Assembly: GCF_001591025.1 (NCBI RefSeq)
Contig: NZ_BCTZ01000001.1
Span: 1-64,000, forward strand
Direction: 5' to 3'
DNA from: Sphingomonas soli NBRC 100801
Lineage (GTDB): Bacteria; Pseudomonadota; Alphaproteobacteria; Sphingomonadales; Sphingomonadaceae
DNA: 64,000 nucleotides
Shown: positions 1 to 64,000 of the stretch, piece after piece
Layout: every line of letters starts with the position of its first letter
How positions within the stretch are numbered: position 1 is the first letter of the stretch
The notes under the pieces: model-generated
What the model was told of the DNA's origin: nothing
The model's input: the letters and a program-made list of their open reading frames with translations, nothing else
Database searches by the model: none
Program-made: the position numbers and the translations under genes

Positions 1-1905
1 GCAACCGCTGCCGACGCGAACGCGACCCTGGCGGATACCAGTGCCACAGCGGCCGCGACGAGTGCGACCAGCGCCGAGGCGGCTGCCGCAGATGTCGCTC
101 TCGCCCTTGCGACGCTACCCACCGCGGCCGGCACGTTCGCAACGCTGAAAGAGGCTATTGCCGCTGCCGGCCCGGCGGGGGTGCTCGTATTGCAGCCCGG
201 CACGACCTACACGCTCGATCGCGGCATCGAGACGCTAGAGGGGCAGCAGATCGTCGGATATGGCGCTACGCTCAAGCGCTGCGATCAATTCACCACGACG
301 ACGACGACGGCGATCGTTTCGGGCGTCAGCGTCGAGGTCACGCTCACGGATGCCAGCGATTTCGAGATCGGCATGCAGGTTGCCTTCGCCGAGCAGGGCG
401 TGGCGCGATCGGCCCTGGTGCTTAACTCGACGCTATCCGAGATCCGCGAGATCATCGACAAGGACGGCGACACGATCACGCTCGATATGCCGGTCGGGTG
501 CAATTTAAGCATCGGCAGCACTTGCTTCCTCACCTTCGTATCGCTGCGGCTGGCACAAGGCGCTTCGGTGGAAGGCGTCACCTTCGATGGAAACCGCGAC
601 AATTTCGCATTTGCGCGCTGGGAGGTGACTGCCGAGGTCTGGACCGGTTCCACCACCTCCAACCAGACCATCAAGGCCTGCGTATTCCTGAATTCGCCCG
701 GCGAGGCGGTCTCGGTTCAGGGCGACAATCCTTCGATTATCGAGAACCGCTTCGATACGATCGGGGGCAACGGAATCCATCTTTCCGGCGTGGTCGAAGG
801 ACTCATTCGCGGGAATACGGCGGCCAATGGCAATGTCGACATCGCAGTCGGCCATGGCGACGGCTTTGTATCGTTCAGCAACGGCAACAGCCGCATCATC
901 ATTACCGGCAATATCGCCAACACCTTTATCTCGGGGGTCGGCGCGGTAAACGACACCGACAGCGATGTTACGATCACCGATAACGATTTTAGAAACATGT
1001 ACTGCTTCGGCATCGAAGGCGGTGGCAGCACCTTCAACCTGATCGTATCTAGAAACCGTATCGACGGAGTGGCGTCGGACCCCTCCAAAAAGCCTGCCTT
1101 GCCCTATTATGGCGGCATCGTTCTCGTCGGTTTGACGCAATTCAACTATTCGATCGGCGGAAATCAGGTTACCAATGTCGCTTCCGGGCAGGTGGCCTTT
1201 GCGGTCTCGATGCTGACAGGCTCCAAGAATCTGAAAGTCTTCGACAACAGCTTTGCTGGCGATTCCGTGCTTTCGGCGTTCTTCGATTCCGAGTTCGTGC
1301 GGAACACCGTCGAAGGCAAGCTCAGCGTATGGCGCTCGGTTCGCACGAAGGTGAACGAGAACATCGTCCGGCCGGCATCCAACCAGTACGGCATCGACCT
1401 TTATGGAACCGTCGATCAGGAAGACATCGAGATCGAGAACAACAAGGTCAGCGGCGGCATTTACGGCATCAACTTCGATCCCAACGCAACTTCGTACCGG
1501 AGCATTTCGTGCCGCGGCAACAAGCTGTTCAACCAGACCAAGCGCGGCATAAATTTTCCGGCATCCACCGCGACGATAACCGGTTTTTCCATCGACGCGA
1601 ACGCGATCGTCGCCGGCCCCAATGCGGCCAGCGACTTCCTCGGCATCGTTCTCGGCAACAACAAGGTGTCGTTGAGCCGCAATACCGTGTCGAGCACATT
1701 GGCTGCCTCTTCGCGGGTTGGCATTTATCTCAGCGGCAGCTCTACGCCGACACTGGTCGCGGCCAGCAACGAAGTCCGTGGCACCTGGGCGCACACGATG
1801 TTGCTCACCGCCAATGCCGGCGCCGTCGGGGTCAATAACATTCTGCAGACGCTCAACGTGACGTCACCGACCGGCAACAGCTTTACCGGAACCGTCATCA
1901 TCTAG
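1..1905 (+). CDS. Right-handed beta-helix (pectate-lyase-superfamily-like) protein, 5' end outside window
   Basis: The frame is open from the first base, so the start lies upstream and only the last 634 residues are seen. The first 50 or so are rich in Ala, Thr and Ser, a low-complexity stretch like those before the helix domain in tail-fibre or surface proteins. From about residue 45 the pattern TFATLKEAIAAAGPAG followed by GTTYTLDRGIETLEGQQIVG resembles the start of pectate-lyase-type beta-helix domains. The rest is a run of short strands with Asn/Gly turns (GNGIHLSG, GNIAN, ENNKVSGG), as in a parallel beta-helix. A carbohydrate-binding or glycan-cleaving surface role is inferred from fold and from nearby nucleotide-sugar genes. 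No catalytic residues can be assigned. A phage tailspike is an alternative, but no other phage gene is visible. Confidence 0.75.
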   Translation, partial: ATAADANATLADTSATAAATSATSAEAAAADVALALATLPTAAGTFATLKEAIAAAGPAGVLVLQPGTTYTLDRGIETLEGQQIVGYGATLKRCDQFTTTTTTAIVSGVSVEVTLTDASDFEIGMQVAFAEQGVARSALVLNSTLSEIREIIDKDGDTITLDMPVGCNLSIGSTCFLTFVSLRLAQGASVEGVTFDGNRDNFAFARWEVTAEVWTGSTTSNQTIKACVFLNSPGEAVSVQGDNPSIIENRFDTIGGNGIHLSGVVEGLIRGNTAANGNVDIAVGHGDGFVSFSNGNSRIIITGNIANTFISGVGAVNDTDSDVTITDNDFRNMYCFGIEGGGSTFNLIVSRNRIDGVASDPSKKPALPYYGGIVLVGLTQFNYSIGGNQVTNVASGQVAFAVSMLTGSKNLKVFDNSFAGDSVLSAFFDSEFVRNTVEGKLSVWRSVRTKVNENIVRPASNQYGIDLYGTVDQEDIEIENNKVSGGIYGINFDPNATSYRSISCRGNKLFNQTKRGINFPASTATITGFSIDANAIVAGPNAASDFLGIVLGNNKVSLSRNTVSSTLAASSRVGIYLSGSSTPTLVAASNEVRGTWAHTMLLTANAGAVGVNNILQTLNVTSPTGNSFTGTVII

Positions 1906-1920
1906 GCATCACGCCAGATG

Positions 1921-1952
1921 GCCGGGCGGCCGGGATGTCCCGACCGCCCGGC
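1921..1952. terminator. Probable bidirectional terminator between the two beta-helix genes
   Basis: A GC-rich hairpin with arms GCCGGGCGG/CCGCCCGGC plus an inner CGGGA/TCCCG stem fills the 49-base gap between two convergent genes. There is no long T-run, but a short ATTTCC follows on the right. Confidence 0.6.
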
Positions 1953-1954
1953 GC

Positions 1955-3547
1955 TCATTTCCTTACCGTGGCGGACCGGTTGCGTATCGAAAGCATGCCC
2001 TTGCCGGGGTTCGTGATCGCGCCGCCATCGAACATGCCTGCTGCGACCTCGAAATTCTCGAACGTCATCGTCACGTTCGGGCTGTCGTTGCGAATGAAGT
2101 GCTGGAATGCCCTTGGCGTCGATCCGGATACGCGCACATCCTCGACCCGTACTTCGCTTCGCGGCTGCGAAGGCGGCGCGTAGATGAAGAAGTCCCGATA
2201 GGCGAGGGAAGCGTTGCCGAGCCGCTCGATCGTTCCGTGCCGCAAGATGAAGGACTTGGTCGGCAAACTCTGGATGCCATATTCCGGCCAGCCGGTTCGC
2301 GACCGGTAGGTCTGCCGCGAAATCCGCTTGAAGCTGAACCCGTCGACAATGACGGTCTTGTTCGCGTTCGAGACGGCGATCGGGACGTAGGTGTTGTCGG
2401 TAACGAGGTTGGTCACCAGCACCGTTTCCGCCATCGAGTTCACGCCCTCGTTGCAATCAATCGCCGTGATATTGGCGAGCGTCACGGTCGTGGGCTGTGC
2501 ATAAACGTTGCCGAGCACTGCGGCCCACATGTTGCGGGCCGTCACGTTGGAGACCTTCATCGAGCCATAGTCGCGGGCGACCAAATTGATCGCCCCCCAT
2601 TTACGGAACGGCACGCCGGTATTGTCGACGTTTACGCCGTCGATCTCCACCGCCCATACGCCGCTGACCTTGCTGCGTCCGCGAATCTTCTTGCCCAGGA
2701 GATTTCGGACCCTGGCCTCGGCGCGGCCTCGTACGGCGTTATCGTAATTTGAGATCGCCGACAGATCGAGCAGCGTCATGGTGTCAGTGCCATTCACATC
2801 GGCCACGTCGATCGAGAGCTTGCGCGCCGCCGGCCAGCGCCTGTGGTCCGACACCGCCGACACGGCGACGGCGTGGCCGCAGCATTGCTCGGCGCGAACC
2901 CCGCTGACGGTGCAGGCTTCGGGCTCGTCGAAGATAACGACCGATTTGCCTAGACGCTTCCCGCTGACGCCCAGCGCGTGGCAGTTCCTGACGCCGCGCA
3001 GTGCCGGGTTGGTCTGTTCGCTGAAGAATTCGACACCGTTGCAATATTGGCCGTTGGTCAGGTTCGTCGCAGAGTCGGCAACGTCTTCGATGTCGGAACT
3101 CGTATATTGCGCCTCGCCCTGAAAAACGATGTCGGCAACGGTGATGCCGTCGAGAGAGGCGGCGGCACCGGCTTCCTGTTTGAAGGTCAGCAGCGCATTG
3201 CCGCCCGGCCCGCGTGTTCGCCTGCGGACCAGGGTGCCGCCGGTAAAGGTCAGGCCGTTATTGGCCTGGGTGCCGATGATCTGGGTGACCGAATAGGCGC
3301 CATCCAGCACGATCGAAACGGTGCGCTTTTCGTCGGCGGGCAAGGATTTGTGATAATCGACCGCGCGCTGGATCGCTGCGGTATTGTCGTCGGCCAGATT
3401 GTCGGTCGCGCCGAATTCCTTGACGGAAATCCGGCGCTGGATCGCGGCTCCCAATCCCGCCGAGTACGCGAAAGCGGCAACGCCGCCCGTCGCGAGCACG
3501 CCGAGAACCGCTCGCCTGGCGTGAATCGGGGGGGTGCGTGAGGCCAT
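1955..3547 (-). CDS. Exported right-handed beta-helix protein (pectate-lyase-superfamily domain)
   Basis: This encodes 530 residues. The start at 3547 (MASRTPPIHARRAVLGVLAT) puts a twin-arginine pair directly before a hydrophobic stretch, a Tat-type signal. A start eight codons further upstream is possible. After the signal, RRISVKEFGATDNLADDNTA is the usual opening of the pectate-lyase superfamily domain (an EFGA-x-GDG-like segment, here degenerate). It is followed by VSIVLDGAYSVTQIIGTQAN and a series of Asn-rich beta-helix turns. The protein is probably exported folded and acts on or binds a glycan. It converges on another beta-helix gene and lies next to a nucleotide-sugar dehydrogenase transcribed in the same direction, so a link to exopolysaccharide processing is reasonable but inferred. 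Confidence 0.75.
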   Translation of the reverse strand: MASRTPPIHARRAVLGVLATGGVAAFAYSAGLGAAIQRRISVKEFGATDNLADDNTAAIQRAVDYHKSLPADEKRTVSIVLDGAYSVTQIIGTQANNGLTFTGGTLVRRRTRGPGGNALLTFKQEAGAAASLDGITVADIVFQGEAQYTSSDIEDVADSATNLTNGQYCNGVEFFSEQTNPALRGVRNCHALGVSGKRLGKSVVIFDEPEACTVSGVRAEQCCGHAVAVSAVSDHRRWPAARKLSIDVADVNGTDTMTLLDLSAISNYDNAVRGRAEARVRNLLGKKIRGRSKVSGVWAVEIDGVNVDNTGVPFRKWGAINLVARDYGSMKVSNVTARNMWAAVLGNVYAQPTTVTLANITAIDCNEGVNSMAETVLVTNLVTDNTYVPIAVSNANKTVIVDGFSFKRISRQTYRSRTGWPEYGIQSLPTKSFILRHGTIERLGNASLAYRDFFIYAPPSQPRSEVRVEDVRVSGSTPRAFQHFIRNDSPNVTMTFENFEVAAGMFDGGAITNPGKGMLSIRNRSATVRK

Positions 3548-3601
3548 GCCCCCGCATGCCCGACCTCGCATGGTCAGGCAATGCGGGCGAGGCCGGTTGC
3601 G

Positions 3602-4948
3602 TCATGCGCGGACGATGTTCTCCGCAACGATGCCAGCCCTGCCGCAAGCATTGCGGGTGTCGACGATCAGCTTCGCCGCACCGGCCAGCGCGGCATAATC
3701 GACCGCGTCGTGGTCGGTGGCGATCAGCACCGCGTCATAGCCGGCAATGGCCGCCTCGTCCCAAGCCACGCCATGCCGCCAGTTGAGCGTCGGATGTTCG
3801 CGGGTGCCGTCGATCTGCGCGACATGCGGGTCATAGAAATCGGCAGTGGCGCCGCGCGCCTCGATCATCTCCATCAGGCGCAGCGACGGGCTCTCGCGGA
3901 TATCCTCGACATTTTTCTTGTAGGCGACGCCCATCACCAGCACCCGCGCCCCGCGCAGGCCGCGGCCGAAGCGTTCGTCCAGCGTGTCGGCCATCACCCG
4001 CACGACATGCTGCGGCATATCGGCGTTGATCTGACCGGCCAGCTCGATGAACTTGGTGTGCTGGCCAAACTCACGCGCCTTCCAGGTGAGGTAGAAGGGG
4101 TCGATCGGGATGCAATGGCCGCCCAGGCCCGGGCCGGGATAGAAGGGCATGAAGCCGAAGGGCTTGGACTTGGCGGCGTCGATCACTTCCCAGACGTCGA
4201 TATCCATCGCGGTGAAGATCAGCTTCAGTTCGTTGACCAGCGCAATGTTGACCGCGCGGAATACATTCTCGGTGATCTTGACCGCTTCGGCGGTGGCGGC
4301 GGACGAGACCGCAATCGTCTGCGGCACGATGTGCCGGTAAAGCGCCAGCGCCAGCGTTGCCGAGATCGGATCGTCGCCGCCGACCACTTTCGGGATCTTG
4401 GTGGTCGAGAAGGTCGGATTGCCGGGATCCTCGCGCTCGGGCGAGTAAGCGAGGTAGAAATCGCGGCCGGCGATGAGGCCATTGGCCTCGAGGATCGGCT
4501 GCATCACTTCGCGGGTGGTGCCGGGATAGGTGGTCGATTCGAGGATGACGAGCTGGCCCTTGCGCAGCGTCCTGGCGATCGCCTGCGTGGTCGTCTCGAC
4601 ATATTTCAGGTCGGGCTCAAGGTGGCGCGAGAGCGGGGTGGGGACGCAGATCACGATCACGTCGGGCTCGCCGAGGCGCGCAAGATCGGCGGTGGCGGCA
4701 AGCTTGCCGGATTCGGCCAGCGGGGCAATGCGGGCGCCATCTATGTGCTTGATATAGCTGCGGCCCTGCTCGAGCGCTGCGATCTTGGCGTCATCGACGT
4801 CGAATGCGAGGACCGGGCATTTCGCCTCGCCGAACGAGACCGCAAGCGGCAGTCCGACATAGCCCATGCCGATAACGCCGATCAACGCCTCGCCGCTTTC
4901 GATGCGTGCTTGCAGCTTGAGCCCATGGACGGGCCATTCGATACTCAT
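3602..4948 (-). CDS. Nucleotide-sugar 6-dehydrogenase (UDP-GlcNAc dehydrogenase type, WbpA/TviB-like)
   Basis: The 448-residue protein oxidises C6 of a UDP-sugar to a uronate with two NAD+. The N-terminal Rossmann motif GVIGMGYVGLPLAVSFG, the ILESTTYPGTT segment, the central YSPERE-(x)n-KVVGG block and the catalytic-cysteine motif GPGLGGHCIPIDPFYL (about residues 265-280) are all present, as is the C-terminal VLVMGVAYKKNVEDIRESPS domain. The YSPERED and GGHCIPIDPFYL forms resemble UDP-N-acetylglucosamine dehydrogenases more than UDP-glucose dehydrogenases, but the substrate is not proven. With galU and the UDP-glucuronate epimerase nearby it fits a supply of acidic sugars for a surface polysaccharide. 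It is transcribed away from the S8 protease gene. Confidence 0.88.
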   Translation of the reverse strand: MSIEWPVHGLKLQARIESGEALIGVIGMGYVGLPLAVSFGEAKCPVLAFDVDDAKIAALEQGRSYIKHIDGARIAPLAESGKLAATADLARLGEPDVIVICVPTPLSRHLEPDLKYVETTTQAIARTLRKGQLVILESTTYPGTTREVMQPILEANGLIAGRDFYLAYSPEREDPGNPTFSTTKIPKVVGGDDPISATLALALYRHIVPQTIAVSSAATAEAVKITENVFRAVNIALVNELKLIFTAMDIDVWEVIDAAKSKPFGFMPFYPGPGLGGHCIPIDPFYLTWKAREFGQHTKFIELAGQINADMPQHVVRVMADTLDERFGRGLRGARVLVMGVAYKKNVEDIRESPSLRLMEMIEARGATADFYDPHVAQIDGTREHPTLNWRHGVAWDEAAIAGYDAVLIATDHDAVDYAALAGAAKLIVDTRNACGRAGIVAENIVRA

Positions 4949-5257
4949 AAAATCCCCGCGTCAGCGTGTTGGGTGCCAGTTGCGGGCATCTTCGCTCAAC
5001 AGGGGTTGCGGTTTCGATAACGGACGATGCGGGATCGTTTCATCATCGAACCAAAAAAGTCGCTGCGCCGACTGGGCGGGCTTATGCAGACCCGATGACC
5101 AAGACGGCATTGGACGCAAATTGACCGATTGACACAATCGCCGCCTGCGCATCTTGTAGGGCAAAGGGGATGGCGGCTTGCGCTGCTCCGTTCCAGTTAA
5201 GTTACGATAAAGACTGAAGAATAGTTTTGCGGGTTTCCGTAGATTTTGGGGGGTGAA
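4949..5257. promoter_or_regulatory. Divergent intergenic region
   Basis: These 309 bases separate the leftward dehydrogenase from the rightward S8 protease and must carry promoters for both. The stretch before the protease is relatively AT-rich (around 5195-5245). A strong GGGGGG ribosome-binding site precedes the ATG at 5258. No palindromic operator or gene is evident. Confidence 0.4.
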
Positions 5258-7636
5258 ATGAACCGGCAATCCCGCGCCAGGCTGAGCCGATCCACTTCGT
5301 TGGCTGCGCTTCTGCTCGCCGCCGCATGCAGCAGCGGCAGCGGAGGCGGTGGGGGCGTCAACACGCCGCCGGCGCCCGCTCCCAGCCCGACGCCGACACC
5401 CACACCGGTGCCGACGCCAACGCCGGTACCGACGCCCACGCCTACCCCGACACCGACTCCCGCCTATGACACCACGGAGTATCGCTCGACGGTCGGTGCG
5501 GTTTCGATGAACGCGCTGGTCGCCTATAATCGCGGCGGCACCGGTTCGGGGGTCAAGGTCGGGATCATCGATTCGGGCATCGACTTGCAGAGCGCTGAAT
5601 TCGGCGATTGTTCTGGCGGGATCGGCACCGGCACCTGCCGGATCCTCGGCGCTTCGGCGAGCACCGCTGGCAACAGCTCGATCGACGATGAGGGCGGGCA
5701 CGGCACCGCCGTCGCCTTCACCATCGCCGGACGGCGCAATGGCGCGGGCACGCACGGCGTTGCCTTCGACGCACAGTTGATCGTCGTTCGCGCCGACAAT
5801 CCCGGCAGCTGCGCGACCGAGACTGCGGACGACGAAGATAGCGGCTGCAAGTTCGGCGACAATGCGATCGCGCGCGGGCTCGACGTGGCGCGCGAAGGCG
5901 GAGCGCGGGTGGTCAACATCTCGCTTGGCGGCTCGGCGCCCAATTCGACGCTGATCGCGGCGATCAACCGCGCGACGGCGGCGGGGATCGTCATTGTCGT
6001 GTCGGCGGGCAATGACGGGCCGGACGCCGCCAACCCCGATCCGTTCACGTCACCGGCGACCGACCCCGCGGTTTCGCGCGGACTGATCATCATCGCCGGA
6101 TCGGTCGGCGAGAACGACACGATTTCTAGCTTCTCGAACCGGGCCGGCGCGAGCCAGCAAGTCTATCTGGCCGCGGTCGGCGAACGGGTGCGCGCGCCAA
6201 ACCAGAGCGACACCGCGTTCTTCTGGTCCGGCACCTCCTTTTCGGCGCCGCAGATCGCCGGGGCTGTAGCGCTGCTGGCCCAGGCGTTTCCCAACCTTAC
6301 CGGCGCGCAGATCGTGCAATTGCTGCTGACCACCGCGCGCGATGCCGGCGCGGCCGGGACCGATCCGATCTATGGCCGCGGCATCCTCGATCTGACGCGA
6401 GCGTTCCAGCCGGTCGGCACGACCTCGCTGGCGGGGTCGCGCGCGCCGACGTCGGAGAATTTCAACGCCGCGCTGTCGGCGCCGATGGGCGATGCCCAGC
6501 AGGGCGCGCTGGGCGTAGTGGTTCTTGACGGTTTCGACCGCGCCTTTGCCACCGATCTGGCGCGGACGATCCGGCGCGAAGGCCCGGCGCGGCAATTGCC
6601 GCAGCTGATGGCGTCGCGCCAGCGCAGTTTCTCGGTCGGTGTCAACGACATGAAGGTCGCGGTGTCGCTCGTGCCGACGGCGCAGAACGCGGTGCGGATC
6701 GAGCGGTTAGGGATCGGCAGCAGCGATGCGGGGCAGGCAAAGGTGCTGGCCGGTTCGGTGATCGCGCGGCTGGGCGGCACTTCGCAATTCGCGATCGGCG
6801 CATCGGAAAGCGCCGGCACGCTTTCGGCGCGGCTGGCCGGGGCGGCCGAGCCGGCCTTCCTCGTCTCGCGCGATCCAACGCATAGTTCGGGGTTCGACGT
6901 CGATGTGAAGGGATCGGCAGCGGTGCGCCGCCAGATCGGGCCATGGGGCTTTACCATCGGCGAGGAAGCCGGCGACGTGCTGACCCGGCGCGATACCCAG
7001 TTCGAGGCGCTGCGCTATAAGGCCGAGCGCTTCGGCTATTTCCGCACCACGCTCGGCGTCGATCATGCGTTCGAGGGGCTGCAGACAAGCTTCACTATCA
7101 CGCATCTGCGCGAGGCCGATACGTTGCTCGGCGCGCGCTTCTCCGGCGCGCTGGGTGCGACGCGTGCCGACAGTGTCTTTCTCGACGCTGCTGCGCGCTA
7201 CGATCTTGGCGATGGCTGGAGCTTCGGCGGATCCGTGCGCCATGGCTGGACGCATGCCAAGCTCCGCGGCGGGGTCGAGGGAGCGGGCCTGATCCGCACC
7301 AATGGCTTCGCCGCCGATTTCGGCAAGGCCGGGCTGTTCTTTACCAGCGACCGCTTCGGCGTCCGCGTCGCCCAGCCGCTGCGGGTCGCGAGTGGCGGGG
7401 TCGATATCCGGCTGCCCGGCGGCTGGGATTATTACACCGAGAGTGTCGATCGCTGGAACGTGACCCGCTTCAATCTGGCGCCGACCGGGCGCGAGATCGA
7501 CTTCGAGCTGGCGTATAGCGCGCCGTTCCTGGGCGGGGATATCAGCAGCAATCTGTTCCTGCGCCGCCAGCCCGGCAATTTCGCCAGCATGCCGGTAGAC
7601 AGGGGCGCAGCGGTACGGCTCAACTTTGGCTTCTGA
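5258..7636 (+). CDS. S8 (subtilisin-like) serine peptidase, surface lipoprotein with C-terminal barrel-like domain
   Basis: The start at 5258 follows a GGGGGG Shine-Dalgarno and gives a lipoprotein-type signal ending LLLAAACSS. A Gly run and a long Pro/Thr linker (PTPTPTPVPTP) follow. The S8 catalytic residues are in order: Asp in IIDSGID (about residue 105), His in GGHGTAVAF (about 148) and Ser in WSGTSFSAPQIAGA (about 327). The C-terminal 400 residues have alternating hydrophobic strands and end in RLNFGF, a terminal Phe typical of outer-membrane strands. That half could be a degenerate autotransporter barrel. Total length is 792 residues. It sits directly before galU, but with a 64-base gap and its own ribosome-binding site. 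It probably acts on secreted or surface proteins; substrates are unknown. Confidence 0.85.
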   Translation: MNRQSRARLSRSTSLAALLLAAACSSGSGGGGGVNTPPAPAPSPTPTPTPVPTPTPVPTPTPTPTPTPAYDTTEYRSTVGAVSMNALVAYNRGGTGSGVKVGIIDSGIDLQSAEFGDCSGGIGTGTCRILGASASTAGNSSIDDEGGHGTAVAFTIAGRRNGAGTHGVAFDAQLIVVRADNPGSCATETADDEDSGCKFGDNAIARGLDVAREGGARVVNISLGGSAPNSTLIAAINRATAAGIVIVVSAGNDGPDAANPDPFTSPATDPAVSRGLIIIAGSVGENDTISSFSNRAGASQQVYLAAVGERVRAPNQSDTAFFWSGTSFSAPQIAGAVALLAQAFPNLTGAQIVQLLLTTARDAGAAGTDPIYGRGILDLTRAFQPVGTTSLAGSRAPTSENFNAALSAPMGDAQQGALGVVVLDGFDRAFATDLARTIRREGPARQLPQLMASRQRSFSVGVNDMKVAVSLVPTAQNAVRIERLGIGSSDAGQAKVLAGSVIARLGGTSQFAIGASESAGTLSARLAGAAEPAFLVSRDPTHSSGFDVDVKGSAAVRRQIGPWGFTIGEEAGDVLTRRDTQFEALRYKAERFGYFRTTLGVDHAFEGLQTSFTITHLREADTLLGARFSGALGATRADSVFLDAAARYDLGDGWSFGGSVRHGWTHAKLRGGVEGAGLIRTNGFAADFGKAGLFFTSDRFGVRVAQPLRVASGGVDIRLPGGWDYYTESVDRWNVTRFNLAPTGREIDFELAYSAPFLGGDISSNLFLRRQPGNFASMPVDRGAAVRLNFGF

Positions 7637-7700
7637 GGTCCAGATTGCGCGGATCGGCGGTGGGGTTTAAGGGCCGCTCCTCGCTTTCAAGAAGGACGTT

Positions 7701-8567
7701 ATGCCGATCAAGCCGCTCCGCAAGGCCGTTTTCCCCGTCGGGGGTCTAGGCACGCGCTTCCTGCCCGCCACCAAGGCGTTGCCCAAGGAGATGCTGCCGG
7801 TCGTCGATCGCCCGCTGATCCAATATGCGGTCGACGAGGCGCTGGAGGCAGGGATCGAACAGATGATCTTCGTCACCGGGCGCGGCAAATCGGCGATCGA
7901 GGACCATTTCGACATCGCATACGAGCTTGAGACGACGATGGCGGCGCGCGGCAAGTCGCTCGAGATTCTCGACGCGACCCGCCTCAAGCCCGGCGCGGTC
8001 GCCTATGTCCGCCAGCAGGAGCCGATGGGGCTGGGCCACGCCGTGTGGTGCGCGCGCGACATCGTTGGCGACGAGCCTTTCGCGGTGCTGCTTGCCGACG
8101 ATTTCATGCTGGGCGCACCGGGTTGCCTCAAGCAGATGGTCAAGGCCTATAACCAGACCGGCGGCAACATGATCTGCGCGATGGAAGTCGCCGAGGAGGC
8201 CACCGACAAATACGGCATCATCACGCCCGGCGCACGCGATGGCGCGCTGACCGAGGTCAAGGGGCTGGTCGAAAAGCCCAAGCGCGGCACCTCGCCTTCG
8301 AACCTGGCGGTAATCGGCCGCTACATCCTCCAGCCCGAAGTAATGCGGGTGCTCGAAGGACAGGAGGCAGGGGCCGGCGGCGAAATCCAGCTGACCGACG
8401 CGATGGCACGGATGATCGGCAGCCAGCCGTTCCATGGCCTGACATTCGACGGTGTGCGCTACGATTGCGGCGACAAGGCAGGCTTCATCCAGGCCAATAT
8501 CGCTGTCGCGCTTACCCGCGACGATATCGGCCCGGCAGTGCGGGAATTCGTCGCCGGCCGCTGCTGA
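7701..8567 (+). CDS. galU: UTP--glucose-1-phosphate uridylyltransferase
   Basis: The 288-residue enzyme makes UDP-glucose from UTP and glucose-1-phosphate in the cytoplasm. It carries the nucleotide-binding signature FPVGGLGTRFLPATKALPKE at the N-terminus, then VDRPLIQYAVDEALEAG, FVTGRGKSAIEDHFD, the LLADDF metal-site segment and the VEKPK sugar-binding motif, all standard for bacterial GalU, and the length is typical. An AAGAAGGA ribosome-binding site precedes the ATG. UDP-glucose is the entry point for the exopolysaccharide and UDP-uronate enzymes encoded on either side. The gene converges on a small acidic protein gene 6 bases downstream. Confidence 0.95.
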   Translation: MPIKPLRKAVFPVGGLGTRFLPATKALPKEMLPVVDRPLIQYAVDEALEAGIEQMIFVTGRGKSAIEDHFDIAYELETTMAARGKSLEILDATRLKPGAVAYVRQQEPMGLGHAVWCARDIVGDEPFAVLLADDFMLGAPGCLKQMVKAYNQTGGNMICAMEVAEEATDKYGIITPGARDGALTEVKGLVEKPKRGTSPSNLAVIGRYILQPEVMRVLEGQEAGAGGEIQLTDAMARMIGSQPFHGLTFDGVRYDCGDKAGFIQANIAVALTRDDIGPAVREFVAGRC

Positions 8568-8573
8568 CTCGCC

Positions 8574-8825
8574 TTACTGCGATTCGAGATAGGCGTCGGT
8601 CGGCGGGCCGATGGGCGACGTGTCGCCGGCGCCGCCATCGCTTGGGTCATTGATGCTCGGCTCGAAGCTTTGCGCGCCCTGAAATCCCTCATCGTCATGG
8701 GTTTCAGCCTCGCCGCCCTTCTGGACATCCTCGACCGAAACGGTCGCCTTGTTGGAATCGGGACCGGAATAGGGTGAGTCAGCATGCGATTGCCCGCCAA
8801 ACAGCGAACTCAAAAGGCCAGCCAT
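8574..8825 (-). CDS. Small acidic protein of unknown function
   Basis: This encodes 83 residues beginning MAGLLSSLFGGQ, followed by a strongly acidic, Gly/Asp/Ser-rich body without Cys and with no predicted membrane span. A GGAGAG-like ribosome-binding site lies before the ATG at 8825. The composition suggests an intrinsically disordered protein. It converges on galU with a 6-base gap and is divergent from the autotransporter gene. I do not recognise a family. Codon use looks normal, so it is probably a real gene. Confidence 0.6.
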   Translation of the reverse strand: MAGLLSSLFGGQSHADSPYSGPDSNKATVSVEDVQKGGEAETHDDEGFQGAQSFEPSINDPSDGGAGDTSPIGPPTDAYLESQ

Positions 8826-9103
8826 GATACTCTCCTGAAGCTGCCGGGCTCGTGCGCCCGCGAACGGAGTCTAAAACCGACCGTCACGGCGCCTGTTCCA
8901 TTGATCTGCAGCAAGTGATAGCGTGCGCGAACCGCCGGCGATCTGCTGGCGCGCAACATTTTAGCGGCGAGAGGAACGGCTTCTTCGCGGTTGTTGCCCA
9001 AACACAACGATTTGCGCCCAACAAATGCTTGACGGGGCCGACGGACCCAATAGCTTGACCCCACAAACAAAGCGGAAGCCATCCGCAACAAAAGGGGCAT
9101 TCT

Positions 9104-12100
9104 ATGAAACTCGTTCGCAATTCGCGCGCGGCACGCGTCGCGCTGTTGGCTTCGGCAGCCACCCTCAGCCTGGGCTTTGCCGCCTCGGCTTCGGCACAGA
9201 CCACCGGCAAGATCTCCGCTTCCGAAGCGGAGCGTGAGTCGCAGGGCAGCGGCGCGCGCATCGACGCCGGCCAGGTCGTGCTCGAATCGCAGGGCAGCAC
9301 GATCGACTATAGTCATGTCCTGATCGAGCCGCAGGCGCATATCGACATCAATGCCCAGCCCGATCCGGAAATCCTGATCGCCAATCCGGGTACCGCGACC
9401 ACGGCACGCGACCCGGTAAACGTCACCGGCATCGGCCAGGTGATTTCGGATGAGGGCGGCGGCTTTATCGGCTTGTGCACCGGCACGCTGATCAATCCGC
9501 GTACGGTCATCTTCGCGGCGCACTGCGTCAACGATACCGCAGCGACCGACTATGGCGTGGGCGGCAAGATGATCGGCATCGGGTTCGAGACCAACACCCG
9601 CGCCAACGCCGCAGGCCAGACCGACGAGCTGGTGCGCTGGCTGCTCGGCGGAACCGGTGGCGCCGGCAAGGGCCAGACCAACATCGCCCAGGCATTCTAC
9701 AACATCAACCAGATCAAATATAACCCGTACTCGCTCGAGCCGGCCGCCAATGGCTTCCTGTACGGCGACGTTGCGCTGGCGACGCTCGACACGCCGGCAG
9801 CGAATGTCCCGACCTGGGCGCTGCTGTTCTCGCCGCTGACCAACACCGGGACGATCGGCGCAGCCGGCACCGGCTTCAACGTCGGCATCGTCGGCTATGG
9901 CAATAACGGCACCGGCACCGGTGGCGCCTCGACATCGACCGATTTCCGCCGCCGCGCCGCCGAGAACGTCCTCGGCGCACTGACCGATCTGCAGACCTTC
10001 GAGGGCTTCCTGTTCGGCGGCGCGCCCAACGGGCTGACCCAGAACCTGTACTTCCTCGATTTCGACGATCCCCGCCGTGGCACTGCCCAGGCCAGCCCGT
10101 TCGACTTCAACGCCTTCCGTGACAATGCCCGGCCCGGCGCCAATGGCGGCGCTTCGCTCGAAGGCATTACCTCGCAGGGTGACTCGGGCGGCCCGCTGAT
10201 CCTGCAGAACTTCACCCAGCAGTTCGTGATCGGCGTGCTGTCGGGCGGCTATACCCGCTTCTTCAACGGCCAGCCCGCCAACGGCTATGGTACGGTCAGC
10301 TTCTACCAGCCGCTCTATCTCTACTGGGATTATATCGCGGCGAATAACCCCTATCACTATGTGTCGTCGGTGGCGGGCAACGCCAACTGGACCGATGCGA
10401 CGCACTGGATCACGACGCTGGATCCCGCCTATTATGTGATGGGCGTGAACGCCACGCCGGTGAACGGCATCCCGACCAATCCGGGCGAGCAGAAGAACGG
10501 CACGTCGGGCGATTTCGGCCAGATCTGCTTCCAGTCGGGCGGCACCAGCGACTGCCTCGACACCCGTACTGGCAACGAAGTGGTTGAAGCCCGGCCGATC
10601 GGCACTGCCGAAAGCCAGCCGGCCAGCGGCGATATCGCCTCGGCCGCCAGCCAGCCGGCGCTTGCGCGGGTCGATGGCAGCGAAGCGGTCCTCGAATCGC
10701 AGGCCGGTGGCATCACCACCCAGGCGCTGCCGCCTGCAACGCTTGCCAATGGCCTGCCCGGCGCGACCAACTTCGTGCCGATCAACGTCGATCCGGTCCG
10801 CACCACCGGTGCCGCGGGCCGTTACTTCGACGTGTCGCTGATCGCCAACGGCACGACGACGCTCAACACCGCCACCACCATTGATCGCCTGACCTTTGGC
10901 GGCAATGGCGCGACGCTGGCCGTCACCAGCGCCGGCACGCTTAACTCGCTGATCAACATCAATCACTTCGCCGGCACGCTCGACGTGAACGGCACGGTCA
11001 ATTCGGTCGGCGACTATTCGTTCTTCGGCGGTCTGATCAGCGGCTCGGGCCGCATCAACGCACCGTTCGTGACCAGTGTCCTCGGCCAGTTCGCGCCGGG
11101 CACGATGGGCACGACCGGCACGCTGACCATCGGCGGCAACCTGATCCTGTCCTCGGGCTCGACCTACTTCGTCGATCTGTCGAGCACGGCATCGGACGTG
11201 ATCGCCGTGCGGGCGACGACCTTCAACGGCACCACGCCGACGAACGGCCAGGCCAGCCTGGGCGGTAACCTGGCGATCACCTACACCAACGCGCTGCGCG
11301 CCGGGCAGAGCTACACGATCCTGACGGCGGAAGGCGGCATCACCGGCACCTTCGTCACGCCGACCGCTGTCAGCGGCATCCTGCGTCCGACGGTGACCTA
11401 CACCGCCAACGCCGTTCGCCTCGCCATCACCGCCGGCACCTATGCCTCGGTGATCGACACGACGTCGCCGACCCAGGTCGCGTTCGGCAAGCTGCTCGAC
11501 CTCAACCGTCCGAACGCAGCGACGCTCGACGGCATCTACGGCCCGCTCGATCTCGCCAGCGCGGCTGCGATCCGCACTACGCTGGAAGGTCTGGCGCCGA
11601 CCACCGAGACCACCGTTCGCGGCCTCGGCACGGCGATGGTCGACTCGTCGGCATCGCTGATCCGCGATCGCGTCGAGACGCTCGACCTGTCGAGCGCCGG
11701 CGGCACGGTGGCCCATATCGGCCAGCCGCTCCGCGTTGCTTCGACCAGCATCAACAGCATGTCGAACCTCGCAGCCCCGGTCCTGATCGGTGGCGGCGAC
11801 GAGCAGACCACGGTGCAGGAAGGCGCGCTGCCGGAGAATATGAGCGCGTTCATCGCCGGCGGTTACGTCGAGGGCAACAGCCGGGCGATGCCCGCGCTGA
11901 TCGCCACCGCGCGTGACAAGTTCGATGGCTGGTATGTCGCCGGCGGTCTCGAGACGCTGATCGGCGACAATGGCGCCATCGGCTTCGCCCTGTCGTACAG
12001 CGACATGGACAGCGCCGGCGCGGTTGCCGGGCACTCGGCCAAGGCGACGTTGATCCAGGGCTCGCTCTACAGCAAGTATGAGTCGTCGAAGGGCCTGGTC

Positions 12101-12664
12101 CTCGATGCCCAGATCAGCGCCGGTGCACTCGACACGGATACTCGCCGTGTCGTGAACTTCGTCGGCACCAACTACACGCTCAGCGCCAAGGATACGGCGC
12201 TGGCCTTCTCGAGCGAAGCCGGCATCGGCTACAAGCTTGGGACGGGCGGGATTGCGATTACGCCGCGCGCCGCAGTGCGCTCGACCTATATCGACTTCTC
12301 GCGCACGATCGAAACCGGTGGTCCGGTGGCCATGCGCTACAACCGCCAGCCGGTGAGCAGCTCGCAGCTGCGCGGCGGCGTGACCCTGGCCGGCAACGGC
12401 AGCAAGGTGAAGCCGTTCGTCACCGGCACCTATGTCTATGACTTCGGCAAGACCCCGACGGCCTTCTCGGCGAACTTCGTTGGCGTCAACGGCACCGGCA
12501 CGCTGTTCAACCTTGCCAAGCCGGACACCGACTGGGGCGAAATCTCGGGCGGCCTGACGATCAACACCGGCTCGGTGAATGTCTCGATCGCCGGTGAGAC
12601 CACGGTGGGCCGCGACGATGTCGAGGTCCGCAGCATCCGCGGTTCGATCGGCTTCCGCTTCTAA
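9104..12664 (+). CDS. S1-family serine protease autotransporter
   Basis: The 1186-residue protein has a signal peptide ending ASASAQ, a trypsin-like passenger and a C-terminal outer-membrane barrel ending in Phe (GSIGFRF). The catalytic residues are His140 in TVIFAAHCVND, Asp about 222 in GDVALATLD and Ser361 in SQGDSGGPLI. Between protease and barrel lie autotransporter-type repeats (GTLNSLININHFAGTLDVNG, GSGRINAPFV, LTIGGNLILSSGSTYFVDL), the usual beta-helix region preceding the barrel. A VVLESQ-type motif occurs near residue 58 and again near 526, on either side of the protease. It is monocistronic, with a 278-base upstream region and a strong terminator downstream. It probably cuts extracellular proteins or itself. 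Confidence 0.92.
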   Translation: MKLVRNSRAARVALLASAATLSLGFAASASAQTTGKISASEAERESQGSGARIDAGQVVLESQGSTIDYSHVLIEPQAHIDINAQPDPEILIANPGTATTARDPVNVTGIGQVISDEGGGFIGLCTGTLINPRTVIFAAHCVNDTAATDYGVGGKMIGIGFETNTRANAAGQTDELVRWLLGGTGGAGKGQTNIAQAFYNINQIKYNPYSLEPAANGFLYGDVALATLDTPAANVPTWALLFSPLTNTGTIGAAGTGFNVGIVGYGNNGTGTGGASTSTDFRRRAAENVLGALTDLQTFEGFLFGGAPNGLTQNLYFLDFDDPRRGTAQASPFDFNAFRDNARPGANGGASLEGITSQGDSGGPLILQNFTQQFVIGVLSGGYTRFFNGQPANGYGTVSFYQPLYLYWDYIAANNPYHYVSSVAGNANWTDATHWITTLDPAYYVMGVNATPVNGIPTNPGEQKNGTSGDFGQICFQSGGTSDCLDTRTGNEVVEARPIGTAESQPASGDIASAASQPALARVDGSEAVLESQAGGITTQALPPATLANGLPGATNFVPINVDPVRTTGAAGRYFDVSLIANGTTTLNTATTIDRLTFGGNGATLAVTSAGTLNSLININHFAGTLDVNGTVNSVGDYSFFGGLISGSGRINAPFVTSVLGQFAPGTMGTTGTLTIGGNLILSSGSTYFVDLSSTASDVIAVRATTFNGTTPTNGQASLGGNLAITYTNALRAGQSYTILTAEGGITGTFVTPTAVSGILRPTVTYTANAVRLAITAGTYASVIDTTSPTQVAFGKLLDLNRPNAATLDGIYGPLDLASAAAIRTTLEGLAPTTETTVRGLGTAMVDSSASLIRDRVETLDLSSAGGTVAHIGQPLRVASTSINSMSNLAAPVLIGGGDEQTTVQEGALPENMSAFIAGGYVEGNSRAMPALIATARDKFDGWYVAGGLETLIGDNGAIGFALSYSDMDSAGAVAGHSAKATLIQGSLYSKYESSKGLVLDAQISAGALDTDTRRVVNFVGTNYTLSAKDTALAFSSEAGIGYKLGTGGIAITPRAAVRSTYIDFSRTIETGGPVAMRYNRQPVSSSQLRGGVTLAGNGSKVKPFVTGTYVYDFGKTPTAFSANFVGVNGTGTLFNLAKPDTDWGEISGGLTINTGSVNVSIAGETTVGRDDVEVRSIRGSIGFRF

Positions 12665-12682
12665 ACCGGAAGTCACGAAATC

Positions 12683-12732
12683 GGGCCGGGGCGGCCGCTC
12701 TCGCAAGGAGCGGTTCGCCCCGGCCCTTTTTC
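12683..12732 (+). terminator. Rho-independent terminator of the S1 autotransporter gene
   Basis: Long GC-rich arms (GGGCCGGGGCGGCCGCTC against GAGCGGTTCGCCCCGGCCC) with a 7-base loop are followed by TTTTT. It starts 18 bases after the stop codon. Confidence 0.92.
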
Positions 12733-12805
12733 GTCATGGCGCGCGGCGGTTCATTCCGCCGCCGCTTTGTGTTAAGTGACTGAAGACTCGAAGGGGGATC
12801 GACGA

Positions 12806-12940
12806 GTGGACGAGACGTTGGAAAGGGATGCGGCCGATGAGACGGCCGCCATGGAGCACGATAACGGCGTCGTGCTCGAAGTCACTGAGCCAAAGGCCTA
12901 TGTCTTTGACGGCTGGGGAATGACCCCGCTCGAACTCTAG
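12806..12940 (+). CDS. Candidate 44-residue peptide with GTG start
   Basis: An AAGGGGG ribosome-binding site 8 bases before a GTG opens a 44-codon frame ending in TAG. The peptide is acidic in its first half (MDETLERDAADETAAMEHDN). It has a distinctive hydrophobic/aromatic end (VLEVTEPKAYVFDGWGMTPL followed by EL). It lies after the autotransporter terminator, so it needs its own promoter, and its stop overlaps the stop of the convergent epimerase gene. The leader-plus-core layout is reminiscent of ribosomally made peptide precursors, but no modifying enzyme is adjacent. I do not recognise a family, and the gene is supported mainly by the ribosome-binding site and the peptide composition. Confidence 0.5.
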   Translation: MDETLERDAADETAAMEHDNGVVLEVTEPKAYVFDGWGMTPLEL

Positions 12941-13941
12941 CTGGAATAATGCGCCCGGTACCAGTCGACGAACCGCGCCACGCCTTCATCAGGCGTAGTT
13001 GAGGGCACATAGCCGGTCAGCTGCTTCAGCAACGCCGGCGACGCCTCGGTCGCATGGACGTCGCCCTGCTGCATCGGCATGAAATTCTTGATCGCGGTCT
13101 TGCCCAGCGCGCGCTCGGCGGCGCCGATATAGTCCATCAGCGGCGTGAGGTTGCCGCCGCCGATATTGACGATCCGGAACGGGGCCACCGGTGACAGGCT
13201 GTCATTCTCGACCGGCGTAGCGCCGGGTACCGCCGCGGTAAGCCGCGCGATCGCCTCGACCAGATCCTCGACATAGGTGAAGTCGCGGGCCATCTCGCCA
13301 TTGTTGTAAACGTCGATGGGTTCGCCGGCGAGGATCGCCTTGGTGAACTTGAACAGCGCCATGTCCGGCCGGCCCCACGGGCCATAGACCGTGAAGAAGC
13401 GGAACATCGTGATCGGCGTCTTGAAGAGATGGGCGTAGCTGTGCGCCATCAGCTCGGTAGCGCCCTTGGTCGCCGCATACAGGCTCATGGGCGATGCGGT
13501 GCGCTGCAGCTCGTCGAACGGCATCTCCGTGTTGGCGCCATAGACCGAACTGGTCGAAGCCATCAGCAGATGCTCGGGTGGCGTGTGCCGGGCGAGTTCG
13601 AGAACGTTAAACGTGCCGACCAGGTTGGCCGCGATATAGCTGGCCGGGGCGTCGATCGAATAGCGCACGCCCGCCTGTGCGGCGAGATGGATGACGATGT
13701 CCGGCTTGAACGCCCGCCAGGCCGCGCCGAACGCTTGCGGATCCTCGATCGAGACCCGGGCGACCGAGAAATTGGCATGGTTTGAGAGCATGTCGTTACG
13801 CGCTTCCTTGAGCGCCACGTCATAATAGTCGGAGAAATTATCGACCCCGAGCACGGTTGCGCCCTGCTGGAGGAGCAGGCTGCTGATGTGGAAACCGATG
13901 AACCCCGCCGAACCGGTCACCAGAACGCGCTTGCCCGTCAT
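12937..13941 (-). CDS. UDP-glucuronate 4-epimerase-like NAD-dependent epimerase
   Basis: The 334-residue protein is an extended short-chain dehydrogenase that would interconvert UDP-glucuronate and UDP-galacturonate. It shows the NAD-binding motif VTGSAGFIGFHISSLLL, the DNFSDYYD segment and VIHLAAQAGVRYSIDAP, both hallmarks of UDP-glucuronate epimerases. It also has the catalytic ASTSSVYG...SLYAATK Ser/Tyr/Lys set and RFFTVYGPWGRPDMA. It is the last gene of the long leftward operon, overlapping the MoeB-like gene by four bases (ATGA). It probably supplies UDP-galacturonate for surface glycan synthesis. Confidence 0.9.
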   Translation of the reverse strand: MTGKRVLVTGSAGFIGFHISSLLLQQGATVLGVDNFSDYYDVALKEARNDMLSNHANFSVARVSIEDPQAFGAAWRAFKPDIVIHLAAQAGVRYSIDAPASYIAANLVGTFNVLELARHTPPEHLLMASTSSVYGANTEMPFDELQRTASPMSLYAATKGATELMAHSYAHLFKTPITMFRFFTVYGPWGRPDMALFKFTKAILAGEPIDVYNNGEMARDFTYVEDLVEAIARLTAAVPGATPVENDSLSPVAPFRIVNIGGGNLTPLMDYIGAAERALGKTAIKNFMPMQQGDVHATEASPALLKQLTGYVPSTTPDEGVARFVDWYRAHYSS

Positions 13942-14714
13942 CTACCCGCCTTCTTCGTTGATTCGCCGCACGCCATACACGCCCCGGCATCTTTCGGAAG
14001 CGCGATCGTGCGGAAGCGCAGGGTCAGGGCATCGACCAGCAGCAATTTGCCTGCGGTATCCTCGCCAAATGGCGCCACCGCGCGGATCGCCTCAAGTGCG
14101 GCGAGGCTGCCCATCATACCGGTCAAGGCCCCGAGTACGCCCTGTTCGGCGCAGCTGATGCCTTCGCGCTCGGGATCGTTGCCGACAAAGCAGCGATAGC
14201 AGGGCTTGTCCGCCTCCCAGCCGCGATACACCGCGAGCTGGCCTTCGAACTGGGCGACCGCGGCGCTGACCAGCGGGATACGGAGATCGAGCGCGGCGTC
14301 GGCCACCGCCAGCCGGGTGGCGAAATTGTCGCAGCCGTCGAGGACGACGTCATGCGCTTCGAGCAGGTTGTGGATGTTATTACGGTCGATCCGCTGTTCG
14401 ATGCCGACGACATGGACGTGCGGATTGAGGGCTTCGACGCGCTCGACGGCGATTGCAGCCTTGGCACGGCCAATATCGGCGGTGGCGAACAGGGTCTGGC
14501 GCTGGAGGTTGGAGAGATCGACGCGATCGTCGTCGACGATCGTCAGGCGCCCGACGCCCGCGGCAGCCAGATATTGGATCGCCGGCGAGCCGATCCCGCC
14601 AGCGCCGACCACCAGCACGCTCGCCGCCTTCAATCGCGCCTGGCCGCCCCCGCCGATCTCGCGCAGCACGATATGGCGGGCATAGCGCTCAAGCTCCGCG
14701 TCGCTGAGGCTCAT
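13938..14714 (-). CDS. moeB: MoeB/ThiF-family sulfur-carrier adenylyltransferase
   Basis: The start at 14714 (MSLSDAELERYARHIVLREI) is the classical MoeB/ThiF opening. The frame is open further upstream but that part reads as noise. The 258-residue protein has the ATP-binding VLVVGAGGIGSPAIQYLAAAG motif, DDDRVDLSNLQRQTLF, the DGCDNFATRLAVADAA segment, the CAEQGVLG active-site cysteine region and two CxxC zinc pairs (CYRC, CMAC). It activates the C-terminus of a small sulfur carrier such as MoaD or ThiS. There is no rhodanese domain. It sits in the ubiE-to-epimerase operon, 10 bases after the preceding gene. Confidence 0.88.
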   Translation of the reverse strand: MSLSDAELERYARHIVLREIGGGGQARLKAASVLVVGAGGIGSPAIQYLAAAGVGRLTIVDDDRVDLSNLQRQTLFATADIGRAKAAIAVERVEALNPHVHVVGIEQRIDRNNIHNLLEAHDVVLDGCDNFATRLAVADAALDLRIPLVSAAVAQFEGQLAVYRGWEADKPCYRCFVGNDPEREGISCAEQGVLGALTGMMGSLAALEAIRAVAPFGEDTAGKLLLVDALTLRFRTIALPKDAGACMACGESTKKAGR

Positions 14715-14724
14715 GTCGCCGAAA

Positions 14725-15087
14725 TCATTTGGGAAGCGGGAAGGTGAGGCTGGTGCGATACCATTGTTCGCCCGCCGCCATCCGCGGCAGGAGATTGCCG
14801 CGCGCAAAGCCGGCGACCAGCGCCGCGGCATATTGCTCGACCGGCGCGCATTTGATCGCGCGGGGCACGGTGGTGCGGATGCCGCCTGCCTCATCGACCA
14901 GCACTGCGACATCGACGCGGATTTCGCCGCCGGCGCCCGGGCATTTATTGGCGCGCGCCTCACGGGCGACGAGCGCTTGCATCTCCGGTGTGACCAAGGG
15001 CGGCGCACGATATGGCAGCGGCGCCAGCGCGTCCCAGTTGATCGCGGTGGCCTGTAGCCCCGCGGCAAGTGCCAGTATCGCGATCAT
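14725..15087 (-). CDS. Small exported protein, TonB-C-like, unknown function
   Basis: The 120-residue protein begins [16 protein letters not shown], a short hydrophobic signal, then [15 protein letters not shown]. The remainder ([35 protein letters not shown]) looks like the small energy-transducer/TonB C-terminal fold often found in exported sphingomonad proteins. Two Cys (KCPG and KCAP) could form a disulfide in the periplasm. It overlaps dut by four bases (ATGA), so it is translationally coupled within the operon. Its function is unknown. Confidence 0.65.
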
Positions 15088-15530
15088 ACTCCTGTGGAAC
15101 CGAAGCCCCCGCTACCCCGCGCTGTTTCGTCGAGCGACCCGACTTCCTCAAGCCCCGCACGCTGGACCGGCGCGGGCACGAGTTGCGCAATCCTGTCTCC
15201 GCGCGCAATCGTGAAGGGCGTGTCACCAAGATTGGCCAAGATCACTTTCACCTCGCCGCGATAATCGCTGTCGATGGTGCCGGGGGTGTTGAGACAGGTG
15301 ACGCCGTGCTTGAGGGCAAGGCCCGAGCGCGGCCGGACCTGGACCTCGAATCCCTCTGGAATCGCCATCGCGAAGCCGGTGGCGACGGCGTGGCGCTGGC
15401 CGGGCGCCAGCACCCAATCCTCGGCGGCGACCACGTCCATCCCGGCGGCGCCGTCGGTGGCATAAGCGGGCAAGGGCAGGTCTTCGCCGTGCGGCAAGCG
15501 CTGGAGGAGGATGCGGATCGGCGCGAGCAT
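15084..15530 (-). CDS. dut: dUTP diphosphatase
   Basis: The 148-residue enzyme hydrolyses dUTP to dUMP and pyrophosphate, keeping uracil out of DNA and feeding dTMP synthesis. All five trimeric dUTPase motifs are visible: [50 protein letters not shown] and [10 protein letters not shown]. The start [13 protein letters not shown] at 15530 is chosen because the sequence upstream lies inside the neighbouring hydrolase gene and reads as noise. It lies one base downstream of that gene's stop. The dut-coaBC-ubiB grouping is common in alphaproteobacteria. Confidence 0.96.
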
Positions 15531-15531
15531 G

Positions 15532-16326
15532 TCAGTTCTTCCGAGGGAGCGATGCGGCAAGCCGTTGGGTGGCGGCGAGCAGCTCGGCGTTGTTGAGCAG
15601 GCCGTGCCCGGTGGCGGGCACGATCCGGTAATCGGTGGCGACGCCGCGCAGCGCCAGCGCCTCGACATAGGAACGCGACAGGGCAACCGGGGTATAGCCG
15701 TCATCGGCGCCGACCAGCACCGCCGCGCGTAGCGATGGATCTATGCCGCCGGCAGTCTGCAGCGGATCGAAGCTCGTCACCGGCTTGCTCCAGCCGAGAT
15801 CGCCATATGTCTTGACCATGTGCTTGCGCCAATCGGCGAGCGCGCAGGGGCAGCCGGCCAGCACCAGTCCATCGACCAGGCCCGGCTTGGTTGCGGCGAT
15901 ATTGGCGGCGAGCGCGGCGCCGCCGCCATCGCCGACCAGGATCAGGCGGGCATTGCGATAGCGGCTGCGCGCGACGGCAATGGCGGCGGCGACCTTGTCG
16001 ATCTGGACCTGGCCGTAATCGCCACCAAAGCCGGCCCCGCGATCGCCGGGCGAACGGTTGCCGCGGGCATCGTCATAGCCGGGGCGGAGGACCGTGGCGG
16101 CGGCGCTGTTGGGGATCGCCGCGGTGACGGATTGGGCGAACATGCGTTCGTCGTCGCGGATGCGGGGACCGTCATCGCCGTGGAGGACGATCACCAGCGT
16201 GCGGGCGTTGCGTGCGCCGAAATAATCGGTGTGGAGGTCGCTTGCTGGCGCGACCGGTGCGGGGCTGACGGCGGTTTGCGCGCAGCCGGCCAGCAGCAGC
16301 GCCGCAAGCGCGAAGCTAAAGCGCAT
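15532..16326 (-). CDS. Lipoprotein alpha/beta-hydrolase-like protein
   Basis: The start at 16326 gives [17 protein letters not shown], a clean lipobox (LAGC), so the mature 250-residue protein is lipid-anchored. It has alpha/beta-hydrolase features: [11 protein letters not shown] for the oxyanion loop, [18 protein letters not shown] where the nucleophile elbow G-x-S-x-G is replaced by G-D-G-G-G, and a late PATGHGLLN histidine. The usual Ser nucleophile therefore appears to be missing or replaced by Asp. The 5' end overlaps coaBC by 11 bases. Activity and substrate cannot be assigned. It may be a non-catalytic member of the family. Confidence 0.75.
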
Positions 16327-17536
16327 CGGCGATCCGTTCCGCCAGCCGCCGCCCGACTTCGTCTTTGGGCAGCTTTTCCCAGCTTTCGACGCCGCCGGAT
16401 GTGACGAGATGGACGGTATTGGCCTCACCGCCCATCACATCCCCGGAAACATCGTTGGCGACAATCCAGTCCGCGCCCTTGCGTTCGCGTTTCGCGGTGG
16501 CGTGCTCGATGACGCGCTCGGTTTCCGCTGCAAAGCCGATGACGAGGCCGGGGCGATGCGGGCTTTTGGCGAGCATCGCGAGGATGTCGGGGTTTTCGGA
16601 GAGATCGAGGCGGGGCGGGGCGGCGCCTTCCTTTTTGATCTTCTGATCCGCCGCCTCGGCACGCCAGTCGCCGACCGCGGCAACCATCACCGCGGCATCG
16701 GCAGGCAGCGCCTGCGCGACGGCATTGGCCATTTCCTGCGCGGTCTCGATATCGACGCGGGCCACCCCGGGCGGGGTGGGAAGCGCCACCGGGCCACTGA
16801 CCAGCGTGACCTTGGCGCCGAGTGCGGCAAGGGCTCCGGCAATGGCATAACCCTGTCGGCCCGAGGAGCGGTTGGCGATGTAGCGGACCGGGTCGATCGG
16901 TTCGTGGGTCGGCCCGGCGGTGACAAGAATGTGCTTTCCGCGCAATCGCTCTCCCGCTTGCCCTGAGCCTGTCGAAGGGCTTTCGACAAGCTCAGGCTGA
17001 CCGGAGAATTGGGATTGGATCGCAGCCAGGATCGCTTCGGGCTCGGGCAGGCGGCCCGGGCCATACTCGCCGCAGGCCATAGGGCCTTCATCGGGCTCGA
17101 GCACCGTGACCCCGTCGCTGCGCAAGGTGGCGACGTTGCGGCGGGTGGCGGCGTGCTGCCACATGCGCACGTTCATCGCCGGGGCGGCGAGCACCGGCTT
17201 GTCGGTGGCAAGCAACAAGGTGGTGGCGAGATCGTCGGCAATGCCCGCCGCCATCTTGGCCATCAGATCGGCGGTGGCGGGGGCGACGACGACCAGATCG
17301 GCTTCGCGGCTGAGCTGGATATGCCCCATCTCGGCCTCGTCCTTGAGGTCCCACAGCGTCGTGTAGACCTGGTTTTCGGACAGCGCGGCCAGCGTCATCG
17401 GCGTCACGAAATGCTGGCCGCCGGCGGTCAGCACGCATTTCACCTCGATCCCGGCCTTGCGGCACAGACGGATCAACTCGCACGCCTTGTAGGCCGCGAT
17501 ACCACCGCCGACGATGAGGAGGACTCGCTTGGTCAT
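16316..17536 (-). CDS. coaBC: Bifunctional phosphopantothenoylcysteine decarboxylase / phosphopantothenate--cysteine ligase
   Basis: The 406-residue protein carries out two steps of coenzyme A synthesis. The start at 17536 (MTKRVLLIVGGGIAAYKACE) overlaps the upstream gene by ATGA. The N-terminal flavoprotein half has GGGIAAYKA, APAMNVRMW and GPMACGEYGPGR, the last containing the catalytic Cys. The C-terminal ligase half begins ILVTAGPTHEPIDPVRYIANRSSG. The inter-domain linker (about residues 180-192) is encoded by an imperfect palindrome of the CCTGAGC-x-TGTCGAA family and reads SPSTGSGQAG, an in-frame repeat insertion that evidently leaves the gene functional. Confidence 0.96.
   Translation of the reverse strand: MTKRVLLIVGGGIAAYKACELIRLCRKAGIEVKCVLTAGGQHFVTPMTLAALSENQVYTTLWDLKDEAEMGHIQLSREADLVVVAPATADLMAKMAAGIADDLATTLLLATDKPVLAAPAMNVRMWQHAATRRNVATLRSDGVTVLEPDEGPMACGEYGPGRLPEPEAILAAIQSQFSGQPELVESPSTGSGQAGERLRGKHILVTAGPTHEPIDPVRYIANRSSGRQGYAIAGALAALGAKVTLVSGPVALPTPPGVARVDIETAQEMANAVAQALPADAAVMVAAVGDWRAEAADQKIKKEGAAPPRLDLSENPDILAMLAKSPHRPGLVIGFAAETERVIEHATAKRERKGADWIVANDVSGDVMGGEANTVHLVTSGGVESWEKLPKDEVGRRLAERIADAL
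16962..16996. repeat. REP-like palindrome inside coaBC
   Basis: CCTGAGCCTGTCGAA and its imperfect reverse complement TTCGACAAGCTCAGG flank a 5-base loop. This palindrome type is common between genes in sphingomonads and other proteobacteria. Here it lies in frame inside the coaBC linker. Confidence 0.85.
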
Positions 17537-17994
17537 GCGCTCCAGGTTCCACGACGAACGCGCCATGCGGCGAGCGTGCCAATCGCGCTTGCGATGTAGA
17601 GATAGAGCGCCGGAACCACGTAGCTCCAGATCGTGAGCTCCTCGGGTTCAAACGGATTCACCGCCAGAAATAGCTCGAACAGCAGAAGCGTCGGGGTGGC
17701 TGCAATGAATCCCAGCAGCAGCCAGACGGGAAGGGGCCTTAGCCCTTTACGCTCGGCGAGACGGACAAGGAGGATGAAGAGCAGCGCGACAAAGGCCGCC
17801 ACGCTTGCGGTCATCATCACGAATGGCAGGATCCCCGGAGACCAGTCCGCAAAATCGAGGCCTTGCGGCGAGCGTAGTCCTCGCCACGCGTCGATCGCGA
17901 GGCAGAGCGTTGTCCCGATCGCAAAGGGCACGAACGCACCCACGATCCATGCTTCCGACCAACTGCCGTTGCGGGGTGAAGCTACGTCGCTCAT
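17533..17994 (-). CDS. Four-helix membrane protein of unknown function
   Basis: The 153-residue protein starts at 17994 (MSDVASPRNGSWSEAW) and has four hydrophobic segments (AFVPFAIGTTLCLAI, ILPFVMMTASVAAFVALLFI, LPVWLLLGFIAATPTLLLF and VVPALYLYIASAIGTLAAW) with short loops and a basic C-terminal tail. It sits in the operon between another membrane protein and coaBC and overlaps each by four bases. No family or catalytic motif is recognised. It is probably an inner-membrane protein. Confidence 0.7.
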   Translation of the reverse strand: MSDVASPRNGSWSEAWIVGAFVPFAIGTTLCLAIDAWRGLRSPQGLDFADWSPGILPFVMMTASVAAFVALLFILLVRLAERKGLRPLPVWLLLGFIAATPTLLLFELFLAVNPFEPEELTIWSYVVPALYLYIASAIGTLAAWRVRRGTWSA

Positions 17995-19079
17995 CGCGTC
18001 ACCCTTGTCACGGTGATGCGCGGTTTGTCGAGCGCCTGGCGCCACAGGTCGCGGATGCCGGCGGGTGCGAACAGCAGGCCGAGCAGGAAGACAGGCGCGA
18101 TCATCAGTGCCCAGTAAAAGGTGTCGAGACGGGCGAAGAGGGCGATGACAGCAGCGTATCCGGCGAGTATCGCGAACATGCGCAGGCCGAGCGGGTCGCG
18201 CCAACTGAGCCAGCCGAACAGCGCCAGCCCGACCAGCAGCGCCCCCGCCCAGACCGGCAGCATCTGCAGCGCCGTTGCCAGCACCGCCGCCTTGATGAAG
18301 AAGCCGAAGCCGAGCAGCCCCGCCCAGCCGGGCGACATCGGGTCGTGCGGCCCGGTCACGCCGGCGACGGCCCAGGCATGCGCACCTAGCGCCGCAGCGA
18401 ACAGTACCAGCGCCACGCCCCAGCCGATCGCCTCGCGGCGCTCGCCTTCGCGCCAGGCGAAGACTGCCATGATCACTACATAGAGCGCAGCGGTTTCGCG
18501 GATCAGCATCGCCGCCAGCGCAATGGCGACGGCTTCGATCCAGCGGCCCGGTTTACGCAGTGCCAACGACAGCGCCACCAGCAACGCCGCCCAGATCTCA
18601 TGGAACGGCGCGAGCTCATATTGCAGGAATACCAGCAGCGAGCCGAGCATCAGGATCAGCGCAGCGACAGCCGGCAGAGGTCTCGTTAACTCGCCGCGCA
18701 ACCGGTTGGCCCAGGCCCCTGCCACGCACAGCACCAGCGCATAAAGAAACCAGCGCACCGGCAACCATTGCGGGATCGCCGCGAGGACGGTGGCCAGGCC
18801 GGGCAGGCGGAACGTCAGGAAGGGTCGCAGCGGATACTGGCCGGCGCGCAGGGCATCGGCGGCGGCGACATAATAATTCTCGCCGCCGCGCACCCCGGCG
18901 ACGATCTTTTCATAGAGCGCGAGATCGGTTTGCCCGGCATCGTTGCGCACCGTCGATCCCATCGCCTGCGGATCGGGGCTGAGCAGCGCCGTCAGGCACA
19001 GCGCCAGCAGCAACGCAAGCAGGCCGAGCGCGACCCGGGCGCGGGTGCGGCCGAACGCGGCGAACCGCGACGGGCTCAC
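17991..19079 (-). CDS. Polytopic membrane protein, GT-C glycosyltransferase-like architecture, unknown function
   Basis: The 362-residue protein is taken from a GTG at 19079 that overlaps the ubiB stop (GTGA). Sequence further upstream in this frame reads as noise over ubiB. It has about ten hydrophobic segments. An early extracytoplasmic loop (NDAGQTDLALYEKIVAGVRG, GENYYVAAADALRAGQYPLR) resembles the first loop of GT-C-type membrane glycosyltransferases. The acidic catalytic residue expected there cannot be fixed with certainty. It is co-transcribed with ubiB and coaBC. A role in lipid-linked sugar transfer is an inference from topology only. Confidence 0.65.
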   Translation of the reverse strand: MSPSRFAAFGRTRARVALGLLALLLALCLTALLSPDPQAMGSTVRNDAGQTDLALYEKIVAGVRGGENYYVAAADALRAGQYPLRPFLTFRLPGLATVLAAIPQWLPVRWFLYALVLCVAGAWANRLRGELTRPLPAVAALILMLGSLLVFLQYELAPFHEIWAALLVALSLALRKPGRWIEAVAIALAAMLIRETAALYVVIMAVFAWREGERREAIGWGVALVLFAAALGAHAWAVAGVTGPHDPMSPGWAGLLGFGFFIKAAVLATALQMLPVWAGALLVGLALFGWLSWRDPLGLRMFAILAGYAAVIALFARLDTFYWALMIAPVFLLGLLFAPAGIRDLWRQALDKPRITVTRVTR

Positions 19080-20611
19080 GACAGCAGCCACACCGCGATG
19101 CCGGCGCTGATCACCGACGAGGCAATGGCAACGGCGATGTAGCGCCAGCCGCCGCCGACGCGGATCACTTCGATCTCGCGGAGCGGTGGCGCGGGCGGGG
19201 CGCCGCCGGCGGTGGGGTAGCGAGCCTCGATGTTGCGGATCAGCTGGGGCAGGCGGGCGAGCGTGCGGACATCCTCGATCAGCCGGTCGGCGATCGCGGC
19301 TTCTGGGCCCAGCTCGGTGCGGATCCATTCGCGGACGAACGGCGCCGAGACGTCCCACAGGTTGATATCGGGATCGAGCCCGCGGGCGACACCCTCGACC
19401 ATCACCATCGTCTTCTGGAGCAGCAGGAGGTGCGGCTGGGTCTGCATGTCGAAATCGCGGGTGATCGAAAACAGCCCGTCGAGCATCGAGCCAATCGACA
19501 TCTCTTTCACCGGCAACCCGCGCATCGGCTCGCCGACCGCGCGCAGGGCGGTGGCGAACTCGGCGACATTATGGTGCGGCGGCACATAGCCGGCCTCGAA
19601 ATGGATTTCGGCGACGCGCTTATAATTTCCGGTGATCAGGCCGTAGAGAATCTCGGCCAGCCATACCCGGGCACGGCGGTCGATCCGGCCCATGATTCCG
19701 AAGTCGATCGCGGCGATGCGGCCGTCGGGGAGCGCGAACAAATTCCCCTGATGCATGTCGGCATGGAAGAACCCGTCCGAGATCGCCTGGCGGAGGAAGG
19801 CGTGGACGAGGTTGCCCGCCAGCGCCTGCATATCATGACCGGCGGCGAGCAGGTCGTCGCGCTTGGAGAGCTTGATGCCGTCGACCCATTCGAGGGTCAG
19901 CACCTTGCCGGTGGTGCGTGGCCAGTCGATCGCCGGAACCATGAAATTGGGCTCGGCCTGCATGCCCTCGGCCAGTTCGGAGGCCGAGGCGGCTTCGCGG
20001 CGGAGATCCAGTTCGCGCGCGGTCCAGCGCTTGAAGGTTTCGATGACCAGGCGCGGGCGCAGCCGCGAGGCTTCGCCCCCCATGCCCTCGACCTGGGCGG
20101 CAGCCCATTCATAGGTCTCGATGGCGCGGGCGAATTCAATCTCGATGCCGGGGCGCAGGACTTTCACCGCGACGATACGGCCATCCGTGGTCACGGCGCG
20201 GTGGACCTGCGCGATCGAGGCAGCGCCGACCGGGGCTTCCTCGATGCTCGCAAACAGCGCTTCGAGCGGGCGGCCATGGCTGGCCTCGATACGCTGGCGG
20301 ATCACCGCGAAGGGCAAAGGCGGCAGCTGGTCCTGCAGCCGTAGCAGATCGTGCGCGGCTTCCTCGCCGACCAGATCGGGGCGCGTCGCCAGCGTCTGGC
20401 CGAGCTTGATCGCGGCCGGGCCGATCGCCTGGAAAGCGTCGGCATAGCGCGGCACTTCGGGCACGCGGGCACCGAACCGGGCGAGCCGGGCGACGCGGCG
20501 GACCGGTTTGGGTGTGTTGGGATCGCGCTCGATCCCGCGCAGCGCACCGTGCCGCGCGAGGATGCGTCCCCATTTGAGGAGACGCCAGAGATGGACGGCA
20601 GGGGCGGTCAC
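19076..20611 (-). CDS. ubiB: UbiB, ABC1-type atypical kinase for ubiquinone biosynthesis
   Basis: The 511-residue protein supports ubiquinone synthesis, probably by ATP-dependent handling of lipid intermediates at the membrane. It shows the family KxGQ motif (AIKLGQTLATRPDLVGEEAA), the Ala-rich loop GAASIAQVHRA, the lysine segment VAVKVLRPGIE, FHADMHQGNLFALPDGRIAA, and IDFGIMGR. A C-terminal membrane segment is present (YIAVAIASSVISAGIAVWLL). It starts 6 bases after the ubiE stop and is followed by an overlapping membrane protein gene. Confidence 0.95.
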   Translation of the reverse strand: MTAPAVHLWRLLKWGRILARHGALRGIERDPNTPKPVRRVARLARFGARVPEVPRYADAFQAIGPAAIKLGQTLATRPDLVGEEAAHDLLRLQDQLPPLPFAVIRQRIEASHGRPLEALFASIEEAPVGAASIAQVHRAVTTDGRIVAVKVLRPGIEIEFARAIETYEWAAAQVEGMGGEASRLRPRLVIETFKRWTARELDLRREAASASELAEGMQAEPNFMVPAIDWPRTTGKVLTLEWVDGIKLSKRDDLLAAGHDMQALAGNLVHAFLRQAISDGFFHADMHQGNLFALPDGRIAAIDFGIMGRIDRRARVWLAEILYGLITGNYKRVAEIHFEAGYVPPHHNVAEFATALRAVGEPMRGLPVKEMSIGSMLDGLFSITRDFDMQTQPHLLLLQKTMVMVEGVARGLDPDINLWDVSAPFVREWIRTELGPEAAIADRLIEDVRTLARLPQLIRNIEARYPTAGGAPPAPPLREIEVIRVGGGWRYIAVAIASSVISAGIAVWLLS

Positions 20612-20617
20612 GGGGCT

Positions 20618-21349
20618 CTAGATCTTCCAGCCGCTATGGATCGCCACCAGCCCGCCGAGCAGCGGCTCGACCTTGGTCTGGGTGAAGCCGGCTTCGCGGA
20701 TCATCTTCTCGAATTCCGGCATCGGCGGGAAGCGGCGGATCGATTCGATCAGATAGCGATAGCTGTCCTCGTCATTGGCCAGCAGCTTGCCGAGCTTTGG
20801 GACGAGACGATGCGAATAGGCGTCATAGACCTGCGCGAAGCCCGGCCACTGGGTGGTCGAGAATTCGAGCACGTAGAAACGCCCGCCGCGCTTGAGCACG
20901 CGGTGCGCCTCCCGCAGCGCCTTGGGAATGTCGGTGACGTTCCGGATGCCGAACGCGATCGTATAGGCGTCGAAAAACTTGTCGGGCCATTGCAGGCTCT
21001 CGGCATTGGCTTCGGACCAGACGAGACCGTCGATCCCGCGCTCGGACGCGCGCTCTACACCGACCGCGAGCATCTCGGGATTGATGTCGGCCACCGTGAT
21101 CGCCGCGCCCGATTTGGCCATGCGAAAGGCGATGTCGCCGGTGCCGCCTGCCATATCCAGGATATGCTCGCCATCGCGCGGCTTCACGCGCCGGACGAAC
21201 AGATCCTTCCACAGCCGGTGCAGTCCGCCGGACATGGCGTCGTTCATCAAGTCATATTTGGAAGCGACGTTCGAAAAGACCTGGCCGACGCGGGCGGTCT
21301 TTTCTTCCGGGGCGATGTCTTCGTAGCCGAAGGAGACAGTGTCGGGCAT
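20618..21349 (-). CDS. ubiE: Ubiquinone/menaquinone biosynthesis C-methyltransferase
   Basis: The 243-residue SAM-dependent methyltransferase adds the C-methyl group in ubiquinone (and, where present, menaquinone) synthesis. It begins MPDTVSFGYEDIAPEEKTAR, typical of alphaproteobacterial UbiE, then FSNVASKYDLMNDAMSGGLH, the SAM-binding ILDMAGGTGDIAFRM, and the family signatures DAYTIAFGIRNVTDIPKALR and YVLEFSTTQWP. It is the first gene of the ten-gene leftward operon and diverges from mutM across 46 bases. Confidence 0.97.
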   Translation of the reverse strand: MPDTVSFGYEDIAPEEKTARVGQVFSNVASKYDLMNDAMSGGLHRLWKDLFVRRVKPRDGEHILDMAGGTGDIAFRMAKSGAAITVADINPEMLAVGVERASERGIDGLVWSEANAESLQWPDKFFDAYTIAFGIRNVTDIPKALREAHRVLKRGGRFYVLEFSTTQWPGFAQVYDAYSHRLVPKLGKLLANDEDSYRYLIESIRRFPPMPEFEKMIREAGFTQTKVEPLLGGLVAIHSGWKI

Positions 21350-21395
21350 GCCCGCCGCTCTAGCGGGGGCCGGGGACCGGGGCTAGGGGGTAGAC

Positions 21396-22205
21396 ATGCC
21401 AGAACTTCCCGAAGTCGAAACGACCGTGCGCGGTCTGGAGCCGGTGTTGAAAGGTGCGCGGATCGAGGGCGTGACGCTGCACCGCGCCGATCTGCGGCGG
21501 CCGTTTCCCGAAGGGCTGGGGCAACGCCTGATCGGGGCGATCGTCACCGGGATGGGTCGCCGCGCCAAATATGGGCTGATCGAGACGAATCGCGGCGATA
21601 CGCTGATCTTCCACCTCGGCATGTCCGGACGCTGGCGGATCGACCCGGCGGAGATCGGCAAGCACGATCATTTCGTGATCGAGACAGCGAACCATCGCCT
21701 GGCGCTCAACGATCCCCGCCGCTTCGGATCGCTCGATCTGGTGCAGACGGACGCGCTGGCCGCATGGCCTGCGTTCAAGGCGCTTGGCCCGGAGCCGTTG
21801 GGCCCCGATTTCTCGGCGAAGCACCTCGCCGCCGCGTTCAAGGACAGGATCGCGCCGGTAAAGGCGCTCCTGCTTGATCAGCGCGTCGTGGCGGGCCTTG
21901 GCAATATCTATGTGTGCGAGGCGCTCTTCATCGCGGGCATCGCGCCCACGCGCGCTGCGGGGACGATCACCCGGCCGCAGCTGGAGAGACTGGTGACGGC
22001 GATTCGCGAGGTGCTCGAGGCGGCGATTCGCGCGGGCGGCTCCACCTTGCGCGACTATGCCCGGCCCGATGGCGAACTGGGCTATTTCGCCAAGGAGTGG
22101 CGGGTATATGGCCGCGAGGGCGAGCCGTGCAGGTGCGGGGGGCTTGTCGAGCGCCGGGTCGATTCGGGCCGTTCGACCTTTTGGTGTCCGAAATGCCAGC
22201 GTTGA
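21396..22205 (+). CDS. mutM: Formamidopyrimidine-DNA glycosylase
   Basis: The 269-residue base-excision repair enzyme removes 8-oxoguanine and formamidopyrimidines. The N-terminal MPELPEVETTVRGL supplies the catalytic Pro and Glu after Met removal. The helix-two-turn-helix (LLDQRVVAGLGNIYVCEALF) and the C-terminal zinc finger (C-x-C...CPKC, in CRCGGLVERR...FWCPKCQR) are complete. It diverges from ubiE, an arrangement common in alphaproteobacteria, and precedes rpsT and dnaA. Confidence 0.97.
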   Translation: MPELPEVETTVRGLEPVLKGARIEGVTLHRADLRRPFPEGLGQRLIGAIVTGMGRRAKYGLIETNRGDTLIFHLGMSGRWRIDPAEIGKHDHFVIETANHRLALNDPRRFGSLDLVQTDALAAWPAFKALGPEPLGPDFSAKHLAAAFKDRIAPVKALLLDQRVVAGLGNIYVCEALFIAGIAPTRAAGTITRPQLERLVTAIREVLEAAIRAGGSTLRDYARPDGELGYFAKEWRVYGREGEPCRCGGLVERRVDSGRSTFWCPKCQR

Positions 22206-22312
22206 GCCACGCAGCAGTTGACCCGAATCGCCTCAGACGTTAAGGGCCGCGCTTTCCCGGGCGTGGGCTCAGTCTCCCGCGCCCTCTATCTTTGAGCTAG
22301 GAACGATACGGC

Positions 22313-22576
22313 ATGGCGAATACGCCGCAAGCGAAGAAGCGTATCCGGCGGAACGACCGCCGCGCGGAAATCAATGGTGCGCGCGTCAGCCGCATCCGGA
22401 CTTTCGTGAAGAAGGTCGAATCGGCGCTCGATTCGGGCGACAAGGCAGCGGCATCGGCCGCGCTCGCAGCAGCCCAGCCCGAGCTGGCGCGTGGCGTTGC
22501 GAAGGGCGTGCTCCACAAGAACACCGCCAGCCGCAAGTTCTCGCGTCTCAATAAGCGCGTCGAAGCACTCGGCTAA
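22313..22576 (+). CDS. rpsT: 30S ribosomal protein S20
   Basis: The 87-residue basic protein starts [20 protein letters not shown] and ends with [12 protein letters not shown], standard for S20, which binds 16S rRNA in the small subunit. A GAGCTAGGA ribosome-binding site precedes the ATG. A 107-base leader separates it from mutM, so it probably has its own promoter. A strong terminator follows directly. Confidence 0.98.
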
Positions 22577-22598
22577 GCTCAGCTTTTCGGAATATATG

Positions 22599-22628
22599 CC
22601 CCGCCGGACCCGCTCCGGCGGGGTTTTT
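22599..22628 (+). terminator. Rho-independent terminator of rpsT
   Basis: Hairpin CCCCGCCGGA/TCCGGCGGGG with a short loop is followed by TTTTT, 22 bases after the rpsT stop. Confidence 0.95.
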
Positions 22629-22996
22629 CGCGTGTGCGAGAGGTCCTTGGGGGTGTCGGCACGCTTAACAGGGGCGCGAGCGACGCAAATCCGCGAGTCG
22701 CGCGCGGTAGGGCTTGGTTAACCATGTAAGTGATTGAAAAATCACGGGTAGAAACCACTACCCCTAGGTTTTCAGGCAGTTACGCGGAGTCAACAAAACT
22801 ATTTCAGATTCTTTACATCCCGCCCCTTGCTCGACTCGCTGGCATCTTCCTAGAAAGGCCGTCCGGGCGGGTTCAGCGCCCGGATTTAGTGCCACTCAGA
22901 GTGCGGCCCGGGGGCTAATCCGGCTGCAGTGAGTCTTTTGTCGGGATTGTGTTCAGACGTGGGAAGCGCGGTTTTCCACGGAGGAGAGGTGCGTCT
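22629..22996 (+). promoter_or_regulatory. dnaA upstream region
   Basis: This stretch of 368 bases has no gene. It includes an AT-rich patch (about 22725-22815) with ATTGAAAAATCA-like sequence that could hold the dnaA promoter. I see no consensus TTATCCACA DnaA box, only TTTTCCACG at about 22973, so there is no evidence that it is the replication origin. Confidence 0.45.
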
Positions 22997-24373
22997 TTGA
23001 CTCAGGTGCAGACCTTGGAGCGTGACGGAATGGAAGCAGTTGCCAAGGCCTGGGCGCACGTGCGGGGTAATCTCCGACGTTCGGCGGGCCAGCGTCTTTT
23101 CGACCAGTGGCTGAAGCCAGTGGTGCTGGTGGATGGCAGCAGCGCCGAATCGGTTCGCCTCGGCCTGCCATCGACGTTCATGACCCAGTGGGTGAAGAAT
23201 CACTATTCGGAGCGCCTGCTACTCGAATTCCGCGCCGTGCTGCCCGATTGCACCAGCGTCACGCTCGAGACGCTGGCCGAGGAGCCCAAGCGCGTCCTGA
23301 AGCCAGTCGCCGCTGAAGCGCCCGCCGCGGCCGCTGCAGCACCGACCGAGCGCCCGCAATTCGATTCGCGATTCACCTTCCAGCGCTTCGTGACCGACGC
23401 GACCAATCGCGTCGCGTTCAACGCCGCCAAGGCGGTGGCCCAGCCGGGCGTGCCGCAGTTCAGCCCGCTCTATCTTCATGCCGGCACCGGGCAGGGCAAG
23501 ACCCACCTGATGCACGCGATCGGCCACGCCTTCCTGGAGGCAAATCCCGACGCCACGGCGATCTATGTGACCGCCGAACGCTTCATGTTCGAATTCGTCC
23601 AGGCGCTCCGCGCGAAGGACACGCATGCGTTCAAGGCACGGCTGCGCTCGGTCGACCTGCTGATGATCGACGATCTTCAGTTCATCGGCGGCAAGGACGC
23701 GACGCAGGAGGAATTCTTCCACACCGTCAACGAGTTCATGGGCTCGGGCAAACGGTTGGTGATCGCCGCCGATCGCGCACCCCAGGCGCTGGAAGGTTTC
23801 GAAACGCGCCTCGCCGGTCGTCTCGGCTCGGGTCTCGTCGCCGACATCAAGCCAGCGGAACTGGAGCTGCGCCGCGCAATCGTCGCGCAGAAGCTCAAGG
23901 ACATGCCCGCGGTCGACATGCCGCACGAGGTGATGGACCTGCTCGCCGCGCGGATCACGTCGAACGTCCGCGAGCTGGAAGGCGCGCTCAATCGCCTCGT
24001 CGCTTATGCCCAGCTTTCCGATCAGACGATCACGATCGATTTCGCTACCGTAACGCTGGGCGAAGTGCTCCGCACCGCGCAGCGCCGCATCACGATCGAC
24101 GAGATCCAGCGCGCGGTTTCGGCGCATTTCGAGGTCAAGCAGATCGATCTGATCTCGGAGCGCCGCGCGGTCGCCATCGCCCGCCCGCGCCAGATCGCCA
24201 TGTATCTCGCCAAGCGCCTCACTACGCGCTCGCTGCCCGAGATCGGCCGCAAGTTCGGCAATCGCGATCACTCGACGGTCATCCACGCGGTCAAGCGGAT
24301 CGAGGATCTGCGCGGCAAGGATAGCGAGATAGACGGCGCTGTGCGCACACTGATGCGCACGCTGGAAGGATAG
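22997..24373 (+). CDS. dnaA: Chromosomal replication initiator protein DnaA
   Basis: The 458-residue AAA+ ATPase binds DnaA boxes and opens oriC. The start is taken as the TTG at 22997 (MTQVQTLERDGMEAVAKAW), 7 bases after GAGGAGAGG. An ATG at 23030 is the alternative. Domain I (HVRGNLRRSAGQRLFDQWLK) is followed by a linker rich in Ala and Glu. Domain III carries Walker A (AGTGQGKTHLMHAIG, about residue 160), Walker B (LLMIDDLQFIGGKDATQEEF) and box VII-like residues. Domain IV has the DNA-binding signature GNRDHSTVIHAVKRIE. The rpsT-dnaA order is characteristic of alphaproteobacteria. Confidence 0.97.
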   Translation: MTQVQTLERDGMEAVAKAWAHVRGNLRRSAGQRLFDQWLKPVVLVDGSSAESVRLGLPSTFMTQWVKNHYSERLLLEFRAVLPDCTSVTLETLAEEPKRVLKPVAAEAPAAAAAAPTERPQFDSRFTFQRFVTDATNRVAFNAAKAVAQPGVPQFSPLYLHAGTGQGKTHLMHAIGHAFLEANPDATAIYVTAERFMFEFVQALRAKDTHAFKARLRSVDLLMIDDLQFIGGKDATQEEFFHTVNEFMGSGKRLVIAADRAPQALEGFETRLAGRLGSGLVADIKPAELELRRAIVAQKLKDMPAVDMPHEVMDLLAARITSNVRELEGALNRLVAYAQLSDQTITIDFATVTLGEVLRTAQRRITIDEIQRAVSAHFEVKQIDLISERRAVAIARPRQIAMYLAKRLTTRSLPEIGRKFGNRDHSTVIHAVKRIEDLRGKDSEIDGAVRTLMRTLEG

Positions 24374-24394
24374 GGCTCCCTCCCATCGGGAGGG

Positions 24395-24455
24395 TCAGGG
24401 TGGAGGAGATGAGAGCGGGGCAACGCGAATTGTCACGCCTCCACCCTGATTTTTT
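24395..24455. terminator. Terminator between dnaA and the CAP-domain lipoprotein gene
   Basis: TCAGGGTGGAGG pairs with CCTCCACCCTGA, followed by TTTTTT on the plus strand. A smaller CCCTCCC-ATC-GGGAGGG hairpin lies just before it. The element separates convergent genes. Confidence 0.8.
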
Positions 24456-25511
24456 CTAGGGCACGATCCGGAAGTAATAATTATAGTTTCGCGCCGTGCC
24501 GGAAACGATGACGTTGCCGATCGTGACATCATAGATCGTGTTCGCGGTCAGCCCCGCCACGGCGAATTGCAGATTGTTGGGCAGGCCGAAGCCCTCATTG
24601 TCGAACGCTATCTTCGAAACGCTCATCGCCGCGCCGCCGCGCACGCGCACCGCTACCGTCGCGCCCGAGAAATTTACGGTCGCGTTGGTGCCGAAATTGC
24701 TTGTCTTGTTGGCGATGACCCCGAAGGACAGCAACGCAGAGGTGTTGAAGTAGCTCGCCGGGTAATCCTGATAGGGATAGGCGACGAAATCGGGCAGGGG
24801 CCCCGCCGTGTTCTGCGTCGAATTGATCACCTTGATCGACGCCCCATCGGCGCGGTTGCTGGTCTGATAGCGGCCCGCGACCCGTCCGTAGGAAATCGTG
24901 CTGAGGAAGGGATAGAGCAGCCAGCGGCGATGCCCGACGCTGTCGATCACGAGATTGTTGACGTCGGTGATCCATCCGATGACGATGTCGGCATCCTGCG
25001 AATAGCGCAGCCCGCCCCCCATGCCGAGATAGATGTTGCTTTGTCCGGCAGCGGTGGCGCCAGCAGTGTTGTAGCAGTTCCAGCTCGTCGGCGGATTGTG
25101 GTTCAGCGCGCCGTTGGCCGCCATCATCAGCGACGATTGCATCACCGCTGCTTCCTCGCCGCTCGCATAGGTGACCGGGGGAAGCGCGTGGCGGGCGCGG
25201 ATATCGTTGACCAGGGCGAGCACGCGCGCGCCCACCTCGGGCTTGAGCTGGCCCGGTTGGCACGCCGCGATATCTGGTTGCACGGTGTAGAGTTGGGCGA
25301 CTGACGAGAAGAAGTCGGAGCCGGTTGGCGGCTCGGTGCTCGGCGTGGGGGTCGGGCCGGGCGCGGGCGTCGGCGCCGGGCTTGGTCCGGGATCGGGGGC
25401 CGGGGTCGGCGTCGGCGTGACCACCGTTCCGCCCGAGCCATCGGAGCCGCCGCCGCTGCATGCGGCGATCGCGAGAAGCGAGGGAAAGAGCAGAAGCCAT
25501 GAACGACGCAT
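24456..25511 (-). CDS. CAP/SCP-domain lipoprotein
   Basis: The 351-residue protein starts at 25511 (MRRSWLLLFPSLLAIAACSG) with a lipobox-type signal, followed by a Pro/Thr/Ala linker (TPTPTPAPDPGPSPAPTP). The CAP domain is marked by VNDIRARHALPPVTYASGEE, a MAANGALNHNPP segment with the first His, SVGHRRWLLYP with the second, and YGRVAGRYQ. Such domains occur in secreted or surface proteins, and their bacterial roles are poorly defined. The last 100 residues (FNTSALLSFGVIANKTSNFG, VRVRGGAAMS) form a separate beta-rich domain. The linker style matches the S8 lipoprotein elsewhere in the window. Confidence 0.82.
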   Translation of the reverse strand: MRRSWLLLFPSLLAIAACSGGGSDGSGGTVVTPTPTPAPDPGPSPAPTPAPGPTPTPSTEPPTGSDFFSSVAQLYTVQPDIAACQPGQLKPEVGARVLALVNDIRARHALPPVTYASGEEAAVMQSSLMMAANGALNHNPPTSWNCYNTAGATAAGQSNIYLGMGGGLRYSQDADIVIGWITDVNNLVIDSVGHRRWLLYPFLSTISYGRVAGRYQTSNRADGASIKVINSTQNTAGPLPDFVAYPYQDYPASYFNTSALLSFGVIANKTSNFGTNATVNFSGATVAVRVRGGAAMSVSKIAFDNEGFGLPNNLQFAVAGLTANTIYDVTIGNVIVSGTARNYNYYFRIVP

Positions 25512-25610
25512 CACCGGACCCTTCGGTCGAGGGCGCACACGTGGCGGCCCATCCCTCCGGACAACGCGGCAGTCGCCTGCGTGTTTCCCGGGAGAAGGGG
25601 TTAACCCGCT

Positions 25611-26615
25611 TTAGACCTGCAGCCCGACCGCCTTCTGGGCCGCCAGCAGGGTCGGCGCAGCGAGCGCACCGGCCCGCGCCGCGCCCCGGGCCAGTTCCGC
25701 GCCAACCGCCGTTCGATCGTCGAGCAGCCGCACCAGACGGTCGCGCATCGGCGCAAGCACCGACACGGCCAGATCGGCCAGCGCCGGCTTGAACGCGCCG
25801 AATCCCTTGCCGGAAAATTCCTCGACCACCGATTGCGGCGTGCGATCGGAAAGCGCGGCGTAGATTGTCACCAGGTTTTTCGCCTCGGGCCGCTCAGCCA
25901 GCGCATCGAACGAATCGGGCAGCAGGTCGGCGTCGGATTTCGACTTCTTGATCTTCTGCGCGATCAGATCGTCGCTATCGATCAGGTTGATCCGGCTCAT
26001 GTCCGAAGGATCGGACTTGGACATCTTTGCCGTGCCGTCGCGCAGGCTCATGATGCGCGGCGCAGCCTTGGAAATCAGCGGCTCGGGCAGGGGGAACAGC
26101 TCCACGCCGAAATCGGTGTTGAACTTGGTCGCGACGTCCCGCGCCAGCTCGAGATGCTGCTTCTGGTCCTCGCCCACGGGCACATGGGTCGCCTGATAGA
26201 CGAGGATGTCCGCGGCCTGGAGCACGGGATAGGTGAACAGGCCGACGCTGGCGCCCTCGCGGTTCTTACCCGCCTTGTCCTTCCATTGGGTCATGCGGTT
26301 CAGCCAGCCCATCCGTGCCGTGCCCTGGAGGATCCAGCAAAGCTCCGAATGCGCGGGCACGCGGCTCTGGTTGAACAGGATCGAGCGATCGTCGATTCCC
26401 GCCGCGAGCAGGGTTGCGGCCATTTCGATCGTCGAATTGGCAAGGTCGGACGGCGCGATGCCGCTGGTCAGCGCGTGGAGATCGGCGAGGAAGAACAGGC
26501 ATTCGCCCCCATTTTCATCAAGGGCTCCCTGCATCGCCACCCATTGCCGGATCGCGCCCAGATAATTGCCGAGGTGCAGATTGCCGGTGGTCTGGATGCC
26601 GGAGACGACGCGCAT
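25611..26615 (-). CDS. trpS: Tryptophanyl-tRNA synthetase
   Basis: The 334-residue class I synthetase charges tRNA-Trp. The N-terminal MRVVSGIQTTGNLHLGNYLG contains the HIGH-type motif (HLGN), and the KMSKSDPSD loop lies near residue 195. MTQWKDKAG and VGEDQKQHLELARD are also typical. It starts two bases after the murJ stop, so the two genes form an operon read murJ then trpS. Length is normal. Confidence 0.97.
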   Translation of the reverse strand: MRVVSGIQTTGNLHLGNYLGAIRQWVAMQGALDENGGECLFFLADLHALTSGIAPSDLANSTIEMAATLLAAGIDDRSILFNQSRVPAHSELCWILQGTARMGWLNRMTQWKDKAGKNREGASVGLFTYPVLQAADILVYQATHVPVGEDQKQHLELARDVATKFNTDFGVELFPLPEPLISKAAPRIMSLRDGTAKMSKSDPSDMSRINLIDSDDLIAQKIKKSKSDADLLPDSFDALAERPEAKNLVTIYAALSDRTPQSVVEEFSGKGFGAFKPALADLAVSVLAPMRDRLVRLLDDRTAVGAELARGAARAGALAAPTLLAAQKAVGLQV

Positions 26616-26617
26616 GA

Positions 26618-28201
26618 TTACTCCTGGATGCCGTCAGCAGGACGGCGCTTTCGAATAAGGGCCTTGATATCGCTGATCAGAAAGGCGCGGGTGACGAAAC
26701 AGGCGACCCCATAGATCGCGACGCCGCCGGACACCAGAGCGCCGAGCGCAAGATAGCGCTGCCAGAGGAACCCATCCAGCCACGGATCGACCAGATGTTC
26801 GAGCCCGAATATCGCAGCGCCCATCAGCAGCGCGGCGAGCGCCAGACGGGGCAGGCGGCGGCGGAGCTGAGGGTCGGCGGCGAAATGACCGCGCTTGACC
26901 AGCGTATGGTACAGCATCGCAACGTTGATCAGCGCCGAGAGCGCGGTGGCGAGCGGCGGACCGATATGGCCGACGGTTGGGATCAGGCAGGCATTGGCTG
27001 CGATGTTCACGACGACCGAGATCATCGCGTAGCGAACCGGGGTCCGCGTATCCTGGCGAGCATAATAGCCCGGCGTCAGCACCTTCACCATGACATAGGC
27101 GGGGAGGCCGATCGAGAAGCCGGCAAGCGCCATCGCGCAGTTTCGCGCATCTTCCGCGTCGAACTGGCCATATTGGAACAGTCCGCGCACGATCGGCTCC
27201 GCCGCCACGATCAGCGCGACCATCGCGGGGAGGGTGAGGAACAGCGCGAGCTCGATCCCGCGATTCTGCGTCTCCATCGCCGCCTTTTCCTGCCCCGTGG
27301 TAAGCATCCGCGAGATAGTGGGGAGAAGGATGGTGCCGAGGCCGATTCCGATCATACCAAGCGGGAGCTGGTTAATCCGATCGGCGTAATAAATGTATGA
27401 TAGCGAGCCCGATGCGAGCAGCCCGCCGGCAAGCGCGCTGGAGATGAGCAGGTTGATCTGCGTCGCTCCCGCACCGGCAGCAGCGGGAAGGATCAGCTTG
27501 AGCAGGCGCTTGATCTCGGGATTGAGGCGCGGGCGACGGGGGCGCAGCGAAACGCCGGCGCTCCGGCACGACCAGGCCAGCCAGCCAAGCTGGAGCGCCC
27601 CGCCGATCGGGATAGCGATCGCCTGTGCCCGGGCGGTTTCGAAAGGATCGCCGTTGAAGAAGACCAGCGCCGTCACCATCGCGATGTTGAGAAGCACCGG
27701 CGCGGCGGCATTCACCCAGAACCTGTCGAGCGAATTGAGGATGCCGCCGAGCAGCGAGGCGAGGCTGATGAGCAACAAATAGGGAATGGTGATCCGCGAC
27801 AGCTCGACCGCGAAGGCGAACTCGTCCGGAGTCGGGTGCTGCTTCGAAAAGCCGCCCGAGATCGCCCATGTGAGCGGATAGGCGCCGATCAGCATTGCCG
27901 CGGTCAGCACCGCCAGGATCGTGAACAGCACGGCCAGTGCCTGTTCCGCGAAGGCCAGTCCGGCGGGCAGGCCGCCATCCTCGCTTACCTTGCGGTTGAA
28001 CATCGGGATGAACGCGGCGGAAAACGCGCCCTCTGCGAAGAGCGCGCGGAACATGTTGGGAAGGCGAAAGGCGACCGTGAAGGCGTCGGAGGCGAAATTC
28101 GCACCCACATAGCGCGCCTGAAGCGAATCGCGCACCAGCGCCAGCACGCGGCTGGCAAGCGTAAGCCCGCCCACCGACCCTAGCGTGCGAACCAGCTTCA
28201 T
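26618..28201 (-). CDS. murJ: Lipid II flippase MurJ
   Basis: The 527-residue polytopic membrane protein flips the peptidoglycan precursor lipid II across the inner membrane. The start MKLVRTLGSVGGLTLASRVL and the following ALVRDSLQARYVGANFASDA and FRLPNMFRALFAEGAFSAAF are MurJ/MviN signatures carrying the conserved Arg residues. About fourteen hydrophobic segments follow. It lies upstream of trpS in the same operon and downstream of a palindromic region that separates it from secB. Confidence 0.96.
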   Translation of the reverse strand: MKLVRTLGSVGGLTLASRVLALVRDSLQARYVGANFASDAFTVAFRLPNMFRALFAEGAFSAAFIPMFNRKVSEDGGLPAGLAFAEQALAVLFTILAVLTAAMLIGAYPLTWAISGGFSKQHPTPDEFAFAVELSRITIPYLLLISLASLLGGILNSLDRFWVNAAAPVLLNIAMVTALVFFNGDPFETARAQAIAIPIGGALQLGWLAWSCRSAGVSLRPRRPRLNPEIKRLLKLILPAAAGAGATQINLLISSALAGGLLASGSLSYIYYADRINQLPLGMIGIGLGTILLPTISRMLTTGQEKAAMETQNRGIELALFLTLPAMVALIVAAEPIVRGLFQYGQFDAEDARNCAMALAGFSIGLPAYVMVKVLTPGYYARQDTRTPVRYAMISVVVNIAANACLIPTVGHIGPPLATALSALINVAMLYHTLVKRGHFAADPQLRRRLPRLALAALLMGAAIFGLEHLVDPWLDGFLWQRYLALGALVSGGVAIYGVACFVTRAFLISDIKALIRKRRPADGIQE

Positions 28202-28204
28202 ATC

Positions 28205-28345
28205 AAAATCCTCCCCCAGCTTGCTGTGGAAGGGAGATTATCGGCAGCATATTGCAGGGGCCGCGAAGATGGCGGTGGTACCGCCGCTCCTCCACCACCG
28301 CTTCGCGGCGGTTTCCCTCCCCGAGACATGCCCGGGGAGGAATTG
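28205..28345. repeat. Palindromic intergenic repeats between murJ and secB
   Basis: Between 28202 and 28378 there is no gene. The region contains several inverted repeats, including CCGCTTCGCGGCGG (near 28304), CCTCCCCGAGA...CCCGGGGAGG (28315-28340) and a TCCCCC...GGGAGA pairing near 28210. They could act as transcription terminators for secB or as REP-like elements. Confidence 0.55.
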
Positions 28346-28378
28346 AGAAGGTCACGGCGCCAGCCCCTGCGCGCGAAA

Positions 28379-28885
28379 TCAGGCTTCGCCGGCCGGCTGG
28401 CTAAGCTGCTGTTCCTGCTGCGCGCGCTGCTGGATGTAGATACCGGCGAAATCGATCGGCTCCAGCATCAGCGGCGGGAAGCCGCCATCGCGAATCGCGT
28501 CGGCCAGAATACGGCGGGCGAAGGGGAAGAGGATACGCGGCGCTTCACCCAGCAGGAACGGATCGACCTGATCCTCGGGGATGTTGCGAAGGCCGAACAG
28601 GCCAGCATAAGACAGGTCCACGATGAATGCGGTCTGGGTCTCGGCCTGCGCGCGTACTTCGATCTTGAGCACGACCTCGTACACGCCTTCGCCCACATTG
28701 GCCGATCCAATGTTGAACTGCACGTCGATCGCGGGCTGCACCTGGCTCTGATAGATTGCCGGCGAGCTCGGATTTTCGAACGAGAGATCCTTCACATATT
28801 GCGAAATAACGCCCACCGAGGGGGCGGTGTCTTCGCCGTTGGGCGCAGGCTCGCCGAATTCGGGCAGGTTGTCGGTCTCGGCCAT
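28379..28885 (-). CDS. secB: Protein-export chaperone SecB
   Basis: The 168-residue chaperone keeps preproteins unfolded and hands them to SecA. It matches SecB in VGVISQYVKDLSFENPSSPA, QPAIDVQFNIG, a YEVVLKIEVRAQ strand, AFIVDLSYAGLFGLRN, LLGEAPRILFPFARRILADA and the FPPLMLEPIDFAGIY C-terminus. The gene diverges from the Tim44-like/mltA/smr operon, an alphaproteobacterial arrangement. Confidence 0.96.
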   Translation of the reverse strand: MAETDNLPEFGEPAPNGEDTAPSVGVISQYVKDLSFENPSSPAIYQSQVQPAIDVQFNIGSANVGEGVYEVVLKIEVRAQAETQTAFIVDLSYAGLFGLRNIPEDQVDPFLLGEAPRILFPFARRILADAIRDGGFPPLMLEPIDFAGIYIQQRAQQEQQLSQPAGEA

Positions 28886-28980
28886 TCGAAGTTTCCTCTA
28901 TAATTCCGGAAAGTTTTGCGCATCCGGCGCGTTTCGTCGCGTGCGCGCCTAGCAGGCGGCGTGGGGCGTTTCAATTGTCA

Positions 28981-29007
28981 CCGCCCGATTGGCCGCGAAT
29001 CGGGCGG
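28981..29007. promoter_or_regulatory. Perfect palindrome in the secB / Tim44-like divergent region
   Basis: CCGCCCGATT and AATCGGGCGG flank a 7-base spacer. It lies 96 bases upstream of secB and 58 bases before the Tim44-like gene. No T-run follows, so it may be an operator rather than a terminator. Confidence 0.45.
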
Positions 29008-29064
29008 ATGATTTGAATAGCGGGCCGCTTGGGCCTATGTAGCGGATAACGAGACTGGAGAACC

Positions 29065-29709
29065 ATGTACTACGTCATCCTCTTCGCAATGGTCGCGGCC
29101 TTTCTAGCGCTCCGGCTCTACTCGGTGCTCGGCAAGCGTACCGGGCATGAGCAGTTGCCGCCCAAGCCCGCTGAAGAGCGCCTTGGCCTGCCCGTCGCGC
29201 CCCGCACGATCGATGTGACGCCCGAAGTGCGCGAAAGCGGCACGCGCGTGATCGAGACGGGCGCCGAGAGCGGCCTTCGCGCGGTGATCGCCGCCGACTC
29301 GAGCTTCGATGTCGCGCAGTTCGTCGAGGGCGCAAAGTCGGCCTACCGAATGATCCTCGAAGCCTTTTGGAAGGGCGATGAGGAAACGCTCGGCTGGCTG
29401 GTCGAGGAAGACGTGCGCGAAGGCTTTACCCAGGCGATCGCCGAGCGCCGCAAAGCCGGACATGTGCTGGATAACCGGCTGGTCGCGATCGAGCGTGCGC
29501 TGATCACCGATGCGTCGGTGGAGGGCAAGGTTGCCCGGATCACCGTGCGCTTCGATGCGGACATCGCCGCGGTGACGCGCGATGCGGAGGGCAATCTGGT
29601 TGCGGGTTCGCTGAGCGACGCAGTCGAAACGCACGATAGCTGGACGTTTGCGCGCAACCTGCGCAGCGACGATCCAAACTGGAAGCTCGTCGAAACCGAC
29701 GACGCCTGA
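29065..29709 (+). CDS. Tim44-like (TimA) domain protein
   Basis: The 214-residue protein has one N-terminal membrane segment (MYYVILFAMVAAFLALRLYS), a charged linker with PPKPAEERLG, and a Tim44-like domain (FDVAQFVEGAKSAYRMILEA, WLVEEDVREGFTQAIAERR, VARITVRFDADIAAVTRD). Bacterial relatives of mitochondrial Tim44 are anchored to the inner membrane and are linked to protein transport. It begins the Tim44-mltA-smr operon, divergent from secB, and that context supports an export-related role. Confidence 0.9.
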   Translation: MYYVILFAMVAAFLALRLYSVLGKRTGHEQLPPKPAEERLGLPVAPRTIDVTPEVRESGTRVIETGAESGLRAVIAADSSFDVAQFVEGAKSAYRMILEAFWKGDEETLGWLVEEDVREGFTQAIAERRKAGHVLDNRLVAIERALITDASVEGKVARITVRFDADIAAVTRDAEGNLVAGSLSDAVETHDSWTFARNLRSDDPNWKLVETDDA

Positions 29710-29725
29710 GCAAGAGGCTGAAGTG

Positions 29726-30997
29726 ATGCGGGCATGGGGGGCGATCGCGCTGGCGGCGTTGTTGGGCGCTTGCTCCGGGGGTGTCGTGCCCCGTTATGTG
29801 GAAACCGGCTCGCGACCTGCGCCGGTCAGAACGCCGGAACGCGTGCCCGAGCCGCAGGCTAATGTAGCCGTTCGGCAGCCGATCCCCGCCACCCCGCTGG
29901 CTCCCATCACCGCCCCTGCCGCTCCCGCTGCTGTGACCAGCGCGGCGAAGGCGGGAGTGATCGCGGGGCCACCGGTGGATACGCTACCCATCTCGGACGC
30001 AAATGCGGCCCGGGCGCTCGACGCATTCAAGCTCAGCTGCAATTCGCTTCAGAAGCGGACAGACAATAGCGGGCTGACGCGGGGGACCGATTGGGCCCCA
30101 GCCTGCAACGCCGCGCAGACCACGTCGCCGCGCGACGCGCGGGTCTATTTCTCGCGCTGGTTCGAGACGATCCAGATCGCTGACGGCAAGGCGCAGGCGA
30201 CCGGCTATTACGAGCCCGAGATCGCCGGGTCCCGCGAGCGTCGACGCGGCTATGAAGTGCCGATCTATGGGCGTCCTACCGACCTGGTCGACGTCGATCT
30301 TGGTGCATTCTCCGCCGATCTGAAGGGCAAGCGGATACGCGGACGGGTGAATGGGCAGAGCTTTGTTCCCTATTTCGAGCGCAAGGAGATCGAACAGGGC
30401 GCAATCCATGATCGCGCGCCGGTCATCGCCTACGCTGCCGATCCCGTGGAGATATTCTTCCTGCAGATTCAGGGGTCTGGCCGTCTGCGCCAGCCCGATG
30501 GCAGCATCATCCGGATCGGCTTCGCGAGCCAGAACGGGCGTGACTATACCGGCATCGGCGCGCTGATGCGTGATCGCGGACTGCTCAAGCCCGGCGGGGC
30601 GTCCATGCAGGGAATCATGGCGTATCTGCGCGAGCATCCCGAAGAGGGCCGCGATATCATGTGGGAGAATAAGAGCTTCGTATTCTTCCAGGAACTGAAG
30701 GGCGCGGGCCCGCTTGGCTCGATGGGTCTGCCGGTCACCGGGCAGGTGAGCGCCGCAGTCGATGTGCGCTTCGTGCCGCTGGGCGGGCTGATCTTCCTGT
30801 CGATGGACCGGGCCGAGGCCAACGGGCTTTGGGTCGCGCAGGATACGGGCGGCGCGATCAAGGGCACCAACCGCGTGGATACCTTCTGGGGCGCGGGAGA
30901 GGAAGCGCGCGCGATTGCCGGCGGTATGAACTCGCGCGGAACCGCCTGGCTGCTCGTGCCGCAGGGCACCCTCGCGCGGCTCGCGGCCACGCCGTGA
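29726..30997 (+). CDS. mltA: Membrane-bound lytic murein transglycosylase A
   Basis: The 423-residue lipoprotein cleaves the glycan strands of peptidoglycan. The ATG at 29726 gives the signal MRAWGAIALAALLGACSGG with a good lipobox (LGAC). The MltA domain is recognised by FLQIQGSGRLRQPDGSIIRI, the GYYEPEIAGS segment and FQELKGAGPLGSMGLP, and the C-terminal 3D domain by FLSMDRAEANGLWVAQDTGG, RVDTFWGAG and EARAIAG, with its catalytic-type aspartates. A Pro/Ala linker joins signal and domain. It follows the Tim44-like gene by 16 bases and overlaps smr. Confidence 0.95.
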   Translation: MRAWGAIALAALLGACSGGVVPRYVETGSRPAPVRTPERVPEPQANVAVRQPIPATPLAPITAPAAPAAVTSAAKAGVIAGPPVDTLPISDANAARALDAFKLSCNSLQKRTDNSGLTRGTDWAPACNAAQTTSPRDARVYFSRWFETIQIADGKAQATGYYEPEIAGSRERRRGYEVPIYGRPTDLVDVDLGAFSADLKGKRIRGRVNGQSFVPYFERKEIEQGAIHDRAPVIAYAADPVEIFFLQIQGSGRLRQPDGSIIRIGFASQNGRDYTGIGALMRDRGLLKPGGASMQGIMAYLREHPEEGRDIMWENKSFVFFQELKGAGPLGSMGLPVTGQVSAAVDVRFVPLGGLIFLSMDRAEANGLWVAQDTGGAIKGTNRVDTFWGAGEEARAIAGGMNSRGTAWLLVPQGTLARLAATP

Positions 30998-31566
30998 GAC
31001 GGTTGGCGCCGGAGGAAGCGGCGCTGTGGCAAAAGGTGATCGCGACCGTGAAGCCGATGACGGGCCGCAAGGCTCCGTCCAAGCCCGTTGCCGCCGCGCC
31101 TGCACCCAAGCCCGTCCATCCCGCCTCCAAGCCGACGCCGAAGGTGATGAAGCCGGTCGCGCCGCCCGTGCCTGCTCCGCGCACCGTGGCGCGTTCGTCG
31201 AACACGCTGGACGGCAGCTGGGACCGGCAGCTCTCCCGCGGGCTCGTCTCGCCCGAGAGCGCGATCGACCTGCATGGGCACAGCCTGGCATCGGCCTATG
31301 ACCGGCTGGATCGCGGGCTGGAACAGGCGATCGCCCAGGGGGACCGCGTGCTGCTCCTCGTGACCGGCAAGCCGCCACGCCCCGAATCCGAGCGACCCCA
31401 TGCCCGCGGTGCGATCCGGGCGGCGGTGGGCGATTGGCTCGCTTCGTCGCGGCATGCCGGGCGCATCGCTGCAGTGCGAAATGCCCATCCGCGCCACGGC
31501 GGCAACGGGGCCCTATACATCGTCCTGAGACGACCCATTTTGAGCAACCGCGGAGAAAAATCTTAA
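30994..31566 (+). CDS. Smr-domain protein
   Basis: The 190-residue protein starts with a GTG at 30994 that overlaps the mltA stop (GTGA). The N-terminal half is a Lys/Pro/Ala-rich linker (KPVAAAPAPKPVHPASKP). The C-terminal Smr domain shows the IDLHGHSLASAYDRLDRGL motif (family D-L-H-G), VLLLVTGKPPRPES and the AVRNAHPRHGGNGALYIVLR end. Small Smr domains are nucleases or nucleic-acid binding modules related to MutS2. It is the third gene of the Tim44-mltA-smr operon. Confidence 0.9.
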   Translation: MRRLAPEEAALWQKVIATVKPMTGRKAPSKPVAAAPAPKPVHPASKPTPKVMKPVAPPVPAPRTVARSSNTLDGSWDRQLSRGLVSPESAIDLHGHSLASAYDRLDRGLEQAIAQGDRVLLLVTGKPPRPESERPHARGAIRAAVGDWLASSRHAGRIAAVRNAHPRHGGNGALYIVLRRPILSNRGEKS

Positions 31567-31639
31567 CCTATCTCTGCGATTTTCTCCGCTGCCGGATCGA
31601 GCTTTCGACGGGCGCACGAAGGGGGATTGGGCAGCAAAG

Positions 31640-33316
31640 GTGGAAGGATTCTCCTTAAAGAGCCGAGCCATCGCTTTTGCGATGTGCGCCGGGGCGGTGG
31701 CGTTCATCCTCGCCGTCGCCGCCGCATCGACTCCCGCAATGATCACCGTTGAATCCGCAGGCCGCGCGCTGATCGCCGCGATCGTCTGTGGCGTCATGTG
31801 CTGGGCTTCCGCCGAGCGCACCGTCGCCAGCACCGCAGGATCGATCGACGCCGCGATCGAGCGGCTGAGCCAGGCCGCGAATGGCGACCTGGAAAGCGAG
31901 ATCCCGGCGGAGGTGGGCGAGAATGTCCCGCAGCTCGCCCGCGCGATGGAGGGGCTGTTCCGCCAGCTTCATTCGAACCTGGAAAGCGTCCAGCGGCTGG
32001 CGATGTTCGACCCCGTCACATCGCTTGCCAACCGCACCAATTTCCGCCGCACCGCGGAACGCATGCTCGCCGATATGCCGCCGGGCGAGAATGCGGTGCT
32101 CTATTTCATCGATCTCGACCGCTTCAAGGCGGTGAACGACACGCTGGGCCATGCAACGGGCGACGCGCTGCTGGGGATGGTCGCCAATCGCCTGCGCGCG
32201 GTGGCCGATCGCTTCGCTGCGGAAGCCGGCGGGCGGCAGCCGCTGATCGGGCGGCTTGCGGGCGACGAATTCACGATGTTCTTCCCGGCGCTGGCCGAGG
32301 TGAAGGATGCGGAGCGCATCGGCCGCGGCATCCTGTTCGCGCTTTCCGAAAGCTTCGACCTGGCGGACCAGGAGGTGTCGATCGGAGCCTCGATCGGCAT
32401 CGCGATCCGGCCCGAGCATGGCACGACGCTGCATGACCTGATGCGCTCGGCCGACGCCGCCATGTATCACGCCAAGGCAATGGGCCGGGGCCGGGCGGAG
32501 CATTTCACCGACGCACTCGCCGCCGAGATCGCCGAGCGTGCCCAGCTCGAAAGCGACCTGCGCGAAGCCGTGGACAAGGACCAGTTCGCGCTGGTGTTCC
32601 AGCCGCAGGTTGCGGCCAATGACGGCCGCATCGTGGGGGCCGAGGCGCTGCTGCGATGGCGGCATCCGGACGGGCTCAAGATGCCCGGCGCGTTCCTGCA
32701 GCGTGCCGAAGAGACCGGGCTGATCGTCGAGATCGGCGAATGGGTGGTCAATAGCGTCGCCGAGACGATCTCGCGCTGGGGCAAGCTCGGCATCGAGCAG
32801 CGGCTGGCGGTGAACGTGAGCCGACGCCAGATCGACCATGCCGGCTTCTTCCGCCGCCTGCGCGAGGCGATGCTGGCCTCGTCCGCACCCGCGACGCTGC
32901 TGGAGCTGGAGATCACCGAGACGCTGGCGATGCATTGCTCCAGCGATGTGATCGAAGCGATCATCGCGCTGCGGGCGGACGGCGCCACGGTTGCGATCGA
33001 CGATTTCGGCACCGGCTATTCGAACCTTTCGCGGCTCCGCGAGCTGCCGATCGACCGGATCAAGCTGGACCGCAGCGTGATCGAGCATGTCGCCGAGCAT
33101 GCGGAAGCGCGGGCCATTGCGCAGGCCACGATCGGGCTCGTCCACGGGCTTGGCTGCGAAGCCGTGGCCGAGGGCATCGAGAATGAAGCGCAGGCGACGG
33201 TGCTGCGCGTCCTCGGGTGCGACGTGCTGCAAGGCTATGCGGTTGCCCAGCCGATGGCCGAAGCGGAATTCCTCACCTGGGTGCGCGGTGTGGAGCCACG
33301 GCGGATCGCCGGCTAG
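31640..33316 (+). CDS. Membrane GGDEF/EAL-domain cyclic-di-GMP protein
   Basis: The 558-residue protein has two N-terminal membrane segments (AIAFAMCAGAVAFILAVAAA and ALIAAIVCGVMCWASAE). A HAMP-like stretch (AIERLSQAANGDLESEIPAE) follows, then a GGDEF domain whose signature reads AGDEF (about residue 207) and an EAL domain with EALLRW (about 335), the DDFGTGYSNL loop and LDRSVIEHV. An active phosphodiesterase is likely. The cyclase may be active or may be a GTP sensor, since A in the first position is tolerated in some members. The GTG start has only a weak ribosome-binding site. It is monocistronic. Confidence 0.92.
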   Translation: MEGFSLKSRAIAFAMCAGAVAFILAVAAASTPAMITVESAGRALIAAIVCGVMCWASAERTVASTAGSIDAAIERLSQAANGDLESEIPAEVGENVPQLARAMEGLFRQLHSNLESVQRLAMFDPVTSLANRTNFRRTAERMLADMPPGENAVLYFIDLDRFKAVNDTLGHATGDALLGMVANRLRAVADRFAAEAGGRQPLIGRLAGDEFTMFFPALAEVKDAERIGRGILFALSESFDLADQEVSIGASIGIAIRPEHGTTLHDLMRSADAAMYHAKAMGRGRAEHFTDALAAEIAERAQLESDLREAVDKDQFALVFQPQVAANDGRIVGAEALLRWRHPDGLKMPGAFLQRAEETGLIVEIGEWVVNSVAETISRWGKLGIEQRLAVNVSRRQIDHAGFFRRLREAMLASSAPATLLELEITETLAMHCSSDVIEAIIALRADGATVAIDDFGTGYSNLSRLRELPIDRIKLDRSVIEHVAEHAEARAIAQATIGLVHGLGCEAVAEGIENEAQATVLRVLGCDVLQGYAVAQPMAEAEFLTWVRGVEPRRIAG

Positions 33317-33440
33317 CGGAAGGTGACACTAAAGTGACACCAACGCGCGATCCAGGCGCGTGATCTGGCCGGCAGGTTCAAAGAGCGGCCGACAATGCCG
33401 ACCGGCCCAGCCAAGCAGGCGAAATCCTACATTGCAAGCG

Positions 33441-34553
33441 TCATGCGAACGCCTGGCGAAGCACTTCCTCATAGACATCCGCCAGCGCTTCGAGATCGGC
33501 GAGCGCCACGGCTTCGTCGAGCTTGTGCATCGTCGCGTTGATCAGGCCGAATTCCACCACGGGGCAGATTTTCGAGAGGAAGCGGGCGTCCGAGGTGCCG
33601 CCGGTGGTGGACAATTCGGCCTCGACGCCCAGCTTCGCGCGGATTGCCCCCGCGACGAGCGAGGAGAGCGTGCCGGGCTGGGTGAGGAACGCCTCACCAT
33701 AGACGCGGCCGTTGATCTCCGACGCCGGAGCGTGGCGGCGGACGATTTCCTCGACGCGGGCGATCAGATCGGGGCCGCGCTGCTCATCGTTGAAACGGAT
33801 GCTGATCCGCGCCGACGCGCGGGCGGGGATGACGTTGGTCGCGCGGTTGCCGACTTCGAGGTCGATCACCTCGATATTGGAAGGCTGGAACCAGGCGTTG
33901 CCCGCATCGAGATCGATCGCGTCGATCTCCGCCAGCGCGCGAATCAGGCGCGGGACGGGATTATCGGCGAGATGGGGGTAGGCGACATGGCCTTGCTGGC
34001 CGATCACGGAAATGTCGATCACGGTGGAGCCGCGGCGGCCGATCTTGATCGTATCGCCGAGGCGCTGGGCCGAGGTGGGCTCGCCGACGAGGCACATATG
34101 GGGCCTGAGTCCGCGCTCGGCCATGCGCTCGATCAGGCGCGGGGTGCCGAAGGTAGCGGGGCCTTCCTCATCGCCGGTGATGATGAGGCTGACCATGCCG
34201 CCGGGCACGCGCGAGGCGGCATCGACAAAGGCGGCGATCGCGCCCTTCATGTCGACCGCGCCGCGCCCGTAGAGGAGTCCACCGCGCACCTCGGGCTCGA
34301 AGGCCCCGCTCGTCCATCCGCTTCCGGGGGGTACGACATCGAGATGGCCGGCAAAGGCGAAATGCGTGCCGCCATCGCCGCGCACCGCGAGCAGATTCTC
34401 GACCGGGCCATCGGGCGCTTCGCCTTCGATGAAGCGCTCGGTCCGGAAGCCGAGCGGCGCGAGGGCGGCTTCAAGCACATCGAACACGCTGCCGCGCGCG
34501 GGCGTCACGCTCTCGGCCGCGATCAGCGCCTTGGTCAGTGCGATTGCGTCCAT
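33441..34553 (-). CDS. dapE: Succinyl-diaminopimelate desuccinylase
   Basis: The 370-residue M20-family enzyme removes succinate from N-succinyl-LL-diaminopimelate in lysine and peptidoglycan synthesis. The metal-binding sequence FAGHLDVVPPGSGW, the GRGAVDMKGAIAAFVDAASR aspartate, ITGDEEGPATFGT with catalytic Glu, and the STTGGTSDARF / FGLINATMHKLDE end motif are all present. Length is normal. It is transcribed away from the cupin gene and has no close operon partner. Confidence 0.96.
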   Translation of the reverse strand: MDAIALTKALIAAESVTPARGSVFDVLEAALAPLGFRTERFIEGEAPDGPVENLLAVRGDGGTHFAFAGHLDVVPPGSGWTSGAFEPEVRGGLLYGRGAVDMKGAIAAFVDAASRVPGGMVSLIITGDEEGPATFGTPRLIERMAERGLRPHMCLVGEPTSAQRLGDTIKIGRRGSTVIDISVIGQQGHVAYPHLADNPVPRLIRALAEIDAIDLDAGNAWFQPSNIEVIDLEVGNRATNVIPARASARISIRFNDEQRGPDLIARVEEIVRRHAPASEINGRVYGEAFLTQPGTLSSLVAGAIRAKLGVEAELSTTGGTSDARFLSKICPVVEFGLINATMHKLDEAVALADLEALADVYEEVLRQAFA

Positions 34554-34556
34554 CCA

Positions 34557-34585
34557 CCCCTCGTCATCCCGGCGAAGCCCGGATC
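34557..34585. repeat. Single copy of a CCCGG palindromic repeat
   Basis: CGTCATCCCGGCGAAGCCCGG is one arm of the repeat family seen near 35.2, 35.7, 44.3 and 53.5 kb. It lies in the dapE/cupin divergent gap. Confidence 0.55.
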
Positions 34586-34659
34586 TGATGCCTCTTTCCC
34601 CGACCGCGTGGCAGTTGCAAAGAGATTCCGGCTTTCAATGGAACCAGGGAGACTATTCG

Positions 34660-35127
34660 GTGCCCAAGCTCGATCTCGATACCATCCCGCAGAGCAATGC
34701 GACGGGCTATCCCGAGCCCTTCGACAAGCCGGTGGCGGGACGCTGGTATCGCAGGCTCGGCCCGGTGAACGGGCTGACCAAGATGGGGGTGAGCCACGTA
34801 ACGCTGGAGCCGGGCGCATGGTCCTCACAGCGGCACTGGCACCGCGAGGAGGACGAGTTCGTCGTGATGCTGAGCGGCGAGGCGGTGCTGATCGACGACG
34901 CGGGCGAACATGTGATGCGCGCGGGCGACTGCGCGACCTTTCCGGCGGGGGAGGCGAACGGGCACCATCTGCAGAACCGGACCGATCAGCCCTGTGTGTT
35001 CATCGCGGTAAGCGCCGGGGACAAGGCGCGGGATTCGGGGGAATATCCCGATGTGGACCTGATCTTTGGCCCGGACGGCTATGCGCGCAAGGACGGGACG
35101 CCATATTCGGCGAAGCGGGTGGCGTAG
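34660..35127 (+). CDS. Cupin-domain protein
   Basis: The 155-residue cytoplasmic protein is taken from a GTG at 34660 preceded by CAGGGAGA (about 8 bases). The product begins MPKLDLDTIPQSNATGYPEP. The cupin motif HWHREEDEFVVMLSGEAVLI supplies the first metal-binding His/His/Glu. FPAGEANGHHLQNRT supplies the second His. A C-terminal GPDGYARKDGTPYSAKR tail is present. The substrate is unknown. Many members are sugar isomerases, dioxygenases or sensors. It is divergent from dapE and followed by a palindromic repeat. Confidence 0.8.
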   Translation: MPKLDLDTIPQSNATGYPEPFDKPVAGRWYRRLGPVNGLTKMGVSHVTLEPGAWSSQRHWHREEDEFVVMLSGEAVLIDDAGEHVMRAGDCATFPAGEANGHHLQNRTDQPCVFIAVSAGDKARDSGEYPDVDLIFGPDGYARKDGTPYSAKRVA

Positions 35128-35155
35128 GGTTTCTCGGGGTGCGGAATAGGTAGGC

Positions 35156-35229
35156 AGCGGGACCCCGGGGCAAGCCCGGGGTGACGAAAGAGGTGGGTTG
35201 TCACCCCGGGCTTGCCCCGGGGTCCCGCT
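35156..35229. repeat. Palindromic repeat, left side of the GIY-YIG gene
   Basis: Two perfect 30-base inverted arms (35156-35185 and 35200-35229), each containing CCCCGGGCTTG or its complement, flank a 14-base loop GAAAGAGGTGGGTT. It lies between the cupin and GIY-YIG genes, 7 bases from the latter. Confidence 0.9.
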
Positions 35230-35236
35230 TCTCGCC

Positions 35237-35530
35237 TCAGAAGAGCGTGTCGGACAGATCGCGCCAGTCGGGATTCCCGGTTTCGATCAACGAGAATTTC
35301 CACGCGCGCCGCCAGCGTTTGACACGCTTCTCGTGCGCTATGGCATCGGTGATGGATGGTGCGTGGTCGGCCCATACCAGCCGGTGCAGTCCGTAGCGCT
35401 TGCAGAAATCGGAGCCTTCTCCGCTGCGGTGCTGGTGTACCCGGCGGGGCAGGTCGGAGGTGACGCCGACATAGATCGTGCCGCGGTAGCGATCAGCCAT
35501 CATATATATCCAGCCGCCGGGGTGCGCCAT
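35237..35530 (-). CDS. GIY-YIG domain endonuclease-like protein (UPF0213 type)
   Basis: The 97-residue protein is a stand-alone GIY-YIG nuclease domain: GWIYMMADRYRGTIYVGVTS gives the two strands (IYMM and IYVGVT), then DLPRRVHQHRSGEG with the catalytic-type Arg, and a late Glu in AIAHEKRVKRWRRAWK. Such small proteins are widespread in sphingomonads and their roles are unclear. The gene is bracketed on both sides by members of one CCCCGG palindromic repeat family, unlike other genes here, which suggests that the repeats and this gene may move or be maintained together. Confidence 0.88.
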   Translation of the reverse strand: MAHPGGWIYMMADRYRGTIYVGVTSDLPRRVHQHRSGEGSDFCKRYGLHRLVWADHAPSITDAIAHEKRVKRWRRAWKFSLIETGNPDWRDLSDTLF

Positions 35531-35544
35531 TTGCGCAGGATGAA

Positions 35545-35730
35545 GAAGCGGGGCCCCGGGTCAAGCCCGGGGCGACGAAGGTGGGGGGCAGGGCAGCGGG
35601 ACCCGGGTCAGGCCCGGGGCGACGAGGGTGGGGTCAGGGCAGCTGTGTCTTGTGTGGCTCGGAAGGAAGCGGGAGCCCGGGGTGACGAAAGAGGTGGGTT
35701 GTCACCCCGGGCTTGACCCGGGGTCCCGCT
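35545..35730. repeat. Cluster of CCCCGG repeats, right side of the GIY-YIG gene
   Basis: Three direct copies of an AGCGGG-x-CCCGGGTCA-x-GCCCGGGG unit (from about 35546, 35595 and 35668) are followed by an inverted copy at 35701-35730. The last pair is joined by the same 14-base loop GAAAGAGGTGGGTT as the left element. The 35531-35782 gap holds no gene. Confidence 0.85.
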
Positions 35731-35782
35731 CGTCTTGTTCGGGCACGCCGTCAGCGGCCGGGGCGACGGTAAACGGTCCCGG

Positions 35783-36448
35783 TCAGCCGGTGGCGGGGAG
35801 CTCGAATTGTTCGATTACCCAATCCTCTTCCTGCGCGCCGGCGATCCAGTCTTGCATGAAGGGGTGCTGGAGCACGGCCATCATATAGGCCTGGGCGAAG
35901 CGGGCGGCGGGGAGGGAATAGGTGACGATGCGGGTGACGACGGGGGCGAACATGATGTCAGCCGCGCCGAAATCGCCGAACAGGAACTGTCCCTCGCCGC
36001 CGAAGCGGGCGCGGGCCTGTGCCCATAATTCCATGAGGCGGCCGAGATCCTGCTGGACGTCCGGATCGGGCGTTTTGGGCGGATAGACCTGGCGGATGTT
36101 CATGCTGTGCTTGCGGCGGAGTGCGGCGAAGCTCGAGTGCATCTCGGCGGCCATCGAGCGGGCCATGGCGCGCGCGGCGGGATCGGCGGGCCAGAAGCGC
36201 TCGTTGCCGGTCTTGTCGTTGAGATATTCGACGATCGCCAGGCTGTCCCACACCACGGCTTCGCCATCCCACAGGATCGGTACCTTGCCCGAGGAGGGGG
36301 CGAATTCGTCGCCCTCGCGGCGCTTGTCCCAATTCTCGTCATAGAGCGGGACGACGACTTCCTCGAACGGGATGCCCGACTGCTTGCACGCGAGCCAGCC
36401 GCGCAGCGACCAGGAGGAATAGGCTTTGTTGCCGATGATGAGCTTCAT
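35783..36448 (-). CDS. Glutathione S-transferase family protein
   Basis: The 221-residue cytosolic protein starts at 36448 (MKLIIGNKAYSSWSLRGWLA), the N-terminal thioredoxin-like fold with a Ser-rich active-site loop (YSSWS). GKVPILWDGEAVVWDSLAIV (cis-Pro and glutathione-binding Ser region) and an alpha-helical C-terminal domain follow (FLFGDFGAADIMFAPVVTRI). It probably conjugates glutathione or serves as a reductase; the substrate is unknown. It is 55 bases upstream of an exported-protein gene read in the same direction. Confidence 0.9.
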   Translation of the reverse strand: MKLIIGNKAYSSWSLRGWLACKQSGIPFEEVVVPLYDENWDKRREGDEFAPSSGKVPILWDGEAVVWDSLAIVEYLNDKTGNERFWPADPAARAMARSMAAEMHSSFAALRRKHSMNIRQVYPPKTPDPDVQQDLGRLMELWAQARARFGGEGQFLFGDFGAADIMFAPVVTRIVTYSLPAARFAQAYMMAVLQHPFMQDWIAGAQEEDWVIEQFELPATG

Positions 36449-36503
36449 CGGGCGGGGATAGCGGGGCGGGCCGTGAGGGGCAACGGCAGGCGCCCGATGC
36501 TGA

Positions 36504-37364
36504 TCAGCATTTCCCCCGGCCGCAGCGATGGTAATTTTCCCACCACGCCTTGTCCCGCAGCTTCTGATCGTGGCTGCGATTGTCGCCGCCGCCCGATCCG
36601 ATGCCGGAGAAGGGGATGGCGATCGGGGGCCTTTGCTGGCTGGCGTTGCGGGCCATCTGCTCGCGGCTGCGGCGCTGCTCGGGCGTCTCGCACGCATGCG
36701 GGTTCAGATTGCAGAAGGCGATTTCGTAGCGATCCGAGGTGAAGGCCTGCATCCCGGCGCGACCGGCGGGGAGCGTCCCGATCTCCAGCGTGGCGGGATC
36801 GAAAATGACCTTACGGCTGCCGTTCACATAGAGAAACTCGTAATGGGTGGGCGCTTCCTCGACATAGATGAGGCTGGCGCGGGGGCCATTATCCATGCGG
36901 AGCAGCGTGTGGCGCGTGCCGGGGCGGCGGGGATTGGGCTGGCCGCGATAGACGACCCGGTAGCCGCTCTCCATCGTCGCCGCGCCCGAAACGATGCGAT
37001 CGAGCAGCGCGTTGAAATCGGGAAGGATGGCACCGCGCGGAGTCCATTGCGGGCCGACCTGGGGCTTGAGCGCGGTGATGCGGCAGGCGGGCTCGGGCTT
37101 GCCATCCTCGCCCGGGCCGAAATCGGCGGTGAAGAAGACCACCGTGCCGCCAACATCGCGATAGTAAAGCGGGCGCGAAGCCTGTGGTGCGGGATCGAAG
37201 CCGTTCTCATAGGTGAGCTTGGCGAGATTGCCGCCGCGCTCCGCATCCCAGCACATGTTCAACGAGCCGAGGATCACGCGCTCTTTCATGCCGTAATTCT
37301 GGGCCGCTGCGGGCATTTGCAGGGCGGCAAGCATGGTGGCTGCGATCGCGAGGGGCCGGGGCAT
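36504..37364 (-). CDS. Exported protein of unknown function
   Basis: The 286-residue protein starts at 37364 with signal MPRPLAIAATMLAALQMPAA ending AQ. The mature part has FFTADFGPGEDGKPEPACR, LLDRIVSGAATMESGYRVVY, TLLRMDNGPRASLIYVEEAP and a basic, His/Cys-containing tail (KAWWENYHRCGRGKC). Four cysteines may be oxidised in the periplasm. The open frame extends far upstream over the antisense of the next gene, but that part reads as noise. No known family is recognised. Confidence 0.7.
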   Translation of the reverse strand: MPRPLAIAATMLAALQMPAAAQNYGMKERVILGSLNMCWDAERGGNLAKLTYENGFDPAPQASRPLYYRDVGGTVVFFTADFGPGEDGKPEPACRITALKPQVGPQWTPRGAILPDFNALLDRIVSGAATMESGYRVVYRGQPNPRRPGTRHTLLRMDNGPRASLIYVEEAPTHYEFLYVNGSRKVIFDPATLEIGTLPAGRAGMQAFTSDRYEIAFCNLNPHACETPEQRRSREQMARNASQQRPPIAIPFSGIGSGGGDNRSHDQKLRDKAWWENYHRCGRGKC

Positions 37365-37444
37365 AACTCTCTCCACTTTGGTGCGACCCGTTACCCATAA
37401 GAAACGACTTTCCCGCTGGACGTCAAGGGGATGGCGAGGCCAGC

Positions 37445-38578
37445 TTAGAGGCGAAGGTGAATCCTGCGGCGATGCAGAGGGAGGAGCGCGGCGAGCACGA
37501 TCAGCGTGACCGCGAGCGCATAAAGGAAGGAGGCGAGCCAGGGATCGCTTACCCACCCCTGGAGCCACGCAAAGCACCGGGCCTGGAAACCCAGCCGCAT
37601 TCCCGCCAGCCCGATCAGCAGCGACAATATATAGCCGAGGATGGCGTTCATCCCGAACACGCGCAGCGGGCCGAGCGCGGTGCGGAGCGGGGGCAGGCGC
37701 ATGGCGAGCACCGAAAGGACCAGCAGCAGCGCCGAAAGGCCGGATGTGAGCAGCACGAAGCTGGACGTCCAGAGCTTCTTGTTGAGCGGGAAGAGCGGGT
37801 GGAGGGCGAGGCCGATCGCGACGAGCACCACGCCGCCGATCGCGATCCATCGCAGAGCGCGCTGCGGATCGGCTTTCCATGCCAGAGCGGCGAGGATGCC
37901 GAGCAGGACATTGGCGAGCGCGGGAATGGTGGAGAACAGCCCCTCGGGATCGTAAACCACGTTGCCCGCCGCATCCTTGCCATGGCGCCAGATATGCTGG
38001 GTGCCGACCAGAGTACGGTCCACCCAGCCGGCGAGATTGCCTTCGGGCGTGAGGTCTCCGCCCCAAGCCATTGCGGCCCAATAGAAGAGCAGCAACGCGG
38101 CGGCGGCTCCGGCGATTGCCTGCCAGCGCAGATGGGCGTGGCCGTCTGCGGCCCTTCGTGCAGTGAGGATCGCGATGGTGGCGGTGAGGCCGTAGCAGAG
38201 GCCGAGACGAGGAAAGACGCCGAAGAAGCGCAGATTGGCGAGATCGGGGCGGACCAGCAATTGCCACGCCCAGCCGATCGCGATCAGCGCGAAGGTTCGC
38301 CACGCGATCCGCTTCCACAGCGCCGCATCGACCGTGCGCGGGAAGCTGAGCCCGAGCGCCACGCCCATCGCGCAGAGAAAGGCGGGGAAGACCAGATCGG
38401 TGGGGGTGAAGCCGTGCCATTCGGCATGATCGAGCGGCCACCAGACATAAGCGCCCGATCCCGGGGTGTTGACCAGGATCATCCCCGCGACGGCGAGGCC
38501 GCGAAAGATGTCGAGGCCCTCCATCCGGGCAGGGGCCATCCGGGCGGGGGCCATCCGGGCGGCCGGCGAGGCGGTCAT
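37445..38578 (-). CDS. Membrane acyltransferase-like protein (HGSNAT/DUF5009 family)
   Basis: The 377-residue polytopic protein has the family signature MEGLDIFRGLAVAGMILVNT, then WHGFTPTDLVFPAFLCAMGV, matching the bacterial relatives of heparan-alpha-glucosaminide N-acetyltransferase (COG4299). About ten hydrophobic segments follow. The family transfers acyl groups to amino sugars across the membrane, but the substrate here is unknown. The N-terminus has a short repeat (MAPARMAPARM), so the true start could be the MEGLD methionine. The ATG at 38578 overlaps the upstream small gene by four bases (ATGA), which favours it. Confidence 0.82.
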   Translation of the reverse strand: MTASPAARMAPARMAPARMEGLDIFRGLAVAGMILVNTPGSGAYVWWPLDHAEWHGFTPTDLVFPAFLCAMGVALGLSFPRTVDAALWKRIAWRTFALIAIGWAWQLLVRPDLANLRFFGVFPRLGLCYGLTATIAILTARRAADGHAHLRWQAIAGAAAALLLFYWAAMAWGGDLTPEGNLAGWVDRTLVGTQHIWRHGKDAAGNVVYDPEGLFSTIPALANVLLGILAALAWKADPQRALRWIAIGGVVLVAIGLALHPLFPLNKKLWTSSFVLLTSGLSALLLVLSVLAMRLPPLRTALGPLRVFGMNAILGYILSLLIGLAGMRLGFQARCFAWLQGWVSDPWLASFLYALAVTLIVLAALLPLHRRRIHLRL

Positions 38579-38898
38579 TGCGGCCGGTCTGGGAAGACGG
38601 TCGGGCCGGGCTTGAGCTTGAGGCGCATGCTGGGCGGGCCGGACGGCTTCCTGCCGCGCGCGGGCGTGCCGGGGAGGCGGACGATCTTTCCGGCGTGCCA
38701 GTAATAAGTGAATTTTCCGCCGTCCCACCAATACCATTTGGCGCTGCGGAACTGCCAGCTCTCGGGCGCGCAGGCGTCGCAGGATGCCGCGCGGATCGCA
38801 GCGATGCCGGCGCGATCTGGCGGCGGCGAGGTCGCAGACTGCGCCAGCGCCAGCATCAAACCGATCGACAACATGGGCAAGGCTCCTCCGGGGCGCAT
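38575..38898 (-). CDS. Small exported protein, unknown function
   Basis: The 107-residue protein begins MRPGGALPMLSIGLMLALAQ with a signal peptide. The mature part has a CDAC motif and an aromatic-rich stretch, WQFRSAKWYWWDGGKFTYYW, followed by a basic Pro-rich tail. A short aromatic domain like this might bind glycans, but this is a guess. It is translationally coupled (ATGA) to the acyltransferase-like gene. Confidence 0.6.
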   Translation of the reverse strand: MRPGGALPMLSIGLMLALAQSATSPPPDRAGIAAIRAASCDACAPESWQFRSAKWYWWDGGKFTYYWHAGKIVRLPGTPARGRKPSGPPSMRLKLKPGPTVFPDRPQ

Positions 38899-38961
38899 GG
38901 TAGCGCGGGGCGGAGCGGGGTCAAAGGGCGCCGGAGGGCCGGCTGGCGGCCAGGGGCGAGC

Positions 38962-39603
38962 TTAGCGGATCGCTTCGAGGACCGCTGCGCGCAACTCGGG
39001 GATGCCCATGCCCTTTTCGCTGGACGTGACGATGATGTCCGGGTGCGCGGCGGGGCGCTTGCGCGCTTCCTCGGCGGTGCGCGCGGTGACTTCGGCGAGC
39101 TCGCTTGCCTTGATCTTGTCCGCCTTGGTCAGGACGATGCGGTAGCTGACCGCGGCGCTGTCGAGCATCTCCAGGATCTCGCGATCGACGTCCTTGATGC
39201 CGTGGCGCGAATCGATGAGCACCAGCACGCGCTTCAGCGCCTGACGCCCGCGCAGGAAATCGTTCACCAGATAGCGCCACTTGCGGACCATGTCCTTGGG
39301 CGCCTTGGCGAAGCCATAGCCGGGCATGTCGACGAGGCGGAACGCGAGCGGCTGGCCCACGTCGAAGAAGTTTAGCTCCTGGGTGCGGCCCGGCGTGTTC
39401 GACGTGCGGGCCAGGCCGTTGCGGTTGGTCAGCGCGTTGAGCAGCGACGATTTGCCGACGTTCGACCGGCCCGCGAACGCGACCTCGTTCACCTCCGGAG
39501 ACGGCAGATGCTCGAGCGCGGGCGCGGACTTGAGGAAGGCGACCGGCCCCGCAAACGCCTTGCGCGCGGCTTCGATCGCCTCCGGGTCGAAAGCTTCGGT
39601 CAC
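38962..39603 (-). CDS. engB: GTP-binding protein EngB/YsxC (ribosome assembly)
   Basis: The 213-residue GTPase takes part in 50S ribosome assembly. The GTG start at 39603 overlaps the yidC stop (GTGA). G1 ([17 protein letters not shown]), the G2 threonine region ([12 protein letters not shown]), G3 ([12 protein letters not shown]), G4 (VLTKADK) and G5 (VTSSEKGMG) are complete. The rpmH-rnpA-yidD-yidC-engB order is conserved in alphaproteobacteria. Confidence 0.96.
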
Positions 39604-41321
39604 TTCGCCTTCGCATCCTTCTTGGGCAGCGGCTCCTTCAGCCCGGGATGCTTCGAATAGAGCCAGCGCTGCTGCGCGATGGTGATGACGTTCGAGGTGA
39701 TCCAGTAAACCTGGAGACCCACCGCGAACGGCGCCATCACGAACATCAGCATCCACGGCATGATCGCGAAGATCTGCTTCTGGATATCGTCCATCGGCGC
39801 CGGGTTCAGCTTGATCTGATAGTACATCGACACGCCGAGCAGGAGCGGCACGATGCCGATCGCTAGGAAGCTGGGCACCGTGAAGGGCAGATAGCCGAAC
39901 AGGTTGAGCAGCGTCGCGGGATCGGGCGCGGACAGATCCTTGATCCACAGCACGAACGGCTGGTGGCGCATTTCGATCGTGAGCAGCAGCACCTTGTACA
40001 GCGAATACATGATCGGGATCTGAAGCAGGATCGGCAGGCAGCCCGCGAGCGGGTTCACCTTCTTGTCCTTGTAGAGCTTCATGATCTCCTGCTGCTGACG
40101 CTGCTTGTCGTCCTTGTAGCGTTCCTGCAGCGCCTTCATCTCGGGCTGGATGGCGCGCATATTGGCCATCGACTGGAACTGCTTGTTGGCGATCGGGAAG
40201 ATCAGGGCGCGGATCGTGATCGTCAGGAAGATGATCGCGACACCGAAATTGCCGACCATGCGGAACAGCCAGTCGAGATAATAGAAGATCGGCTTTTCGA
40301 GGATTTCGAACCAACCCCAATCGATCGCCTTGCCGAACTTGGAGACGCCCTGGCTCTCATAGGTATCGAGCAGGGCGGTCTCCTTCGCGCCGGCGAAGAA
40401 GCGGCTGGTGTGCGTGACCTTCTTGCCGGGCGCGAGCGCCTGTGCGGCGCGGGCGTAATCGGCCTGATAGGCACCGTTCGGCGCGCCGCGGAACTTGCCC
40501 GCGACCATCGCGCTCTGATCGGGCACGAGCGCGGTCAGCCAATATTTGTCGGTGAAGCCGAGCCAGCTGTTGTCCGAGGTGAAATCGACTGCCTTTTCGC
40601 CATCGAGATGGCTGAAATTGACGTCGTAATCCGCACCGCCATTGTGCACCGACATCGGGCCGACATGGACCGTCCAGCCATCGGGCTCCTTGAAGATGCC
40701 TTTGCGATAGACAAGGCCATAAGGCGCGACGGGGACGAAGCCGGCGCCGGTGTTCGCCACCGTCTGCTTGACGGTGAACATGTATTTCTCGTCGATCGCC
40801 AGCTCGATGCGGAAGGTCTGGCCCTGATCGTTGGCGGCCGAGAGGGTGACGGGCTTGCCGGGCGCGAGGACCGGGCCGCTCGCCTGCCAGATCGTATCCG
40901 GGCTCGGCGGCTTGAGGCCGTCGTCACGCCAGCCGAAGCCCGCGAAATAGGCGTCGGCCGTCCCCGCAGGCGAGAGCAAGCGGGTGGACGGCGAACCCTT
41001 CGCGATCGTTTCGGGATATTTGGCGAGGACGAGATCGTCGATCCGGGCGCCCTTCAGGTTGATCGAACCCTTGAGCGACGGCGTTTCGATCGCGACGCGC
41101 GGGGTTTCCTTGAGCACGATGCCGCGATCGCGAATCGCCTGGGGCGTCTCCGCCGCGGGCCCCGAGGTGGGATCGGCGACGGGCATGCTCTTGCCGTCCA
41201 CCATCTTGGTGGGGGCGGGGTTCTGCGCGGGGAAGATCCAGCTCGCGACCGACGGCCAGCCGAACAGGATCAGCGCGGCCAGCACTGCAAACAGCAGGAA
41301 GTTCTTCTGGTCTTCTTTCAC
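39600..41321 (-). CDS. yidC: Membrane protein insertase YidC
   Basis: The 573-residue inner-membrane insertase starts [20 protein letters not shown] with the first membrane segment, followed by a large periplasmic P1 domain and the conserved core beginning [20 protein letters not shown] and [20 protein letters not shown]. It also has [20 protein letters not shown] and [15 protein letters not shown]. It works with or without SecYEG to insert and fold inner-membrane proteins. Length is normal for a Gram-negative YidC. Confidence 0.97.
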
Positions 41322-41339
41322 CGATATTCCCCGGAATTC

Positions 41340-41552
41340 TTACGGTACTGGGTCATGGCCGCAGCCGCCCCATGGATTGCAACGAAGGATGCGCTTGCCG
41401 GCAAGCCAACTGCCCTTGATCGCCCCATAGCGGCGAAGCGCCTCTATTGCATAGGCCGAACAGGAGGGCGTGAAGCGGCAACTGGGCGGCAGGATCAGCG
41501 AAGGGCCGAGCTGCCATGCCCGCGCCACCAGGATGAGGAGCTTGGCGATCAT
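41340..41552 (-). CDS. yidD: Membrane protein insertion efficiency factor YidD
   Basis: The 70-residue protein has the family signature FTPSCSAYAIEALRRYGAIK and ends with ILRCNPWGGCGHDPVP, with its conserved Cys residues. It lies between rnpA and yidC, the standard position, and supports YidC-dependent membrane insertion. Confidence 0.95.
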   Translation of the reverse strand: MIAKLLILVARAWQLGPSLILPPSCRFTPSCSAYAIEALRRYGAIKGSWLAGKRILRCNPWGGCGHDPVP

Positions 41553-41628
41553 CGATTCGCCACCTGTCGATCCCCGGCGAAGGAGCGGATCCCGGAAAAG
41601 GTCCCAGGCGATCGGCCGAGGCGATGGC

Positions 41629-41961
41629 TCATCGCTTTATCTTTCCGAGCGCCTTGACCAGTTCCGCCCGCAGGGTCGCATAATCGCGCTCGATCCCCGC
41701 ATTGCGGCCGATCAGAACATGATCCGCGCCCGGCAATCCCTCAGCCGGCAGCACCTCGCGCGCGAGCATGCGGAAGCGCCGCTTCATCCGATTGCGGATG
41801 ACGGCGTTGCCGACCTTTTTGGATACGGTAATGCCGACCCGCATGACCGGATCGGCATCGTCACGCGCACGCACCAGCAGAACGAAGCCCGGCATGGGAG
41901 CCCGCTTCCCCGCATTTGCGGCGAGATAATATTTGCGCTCGGTCAACCGTGCCAGCGGCAC
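41629..41961 (-). CDS. rnpA: Ribonuclease P protein component
   Basis: The 110-residue basic protein binds RNase P RNA for tRNA 5' maturation. Core motifs are LVRARDDADPVMRVGITVSK, VGNAVIRNRMKRRFRMLARE and DHVLIGRNAGI. The start is taken as a GTG at 41961 (MPLARLTERKYYLAANAGKR). The frame is open through rpmH, but that part is a different frame of the ribosomal protein gene. It lies 20 bases downstream of rpmH. Confidence 0.92.
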   Translation of the reverse strand: MPLARLTERKYYLAANAGKRAPMPGFVLLVRARDDADPVMRVGITVSKKVGNAVIRNRMKRRFRMLAREVLPAEGLPGADHVLIGRNAGIERDYATLRAELVKALGKIKR

Positions 41962-41981
41962 GGCACCCGTAGCTACGGCGC

Positions 41982-42116
41982 TTACGCCGAAAGCTTGGCG
42001 CGCCCGCGGGCGCGGCGTGCACGGATCACCTTGCGGCCACCCGGCGTTGCCATCCGCGAGCGGAAGCCGTGCCGGCGCGCACGCACCAGGTTGCTCGGCT
42101 GAAAAGTCCGCTTCAT
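41982..42116 (-). CDS. rpmH: 50S ribosomal protein L34
   Basis: A 44-codon frame that begins [20 protein letters not shown] and continues with [20 protein letters not shown], ending LSA, is an essentially canonical L34. It sits immediately upstream of rnpA, as in nearly all bacteria. It is easily missed because it is short. Confidence 0.97.
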
Positions 42117-42198
42117 CGCTCATCCTCGAACATAACTAAAATGGCCACCACAAGGGCGGCCGCGTGTCGGGTGCCCATAAGCAGGGTTAGCGATCAAG

Positions 42199-42585
42199 TC
42201 AACGCGACTCCTGCGGGAAACCGAGCATTGCCGCCTCGGCCCTGGCTTCGGCGGCTTCCTTGTCGCGCTTCTGGCGCTGGCGGAAGCTGCGTCGGCGCAG
42301 CGCCATATCGGCATAATGACCGAATCGGGGCCAGCGCTTCTTGAGCCGCACAAAGCGCCCGCGCGCCCAATGCGAGTTTTGCAGGACCAGAACCAGCCCG
42401 GCAGCGAAGGTGAAGATGCCGCCGGGCCCGGGGAGGATGCCGACGAGCGGCGTGACAAGGATGAGCAGCGCGCCCGTCACAAGCAGGGTGATGCGGACCA
42501 AAGGGCTGCGGCGTCCTTTTCTCTCCATGACAGTCGAGGTGGGACGCGTGTGTTGCTCGTGCAAGACGGTTGCCGTTTCATCCAT
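42199..42585 (-). CDS. Small PGPGW-type membrane protein
   Basis: The protein of about 128 residues has two adjacent hydrophobic segments around LVRITLLVTGALLILVTPLV and GILPGPGGIFTFAAGLVLVL, with the PGPG motif of the putative transmembrane PGPGW family, followed by a strongly basic Arg/Lys-rich tail (WPRFGHYADMALRRRSFRQR). The start at 42585 (MDETATVLHEQH) is uncertain; an internal Met at 42528 (MERKGRRSP) is an alternative and neither has a clear ribosome-binding site. It diverges from comM. Confidence 0.7.
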   Translation of the reverse strand: MDETATVLHEQHTRPTSTVMERKGRRSPLVRITLLVTGALLILVTPLVGILPGPGGIFTFAAGLVLVLQNSHWARGRFVRLKKRWPRFGHYADMALRRRSFRQRQKRDKEAAEARAEAAMLGFPQESR

Positions 42586-42706
42586 CGCGCAAATAACGCG
42601 GGTTGCCGCAGTTCGTGCCGTGCCGTTGATTGCCTCCATTTCGGTCCAATCCCGTTCCGCATTGGAGGAAAGCGCTTATGCTCGCTTCCCTCAGGGGGAG
42701 ACGAGC

Positions 42707-44206
42707 GTGGTCGCGAGCGTATCGACGGTTGCGTATCTGGGGCTGGAGGCGCGCGCCGTGGAGGTGCAGTGCAACCTGGTTGCCGGTTTGCCCAAGTTCG
42801 TCGTCGTGGGATTGCCCGACAAGGCCGTGGCGGAGAGCCGCGAGCGGGTTCGCGCGGCGATGGCCGCGATCGGGCTGGCGCTGCCGCCCAAGCATATCGT
42901 GCTCAACCTGTCTCCCGCCGATCTGCCCAAGGAAGGTTCGCATTTCGACCTGCCGATCGCGCTCGCGCTGCTGGGGGCGATGGGCGTGGTCGATGCCGAG
43001 ACGCTGGCGGGCTATGTCGTGGTCGGCGAACTGGCGCTGGACGGGCGGATCGCGCCGTCGCCCGGCGTGCTGCTCGCGGCGCTGCATGCTTCGGAGGTTG
43101 GCAAGGGACTGGTGTGCCCGGTGGCGCAGGGGCCGGAGGCGGCATGGGCGGGGCAGGTGGAGGTGATCGCCGCGCCCGATCTGATCGCGCTTCTCAACCA
43201 CTTCAAGGGCAACCAGTTGATCGCCGCGCCGCCGCCGGGCGAGGCGGACGCCCCGGGTCACGGCCCCGATCTCGCGCAGGTGAAGGGGCAGGAGACCGCG
43301 AAGCGCGCGCTGGAGATCGCGGCGGCGGGCGGGCACAATATGCTGATGGTGGGGCCGCCGGGGGCGGGCAAGTCGCTGCTCGCTTCGTGCCTGCCAGGCA
43401 TATTGCCGCCATTGGACGCGGCCGAGGCGCTGGAGGTTTCGATGGTCGCGTCGGTTTCGGGCACGCTGGAAGGCGGGCGGCTGACCCGCGCGCGGCCGTT
43501 TCGTTCGCCGCACCATAGCGCATCGATGGCTGCGCTGACCGGGGGCGGGCTGAAGGTGAAGCCGGGCGAAGTGAGCCTGGCGCATCTGGGCGTGCTGTTT
43601 CTCGACGAACTGCCCGAATTCCAGCGCGCCGTGCTCGATTCGCTGCGCCAGCCGCTGGAGGCGGGCGTGGTAAGCGTGGCGCGGGCGAATGCGCACGTCA
43701 CCTTCCCGGCACGCGTGCAATTGATCGCCGCGATGAACCCATGCCGCTGCGGGCATCTGGGCGATCCGGCGCTCGCCTGCGCCCGCGCGCCGCGCTGTGC
43801 GGCCGATTATCAGGCCAAGGTGAGCGGGCCCTTGCTTGACCGTATCGACCTGCACGTCGAGGTGCAGCCCGTCACCGCCGCCGATCTGGTGCTGCCGCCA
43901 CCTGCCGAGGGATCGGCCGAAGTCGCAGCGCGGGTGGCCGAAGCCCGTGCGATCCAGCAGGCGCGCTACGCCGGGACGGCGGTGCGCACCAATGCGGAGG
44001 CGGAAGGCGGCGCGCTGCCGGTGCCGGATGAAGCGGGCCGCAAATTGCTGGCGCAGGCGGCGGAGGCGATGCGGCTTTCCGCGCGAGGCTATACGCGGGT
44101 GCTGCGCGTGGCACGGACGATTGCCGATCTGGCGGGCGCGGAGGGGGTGGGGCGTATCCATGTTGCGGAGGCCCTGAGTTATCGGCGGAGGGCACCGGTA
44201 AGTTGA
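42707..44206 (+). CDS. comM: YifB/ComM-family Mg-chelatase-like AAA ATPase
   Basis: The 499-residue protein belongs to the ComM family of hexameric helicases that promote branch migration of integrated DNA in transformation. The GTG start at 42707 (MVASVSTVAYLGLEARAVEV) follows AGGGGGAG by 6 bases. The N-terminal Lon-like fold (LVAGLPKFVVVGLPDKAVAE, VLNLSPADLPKEGSHFDLPI) precedes Walker A (MVGPPGAGKSLLASCLPGIL, about residue 215), FRSPHHSASMAALTGGG, Walker B (LGVLFLDELPEFQ) and a Cys-rich AMNPCRCGH...CAR...C zinc-like segment. The C-terminus has the chelatase-type end LSARGYTRVLRVARTIADLA. A decayed copy of that end lies 190 bases downstream. Confidence 0.95.
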   Translation: MVASVSTVAYLGLEARAVEVQCNLVAGLPKFVVVGLPDKAVAESRERVRAAMAAIGLALPPKHIVLNLSPADLPKEGSHFDLPIALALLGAMGVVDAETLAGYVVVGELALDGRIAPSPGVLLAALHASEVGKGLVCPVAQGPEAAWAGQVEVIAAPDLIALLNHFKGNQLIAAPPPGEADAPGHGPDLAQVKGQETAKRALEIAAAGGHNMLMVGPPGAGKSLLASCLPGILPPLDAAEALEVSMVASVSGTLEGGRLTRARPFRSPHHSASMAALTGGGLKVKPGEVSLAHLGVLFLDELPEFQRAVLDSLRQPLEAGVVSVARANAHVTFPARVQLIAAMNPCRCGHLGDPALACARAPRCAADYQAKVSGPLLDRIDLHVEVQPVTAADLVLPPPAEGSAEVAARVAEARAIQQARYAGTAVRTNAEAEGGALPVPDEAGRKLLAQAAEAMRLSARGYTRVLRVARTIADLAGAEGVGRIHVAEALSYRRRAPVS

Positions 44207-44243
44207 CGGCGGCAAAAGACCTCATTGCGGACCTTGAGTCTTT

Positions 44244-44349
44244 GTCACCCCGGACTTGTTCCGGGGTCCACGAAGCCGCAGGTGTTTAGGCTGGAGCCTC
44301 TTCTCCATCGAGTGCCGCCATGTGGATCCCGGAACAAGTCCGGGATGAC
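44244..44349. repeat. Long palindromic repeat downstream of comM
   Basis: Arms 44244-44271 (with CACCCCGGACTTGTTCCGGG) and 44322-44349 (with CCCGGAACAAGTCCGGGATG) are near-perfect inverted copies around a 50-base loop. The loop shares GAGCCTCTT-x-TCC with the loop of the element at 53.5 kb, so the two are one repeat family. Confidence 0.88.
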
Positions 44350-44397
44350 GAGTGTGGAGGTGGGGATGCCGGCTCCCCACCCAACCGGACGTCGCTT

Positions 44398-44490
44398 ACC
44401 TATGCGCGCGTGCTGCGCGTGGCGTGGACGATCGCTGATCTGGCGGGCGCGGAGGCGCTGAGTTATCGGCGTAGGGCATCGAGGAACTGA
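44398..44490 (+). pseudogene. Decayed duplicate of the comM 3' end
   Basis: Read in one frame, the 30-codon stretch gives TYARVLRVAWTIADLAGAEA followed by LSYRRRASRN and a stop. The real comM end reads YTRVLRVARTIADLAGAEG, then a segment absent here, then ALSYRRRAPVS. The copy is thus a partial duplication with a small internal deletion and several substitutions. It is separated from comM by the palindromic repeat at 44244-44349. It has no start or ribosome-binding site and cannot be functional by itself. Confidence 0.88.
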
Positions 44491-44553
44491 ATATCGCGGG
44501 CGCGGCACGCACCCTTGCTCCGCTGCGTGCGTTGGTTTAGCGAGGCCGCCACT

Positions 44554-44638
44554 GCCCCTGTGGTGAAATTGGTAGACGCGTTCGACTCAAAATCGAATGC
44601 CGCAAGGCGTGCTGGTTCGAGTCCGGCCAGGGGCACCA
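44554..44638 (+). tRNA. tRNA-Leu(CAA)
   Basis: An 85-base gene with encoded CCA. The acceptor stem GCCCCTG pairs with CAGGGGC. The anticodon stem-loop TTCGA-CTCAAAA-TCGAA gives anticodon CAA. There is a long variable arm (ATGCCGCAAGGCGT, class II) and the T-arm GCTGGTTCGAGTCCGGC. It reads UUG codons. Confidence 0.96.
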
Positions 44639-44881
44639 TTTCCTATCCTGAACCCCCTGAGGGGACCGGCCTGTGCGGACCTGGTTTCGCAGAACCCGCC
44701 CGCGGCGCGAGCGAGGCCAAGCTGGCGGGACCGGAGTATCTGGTGGAGATCATCGTTTCCGCCGCGCTCGACTGACGGCTGGTGGGCAAGGGGCGAGGCG
44801 CGTTCCCCTTTGCCCGCTTGCGCTGCGATAGAGGCGGGCGTTCGCGATTCCGGCGGCAGCGGTGCTCGCCCCAAGGCGCAG

Positions 44882-44914
44882 AAAAAAGCCGCCGCACCCA
44901 TGGGCGCGACGGCT
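44882..44914 (-). terminator. Rho-independent terminator of the TonB-receptor gene
   Basis: On the minus strand, AGCCGTCGCGCCC and GGGTGCGGCGGCT form a stem with a 2-base centre, followed by TTTTTT. It lies 25 bases after the receptor stop codon. The rest of 44639-44938 holds no recognisable gene. Confidence 0.9.
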
Positions 44915-44938
44915 GTTTCCCCCTTTAATTCCGTACCC

Positions 44939-47893
44939 TTACATCTTGAACCGGGCACCAAACAAGATGGTACGACCGAAATGATTATATTCGTAGTTCC
45001 GGTTCGCATCGAGATCGGTGTAGCGTGAGCGGTAATCGTCGGTGAGGTTCACGCCCTCCACCGAGAGCTCCAGATTCTCCATGATCTTGTAGCGGACCGA
45101 GGCATCGACATTGACCGCCCGGTTATACCCCTCAAACACGTTGCCGGTGCCTGAATTGGCATCGACATAGGGCCCGCGATAGCTGGCCGAGATGCGGGCG
45201 CTGAACCTGGAATCCTCGTAATAGAGCGTGCCGTTGAACGCGGTCTTGGACAGGCCGAACAGCGTCGAGCGGCGTGTCGCGGCGATGTTGGCGCCGCCCG
45301 GTGCGACCGATGGCCCCGCGACGGTGTACACCGCCGAGGAGTCGACGAAGGTCGCGTTCACGATGCCGCCAAAGTTCTTCAGGACCCCGGGCAGGAAGGT
45401 GAAGGGTGCCTGGAGCGAAAGCTCGATGCCCTTCAGCTTGGCACCTGCGCCGTTGACGTTGCCGGTGATCGTCCAGAGCTGGCCCTCGGGGTTGATGAAG
45501 GCAGGCGAGCTGGGCGGGAGCACCGCAAGCGGCAGGCCGGTCGAGGCGAACGTGCCGCTGCGCGGCTGCGAGACCGGGAAGCTCTCAATATCCTTCTTGA
45601 ACAGCGCGACCGAGGCGATCGACTGCGGCGCGAAATACCATTCGAGCGCGAGATCATAGGCGGTCGCCCGGAACGGATCGAGGAACGGATTGCCGAAGGT
45701 GACGCGGTAGTTGAAGCCATCGACCGAGCCGCCGGGGGTGAGATTGCCCAGCGTCGGGCGCGTGATGACCTTGGCCACCGCGCCGCGGATGATGAACTTC
45801 TCGCTCGGATAGAGCGCGAGGTTCATCGAGGGCAGCCAATCCTCATAGTCGCGCTTGACCGTGACGGGGATGCCGCTGCTGAGGCCGCTCGACGATTGAT
45901 CGGTGCGCGCATAGCGGATGCCGCCGTTGAACGCATAATCCAGGCCGAGCACATTGCCCTTCGCGTCGAACTGGAGATAGCCGCCCTTCACCTCCTCGGT
46001 CACGCTGCGGTTGTTGCCCGCATCGAGCGCCGCGGTGCGATTATAGAGGCCGGTATAGGCGGCCGCCTTGGCGATGTTGGGCACCAGCCAGGTGTTCGTG
46101 TTGCCCGCAGGCTGCCCGGCATTGCCCAGCGTGAAGCTCTCGCTGAGACCGGTGGAGGGCAGGCCGTAGATCGCCGCCGGGCCGAAAGCCGAGGAGGCGG
46201 AGCAGGTGACGGTACGGAGCACCACATCAAGCCCGCCATTGCCGCAGACCACCGCATCGCGGGTGAAGGCGACCGATTTGAACTGGAAGCGGCGGTACAT
46301 CGCACCCGCTTTCAGGGTGAAGCCATCGGCCACATCCCATTCGGTGCGAAGCTGGGCGGTGCGGAATTTGTTGGTGACGTTCGACGGACGATCGCGGACC
46401 TCGGCGAGCTGGAAATTCGATTCCTGCGTGACGCTGGTGCCGAAGGCGATCTTGGGCGACCACATATTGCTGTAGTCGAAGGTGAAGTTCTGCGCGTCGC
46501 GATCATCGAACACGAAGGTCGTCTCGACCGGGATATCGGCGTCGGACTTGGAAACACCGCCCAGCAAGGTGAAGCGGAAGCTGTCGCCAATCTCCTGATC
46601 CCAGCTGCCGCCGACCTGGTAGAAGGTGGTGTCGGACTTGCGCAGATAATGCTCGGTGCGGACCCAGGCATCGTTGAGCGTGCCGGTGAGCATCGTGTTG
46701 GTCTTGCTGTCGACGGTGAAGTTCACCAGGTCGATCGAGCGCTCGTTCGAGCGTAGCAGCACTTCGCCCCATTTCTCCTCGCGGGTTTCGCGGAAGCGCG
46801 AGAAGAGACCGTCGATAGAGACCTTGGTAGCCTCGCTCGGCGCCCACTGGATGCTGCCGGTGAAGCCCAGGCGTTCGCGATCGTGGCGGACTTCGCCATA
46901 GCGCGGAATGCGGGGGTGGAAGGCGAGGGCGGCCTGATCGCAGACAGCGCTGGAGCGATAGACGCCGCCGCTGTTCTGCACCGGGGTCCCACCCGCAGCC
47001 GTGGTGTACCAGCAGGGCGTGCCGTTGACCGAATCAAAGCGCGCCTGGGCCCAGCGGACGGTGTTGTTGCCGAGCTCGAGATTGTTGGTCTTCTGATACG
47101 CGCCGGAGACCGAGATGCCGAAGGTGCCGTCCTCATTCTTCCACGACAGCAGGCCGGCAACGCGCGGGCCGACGCGCTTGCTTAGATCGTTATAGCTGCC
47201 CTGGAGATTGGCGACGGCGGTGAAGCCATATTTGCCGCCGAGCGGATTGCCGGTGTTGAGATCGACCACCGCGCCCAGCGATCCTTCGTCGAGCGAAGGC
47301 TCCGCGGTCTTGTGGACGACGAGGCTGTTGAACAGCTCTGAGGCGAAGACGTTGAAATCGAAGGCGCGGTCGCGGTTTGCGGATGCGCCGTCGGTGGAGG
47401 TGGCGACGGTCTCCAGTCCGTTCAGACGCACGCGGGTGAACTGCGCGCCAAGGCCGCGAACCGTGATCGCACGGCCCTCACCAGCGTCGCGCTGGATCGA
47501 GACGCCCGGAATGCGCTGGAGCGATTCGGCGAGGTTCTGATCGGGGAATTTGGCGATGTCTTCCGCAACGATCGCATCGACCGCCGAGACCGAGTTGCGC
47601 TTCACCGCGATCGCCGCCCCCAGCGACTGACGGAAACCGGTAACAACAATGCCGGGATCCGCGTCCTGAGAGGCATTATCCTGCGCTGCCGGCACGTCCT
47701 GCGCTGCTCCGGTGGCCGAGGCGGACGCGGTCTCGTCGCGATCGTCACGTGCTGGTGCAGCGGTGTCATCACGGGGCGCAGAGGCCAGGGCCGTCGCAGG
47801 GGCCAGCATGCCAAGTGCAAGTGCTGCGATCGATGCGCCCGCAAGCGACCTGACCGCCCGGCTGCCAGCCGAAGAAACCAAAACCTTCATCAT
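44939..47893 (-). CDS. TonB-dependent outer-membrane receptor of the uronate/pectin locus
   Basis: The 984-residue protein has an N-terminal signal (VRSLAGASIAALALGMLAPA). A TonB box-like segment (DPGIVVTGFRQSLGAAIAVK) is followed by a plug domain (AVDAIVAEDIAKFPDQNLAE, SLQRIPGVSIQRDAGEGRAI) and a 22-strand-type barrel ending in NHFGRTILFGARFKM. The plug form is typical of receptors that take up oligosaccharides in sphingomonads and Caulobacter. It diverges from the hydratase-uxaC-kdu operon. An ACCGGT operator-like site lies about 165 bases before its start. It probably imports pectin-derived oligouronides into the periplasm; the substrate is inferred from the neighbours. Confidence 0.92.
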   Translation of the reverse strand: MMKVLVSSAGSRAVRSLAGASIAALALGMLAPATALASAPRDDTAAPARDDRDETASASATGAAQDVPAAQDNASQDADPGIVVTGFRQSLGAAIAVKRNSVSAVDAIVAEDIAKFPDQNLAESLQRIPGVSIQRDAGEGRAITVRGLGAQFTRVRLNGLETVATSTDGASANRDRAFDFNVFASELFNSLVVHKTAEPSLDEGSLGAVVDLNTGNPLGGKYGFTAVANLQGSYNDLSKRVGPRVAGLLSWKNEDGTFGISVSGAYQKTNNLELGNNTVRWAQARFDSVNGTPCWYTTAAGGTPVQNSGGVYRSSAVCDQAALAFHPRIPRYGEVRHDRERLGFTGSIQWAPSEATKVSIDGLFSRFRETREEKWGEVLLRSNERSIDLVNFTVDSKTNTMLTGTLNDAWVRTEHYLRKSDTTFYQVGGSWDQEIGDSFRFTLLGGVSKSDADIPVETTFVFDDRDAQNFTFDYSNMWSPKIAFGTSVTQESNFQLAEVRDRPSNVTNKFRTAQLRTEWDVADGFTLKAGAMYRRFQFKSVAFTRDAVVCGNGGLDVVLRTVTCSASSAFGPAAIYGLPSTGLSESFTLGNAGQPAGNTNTWLVPNIAKAAAYTGLYNRTAALDAGNNRSVTEEVKGGYLQFDAKGNVLGLDYAFNGGIRYARTDQSSSGLSSGIPVTVKRDYEDWLPSMNLALYPSEKFIIRGAVAKVITRPTLGNLTPGGSVDGFNYRVTFGNPFLDPFRATAYDLALEWYFAPQSIASVALFKKDIESFPVSQPRSGTFASTGLPLAVLPPSSPAFINPEGQLWTITGNVNGAGAKLKGIELSLQAPFTFLPGVLKNFGGIVNATFVDSSAVYTVAGPSVAPGGANIAATRRSTLFGLSKTAFNGTLYYEDSRFSARISASYRGPYVDANSGTGNVFEGYNRAVNVDASVRYKIMENLELSVEGVNLTDDYRSRYTDLDANRNYEYNHFGRTILFGARFKM

Positions 47894-48056
47894 CGCCCTC
47901 CTTAGCGCCGCCCAGACGGCATCTGTTTATGCGATCCGCCGGCTTGGGCCGGTCTGGATCGCGTAATTAGCAGGGAAGGGTGGCCCCGGCGTCCTGCCCG
48001 GCCCGTCTCTCCCCAAGAGCATTCCATTCTTGCGATGGCTTCGCTCGCCGGTTATT

Positions 48057-48071
48057 GGAAACCGGTGTCAA
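48057..48071 (-). promoter_or_regulatory. Putative LacI-type operator, TonB-receptor side
   Basis: On the minus strand the site reads TTGACACCGGTTTCC. It matches the site at 48132-48146 over TTGACACCGGT and the site upstream of the pectate lyase in the ACCGGTT core. The centre CCGG is a palindrome, as expected for a LacI-family dimer. Confidence 0.55.
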
Positions 48072-48131
48072 GGAAAGTATCGGCACTGCAAAAGCGTGTC
48101 AACACCGCCCGGCGATCGTTGACGTCTTGAT

Positions 48132-48146
48132 TTGACACCGGTAGCA
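48132..48146 (+). promoter_or_regulatory. Putative LacI-type operator, hydratase-operon side
   Basis: The site reads TTGACACCGGTAGCA and lies about 47 bases upstream of the hydratase start. It is an inverted-orientation copy of the site 75 bases to its left. Confidence 0.55.
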
Positions 48147-48192
48147 TTTGGGAGCTTACCGAGGCGGTGAAACGGAACCACGGGAGCAGGTC

Positions 48193-49008
48193 TTGGCGGG
48201 GATTGATGAAGTGGCGTTGATCGAAGGACGGGAAACGGCCGAGGCCATCGCACAGGCATTCGTCGAGGCGCGCCGGGCGGGCACCACCCTGATCCGCTAT
48301 CCGGGGACGTTGCCCGAATCGCTGGACGAAGCCTATCTGATCCAGGCGCTTGCGATCGGCCTGGCCGGTGGCCGCGTCGCGGGCTGGAAGGTGGGGCGCA
48401 TCCCCGATTCGCTGACCGGTGCCTATGGCAGCAACCGGCTGGCCGGCCCGATCTTTGCGGACAGCATCGTAGAGGCGCGCGGGATCGAAGCGCCCGAAAT
48501 GCCCGTTTTCGGCGACGGTTTTGCCGCGGCGGAAGCGGAATTTCTGCTGCGAATCGGCAGCTTGCCTGGTGGCTTCGATGGCGAATGGACCAATGAAGCG
48601 GTTGCGGCGCATGTGGACGAGGTTCGCGTCGGCATCGAAATCGCCAGCTCGCCCTTTCCCGGCATCAACGAATTTGGCCCGGCCGTTACCATTTCCGATT
48701 TCGGGAATAATAACGGGTTGGTGGTCGGGGGGCGCGTCGATCCGAATTTGCGTTTCCTTGCGTGGCCGGTAGCGCTAACAATTGATGGCGAAGTTGCTGG
48801 AACCGGAACTGCCGGGACGATGCTCGACGGACCTTTTGGCGCGGTGCGCTTCCTGTTCGAGCTCGCCCGCGACCGCCAGGTGCCGTTGGCTCCTGGCCAG
48901 TGGATTTCGACCGGTGCCGTGACCGGCGTTCACCCGGTGCGCCCCGGCGCGGAGGTGGAGGCCAGCTTCGGCGACGGCATGCGCGTGCGGTGCAGGATCA
49001 GGGGATAA
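48193..49008 (+). CDS. 2-keto-4-pentenoate hydratase-like protein (MhpD / fumarylacetoacetase superfamily)
   Basis: The 271-residue protein is taken from a TTG at 48193, about 6 bases after GGGAGCAGG, reading MAGIDEVALIEGRETAEAIA. The MhpD-type signatures are GGRVAGWKVGRIPDSLTGAY, GPIFADSIV, the acidic AAAEAEFLLRIG metal-binding segment, VRVGIEIASSPFPGINEFGP and a late GTAGTMLDGP. Such enzymes hydrate or hydrolyse 2-keto acids with a divalent metal. As first gene of a uronate operon it probably acts on a 2-keto-deoxy sugar acid or enol intermediate rather than an aromatic one. That substrate is inferred from context only. Confidence 0.82.
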   Translation: MAGIDEVALIEGRETAEAIAQAFVEARRAGTTLIRYPGTLPESLDEAYLIQALAIGLAGGRVAGWKVGRIPDSLTGAYGSNRLAGPIFADSIVEARGIEAPEMPVFGDGFAAAEAEFLLRIGSLPGGFDGEWTNEAVAAHVDEVRVGIEIASSPFPGINEFGPAVTISDFGNNNGLVVGGRVDPNLRFLAWPVALTIDGEVAGTGTAGTMLDGPFGAVRFLFELARDRQVPLAPGQWISTGAVTGVHPVRPGAEVEASFGDGMRVRCRIRG

Positions 49009-49051
49009 GCCCCGGGCTGCCCCGCAAGGGAACGATATTGGGAGAGGCTGG

Positions 49052-50356
49052 ATGGCGATAATGAGTAGGGCGGAAACGGCCCCTGGCGTTGTGCGCGCGG
49101 GGCGATACCGCTGGTCGATCGTCGCCCTTCTCTTCGTGGCGACGACGGTAAACTATATCGATCGTACCATGCTGGGCCTGCTCAAGCCGCAGCTCTCCTC
49201 CGAACTCGGCTGGACCGAGACCGATTACGGCAACATCGTTACCGCCTTCCAGTTCGCCTATGCCTTCGGCTTCCTGATCATGGGCTGGCTGATCGACCGT
49301 TTCGGGCCCAAGACCGGCTATGCAATCGCGATCGGCATCTGGACGATCGGCCATGTCGCGCACGGCTTCGCCACATCGGTCGTTTCGTTCATGGTGTCGC
49401 GTGTCGTTCTGGCGCTGGGCGAGGCGGGGCATTTCCCGTCGGTGGTTCGCGCCAGCAGCGAATGGTTTCCGCAGAAGGAGCGCAGCTACGCGATCGGGTG
49501 GGTCAACAGCGCCACGACCATCGGCGTAATCCTGACCGCGCCGACCATGTGGCTGTTCATGGTCTATTTCGGGTTCGGCTGGCGCGAGACCTTTATCTAC
49601 ACCGGCCTGTTCGGCGTCGTCCTGCTGGTCATGTGGCTCAAATATTACAGCAATCCGCGCGAGAGCGGGAGGGTGACACCGGCTGAGCTCGCCTGGATCG
49701 AGCATGACCCGGCCGAAAAGGTCGAGCGGATCGGCTGGAGCAAGATCGTCACGAAGCGTGAGGCCTGGGCCTTCGCGGTCGGCAAGTTCCTGACCGACCC
49801 GGTCTGGTTCCTGATGCTGTTCTGGCTGCCCAGCTATTTCAGCAGCGCCTATGGCGTCGATCTGAAGGTCGTGCTGCTGCCGATGATCATCATGTATCTG
49901 CTTTCCGACGTGGGCAGCATCGTGGGTGGCTGGGTGTCGTCGAAGCTGATCCAGAGCGGGCGTACCGTCAATTTCGCCCGGAAGGTGACGATGCTGGGCG
50001 CGGGCTGCTGCGTGCTCCCGCTGCTGCTCGTCAGCGGGCTTCAGAATATGTGGCTGGCGATCGTGCTGATCGGCCTGGCGCTGGCGGGGCACCAGGCGTT
50101 TTCGTCCACCATCCTCTCGATCCCGCCGGACATGTTCCCGAAGCGCGCGGTGGGCTCGGTCATCGGGCTTGGCGGGTTCGCCGGGGGTATCGGCGGCATG
50201 ATCATGTCCACCTCGGTTGGGCGGGTGCTCGACGCGACCGGCGGCAATTACACCATCATTTTCGCCGCCTGCACTGTGGTCTATTTCATCGCGGTTGGTG
50301 CTATCCACCTGCTGAGCCCGAAACTGGCTCCGGTAACGGTTGAGACGTCCGCATGA
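49052..50356 (+). CDS. MFS transporter, hexuronate (ExuT-like) type
   Basis: The 434-residue inner-membrane protein has 12 hydrophobic segments and the MFS loop GWLIDRFGPKTGYAIAIG. The N-terminal VATTVNYIDRTMLGLLKPQL is typical of the anion:cation symporter/hexuronate branch, as is FSSTILSIPPDMFPKRAVGS. It would bring galacturonate, glucuronate or unsaturated derivatives into the cytoplasm for UxaC, KduI and KduD. It starts 43 bases after the hydratase and overlaps uxaC by four bases (ATGA). Confidence 0.88.
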   Translation: MAIMSRAETAPGVVRAGRYRWSIVALLFVATTVNYIDRTMLGLLKPQLSSELGWTETDYGNIVTAFQFAYAFGFLIMGWLIDRFGPKTGYAIAIGIWTIGHVAHGFATSVVSFMVSRVVLALGEAGHFPSVVRASSEWFPQKERSYAIGWVNSATTIGVILTAPTMWLFMVYFGFGWRETFIYTGLFGVVLLVMWLKYYSNPRESGRVTPAELAWIEHDPAEKVERIGWSKIVTKREAWAFAVGKFLTDPVWFLMLFWLPSYFSSAYGVDLKVVLLPMIIMYLLSDVGSIVGGWVSSKLIQSGRTVNFARKVTMLGAGCCVLPLLLVSGLQNMWLAIVLIGLALAGHQAFSSTILSIPPDMFPKRAVGSVIGLGGFAGGIGGMIMSTSVGRVLDATGGNYTIIFAACTVVYFIAVGAIHLLSPKLAPVTVETSA

Positions 50357-51801
50357 GCCGGCCCCTGAAGCTTGATCCTGACCGGCTCTTTCCCGCCGAG
50401 GGGCGCACGCGCGATATCGCGCGTGCGCTCTATGCGGAGGTCGCCGGGCTGCCGATCATCAGCCCGCACGGGCACACCGATCCGACCTGGTTCTCGACCA
50501 ACGCCAATTGGTCGAACGCCACCGAATTGCTGCTCTCGCCCGATCATTATCTATACCGGATGCTCTATTCGCAGGGCATCGCGCTTGCGGACCTGTGCGT
50601 GCCCGACAAGCAGGGCGCGCCGGCGACCGATCCGCGCGCGGCCTGGCGGGTGCTCGCGGAGAATTTCCACCTGTTTCGCGGCACGCCTTCGGCCATGTGG
50701 CTGGGGCATGTGTTTGGCGAGGTGTTCGGCTTCGACGTGGCGTTCGACGGTTCCACGGCGGACCTCTATTACGACACGATCAACGAGAAACTGGCGTCGG
50801 ACGCGTTCAAGCCGCGGGCGTTGTTCGATCGTTTCGGGATCGAGTTCCTCGCGACGACCGAAGGGCCGCAGGACAGCCTGAACCCGCATCATGCGATCCA
50901 CGGATCGGGCTGGAAGGGCAGGGTGGTCACCACCTATCGCCCCGACGCGGTGATCGATGTGGAGCATGAGCAGTTCGCTGACGCCATGGGCGTGTTCGCC
51001 GAGAGGACCGGCGAGGACGTATATTCATGGGACGGTTATCTCGCGGCGCACCGCAAGCGCCGAGCGGATTTCCGTGCGGCGGGGGCGACCGCGACCGACC
51101 ATGGCCATGCCACCGCCCGCACCGCCAACCTCTCTTATGACGAGGCCGAACGGCTGTTCCGCACGATCCTGTCGGATAGCTGGACGCCTGCCGATGCGGA
51201 GCTGTTCCGCGCGCAGATGCTGACCGAAATGGCGGCGATGAGCGTCGAGGACGGGATGGTGATGCAGATCCATCCCGGCAGCTTCCGCAACCATAATGGC
51301 GGGCTGTTCGCCAGCCATGGCCGCGACAAGGGCGCGGATATTCCGATGCGGACCGATTATGTCCACGGATTGAAGCCGCTGCTCGATCGCTTCGGCACCA
51401 GCCGTGACCTCTCGATCATCCTCTTCACGCTCGACGAGACCGTCTATTCGCGCGAGCTGGCGCCGCTGGCGGGGCATTATCCGTGCCTGAAGCTGGGGCC
51501 GGCATGGTGGTTTCATGACAGTCCGGAGGGGATGCGCCGCTTCCGCGAGATGACAACCGAGACGGCGGGCTTCTACAACACCGTCGGCTTCAACGACGAT
51601 ACCCGTGCCTTCCTGTCGATCCCTGCGCGGCACGATGTCGCGCGGCGGGTCGATTGCGCCTTCCTCGCGCGCTTGGTGGGCGAGGGGCGGCTGCTCGACT
51701 GGGAAGCTGCCGAGCTTGCCTATGAACTGACCAACGGGCTGGTGCGCCGCGCGTACAAGCTCGACCAGAATGTGCCCACACCCGCCGCACAGGCGGCCTG
51801 A
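50353..51801 (+). CDS. uxaC: Glucuronate (uronate) isomerase
   Basis: The 482-residue cytoplasmic enzyme converts glucuronate to fructuronate and galacturonate to tagaturonate. The family N-terminal [20 protein letters not shown], with metal-binding His-x-His, is followed by [52 protein letters not shown] and a C-terminal [13 protein letters not shown]-like segment ([20 protein letters not shown]). The expected next enzymes (uxaB/uxuB oxidoreductases, uxaA/uxuA dehydratases) are not in this window. Confidence 0.95.
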
Positions 51802-51823
51802 ATTACCAAACCGGAGTAGACCC

Positions 51824-52666
51824 ATGTTCGACCGTACCTATTACGCCACCCATCCCGACATGATGGAATGCGTCTCGAACGAGGAGCTGCGGGATCGCTA
51901 TCTGATCGACGAGCTGTTTCGCGACGGCGAGTGCGTGCTCAACTACACCCATGCCGATCGCTTCGTGATCGGCGGCGTCGCGGTGAAGGGCGGCAGCGTG
52001 AAGCTGCCCGACCAGACCGAGCCGGCGTCAGCAGCCGGGCACCCCTTCCTCGAGCGGCGCGAGCTGGCGATCGTCAATGTCGGCAAGGTCGAGGGCACCG
52101 TGGAGGTCGATGGCGACCGCTATACGCTGGGCAACAAGGACTGCCTCTACGTCACCATGGGTGCCAAGGAAGTGCTGTTCATGGGCGAAGGCGCGCGCTT
52201 CTATCTCGCCTCATGCCCGGCGCATAAGGCGTTCGAGACGCGCAAGCTTTCGATTGCGGATGCCAATGCGCTGGAGCGCGGCAGCCTGGAGGAATCGAAC
52301 GAGCGGACGATCTTCCAGCTTGTCATTCCGGGCGTGTGCGACAGTGCGCAGCTCGTTATGGGCCTCACCGTGCTCAAGCCGGGCAGCGTGTGGAACACCA
52401 TGCCCCCGCACATCCATGAGCGCCGCAGCGAGATCTATTTCTATTTCGAGCTCGACGATCTCGAAAAGGATCGCGTGATGCACTTCATGGGCGAAGGCGA
52501 GGCGACCCGGCACATCGTGATGCAGAATGAGGAGGCGGTGATCAGCCCGCCCTGGTCGATCCATATGGGTGCCGGCACCAAATCCTATGCCTTTATCTGG
52601 GCGATGGCGGGTGAGAACCAGGATTATACCGACATGAACGTCCTCGACATCTGCCAGCTGGCATGA
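51824..52666 (+). CDS. kduI: 5-dehydro-4-deoxy-D-glucuronate isomerase
   Basis: The 280-residue cupin-fold enzyme converts 5-keto-4-deoxyuronate, formed from unsaturated galacturonate, to 2,5-diketo-3-deoxygluconate. The start at 51824 ([20 protein letters not shown]) is characteristic. [60 protein letters not shown] (metal-site His/His/Glu) and [20 protein letters not shown] are all family motifs. It overlaps kduD by four bases, so the two consecutive pathway steps are co-translated. Confidence 0.96.
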
Positions 52667-53436
52667 TGGCGAACCCGTTCGATCTCACCGGCCAGGTAGC
52701 TGTTGTTACCGGGGCCAATACCGGCATTGGGCAGGGCATCGCGCTGGCGCTGGCGGCGGCGGGGGCGGATATCGCCGCGGTCGGCCGCAGCGCAGCGACC
52801 GAAACGGTGGAGAAGGCGCGCGCGCTGGGCCGCCGTGCCGAGATCATCTCGGCCGATCTCTCGACCATCGAACCTGTTGACAGGATCGTGGACGAAGCTG
52901 TGGAAAAGCTGGGGGGAATCCACATCCTCGTCAACAATGCGGGGATCATCCGCCGCAATGATTCGATCGACTTCACCGAGGAGGATTGGGACGCGGTGGT
53001 CGATACCAACCTGAAATCGGTCTTCTTTCTGTGCCAGGCGGCGGCGAAGAAGATGATCCCCCGCATCGAGAATGAAGGGGGCAGGGGCAAGATCATCAAC
53101 ATCGCATCGATGCTGACCTTCCAGGGCGGAATCCGCGTGCCCAGCTATACCGCGTCCAAATCCGGCATTGGCGGGCTGACCAAGCTGCTGGCGAACGAAT
53201 GGGCGGCGAAGGGGATCAACGTCAACGCGATCGCGCCGGGCTACATCGCGACCAACAATACCGCCGCGCTGCAAGCGGATGCCGATCGCAATCGTTCGAT
53301 CATGGAGCGCATCCCGGCGGGCCGCTGGGGATCGCCCGAGGATATGGGTGGGGCGGCGGTGTTCCTCGCGTCCGCCGCTTCGGATTATGTGCAGGGGCAT
53401 GTGCTCGCGGTGGATGGCGGGTGGCTGGCGCGGTGA
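52663..53436 (+). CDS. kduD: 2-dehydro-3-deoxy-D-gluconate 5-dehydrogenase
   Basis: The 257-residue short-chain dehydrogenase reduces 2,5-diketo-3-deoxygluconate to 2-keto-3-deoxygluconate with NADH. It has the Rossmann motif [20 protein letters not shown], the NNAG motif ([20 protein letters not shown]), the catalytic Ser and YxxxK set ([10 protein letters not shown]...PSYTASKSG), and the C-terminal [20 protein letters not shown]. It follows kduI with ATGA overlap. A 27-base-arm palindrome separates it from kdgK. Confidence 0.95.
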
Positions 53437-53452
53437 AGCGGCGGCGCTGTTC

Positions 53453-53556
53453 GTCACCCCGGCCTTGTGCCGGGGTCCACCGGGCGGCATCGATTGCCTT
53501 TGAGCCTCTTGTCCCGTCTTCGCGGATGAGTGGACCCCGGCACAAGGCCGGGGTGA
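53453..53556. repeat. Long palindromic repeat inside the uronate operon (kduD-kdgK)
   Basis: Arms 53453-53479 and 53530-53556 are perfect inverted copies containing CCCCGGCCTTGTGCCGGGG or its complement, around a 50-base loop. Same family as the repeat after comM. The structure could attenuate or protect transcript ends between kduD and kdgK. Confidence 0.9.
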
Positions 53557-53569
53557 CGGGGGAATTAGG

Positions 53570-54574
53570 ATGACTACAGTCTTCTTCGGCGAATTGCTGC
53601 TTCGCCTTTCTCCCCCGGGTCGCGAGCTTTTGCTCCAGACGTCGAAGTTCGACGTGAATGTCGGCGGCGCGGAGGCGAATGTTGCGACCGGGCTGGCGTG
53701 CCTGGGTCATGCGGTGCGCATGGTGAGCGCGGTGGCAGATAACCCGCTGGGTGCCGCCGCGATCGGCGAGCTGAGGCGGCGCGGGGTGGATACCGCCACG
53801 GTGGCCCGCGAGGCCGGGCGGATCGGACTCTATTTCCTGACGCCGGGCGCGGGGCTGCGCGCGTCCGAAGTGGTGTATGACCGCGCGCATTCGGTGTTCG
53901 CGCTGCGAGCGGCGGATAGCTGGGACTGGGATGCGGCGCTCGATGGCGCGACGCGGCTGCACCTTTCGGGCATCACCCCAGCGCTGGGACCGAATTCCGC
54001 CGCTGCCGCGATTGCTGCTGCCGAGGCGGCGGCGGCGCGCGGCGTGCCGGTGTCGTTCGACGGCAATTACCGCGCGAAGCTTTGGGAAGCGTGGGACAGC
54101 GATCCCAAGGCGGTGCTCACCACGCTGATCGGCCATGCCGATATCCTGTTCGGCAACCATCGCGATATCTCGCTGCTGCTGGGCAAGACATTCTCGGGCG
54201 ACGGAGCGGATCGCCGCCGTGAGGCCGCCGAAGCGATGTTTGCCGCATTCCCCAAGCTTCAGGTGATCGCATCGACTGCGCGGCATGTTTTGGACGCGGA
54301 CAGCCACCGCGTGGCCGCGCGGGTCGATCTGCGCAGCGGCGGGCATCAGACCGTGGAAGTGACGATTGCGGGCATCGTCGATCGGATCGGTGCAGGCGAC
54401 GCCTTCGCGGCGGGCGTGCTGCACGGGCTTTCGCAGGGTGGCGATGCGGTGACTGCGGCAAATGCGGGGCTCGCGCTCACCGCGCTCAAGCATTCGCTGC
54501 CGGGCGACGCCAGCCTGTTCGGCCAAGCCGATATCGACGCATTCCTCGAGGGAGAATTGGATGTCCGCCGATGA
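53570..54574 (+). CDS. kdgK: 2-dehydro-3-deoxygluconokinase
   Basis: The 334-residue PfkB-family kinase phosphorylates 2-keto-3-deoxygluconate to the 6-phosphate that enters the Entner-Doudoroff aldolase step. It begins MTTVFFGELLLRLSPPGREL with the substrate-binding segment FDVNVGGAEANVATGLACLG. It has the PfkB NYR segment (VSFDGNYRAKLWE) and the catalytic-base motif IVDRIGAGDAFAAGVLHGLS (Asp near residue 275). It starts 13 bases after the palindromic repeat and overlaps the esterase start by 14 bases. Confidence 0.95.
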   Translation: MTTVFFGELLLRLSPPGRELLLQTSKFDVNVGGAEANVATGLACLGHAVRMVSAVADNPLGAAAIGELRRRGVDTATVAREAGRIGLYFLTPGAGLRASEVVYDRAHSVFALRAADSWDWDAALDGATRLHLSGITPALGPNSAAAAIAAAEAAAARGVPVSFDGNYRAKLWEAWDSDPKAVLTTLIGHADILFGNHRDISLLLGKTFSGDGADRRREAAEAMFAAFPKLQVIASTARHVLDADSHRVAARVDLRSGGHQTVEVTIAGIVDRIGAGDAFAAGVLHGLSQGGDAVTAANAGLALTALKHSLPGDASLFGQADIDAFLEGELDVRR

Positions 54575-56099
54575 CGGGATTTCGCGCCGCGGGTTGATCG
54601 GCGCGGGAGCGGCGTTGACCTTGCTACCGGGAGCCGCGCTCGCTTTGGGCGATCCCGTGGTCGATACGCCGGCAGGCCGGTTCCTTGGCGAGAACGCGGA
54701 TGGCGTGCAGCGCTTCCTGGGCATTCGATACGGGACTGCAGAGCGCTTTTGCGCGCCGGTGGCGGCGGCCCCGGCCGGCACTGTCGAGGCTCGGAAATTC
54801 GGGCCGATCTGCCCACAACGGGGGCTTGCCGGGCTACAGTCCGAAGACTGCCTGTTCCTCAACATCTGGACGCCCGGGGCAGACCGTCGCGCGAAGCGGC
54901 CGGTGATGGTCTATTTCCATGGCGGCGCCTATTCGAACGGCAGCGTCACCGCCCCGACCACGCATGGCGGCCCGCTGGCGGGAGCCGAGGATGTGGTGGT
55001 CGTTACCGTGAACCATCGGCTCAATGCGCTGGGTTATCTCTACCTCGCCGGGCTGGATTCACGTTTCGCGGATAGCGGGAATCTGGGGCAGCTTGATCTG
55101 ATCCTCGCGCTACAATGGGTGCGCGATCACATCGCGGCGTTTGGCGGCGATCCCGGAAGGGTGATGGTGTTCGGCCAATCGGGCGGTGGCGCCAAGATCG
55201 CGACGCTGATGGGGATGCCAGCTGCCAAGGGGCTGTTTCACAGCGCGGCGACGATGAGCGGGCAGCAGGTCACGGCATCGGGGCCGCTCAATGCGCGGCG
55301 GCGCACCCAAGCATATCTGGCTCGGCTGGGTGTGCGGGAGACCGATCTGGAGCAATTGCTGTGGCTCCCTGTCGGCAAGTTGATCGAGGCGACCGATGCG
55401 GAGGATCCGATCCTGGGCGGGGGCGTCTATTTCGGGCCGGTGCTCGATATGAAGTGGCTGACCCGCCACCCGTTCTGGCCCGATCCCAATCCGCAATCGA
55501 ACCATATTCCGATGATCCTGGGCAACACGCGCGATGAGACGCGGGCGTTTGTCGGGCCGGAGAAGGTGAAGGGGCTGGATTGGAGCAATATCGCGGCGCG
55601 GATGGCTCCGGAATTGCGCACCGATCTGCTGCCCGAATGGATCGTCGATCAGTATCGGGCACGTTTTCCATCCGACAGGCCCGAGCAGATTTTCTACCGC
55701 GCGACCACCGCCGGGCGAAGCTGGCCGGGACAGGTGATTGAGGCCGATGCTCGCGCCGCGGCGGGCGCGAAGGCGACCTGGGTCTATCAGTTCGATTACC
55801 AGTCGCCGGTCATGCCCGAGCGCGGGGCACCGCATGCAGGGGATATCCCGCTGGTGTTCGGCACGCTGGGCGCGGAAGGGTCGATCAGCGGCACGGGGCC
55901 GGCGGCGCAGAAGCTCAGCCGGCAGATGATGGGCGCGTTCGCATCGCTGGCGAGGACCGGCAGGCCGGGCTGGGCGCCCTATACGCTGCCCAAGCGCGCG
56001 ACGATGGTGTTCGACGTGCAGAGCCGGGTCGTGAACGATCCGCGCAAGTGGGAGCGCGAGCTGTTTGCGCGGGTGCCGTATATCCAGCCGGGGTCGTAG
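54561..56099 (+). CDS. Exported type-B carboxylesterase
   Basis: The 512-residue protein starts at 54561, overlapping kdgK. It has a twin-arginine signal (SRRGLIGAGAALTLLPGAAL), so it probably acts in the periplasm. The carboxylesterase-B signatures are LGIRYGTAERF, SEDCLFLNIWTPGADRRAKR, VMVYFHGGAYSNGS for the oxyanion hole, and a nucleophile elbow GQSGGG (Ser near residue 207) instead of the common GESAGG. The catalytic His is in GAPHAGDIPLVFG (about 425). In this context it could remove ester groups (methyl, acetyl or feruloyl) from pectic oligomers before the lyase or uptake step; the substrate is inferred. Confidence 0.85.
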   Translation: MSADDGISRRGLIGAGAALTLLPGAALALGDPVVDTPAGRFLGENADGVQRFLGIRYGTAERFCAPVAAAPAGTVEARKFGPICPQRGLAGLQSEDCLFLNIWTPGADRRAKRPVMVYFHGGAYSNGSVTAPTTHGGPLAGAEDVVVVTVNHRLNALGYLYLAGLDSRFADSGNLGQLDLILALQWVRDHIAAFGGDPGRVMVFGQSGGGAKIATLMGMPAAKGLFHSAATMSGQQVTASGPLNARRRTQAYLARLGVRETDLEQLLWLPVGKLIEATDAEDPILGGGVYFGPVLDMKWLTRHPFWPDPNPQSNHIPMILGNTRDETRAFVGPEKVKGLDWSNIAARMAPELRTDLLPEWIVDQYRARFPSDRPEQIFYRATTAGRSWPGQVIEADARAAAGAKATWVYQFDYQSPVMPERGAPHAGDIPLVFGTLGAEGSISGTGPAAQKLSRQMMGAFASLARTGRPGWAPYTLPKRATMVFDVQSRVVNDPRKWERELFARVPYIQPGS

Positions 56100-56120
56100 G
56101 GGCGGATGATCGGGGTTTTG

Positions 56121-56146
56121 CATTCCTCCCCCTTCGGGGAGGAATG
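56121..56146. terminator. Terminator hairpin between esterase and pectate lyase genes
   Basis: CATTCCTCCCC-CTTCG-GGGAGGAATG forms a stem with a tetraloop-like centre, in the gap between convergent genes. A GGTTTTG precedes it on the left side. Confidence 0.75.
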
Positions 56147-56152
56147 GGAATA

Positions 56153-57505
56153 TTACTGCTTGCCGTCGCCCCGCATCGCCTGATCGCGGCCGCTTAGCGA
56201 TTCCCGGATCGCGGCGGTCTGGCCGGGATAGCGGCCAGACTTCGGCTCCATCGTGTCGAGGTTCCAATCGGCTTCGACGAACGGCGCGCGGGTGGGTTTG
56301 AAATCGGGATAGGCGCTGACCTGCTTCTCGTCGTCGATGATCTCGCCGCGGCCCTCGGCGACGAAGAACAGCACGCGGATGTCGTCGGCATCGCGATCCC
56401 AGGGGCGAGCACCGGCGGTGCCGAGCAGGCTGGTCTCGACGTCGATCGAAGGGAGGACGGTAATACCGGCAAGGCTCGCCAGCGGCTGCTTCGCTTCGAT
56501 CAGTTTCGCGCGGGTTTCGCCGTAGCGGCCGAACATCGGGAGCTTGTTGCCATGCCGGTTCACGGCGCGGTTGTCCTTGCCGTAATAGGCCAGATCGCCA
56601 TCGCCGCCGAGCATGAGGAACGACAGTCCCTCATCGGTGTCGTTGCCGCCGCGCAGCACGTTGCCGACTGCGGTGATCTCGCCGGTGACATAGGGGTGAT
56701 CGCCCCATTCGAGCGCCATCAGGTTGTAATGCACCGCGCGGTGGCCGGGGTTGTAGATCAGGTTGTTGACCATCAGCACCTGCGCGCCGCCCTTCACCAG
56801 CGGATGCCGCTCGACATTGTGCGCCCAGACGTTGCGGTAAAAGACGATGCCGGTGGCGTTGTCGTGGATCAGCGAGCCCTTGCTGTGCTCGCCCTTCGGG
56901 TGTGAGCTGTCGGCCAGCCCTTCGGCGGCGAGATTGTTCGAGAAGGTGATGTTGCGGCTGGTATGCTCGCGCCATTCCTTGACGTCCTTGCCGTCGAAGC
57001 GCGGGCCCGAGGCGGACATGTTTTCGTCGATCGCCCAGGTGAAGGTGTTGTGATCCAGGATCACGTTGCGCGCGGCGACGGTGGAGAGCGCATCGGCCTC
57101 CCAGCCGCTGCGCTTGGGCTGGCCATCGGCCCCGGTGCGCACGCGGATGTGGCGGATGATGACGTCGTGCGTCTTCACGTCGATCCCGGTCTTGATCAGC
57201 GTGATACCGGGCGAGGGGGCGGTTTGCCCCGCGATCGTCAGATAGGGTTCGGTGATCGCGATCGTAGTGCGGCGCATGTCGATCACGCCGCCGACCTCAA
57301 ACACCACGATGCGCGGCCCTTTGGCCTCGACCGCCGCCTTGAACGAGCCGGGGCCGTCGGCATCCAGATTGGTGACGCGGATGATCTGCCCGCCGCGCCC
57401 GCCCGGCGTTTCGGCGGCGGGACCGACCGCTCCGGGAAAGGCCGTCTGCGCCTGTGCCGGAGCGACCGCCAGCAGAAGGGCGAGGGGAAATGCGAACAGC
57501 TTCAT
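56153..57505 (-). CDS. Secreted pectate lyase (PL1-like)
   Basis: The 450-residue protein starts at 57505 after a GAGAGG site. Its signal is MKLFAFPLALLLAVAPAQAQ. The mature enzyme shows PL1-type motifs: AFPGAVGPAAETPGGRGGQI, IVVFEVGGVIDMRRTTIAIT, LTIAGQTAPSPGITLI, VIIRHIRVRTG and the VILDHNTFTWAIDENMS segment with catalytic/calcium-binding residues. It cleaves polygalacturonate by beta-elimination, yielding unsaturated products that KduI and KduD metabolise. The gene is divergent from the LacI regulator and its upstream DNA carries the shared ACCGGT motifs. Confidence 0.9.
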   Translation of the reverse strand: MKLFAFPLALLLAVAPAQAQTAFPGAVGPAAETPGGRGGQIIRVTNLDADGPGSFKAAVEAKGPRIVVFEVGGVIDMRRTTIAITEPYLTIAGQTAPSPGITLIKTGIDVKTHDVIIRHIRVRTGADGQPKRSGWEADALSTVAARNVILDHNTFTWAIDENMSASGPRFDGKDVKEWREHTSRNITFSNNLAAEGLADSSHPKGEHSKGSLIHDNATGIVFYRNVWAHNVERHPLVKGGAQVLMVNNLIYNPGHRAVHYNLMALEWGDHPYVTGEITAVGNVLRGGNDTDEGLSFLMLGGDGDLAYYGKDNRAVNRHGNKLPMFGRYGETRAKLIEAKQPLASLAGITVLPSIDVETSLLGTAGARPWDRDADDIRVLFFVAEGRGEIIDDEKQVSAYPDFKPTRAPFVEADWNLDTMEPKSGRYPGQTAAIRESLSGRDQAMRGDGKQ

Positions 57506-57527
57506 CAACCTCTCCATCATCCGGTTT

Positions 57528-57552
57528 ATGATACCGGTTACCTTACCGGTAT
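57528..57552. promoter_or_regulatory. Putative LacI-type operators between pectate lyase and regulator genes
   Basis: Two overlapping ACCGGT cores lie side by side: ATGATACCGGTTACC (57528-57542) and TTACCGGTAT (57543-57552). They sit 23 bases upstream of the lyase start and resemble the sites in the TonB/hydratase divergent region. Confidence 0.55.
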
Positions 57553-57640
57553 TGCCCCTGTTTTTCCGGGTGCGCAAGCGATGTGGCGATTGTCCACGGG
57601 ACAGTATCGCTTTGGCTCGCGAGCCATTATAGCCCAAGCA

Positions 57641-58669
57641 ATGCGGAGAACCGGCAAACCCACCATCAACGATGTCGCGCGGATCGCCGGCGTTTCCAAG
57701 AAGACCGTGAGCCGCGTGATCAATCGCTCGCCGCTGCTCAACGAAGATACGCGCGGCAAGGTGGAGGCCGTGATCGCGGAACTGGGCTATGTGCCCAATG
57801 TCCAGGCGCGCGCGCTGGCGCTCAGGCGAAATTTCCTGATCGGGCTGATCCACGACAATCCCAATGCCCAGATGGTGATGAACGTGCAGGCCGGCATGCT
57901 GGAGGCGATGCGCGAGACGGAGTTCGAACTGATCGTTCGCCCGATCGATCGCGGTTCATCGACCATGCTGGAGGATGTTCGCAACTTTCTGGAGCGGCAG
58001 CGCCCCTATGGCGTGATGATCCTGCCGCCCATCTCCGAGAACGACATGCTGGCCGAGGTCTGCAAGGATCTGGGCATTCGTTATGTCCGCATGGGTTCGG
58101 CTACGCTTGATGATCCCGAGCACATGGTCGCGTCGAACGATCGCGAAGTCGTGATCGAGGCGGTGAACCATCTTATCAAGCTGGGCCATCGGCGGATCGG
58201 GCTGATCGCGGGTCCTCATGGCTTCCGCTCGGCCCGCGAGCGGCGCAAGGGATTTGAAGAGGCGCTGGCGGCGGCGGATATCAAGCTTCCGCGCAGCCTG
58301 ATTGCCGATGGCAATTACACGTTCGAATCCGGGCTGGCGGCGGCGGATCGCTTGCTGGACCTGTCGCCGCGTCCGACCGCCATCTTCGCTTCGAACGACG
58401 AAATGGGCGCGGCAACGCTGCACGCGGCGCGGCGGCGCGGGATGACGGTGCCCGACGATCTTTCGATCATCGGCTTCGACGATACAGCGATCTCGCGCCA
58501 TATCTGGCCGCCAATGACGACGGTGCACTGGCCGATCATCTCGATGGCGCGGTCGGCGGCGCTCAAGCTGCTAGCCGACTTCTTCGGCGACGACATTGCG
58601 AGCGAAGAACCGTCGCTGTTCACCTCGACGCTGATCCACCGGGCGAGCGTGGCGCCACCGCGCGAATAG
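57641..58669 (+). CDS. LacI-family transcriptional regulator of the uronate locus
   Basis: The 342-residue protein starts at 57641 (MRRTGKPTINDVARIAGVSK). The helix-turn-helix TINDVARIAGVSKKTVSRVI is followed by the hinge helix (VPNVQARALALRR) and a periplasmic-binding-protein-like sugar domain (LIGLIHDNPNAQMVMNVQAG, GHRRIGLIAGP, PTAIFASNDEMGAATLHAAR, DLSIIGFDDTAISRHIWPPM). It most likely binds the ACCGGT motifs in this locus and responds to a uronate intermediate such as 2-keto-3-deoxygluconate, though the ligand cannot be read from sequence. It converges with the small cluster to its right. Confidence 0.9.
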   Translation: MRRTGKPTINDVARIAGVSKKTVSRVINRSPLLNEDTRGKVEAVIAELGYVPNVQARALALRRNFLIGLIHDNPNAQMVMNVQAGMLEAMRETEFELIVRPIDRGSSTMLEDVRNFLERQRPYGVMILPPISENDMLAEVCKDLGIRYVRMGSATLDDPEHMVASNDREVVIEAVNHLIKLGHRRIGLIAGPHGFRSARERRKGFEEALAAADIKLPRSLIADGNYTFESGLAAADRLLDLSPRPTAIFASNDEMGAATLHAARRRGMTVPDDLSIIGFDDTAISRHIWPPMTTVHWPIISMARSAALKLLADFFGDDIASEEPSLFTSTLIHRASVAPPRE

Positions 58670-58672
58670 CTT

Positions 58673-59020
58673 TTATGGTGAGACGATGGGGGCGAGATTG
58701 CCGATCGCGTAGAGCAAAAGGCCGAGAAGAGCCATCGTCAGCGACCCGAACCAGAGCATCCAAGCCCAATATCTGATGGGCTCGTCGGCACGCACGATAT
58801 CGGCGCGCCAAAGCGGAAGCTGCCCCGTGCGGAAGCCGTCGAACACATAGGCGGCCATTGCCGCGCAGAACGGCCCGCACAGGGTGATGGTCAGCCAATA
58901 TTGTGCTCCGGGCAGCCCCTCGGCGAGCAGCCGGACCGCCAGATAGAACAGGATGCTGAGCGGAGCGACGATCCCCAGCGTTACTGCCAAGCGTCGCAAA
59001 ATGGCGGGCCAGCTGTCCAT
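58673..59020 (-). CDS. Small membrane protein, unknown function
   Basis: The 115-residue protein is taken from the ATG at 59020 (MDSWPAILRRLAVTLGIVAP). Three hydrophobic segments are visible (AVTLGIVAPLSILFYLAVRL, YWLTITLCGPFCAAMAAYV and MLWFGSLTMALLGLLLYAIG). It is 23 bases downstream of an exported-protein gene and probably co-transcribed. No family is recognised. Confidence 0.65.
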   Translation of the reverse strand: MDSWPAILRRLAVTLGIVAPLSILFYLAVRLLAEGLPGAQYWLTITLCGPFCAAMAAYVFDGFRTGQLPLWRADIVRADEPIRYWAWMLWFGSLTMALLGLLLYAIGNLAPIVSP

Positions 59021-59043
59021 AGCAGGGTGCGGCGATCCGGCGA

Positions 59044-59643
59044 TCAGCGGCTGTGCGGCGGCAACAGCCCGTATAGCAATGTGCCGGTGGCTGTGCCGTT
59101 GTCGTGCCGGGTGAGCGACAGGCGCAAGCGCTGAACACTGCCGCCAGCGGAGCGCTCCCATACCCAGATCGCATCCCGCTCTCCGCCAGCGGGCTTTTCG
59201 ATCTGCTTGAAAGCGGGCGTCGCGCGTGCGGCCCAGCGATCCATTGCCTCGTCCAGCTTGCCAATCCGCGCGACGGGGACGCTTGCGCCGATCTGGCAGG
59301 CACTGCCTGCCTGCTTGAGGTCGCGCCCGACCACCAACACCGCGTCGGCAAGTTCAAACATCCACCATGACATCCCCGGTCCGCCACCAAGCGCTTCGCG
59401 ATTTTCGCCAGTGACTTCGACGAATCCAGCCTGCGTGGCTGCCTCCGCCAGTGAATCACCGCTTTCGATTACGGGGACGCAGACATCGCTGAGGCCCGCG
59501 AGAACGATTTGCCCCAGGTCGGGATCAAACTGGGCCTGGGCTGGAGCGGCGACAGACAAGAGGATCGCAGCGCCGCCGAAGACCATGCGCCGGACGAGCT
59601 TGAGAAGCTGCGAGGCTTGCGACGAGGATGGTTTCGTTATCAT
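59044..59643 (-). CDS. Exported protein of a small sphingomonad family, unknown function
   Basis: The 199-residue protein begins MITKPSSSQASQLLKLVRRM and continues with a hydrophobic signal (VFGGAAILLSVAAPAQAQ). The mature part contains LSDVCVPVIESGDSLAEAAT and a second Cys in AGSACQIGA, compatible with one disulfide. The N-terminal pattern and promoter block match those of the gene at 60779-61312, and the mature domains share a Cys / AAT(x)AGF / Cys spacing. The two therefore look like old paralogues. The function is unknown. Confidence 0.7.
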   Translation of the reverse strand: MITKPSSSQASQLLKLVRRMVFGGAAILLSVAAPAQAQFDPDLGQIVLAGLSDVCVPVIESGDSLAEAATQAGFVEVTGENREALGGGPGMSWWMFELADAVLVVGRDLKQAGSACQIGASVPVARIGKLDEAMDRWAARATPAFKQIEKPAGGERDAIWVWERSAGGSVQRLRLSLTRHDNGTATGTLLYGLLPPHSR

Positions 59644-59695
59644 GCCTGGCTGTTCAACCTCCGCTCACTGCCGGGATCATCGCCCGACCTCTGGC

Positions 59696-59733
59696 GTGAA
59701 ACCCCTTGGGCGCTCAAATGACAAACATCGTTA
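59696..59733 (-). promoter_or_regulatory. Candidate promoter, first copy of a duplicated block
   Basis: Read leftwards, TTGTCA (59719-59724) and TTTCAC (59696-59701) are 17 bases apart, as -35 and -10 boxes should be. The upstream block ATGTTTGTCATTTGAG and the GGCGTGAAA part recur at 61394-61434 in front of another gene of the cluster. Confidence 0.55.
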
Positions 59734-59801
59734 TGCCTGCATGGTCTCTGGCCAGGCCGCGATCAATCGGGATCACTTGTTGATAAGGCGACGCTGCGGC
59801 T

Positions 59802-60428
59802 TCATGGCCGCGCCGGCGTTCTGGCGATGCTGCCGCGCATTGCGCCAAAGTCTGCCTCGGCGGCCTGCCAGTGCGCACGGGCGGAGACCGCATCCTTGGC
59901 CGCTAGCGAACAGTTCAGGTTCACGGTCTGCGGACCGGCGGAAATCACCGACGCCTGACGGATGACATAGGACAGGTCCAGGCTGCGGAGCTCGGCGTCG
60001 TCCACTTCATAGGCAATTACACAGGAATGCCGTGGCCCGAGTTCGCCATCGTCGGTCGCGCCCGCAAGATAGGTCTTGTTCTTGAGCGGTTGGCCGGGCG
60101 GATATGCAGTATCCTCGCATACGGAGCGAACCCATTTGGGGTCGGCCCCCAATTCCTGGATCGTGGCGGCGACGTCTTCGCCATCGGGCCCGGTTCGTGC
60201 CGAACAGATGCGGTAGATTCCTCCCGTGCTGCTTTCGACCGAAAGGCCGGTCTGCCCGTCGGTTCCCGGCGGCCCGACAGCAAAGCCCTCGGCCAGCGCC
60301 ATGGAGAGCCCGGCTTCCTTGTCGATCCAGTGGCGCTGGGGCGTTACCTGCGCACCGTGAAAGGCAGCGACACTGGACCCGATAAACGTTGCGGCAAAGA
60401 TCGGGAGAATCGCATGCAGGAAGCGCAT
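59802..60428 (-). CDS. Exported protein of unknown function
   Basis: The 208-residue protein has a signal peptide (MRFLHAILPIFAATFIGSSV ending VAA). Four Cys residues (ICSAR, VCEDT, SCVIAY, NCSLA) probably pair as disulfides in the periplasm. Other segments are IDKEAGLSMALAEGFAVGPP and QELGADPKWVRSVC. It is six bases downstream of the next small gene and part of the leftward cluster. I recognise no family. Confidence 0.65.
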   Translation of the reverse strand: MRFLHAILPIFAATFIGSSVAAFHGAQVTPQRHWIDKEAGLSMALAEGFAVGPPGTDGQTGLSVESSTGGIYRICSARTGPDGEDVAATIQELGADPKWVRSVCEDTAYPPGQPLKNKTYLAGATDDGELGPRHSCVIAYEVDDAELRSLDLSYVIRQASVISAGPQTVNLNCSLAAKDAVSARAHWQAAEADFGAMRGSIARTPARP

Positions 60429-60434
60429 GACGCT

Positions 60435-60782
60435 TCAGCCGTCCAGCTTGCGCGCCGCGTCGAGCAGCGTGTCATTGCCCCGCAACGCACCGATGATCGC
60501 GCCGCATTTCGCCATCACGGCTCGTTCCGCTTCGCCCCCCGGCAATTTCGGTTTCAGCTCGCCGAGAGCAGGGTCTCCCGTCACGCCAAGCTCCGCCAGC
60601 CGTTCGACGAACATGAGCGAGAATTCGCGGAGCACCCGGACATTCACTTCGTCCGACCCTTTGGCCGCCGCCCGATCCGCGAGAAGATCGAAGCCGGCCG
60701 CGCACAGGCGGACGCTATCCTTGTTACCAAGCAGCTCGACATGGCCGGAGAGCAGCAAGGCTGTGGCCAGAACGATCATCAT
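60435..60782 (-). CDS. Small exported protein, unknown function
   Basis: The 115-residue protein begins MMIVLATALLLSGHVELLGN, a short signal-like segment. It continues with RLCAAGFDLLADRAAAKGSD, a helix-rich body (REFSLMFVERLAELGVTG) and a second Cys (AKCGAIIGALRGND). It overlaps the upstream gene by four bases (ATGA). No catalytic motif is seen. It may be an accessory subunit of the neighbouring exported proteins. Confidence 0.65.
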   Translation of the reverse strand: MMIVLATALLLSGHVELLGNKDSVRLCAAGFDLLADRAAAKGSDEVNVRVLREFSLMFVERLAELGVTGDPALGELKPKLPGGEAERAVMAKCGAIIGALRGNDTLLDAARKLDG

Positions 60783-61312
60783 ACGCCCTCCCGCGAAAGT
60801 GTGAGGATCAAGATTCCATTGGGCCCCTTTTTCAGCTCAAGGAACGCTCCGCCGTTCGATCCGTCAAGGAGCACGTCCTTTTGCAGAGCCGGGGGATAAT
60901 GATCGAGGTCGAAGCCGTACCTCGCGCCCCATTGGGCAAGGTGATTGGCGATGGGGATGGGTTGGGCGTCCGGACCGATCAGAAGGACTTCGCAGCTAAA
61001 TCCATCGGCCTTGATCGCCACGATGTTCGCACCCTGGTTCGCGTTCCATGTCTTTCGAGCTGGATCGTGCGAGAAGCCCGCGGCTTTGGCCTCGTTTCCG
61101 TTGATGTCGAAACCGCCGCGAACGGCAGAGCGGCAGAGATCGATGGCCGCGTCGATCCTGGTGGTAATCGCCGATTGCGCATGCGCGAGCGCGGGAGATG
61201 CGAGCGACAGCGCGAGAATCCCGGTTAGCGGCACGATTGCCCTGATTCGCCTCACGTGCCGGACGAGGTTCGGCATTTTCGAGGATTGCGAGGAAAGTGG
61301 CCTCTTCATCAT
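60779..61312 (-). CDS. Exported protein, likely paralogue of the 59.0 kb gene
   Basis: The 177-residue protein starts at 61312, 7 bases after GAGAGG. The N-terminus MMKRPLSSQSSKMPNLVRHV resembles that of the gene at 59044-59643. A signal ends PALAHAQS. The mature domain has LCRSAVRGGFDINGNEAKAA, GF, and FSCEVLLIGPDAQPI, with two Cys residues that could pair. It is the first gene of the leftward cluster and has the second copy of the duplicated promoter block upstream. Confidence 0.7.
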   Translation of the reverse strand: MMKRPLSSQSSKMPNLVRHVRRIRAIVPLTGILALSLASPALAHAQSAITTRIDAAIDLCRSAVRGGFDINGNEAKAAGFSHDPARKTWNANQGANIVAIKADGFSCEVLLIGPDAQPIPIANHLAQWGARYGFDLDHYPPALQKDVLLDGSNGGAFLELKKGPNGILILTLSREGV

Positions 61313-61396
61313 GCGCTGTCCTCTCACTCCCGCTCATTGCCTTGATGGTCACGGTTCCGGTCCGTTGCATCTCGGTCCGCTTGGCACCGGTGTGGC

Positions 61397-61434
61397 GTGA
61401 AAGCCGTCCGGCACTCAAATGACAAACATCGTTA
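61397..61434 (-). promoter_or_regulatory. Candidate promoter, second copy of the duplicated block
   Basis: TTGTCA (61420-61425) and TTTCAC (61397-61402) are 17 bases apart, as in the copy at 59.7 kb. The two copies share 21 identical bases across the -35 region and GGCGTGAAA over the -10, but differ in between. Confidence 0.55.
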
Positions 61435-61485
61435 GAAGCCCGCAAGGCTTCTATGCGGGTGGGGCAGAGTGCCGCTGGACGGGAA

Positions 61486-61541
61486 TGGTGCCGGTTGCAG
61501 GAATCGAACCCGCGACCTTCGGTTTACAAAACCGCTGCTCT
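61486..61541 (-). other. 3' fragment of tRNA-Thr(TGT), likely attachment site of an integrated element
   Basis: On the minus strand this reads the last 56 bases of a tRNA-Thr with CCA. The anticodon arm has TTTTGTAAA (anticodon TGT), the T-arm is GCGGGTTCGATTCCTGC, and the acceptor 3' strand AACCGGC-A-CCA is intact. The 5' half (acceptor 5' strand and D-arm up to GGTA) is absent; the sequence on its right is unrelated. A 3' tRNA remnant is what integrases leave at the far end of an element. By its orientation the element would lie to the right and the chromosome to the left. Confidence 0.75.
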
Positions 61542-61638
61542 CGGGTTCAAGGTAGACCAGCAACACAGCCGAAACCCGCAGAAATCCACGGGTTTTTCAC
61601 TATTAGGCGGGCCCGACTGCGGGGTCAAGGTCATTTTT

Positions 61639-61657
61639 GGGCACAAATAGGGGCACA
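61639..61657. repeat. Direct GGGCACA repeats near the tRNA remnant
   Basis: GGGCACA occurs at 61639-61645 and 61651-61657, 12 bases apart, about 100 bases inside the tRNA-Thr remnant. Such short direct repeats resemble the arm-type sites that tyrosine recombinases bind at element ends. The assignment is inferred. The remaining bases of 61542-61748 hold no gene. Confidence 0.4.
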
Positions 61658-61748
61658 GAAATAAGGTGGTGTTTTGCGAGCTTCGGATTCGACTGGATAG
61701 GGGTGATCCGCGGTCGATCTCGAAAGCTGTCGCTGCCGGAGGAGGTGG

Positions 61749-62390
61749 CTATTTCGTCGAAGATGATGCCAAGCCATGCGGCGTTGCGTCCAGATCGGGC
61801 CTTCCGGTCGACCAGCGCTCCGCCAGGTTCTCGCGATAGAATTCATCCGCGGCAAATGCCGGGCCGAGCGCGAGAAGTGAGCCGCCTTCGAGCCAAAGTG
61901 CACAGTCTTCCGGGTGCAGCAGCAGCGGCATGGTGCGGCTCAGCGGCTCAACAGTCGGGTTGGCCCCGACCAGTACGCCAGCGCAGCGTTCATCGATGCA
62001 AAGGCCGGCCCAAGCGGCCAGTGGCTGGTCCCAAAGGCCGATCCAACTTCGCGTGCAATGGTCTCCCGTCGCTACCGGATAGGCAAAGGACTCCAAGATG
62101 ATCAGACAGCGAGATAGCTGGGCGGCCCCATCCAGACGGCTGCCGCTTCGCCAGAAGTCCCGCGAATAGAGCGCTCCCCGCTGCTTGGGCGGAACCGGCC
62201 TCGTGAAAGTCTCGGACGATAGACCCCAGCGCATCGCGGTTAGACGGCGCATGCCGCCTTCTTCCACGACGACCGGAACGGCGTCGCCGGTCCAGATCGA
62301 TTCTCGCCAGACAAGACCGGGATCGGGCACCGCTGCCGACAGCTGCGCCATTTCCAAAGTGGAGCCCCGCGCACGCAACAAGCAGGTCAT
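61749..62390 (-). CDS. Divergent SRAP-domain (YedK/HMCES-like) protein lacking catalytic residues
   Basis: The 213-residue protein starts at 62390 (MTCLLRARGSTLEMAQLSAA), 7 bases after AGGAG. It aligns with the SRAP fold: RRLTAMRWGLS for the conserved WG(L/F) segment, LSRCLIILESFAYPV where active members have RCLIP...(F/W)YEW, DQPLAAWAGLC for the PF-(x)n-AG(I/L)W strand, and PLSRTMPLLLHPEDCALWLE where active ones have H-x-RMPVIL. The Cys is codon 3 rather than 2, and the active-site Asn, Glu and His appear replaced. SRAP proteins normally cross-link to abasic sites in single-stranded DNA. This one may only bind DNA. It lies inside the element boundary, downstream of a nuclease-like gene. Confidence 0.72.
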   Translation of the reverse strand: MTCLLRARGSTLEMAQLSAAVPDPGLVWRESIWTGDAVPVVVEEGGMRRLTAMRWGLSSETFTRPVPPKQRGALYSRDFWRSGSRLDGAAQLSRCLIILESFAYPVATGDHCTRSWIGLWDQPLAAWAGLCIDERCAGVLVGANPTVEPLSRTMPLLLHPEDCALWLEGGSLLALGPAFAADEFYRENLAERWSTGRPDLDATPHGLASSSTK

Positions 62391-63801
62391 GCTCAAGCTC
62401 CTGCTGATCGCGCGCGGGATTGGACATCGCCCAGGCCGGAAGCTGCCCCAGATCATTCAGCTCGGCGCGCAGCATCCCGTCAAACACCTCCGGGAAAAGC
62501 CGTTTCGCCGCGGACCAGATCGCGTGTCCCGGCCGGATCTGCGCGGCACGATGTCGGGCCTTGGCGAGCGCCGTTTGGAGGGATGCGCGCGACAGCCATT
62601 CGTGCGCCATGGTGTTCGCAAGCATTGTCTCAATCAGCGTTGCGTAAGGCATATAGGGGGCTGCGGAGAGGCGCGCATTGAGCATGGCCAATAGCGCGCC
62701 TTCCTTGTTGTACCGGCTCACATAGACCCGGTCGCGCCCATCCTTTGCCGATCGCGCGATTGAAAAGAGCATCGCAGCGACCTCCAGGAAGTGCGGGACG
62801 CTGCGGATCTCATTCTCGTGCCAGAAGGCATCCTTCCATGCGCTGAGCTCGGGAACATAGGATCGGATCGATGCCCACAGAGGATCGAATCGCTCGGCGA
62901 CTTTCGGGTTGGCGAAATCGAAGGGCGCGCTCGTTTTGAGCGCTTCCCACCATTTCTCGCGGGCCTCCTGGCAATAATGTAGCAGGCGCGGTGTCCTCCG
63001 GTCCTCCAGGAACACCGAGCGGCCCGAACCGCGATCAAGGTCGTCCAGCCGAGCGATGCGTGGCTTGAGCCAACCGGAGTCCCCGTCGAGCCATGTCGAT
63101 AGCCGCAGGCCATTTGCCGCGATCGACGCATCGAACGCAGCGACATCGAACAGAAAGGCGTTACCGCGCTGGAGTGTAATCACATCGCGAAAGCCTTGAG
63201 GGAGGTCCGCCTCCAGCTCACGAAATACCCAGATGAGCGACACGCCCTCCGCTTCATAGTGAAGGTGTCGTGCCGCGATCTCAAAGGCGAAGGGCTTCGA
63301 GAGCTGCACCTCGAACGCGAAGCGGCCTATGCCCTCGATCTCGGCATAAATGTCCGGATAGCAGCCACGGTCTTCGATGGCGGGTTTCAGATAACGATCG
63401 ACCGACACCTTGGTGCAGCGCGGATCCCTCTCGAGCAACTCGGCGATCGTGTCGCATATCCAGCGATGCCGGGCGGATTCCTGATGACCCTGATATTGCG
63501 CCGCGCGGGCGTTGTCGGGGATAAGGTTGCGTCCCTGATACCATGGGCAATCATCGACGGCGGCACCAACATAGTGCTGGAACAGCGGGACATTCCCATT
63601 GCCGGTCGTCTGCGCGCGAATATAGACCGCGCCTTGGCACAGACGGCACCGCGCCAGCGGCCGCTTGGGTTCGCGCCGGTGTCTCAGATTGATTTCAGCG
63701 CGCAAATGCTCCCACGCGGCCGGCTCCATCGCCATGAGCGCGCCGATCGCGACCGCTCCGCGCGGTAGTTCGAAATCCGCAATCTCGACCGTTCGCTGCA
63801 T
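61990..63801 (-). CDS. CoiA/DUF6035-like protein with PD-(D/E)XK nuclease-type domain; abnormal C-terminal tail
   Basis: The start at 63801 (MQRTVEIADFELPRGAVAIG) follows AGGAGG. An N-terminal zinc-ribbon-like part (ARCRLCQGAVYIRA...DCPW) precedes a PD-(D/E)XK-like core: RGCYPDIYAEIEGIGRFAFE, then VQLSKPFAFEIAARHLHY and a GVSLIWVF strand. The Asp and E-x-Q pattern is that of the competence-protein CoiA group. The middle 250 residues are helical (VYVSRYNKEGALLAMLNARL). Beyond about 62400 the frame enters the SRAP gene and the product turns into Arg/Ser-rich noise for some 130 residues. This suggests a lost stop or a frameshift near the 3' end; the true protein is probably near 470 residues. 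Confidence 0.7.
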   Translation of the reverse strand: MQRTVEIADFELPRGAVAIGALMAMEPAAWEHLRAEINLRHRREPKRPLARCRLCQGAVYIRAQTTGNGNVPLFQHYVGAAVDDCPWYQGRNLIPDNARAAQYQGHQESARHRWICDTIAELLERDPRCTKVSVDRYLKPAIEDRGCYPDIYAEIEGIGRFAFEVQLSKPFAFEIAARHLHYEAEGVSLIWVFRELEADLPQGFRDVITLQRGNAFLFDVAAFDASIAANGLRLSTWLDGDSGWLKPRIARLDDLDRGSGRSVFLEDRRTPRLLHYCQEAREKWWEALKTSAPFDFANPKVAERFDPLWASIRSYVPELSAWKDAFWHENEIRSVPHFLEVAAMLFSIARSAKDGRDRVYVSRYNKEGALLAMLNARLSAAPYMPYATLIETMLANTMAHEWLSRASLQTALAKARHRAAQIRPGHAIWSAAKRLFPEVFDGMLRAELNDLGQLPAWAMSNPARDQQELEHDLLVACAGLHFGNGAAVGSGARSRSCLARIDLDRRRRSGRRGRRRHAPSNRDALGSIVRDFHEAGSAQAAGSALFAGLLAKRQPSGWGRPAISLSDHLGVLCLSGSDGRPLHAKLDRPLGPATGRLGRPLHR

Positions 63802-64000
63802 CCCGACCCTCCTGGTCAGCACTGCCTGTTATTGCGTTCCCGTCTCAATCGACTCGCTACTTTGTTCAATATTTGTTCTACTATCCGTTCGATGAGTCAA
63901 GCAGGTGAGGGGGAGGCGAGCGGAGAACGTCCGGCGCGCTCGCTCCGCGTTTGGCGAAGCTGATCAGTTCGCGTCGAGCGAGGATGCATCCACGATGGTG
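63802..64000. other. Upstream region at the window end
   Basis: This is 199 bases with an AT-rich stretch (63860-63890) that is unusual for this genome and could hold a promoter for the leftward nuclease-like gene. No coding frame could be supported here; any gene to the right is cut off. Confidence 0.3.

Follow-up and report, generated by a model that had tools for sequence, protein, structure and literature searches.

A putative LexA-controlled operon joining a DUF6035/CoiA-type nuclease-like gene and a catalytically depleted SRAP gene at the end of an integrative and conjugative element of Sphingomonas soli

In Sphingomonas soli NBRC 100801, two genes at the border of an integrative and conjugative element (ICE) encode a divergent nuclease-like protein of the DUF6035/CoiA type (gene A) and a protein of the SRAP fold that has lost its catalytic residues (gene B). 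With a probability of about one half, we read them as a LexA-controlled accessory operon in which A would be an anti-phage or anti-element nuclease and B its catalytically dead SRAP companion. The operon, with its SOS box, appears to be local and decaying, and its distribution does not support a widespread two-gene system. The DNA analysed (hereafter the window) comprises the first 64,000 nucleotides of contig NZ_BCTZ01000001.1, and positions beyond 64,000 are given on the contig.

The border of the element is marked by a split tRNA gene. The window contains the 3' 56 nt (nt 21-76) of the host tRNA-Thr(TGT) at 61486..61541 on the minus strand, the 5' part being missing, and this remnant is 100% identical to intact copies in four relatives. 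It is matched by the Rfam tRNA model at 61489-61561 (34 bits). The other part of the tRNA, nt 1-38, lies at contig positions 149358-149321, and the two parts have in common an 18-bp att core, AGAGCAGCGGTTTTGTAA (61524..61541, minus strand), repeated at 149338-149321. The outer flanks of the element correspond to the two sides of an intact site in another Sphingomonas genome, G047 (85% and 78% DNA identity). The split tRNA, the att repeat and this intact site therefore delimit an element of about 87.8 kb (contig ~61.5-149.3 kb), with A and B at its attR end. A tyrosine integrase is encoded near the far end (147818-149101), and a TraG/TrbB-type conjugation T4SS, whose TraG and TrbB were checked by Pfam, occupies 134.6-146.3 kb. 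With an integrase, att repeats in a split tRNA and a conjugation T4SS, the element has the predicted make-up of an ICE. The suggestion of an earlier note that the two genes sit directly inside a tRNA remnant at an island edge is thus borne out on both counts. The element also carries its own, different tRNA-Thr(TGT) (contig C1 147692-147763, 1.6 kb inside the integrase end; L002, L175), which apparently replaces the host tRNA that was split without restoration. Upstream of A, the 3' end of a RepB/ParB-type gene falls within the window (63964..64000, minus strand; contig 63964-64857); this gene is the first of a cluster that continues with a second RepB/ParB-type gene and a large serine recombinase gene. 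At 58620-61327, between a LacI-type gene and the tRNA fragment, the window has several consecutive minus-strand ORFs whose products look like related secreted proteins or lipoproteins, and which are absent at the corresponding site of G047.

Gene A lies on the minus strand at 62385..63801, starts with an ATG at 63801 and has a conserved part of 472 aa. The open frame around it is longer, running from a GTG at 63822 to 61990 (610 aa), and below 62385 it reads through gene B out of frame. We rejected this length because the homologues end near residue 465-476 of the ORF and because the last ~130 residues, which lie over B, have a lower GC content at the third codon position; this is the one correction needed, and the gene positions and strand given earlier hold. 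The Pfam matches of A are borderline or weak: DUF6035 (E 1e-4, borderline) and CoiA_nuc (E 0.01-0.02), the families named for it from the letters alone, and DUF7830. For DUF6035 (PF19500), the ORF and the protein score 21.8-22.4 bits and the genome scan 24.5, around the curated cut-off of 22.6, and for the CoiA nuclease-like family (PF06054) A scores 16.0 bits, below the cut-off of 20.3, which a relative in L072 passes with 23.0 bits. Within the A family, all 17 members match CoiA_nuc and DUF7830 weakly, and 15 of the 17 match DUF6035.

The zinc-site and active-site residues of A are conserved. In an alignment of A with six NCBI-annotated DUF6035 proteins, 18-27% identical to it, the zinc-ribbon-like part (63547..63648, minus strand; C52-x2-C55 ... 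H76 ... C85) and the PD-(D/E)XK core (63304..63354, minus strand; P149-D150 ... E164-x-Q166-x-S168) are invariant, and so is H112, which together with E108 is carried by the helix upstream of the core. All 13 sequences compared, including those with as little as ~20% identity, keep the residues of the zinc site, and the nuclease-core residues, whose conservation had been proposed as a test of the assignment, are invariant over the same range. The AlphaFold model of A is of moderate confidence (pLDDT 74, pTM 0.49) and places a PD-(D/E)XK core at residues 106-260. When compared with known structures, as the earlier note had advised, it matches the restriction-endonuclease-like protein 9y1l (probability 0.99), EcoT38I and VRR-NUC, and further Can2 (Z 8.4), Hjc, BspD6I and Cdn1, no single Z score being strong alone. 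A search of the PDB by sequence with the A profile gave no meaningful relative. Fold, residues and profiles agree in assigning A to the PD-(D/E)XK superfamily, with the moderate confidence of the model, and we regard it as a divergent, predicted DUF6035/CoiA-type nuclease-like protein with an invariant zinc site and active site.

Gene B (61749..62390, minus strand) encodes 213 aa starting MTCLLRARG at 62390, in a frame open from 62456. Its product exceeds the cut-off of the Pfam SRAP family (PF02586; 28.9 versus 27.1 bits). In the SRAP protein YedK, Cys2 makes the abasic-site cross-link, Glu105 and His160 act as acid-base catalysts and Asn75 matters less (PMC9436759). B and its close relatives have Thr in place of Cys2, and the positions of Asn75, Glu105 and His160, aligned to canonical SRAPs, are occupied by Ser, Tyr and Ser/Leu. 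No thiazolidine cross-link is therefore expected, and B would be a SRAP fold without the catalytic set, i.e., "catalytically dead", which upholds and sharpens the label "non-canonical" given to it before. A phmmer search of B against the PDB found no match, and the profile of its family found 2aeg, the closest solved relative, and 2f20. The single-sequence structure prediction reached a pLDDT of 32, and the fold of B is assigned from its sequence. The nearest relatives of B (69%, 43%, 43% and 42% identity) include the copy in G047, two copies beside AbiE genes and an integrase (G598, G056) and one in a conjugation region (G261). The wider clade to which B belongs in sphingomonads starts MSRL or MTRL (Ser/Thr2), and two plasmids have an SRAP of this type paired with a canonical MCNL SRAP beside ImuA, ImuB and DnaE2. 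The arrangement of a Ser2-type SRAP, devoid of the nucleophilic Cys, and a canonical MCNL SRAP by imuA-imuB-dnaE2 is found at L134:4001-6082, at L135:3884-5227 and at many Sphingomonas loci, and several of the Ser2-type genes are preceded, at a distance of no more than ~70 bp, by a GTTC-N7-GTTC box. Elsewhere in the S. soli genome studied here (L084:7304-8498; contig C13 207303-208497), a canonical SRAP (MCNDYRLE) has as its divergent neighbour an SRAP with a shortened N-terminus.

The two genes overlap head-to-tail on one strand behind a single SOS box. This box, GAACAAATATTGAAC (63864..63878, minus strand, read on the coding strand), lies at -77 to -63 from the ATG of A, i.e., 62 bp before the gene. 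It is a perfect match to GTTC-N7-GTTC, the consensus of LexA sites in alphaproteobacteria (PMC3091678), and also fits the Caulobacter consensus TGTTC-N6-TGTTC (PMC13384398). The lexA and recA loci of this genome have boxes of the same type near the gene starts. Such boxes have a background frequency of 1 per 27 kb, and a shuffle test over the whole window (2 sites versus 1.5 expected) does not single this one out, so that the case for the box rests on its position and conservation. The same 15-mer precedes A in S. caeni, a one-base variant precedes B in G047, and the three boxes share descent; in the alignment of these upstream regions, the conserved parts are the LexA box and two short flanking blocks. 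We conclude that the operon is probably SOS-induced, under putative LexA control. The flanking blocks (TTGACT and GCGAGTCG, within 63840-63900) hold inverted GACTC/GAGTC arms and are perhaps a second regulator site or a -35 element. Most other A homologues have no LexA box upstream, which makes SOS control a local trait or acquisition.

The pairing of A and B has left traces in at least three Sphingomonas loci and is older than this genome. In S. caeni, the DNA homology covers A and ends ~17 codons into B, where foreign sequence is fused in frame. In G047, A is missing, and B is directly preceded by a block that has 76.7% DNA identity to the one upstream of A in S. caeni. These half-pairs imply that a common ancestor within Sphingomonas, or a shared element, had both genes side by side, and the loss of each half once argues against strict mutual dependence. 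Beyond these loci the pair dissolves: in a profile search of ~46 distinct A/DUF6035 places, only the one described here had an intact SRAP next to A, which led us to reject a conserved CoiA-SRAP module across genomes. The expectation that homologues of both genes would recur as neighbours thus failed for the intact pair and survives in the remnant halves at two further Sphingomonas loci. Our literature search found no paper that joins CoiA or DUF6035 with SRAP, and the papers found on SRAP and anti-phage functions describe no such pairing.

Gene A itself is widely distributed on mobile elements, and its neighbours make it a defence-island gene. It occurs in 16 of 396 genomes of the order (a few of these being fragments or remnants), at 18 GTDB loci and on 27 plasmids. 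In three genomes of another genus (L036, L037, L038), what is left of A is an identical N-terminal stump of 28 residues, the gene apparently having been broken by a transposase gene. We found A neither in phage records nor in IMG/VR contigs, and B was absent from IMG/VR and had one weak phage match; an origin from phages or viruses was rejected on these grounds. Neither A nor B matches any model of PADLOC 2.0.0 (E <= 10) or NCBIfam, so that the advised search of defence-gene collections drew a blank for the two genes themselves; it was productive for the surroundings of A and confirmed the defence flavour first suspected for the pair. At E <= 1e-10, 121 de-replicated neighbour genes matched 229 PADLOC models and 121 control genes matched 5, a ratio that is indicative, since PADLOC has many models per family and the neighbours include plasmid loci, which the controls, taken from chromosomal stretches of genomes carrying A or B, do not. 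Genes beside A homologues include AbiE, SIR2 and HerA, a CBASS phospholipase, SbcCD and genes labelled from sequence as Qat-like and Zorya-like. At L005, L072 and L179 (three genomes, two genera), only a few kb separate SbcCD-type genes from A/DUF6035 genes, and in two cases the SbcCD-type genes diverge from a WYL gene located before A. The most frequent immediate neighbour is a winged-helix-like gene of ~104 aa, directly upstream of A at 9 of the 18 loci (L008, L010, L011, L013-L017 and L020), whose product, we presume, resembles the small regulators of Mu-like phages. A Hypoth_Ymh gene stands directly downstream at 8 of the 18. At L007, L013 and L130, A homologues adjoin TraG/TrbB-type conjugation genes.

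The main rival of the operon reading takes A and B for unrelated cargo that happens to be adjacent: A would be a defence nuclease that is stand-alone or works with the winged-helix-like protein, its recurrent partner, and B an island offshoot of the SRAP paralogue associated with ImuAB-DnaE2. It is a serious contender, if a somewhat doubtful one. It accounts for the single intact pair among the ~46 places and for the relatives of B at 42-43% identity, which have no A beside them and are accompanied by AbiE genes and an integrase or belong to a conjugative island; one of these genomes, G056, does have both genes, 2.4 Mb apart. It does not account for the overlap of A and B on one strand behind one SOS box, for the same promoter stretch found directly before B in G047, or for the traces of adjacency in three species. 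In another, unlikely alternative, the operon would work for the element and not against phages, its products processing or protecting the element's DNA when SOS triggers transfer or re-integration: the place of the operon at attR and the homologues of A that lie by conjugation genes or on plasmids would suit it, whereas the transfer systems of the islands and plasmids that carry A differ, and defence genes, not transfer genes, make up most of its neighbourhood.

Two further explanations have still less to recommend them. An overlapping gene pair on a mobile element recalls toxin-antitoxin modules, and A could be a self-damaging nuclease with B as its antidote, both repressed by LexA. The company that the A family keeps with the toxin-antitoxin-like AbiE genes, and the existence of LexA-controlled toxin-antitoxin systems in Caulobacter (PMC13384398), speak for this idea. 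We judge it decidedly unlikely because each gene persists where the other is lost: in S. caeni A is intact and B is reduced to ~17 codons, and B is missing from nearly all other loci that have an A homologue. A role of A in DNA uptake and recombination on the model of classical CoiA, which the weak CoiA_nuc similarity of every family member might suggest, is the most improbable of these readings, given the score of A below the CoiA_nuc cut-off and its place on mobile elements in defence company, with no competence genes seen beside it.

In the operon reading that we favour, A and B would together be a small accessory operon, situated where the ICE ends in attR. LexA, whose binding we infer from the box, would repress it, and DNA damage should induce it, whether this arises from replicating phages, from genotoxic stress or from element transfer. 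A would act as a zinc-containing effector of the PD-(D/E)XK DNase type, with phages or incoming elements as its presumed targets, as expected for a defence-island family. B would keep the SRAP fold and probably an affinity for single-stranded or damaged DNA, the covalent cross-link to abasic sites being impossible, and would be an optional accessory of A, not an obligate partner. A more specific form of cooperation, in which the dead SRAP would be a sensor or marker of DNA that is single-stranded or damaged (e.g., at phage replication forks) and would direct or restrain the CoiA/DUF6035-type nuclease within a LexA-controlled immune operon, is a speculative idea that we hold to be improbable. 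If true, it would amount to a defence triggered by DNA damage, in which a fold of SOS repair is reused as a non-covalent sensor. Leaving cooperation aside, the analysis places an uncharacterised and widespread family of DUF6035/CoiA-like mobile-element nucleases firmly among defence-island genes, and suggests the SOS response as a testable trigger for it in one lineage. It also shows that mobile elements and SOS operons maintain SRAPs in which every catalytic residue is missing, so that the SRAP fold probably has a role beyond the covalent protection of abasic sites.

Parts of this operon resemble known systems. A protein with a CoiA domain was recovered among anti-phage systems in a functional screen in E. 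coli (Vassallo et al. 2022, PMC9519451); as far as the accessible part of that report goes, defence was shown for the E. coli protein, no SRAP partner is described, and the feature that it has in common with A is the CoiA-type domain. B belongs to the fold family of YedK and HMCES and differs from both in all four of the residues that they have at positions 2, 75, 105 and 160. The SRAP pairs associated with ImuA-ImuB-DnaE2 include, in their Ser2-type member, the wider clade of B, several with LexA boxes, whereas B lies on an ICE beside a nuclease and away from imuA, imuB and dnaE2. A resembles the DUF6035 (PF19500) and CoiA nuclease-like (PF06054) proteins, with which it has in common the N-terminal zinc site, the PD...E-x-Q active site, a length of ~470 aa and the mobile-element and defence context. 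It differs from them in being borderline for the Pfam models and in its divergent, helical C-terminus, and the SOS box and the neighbouring SRAP gene are special features of this lineage of Sphingomonas.
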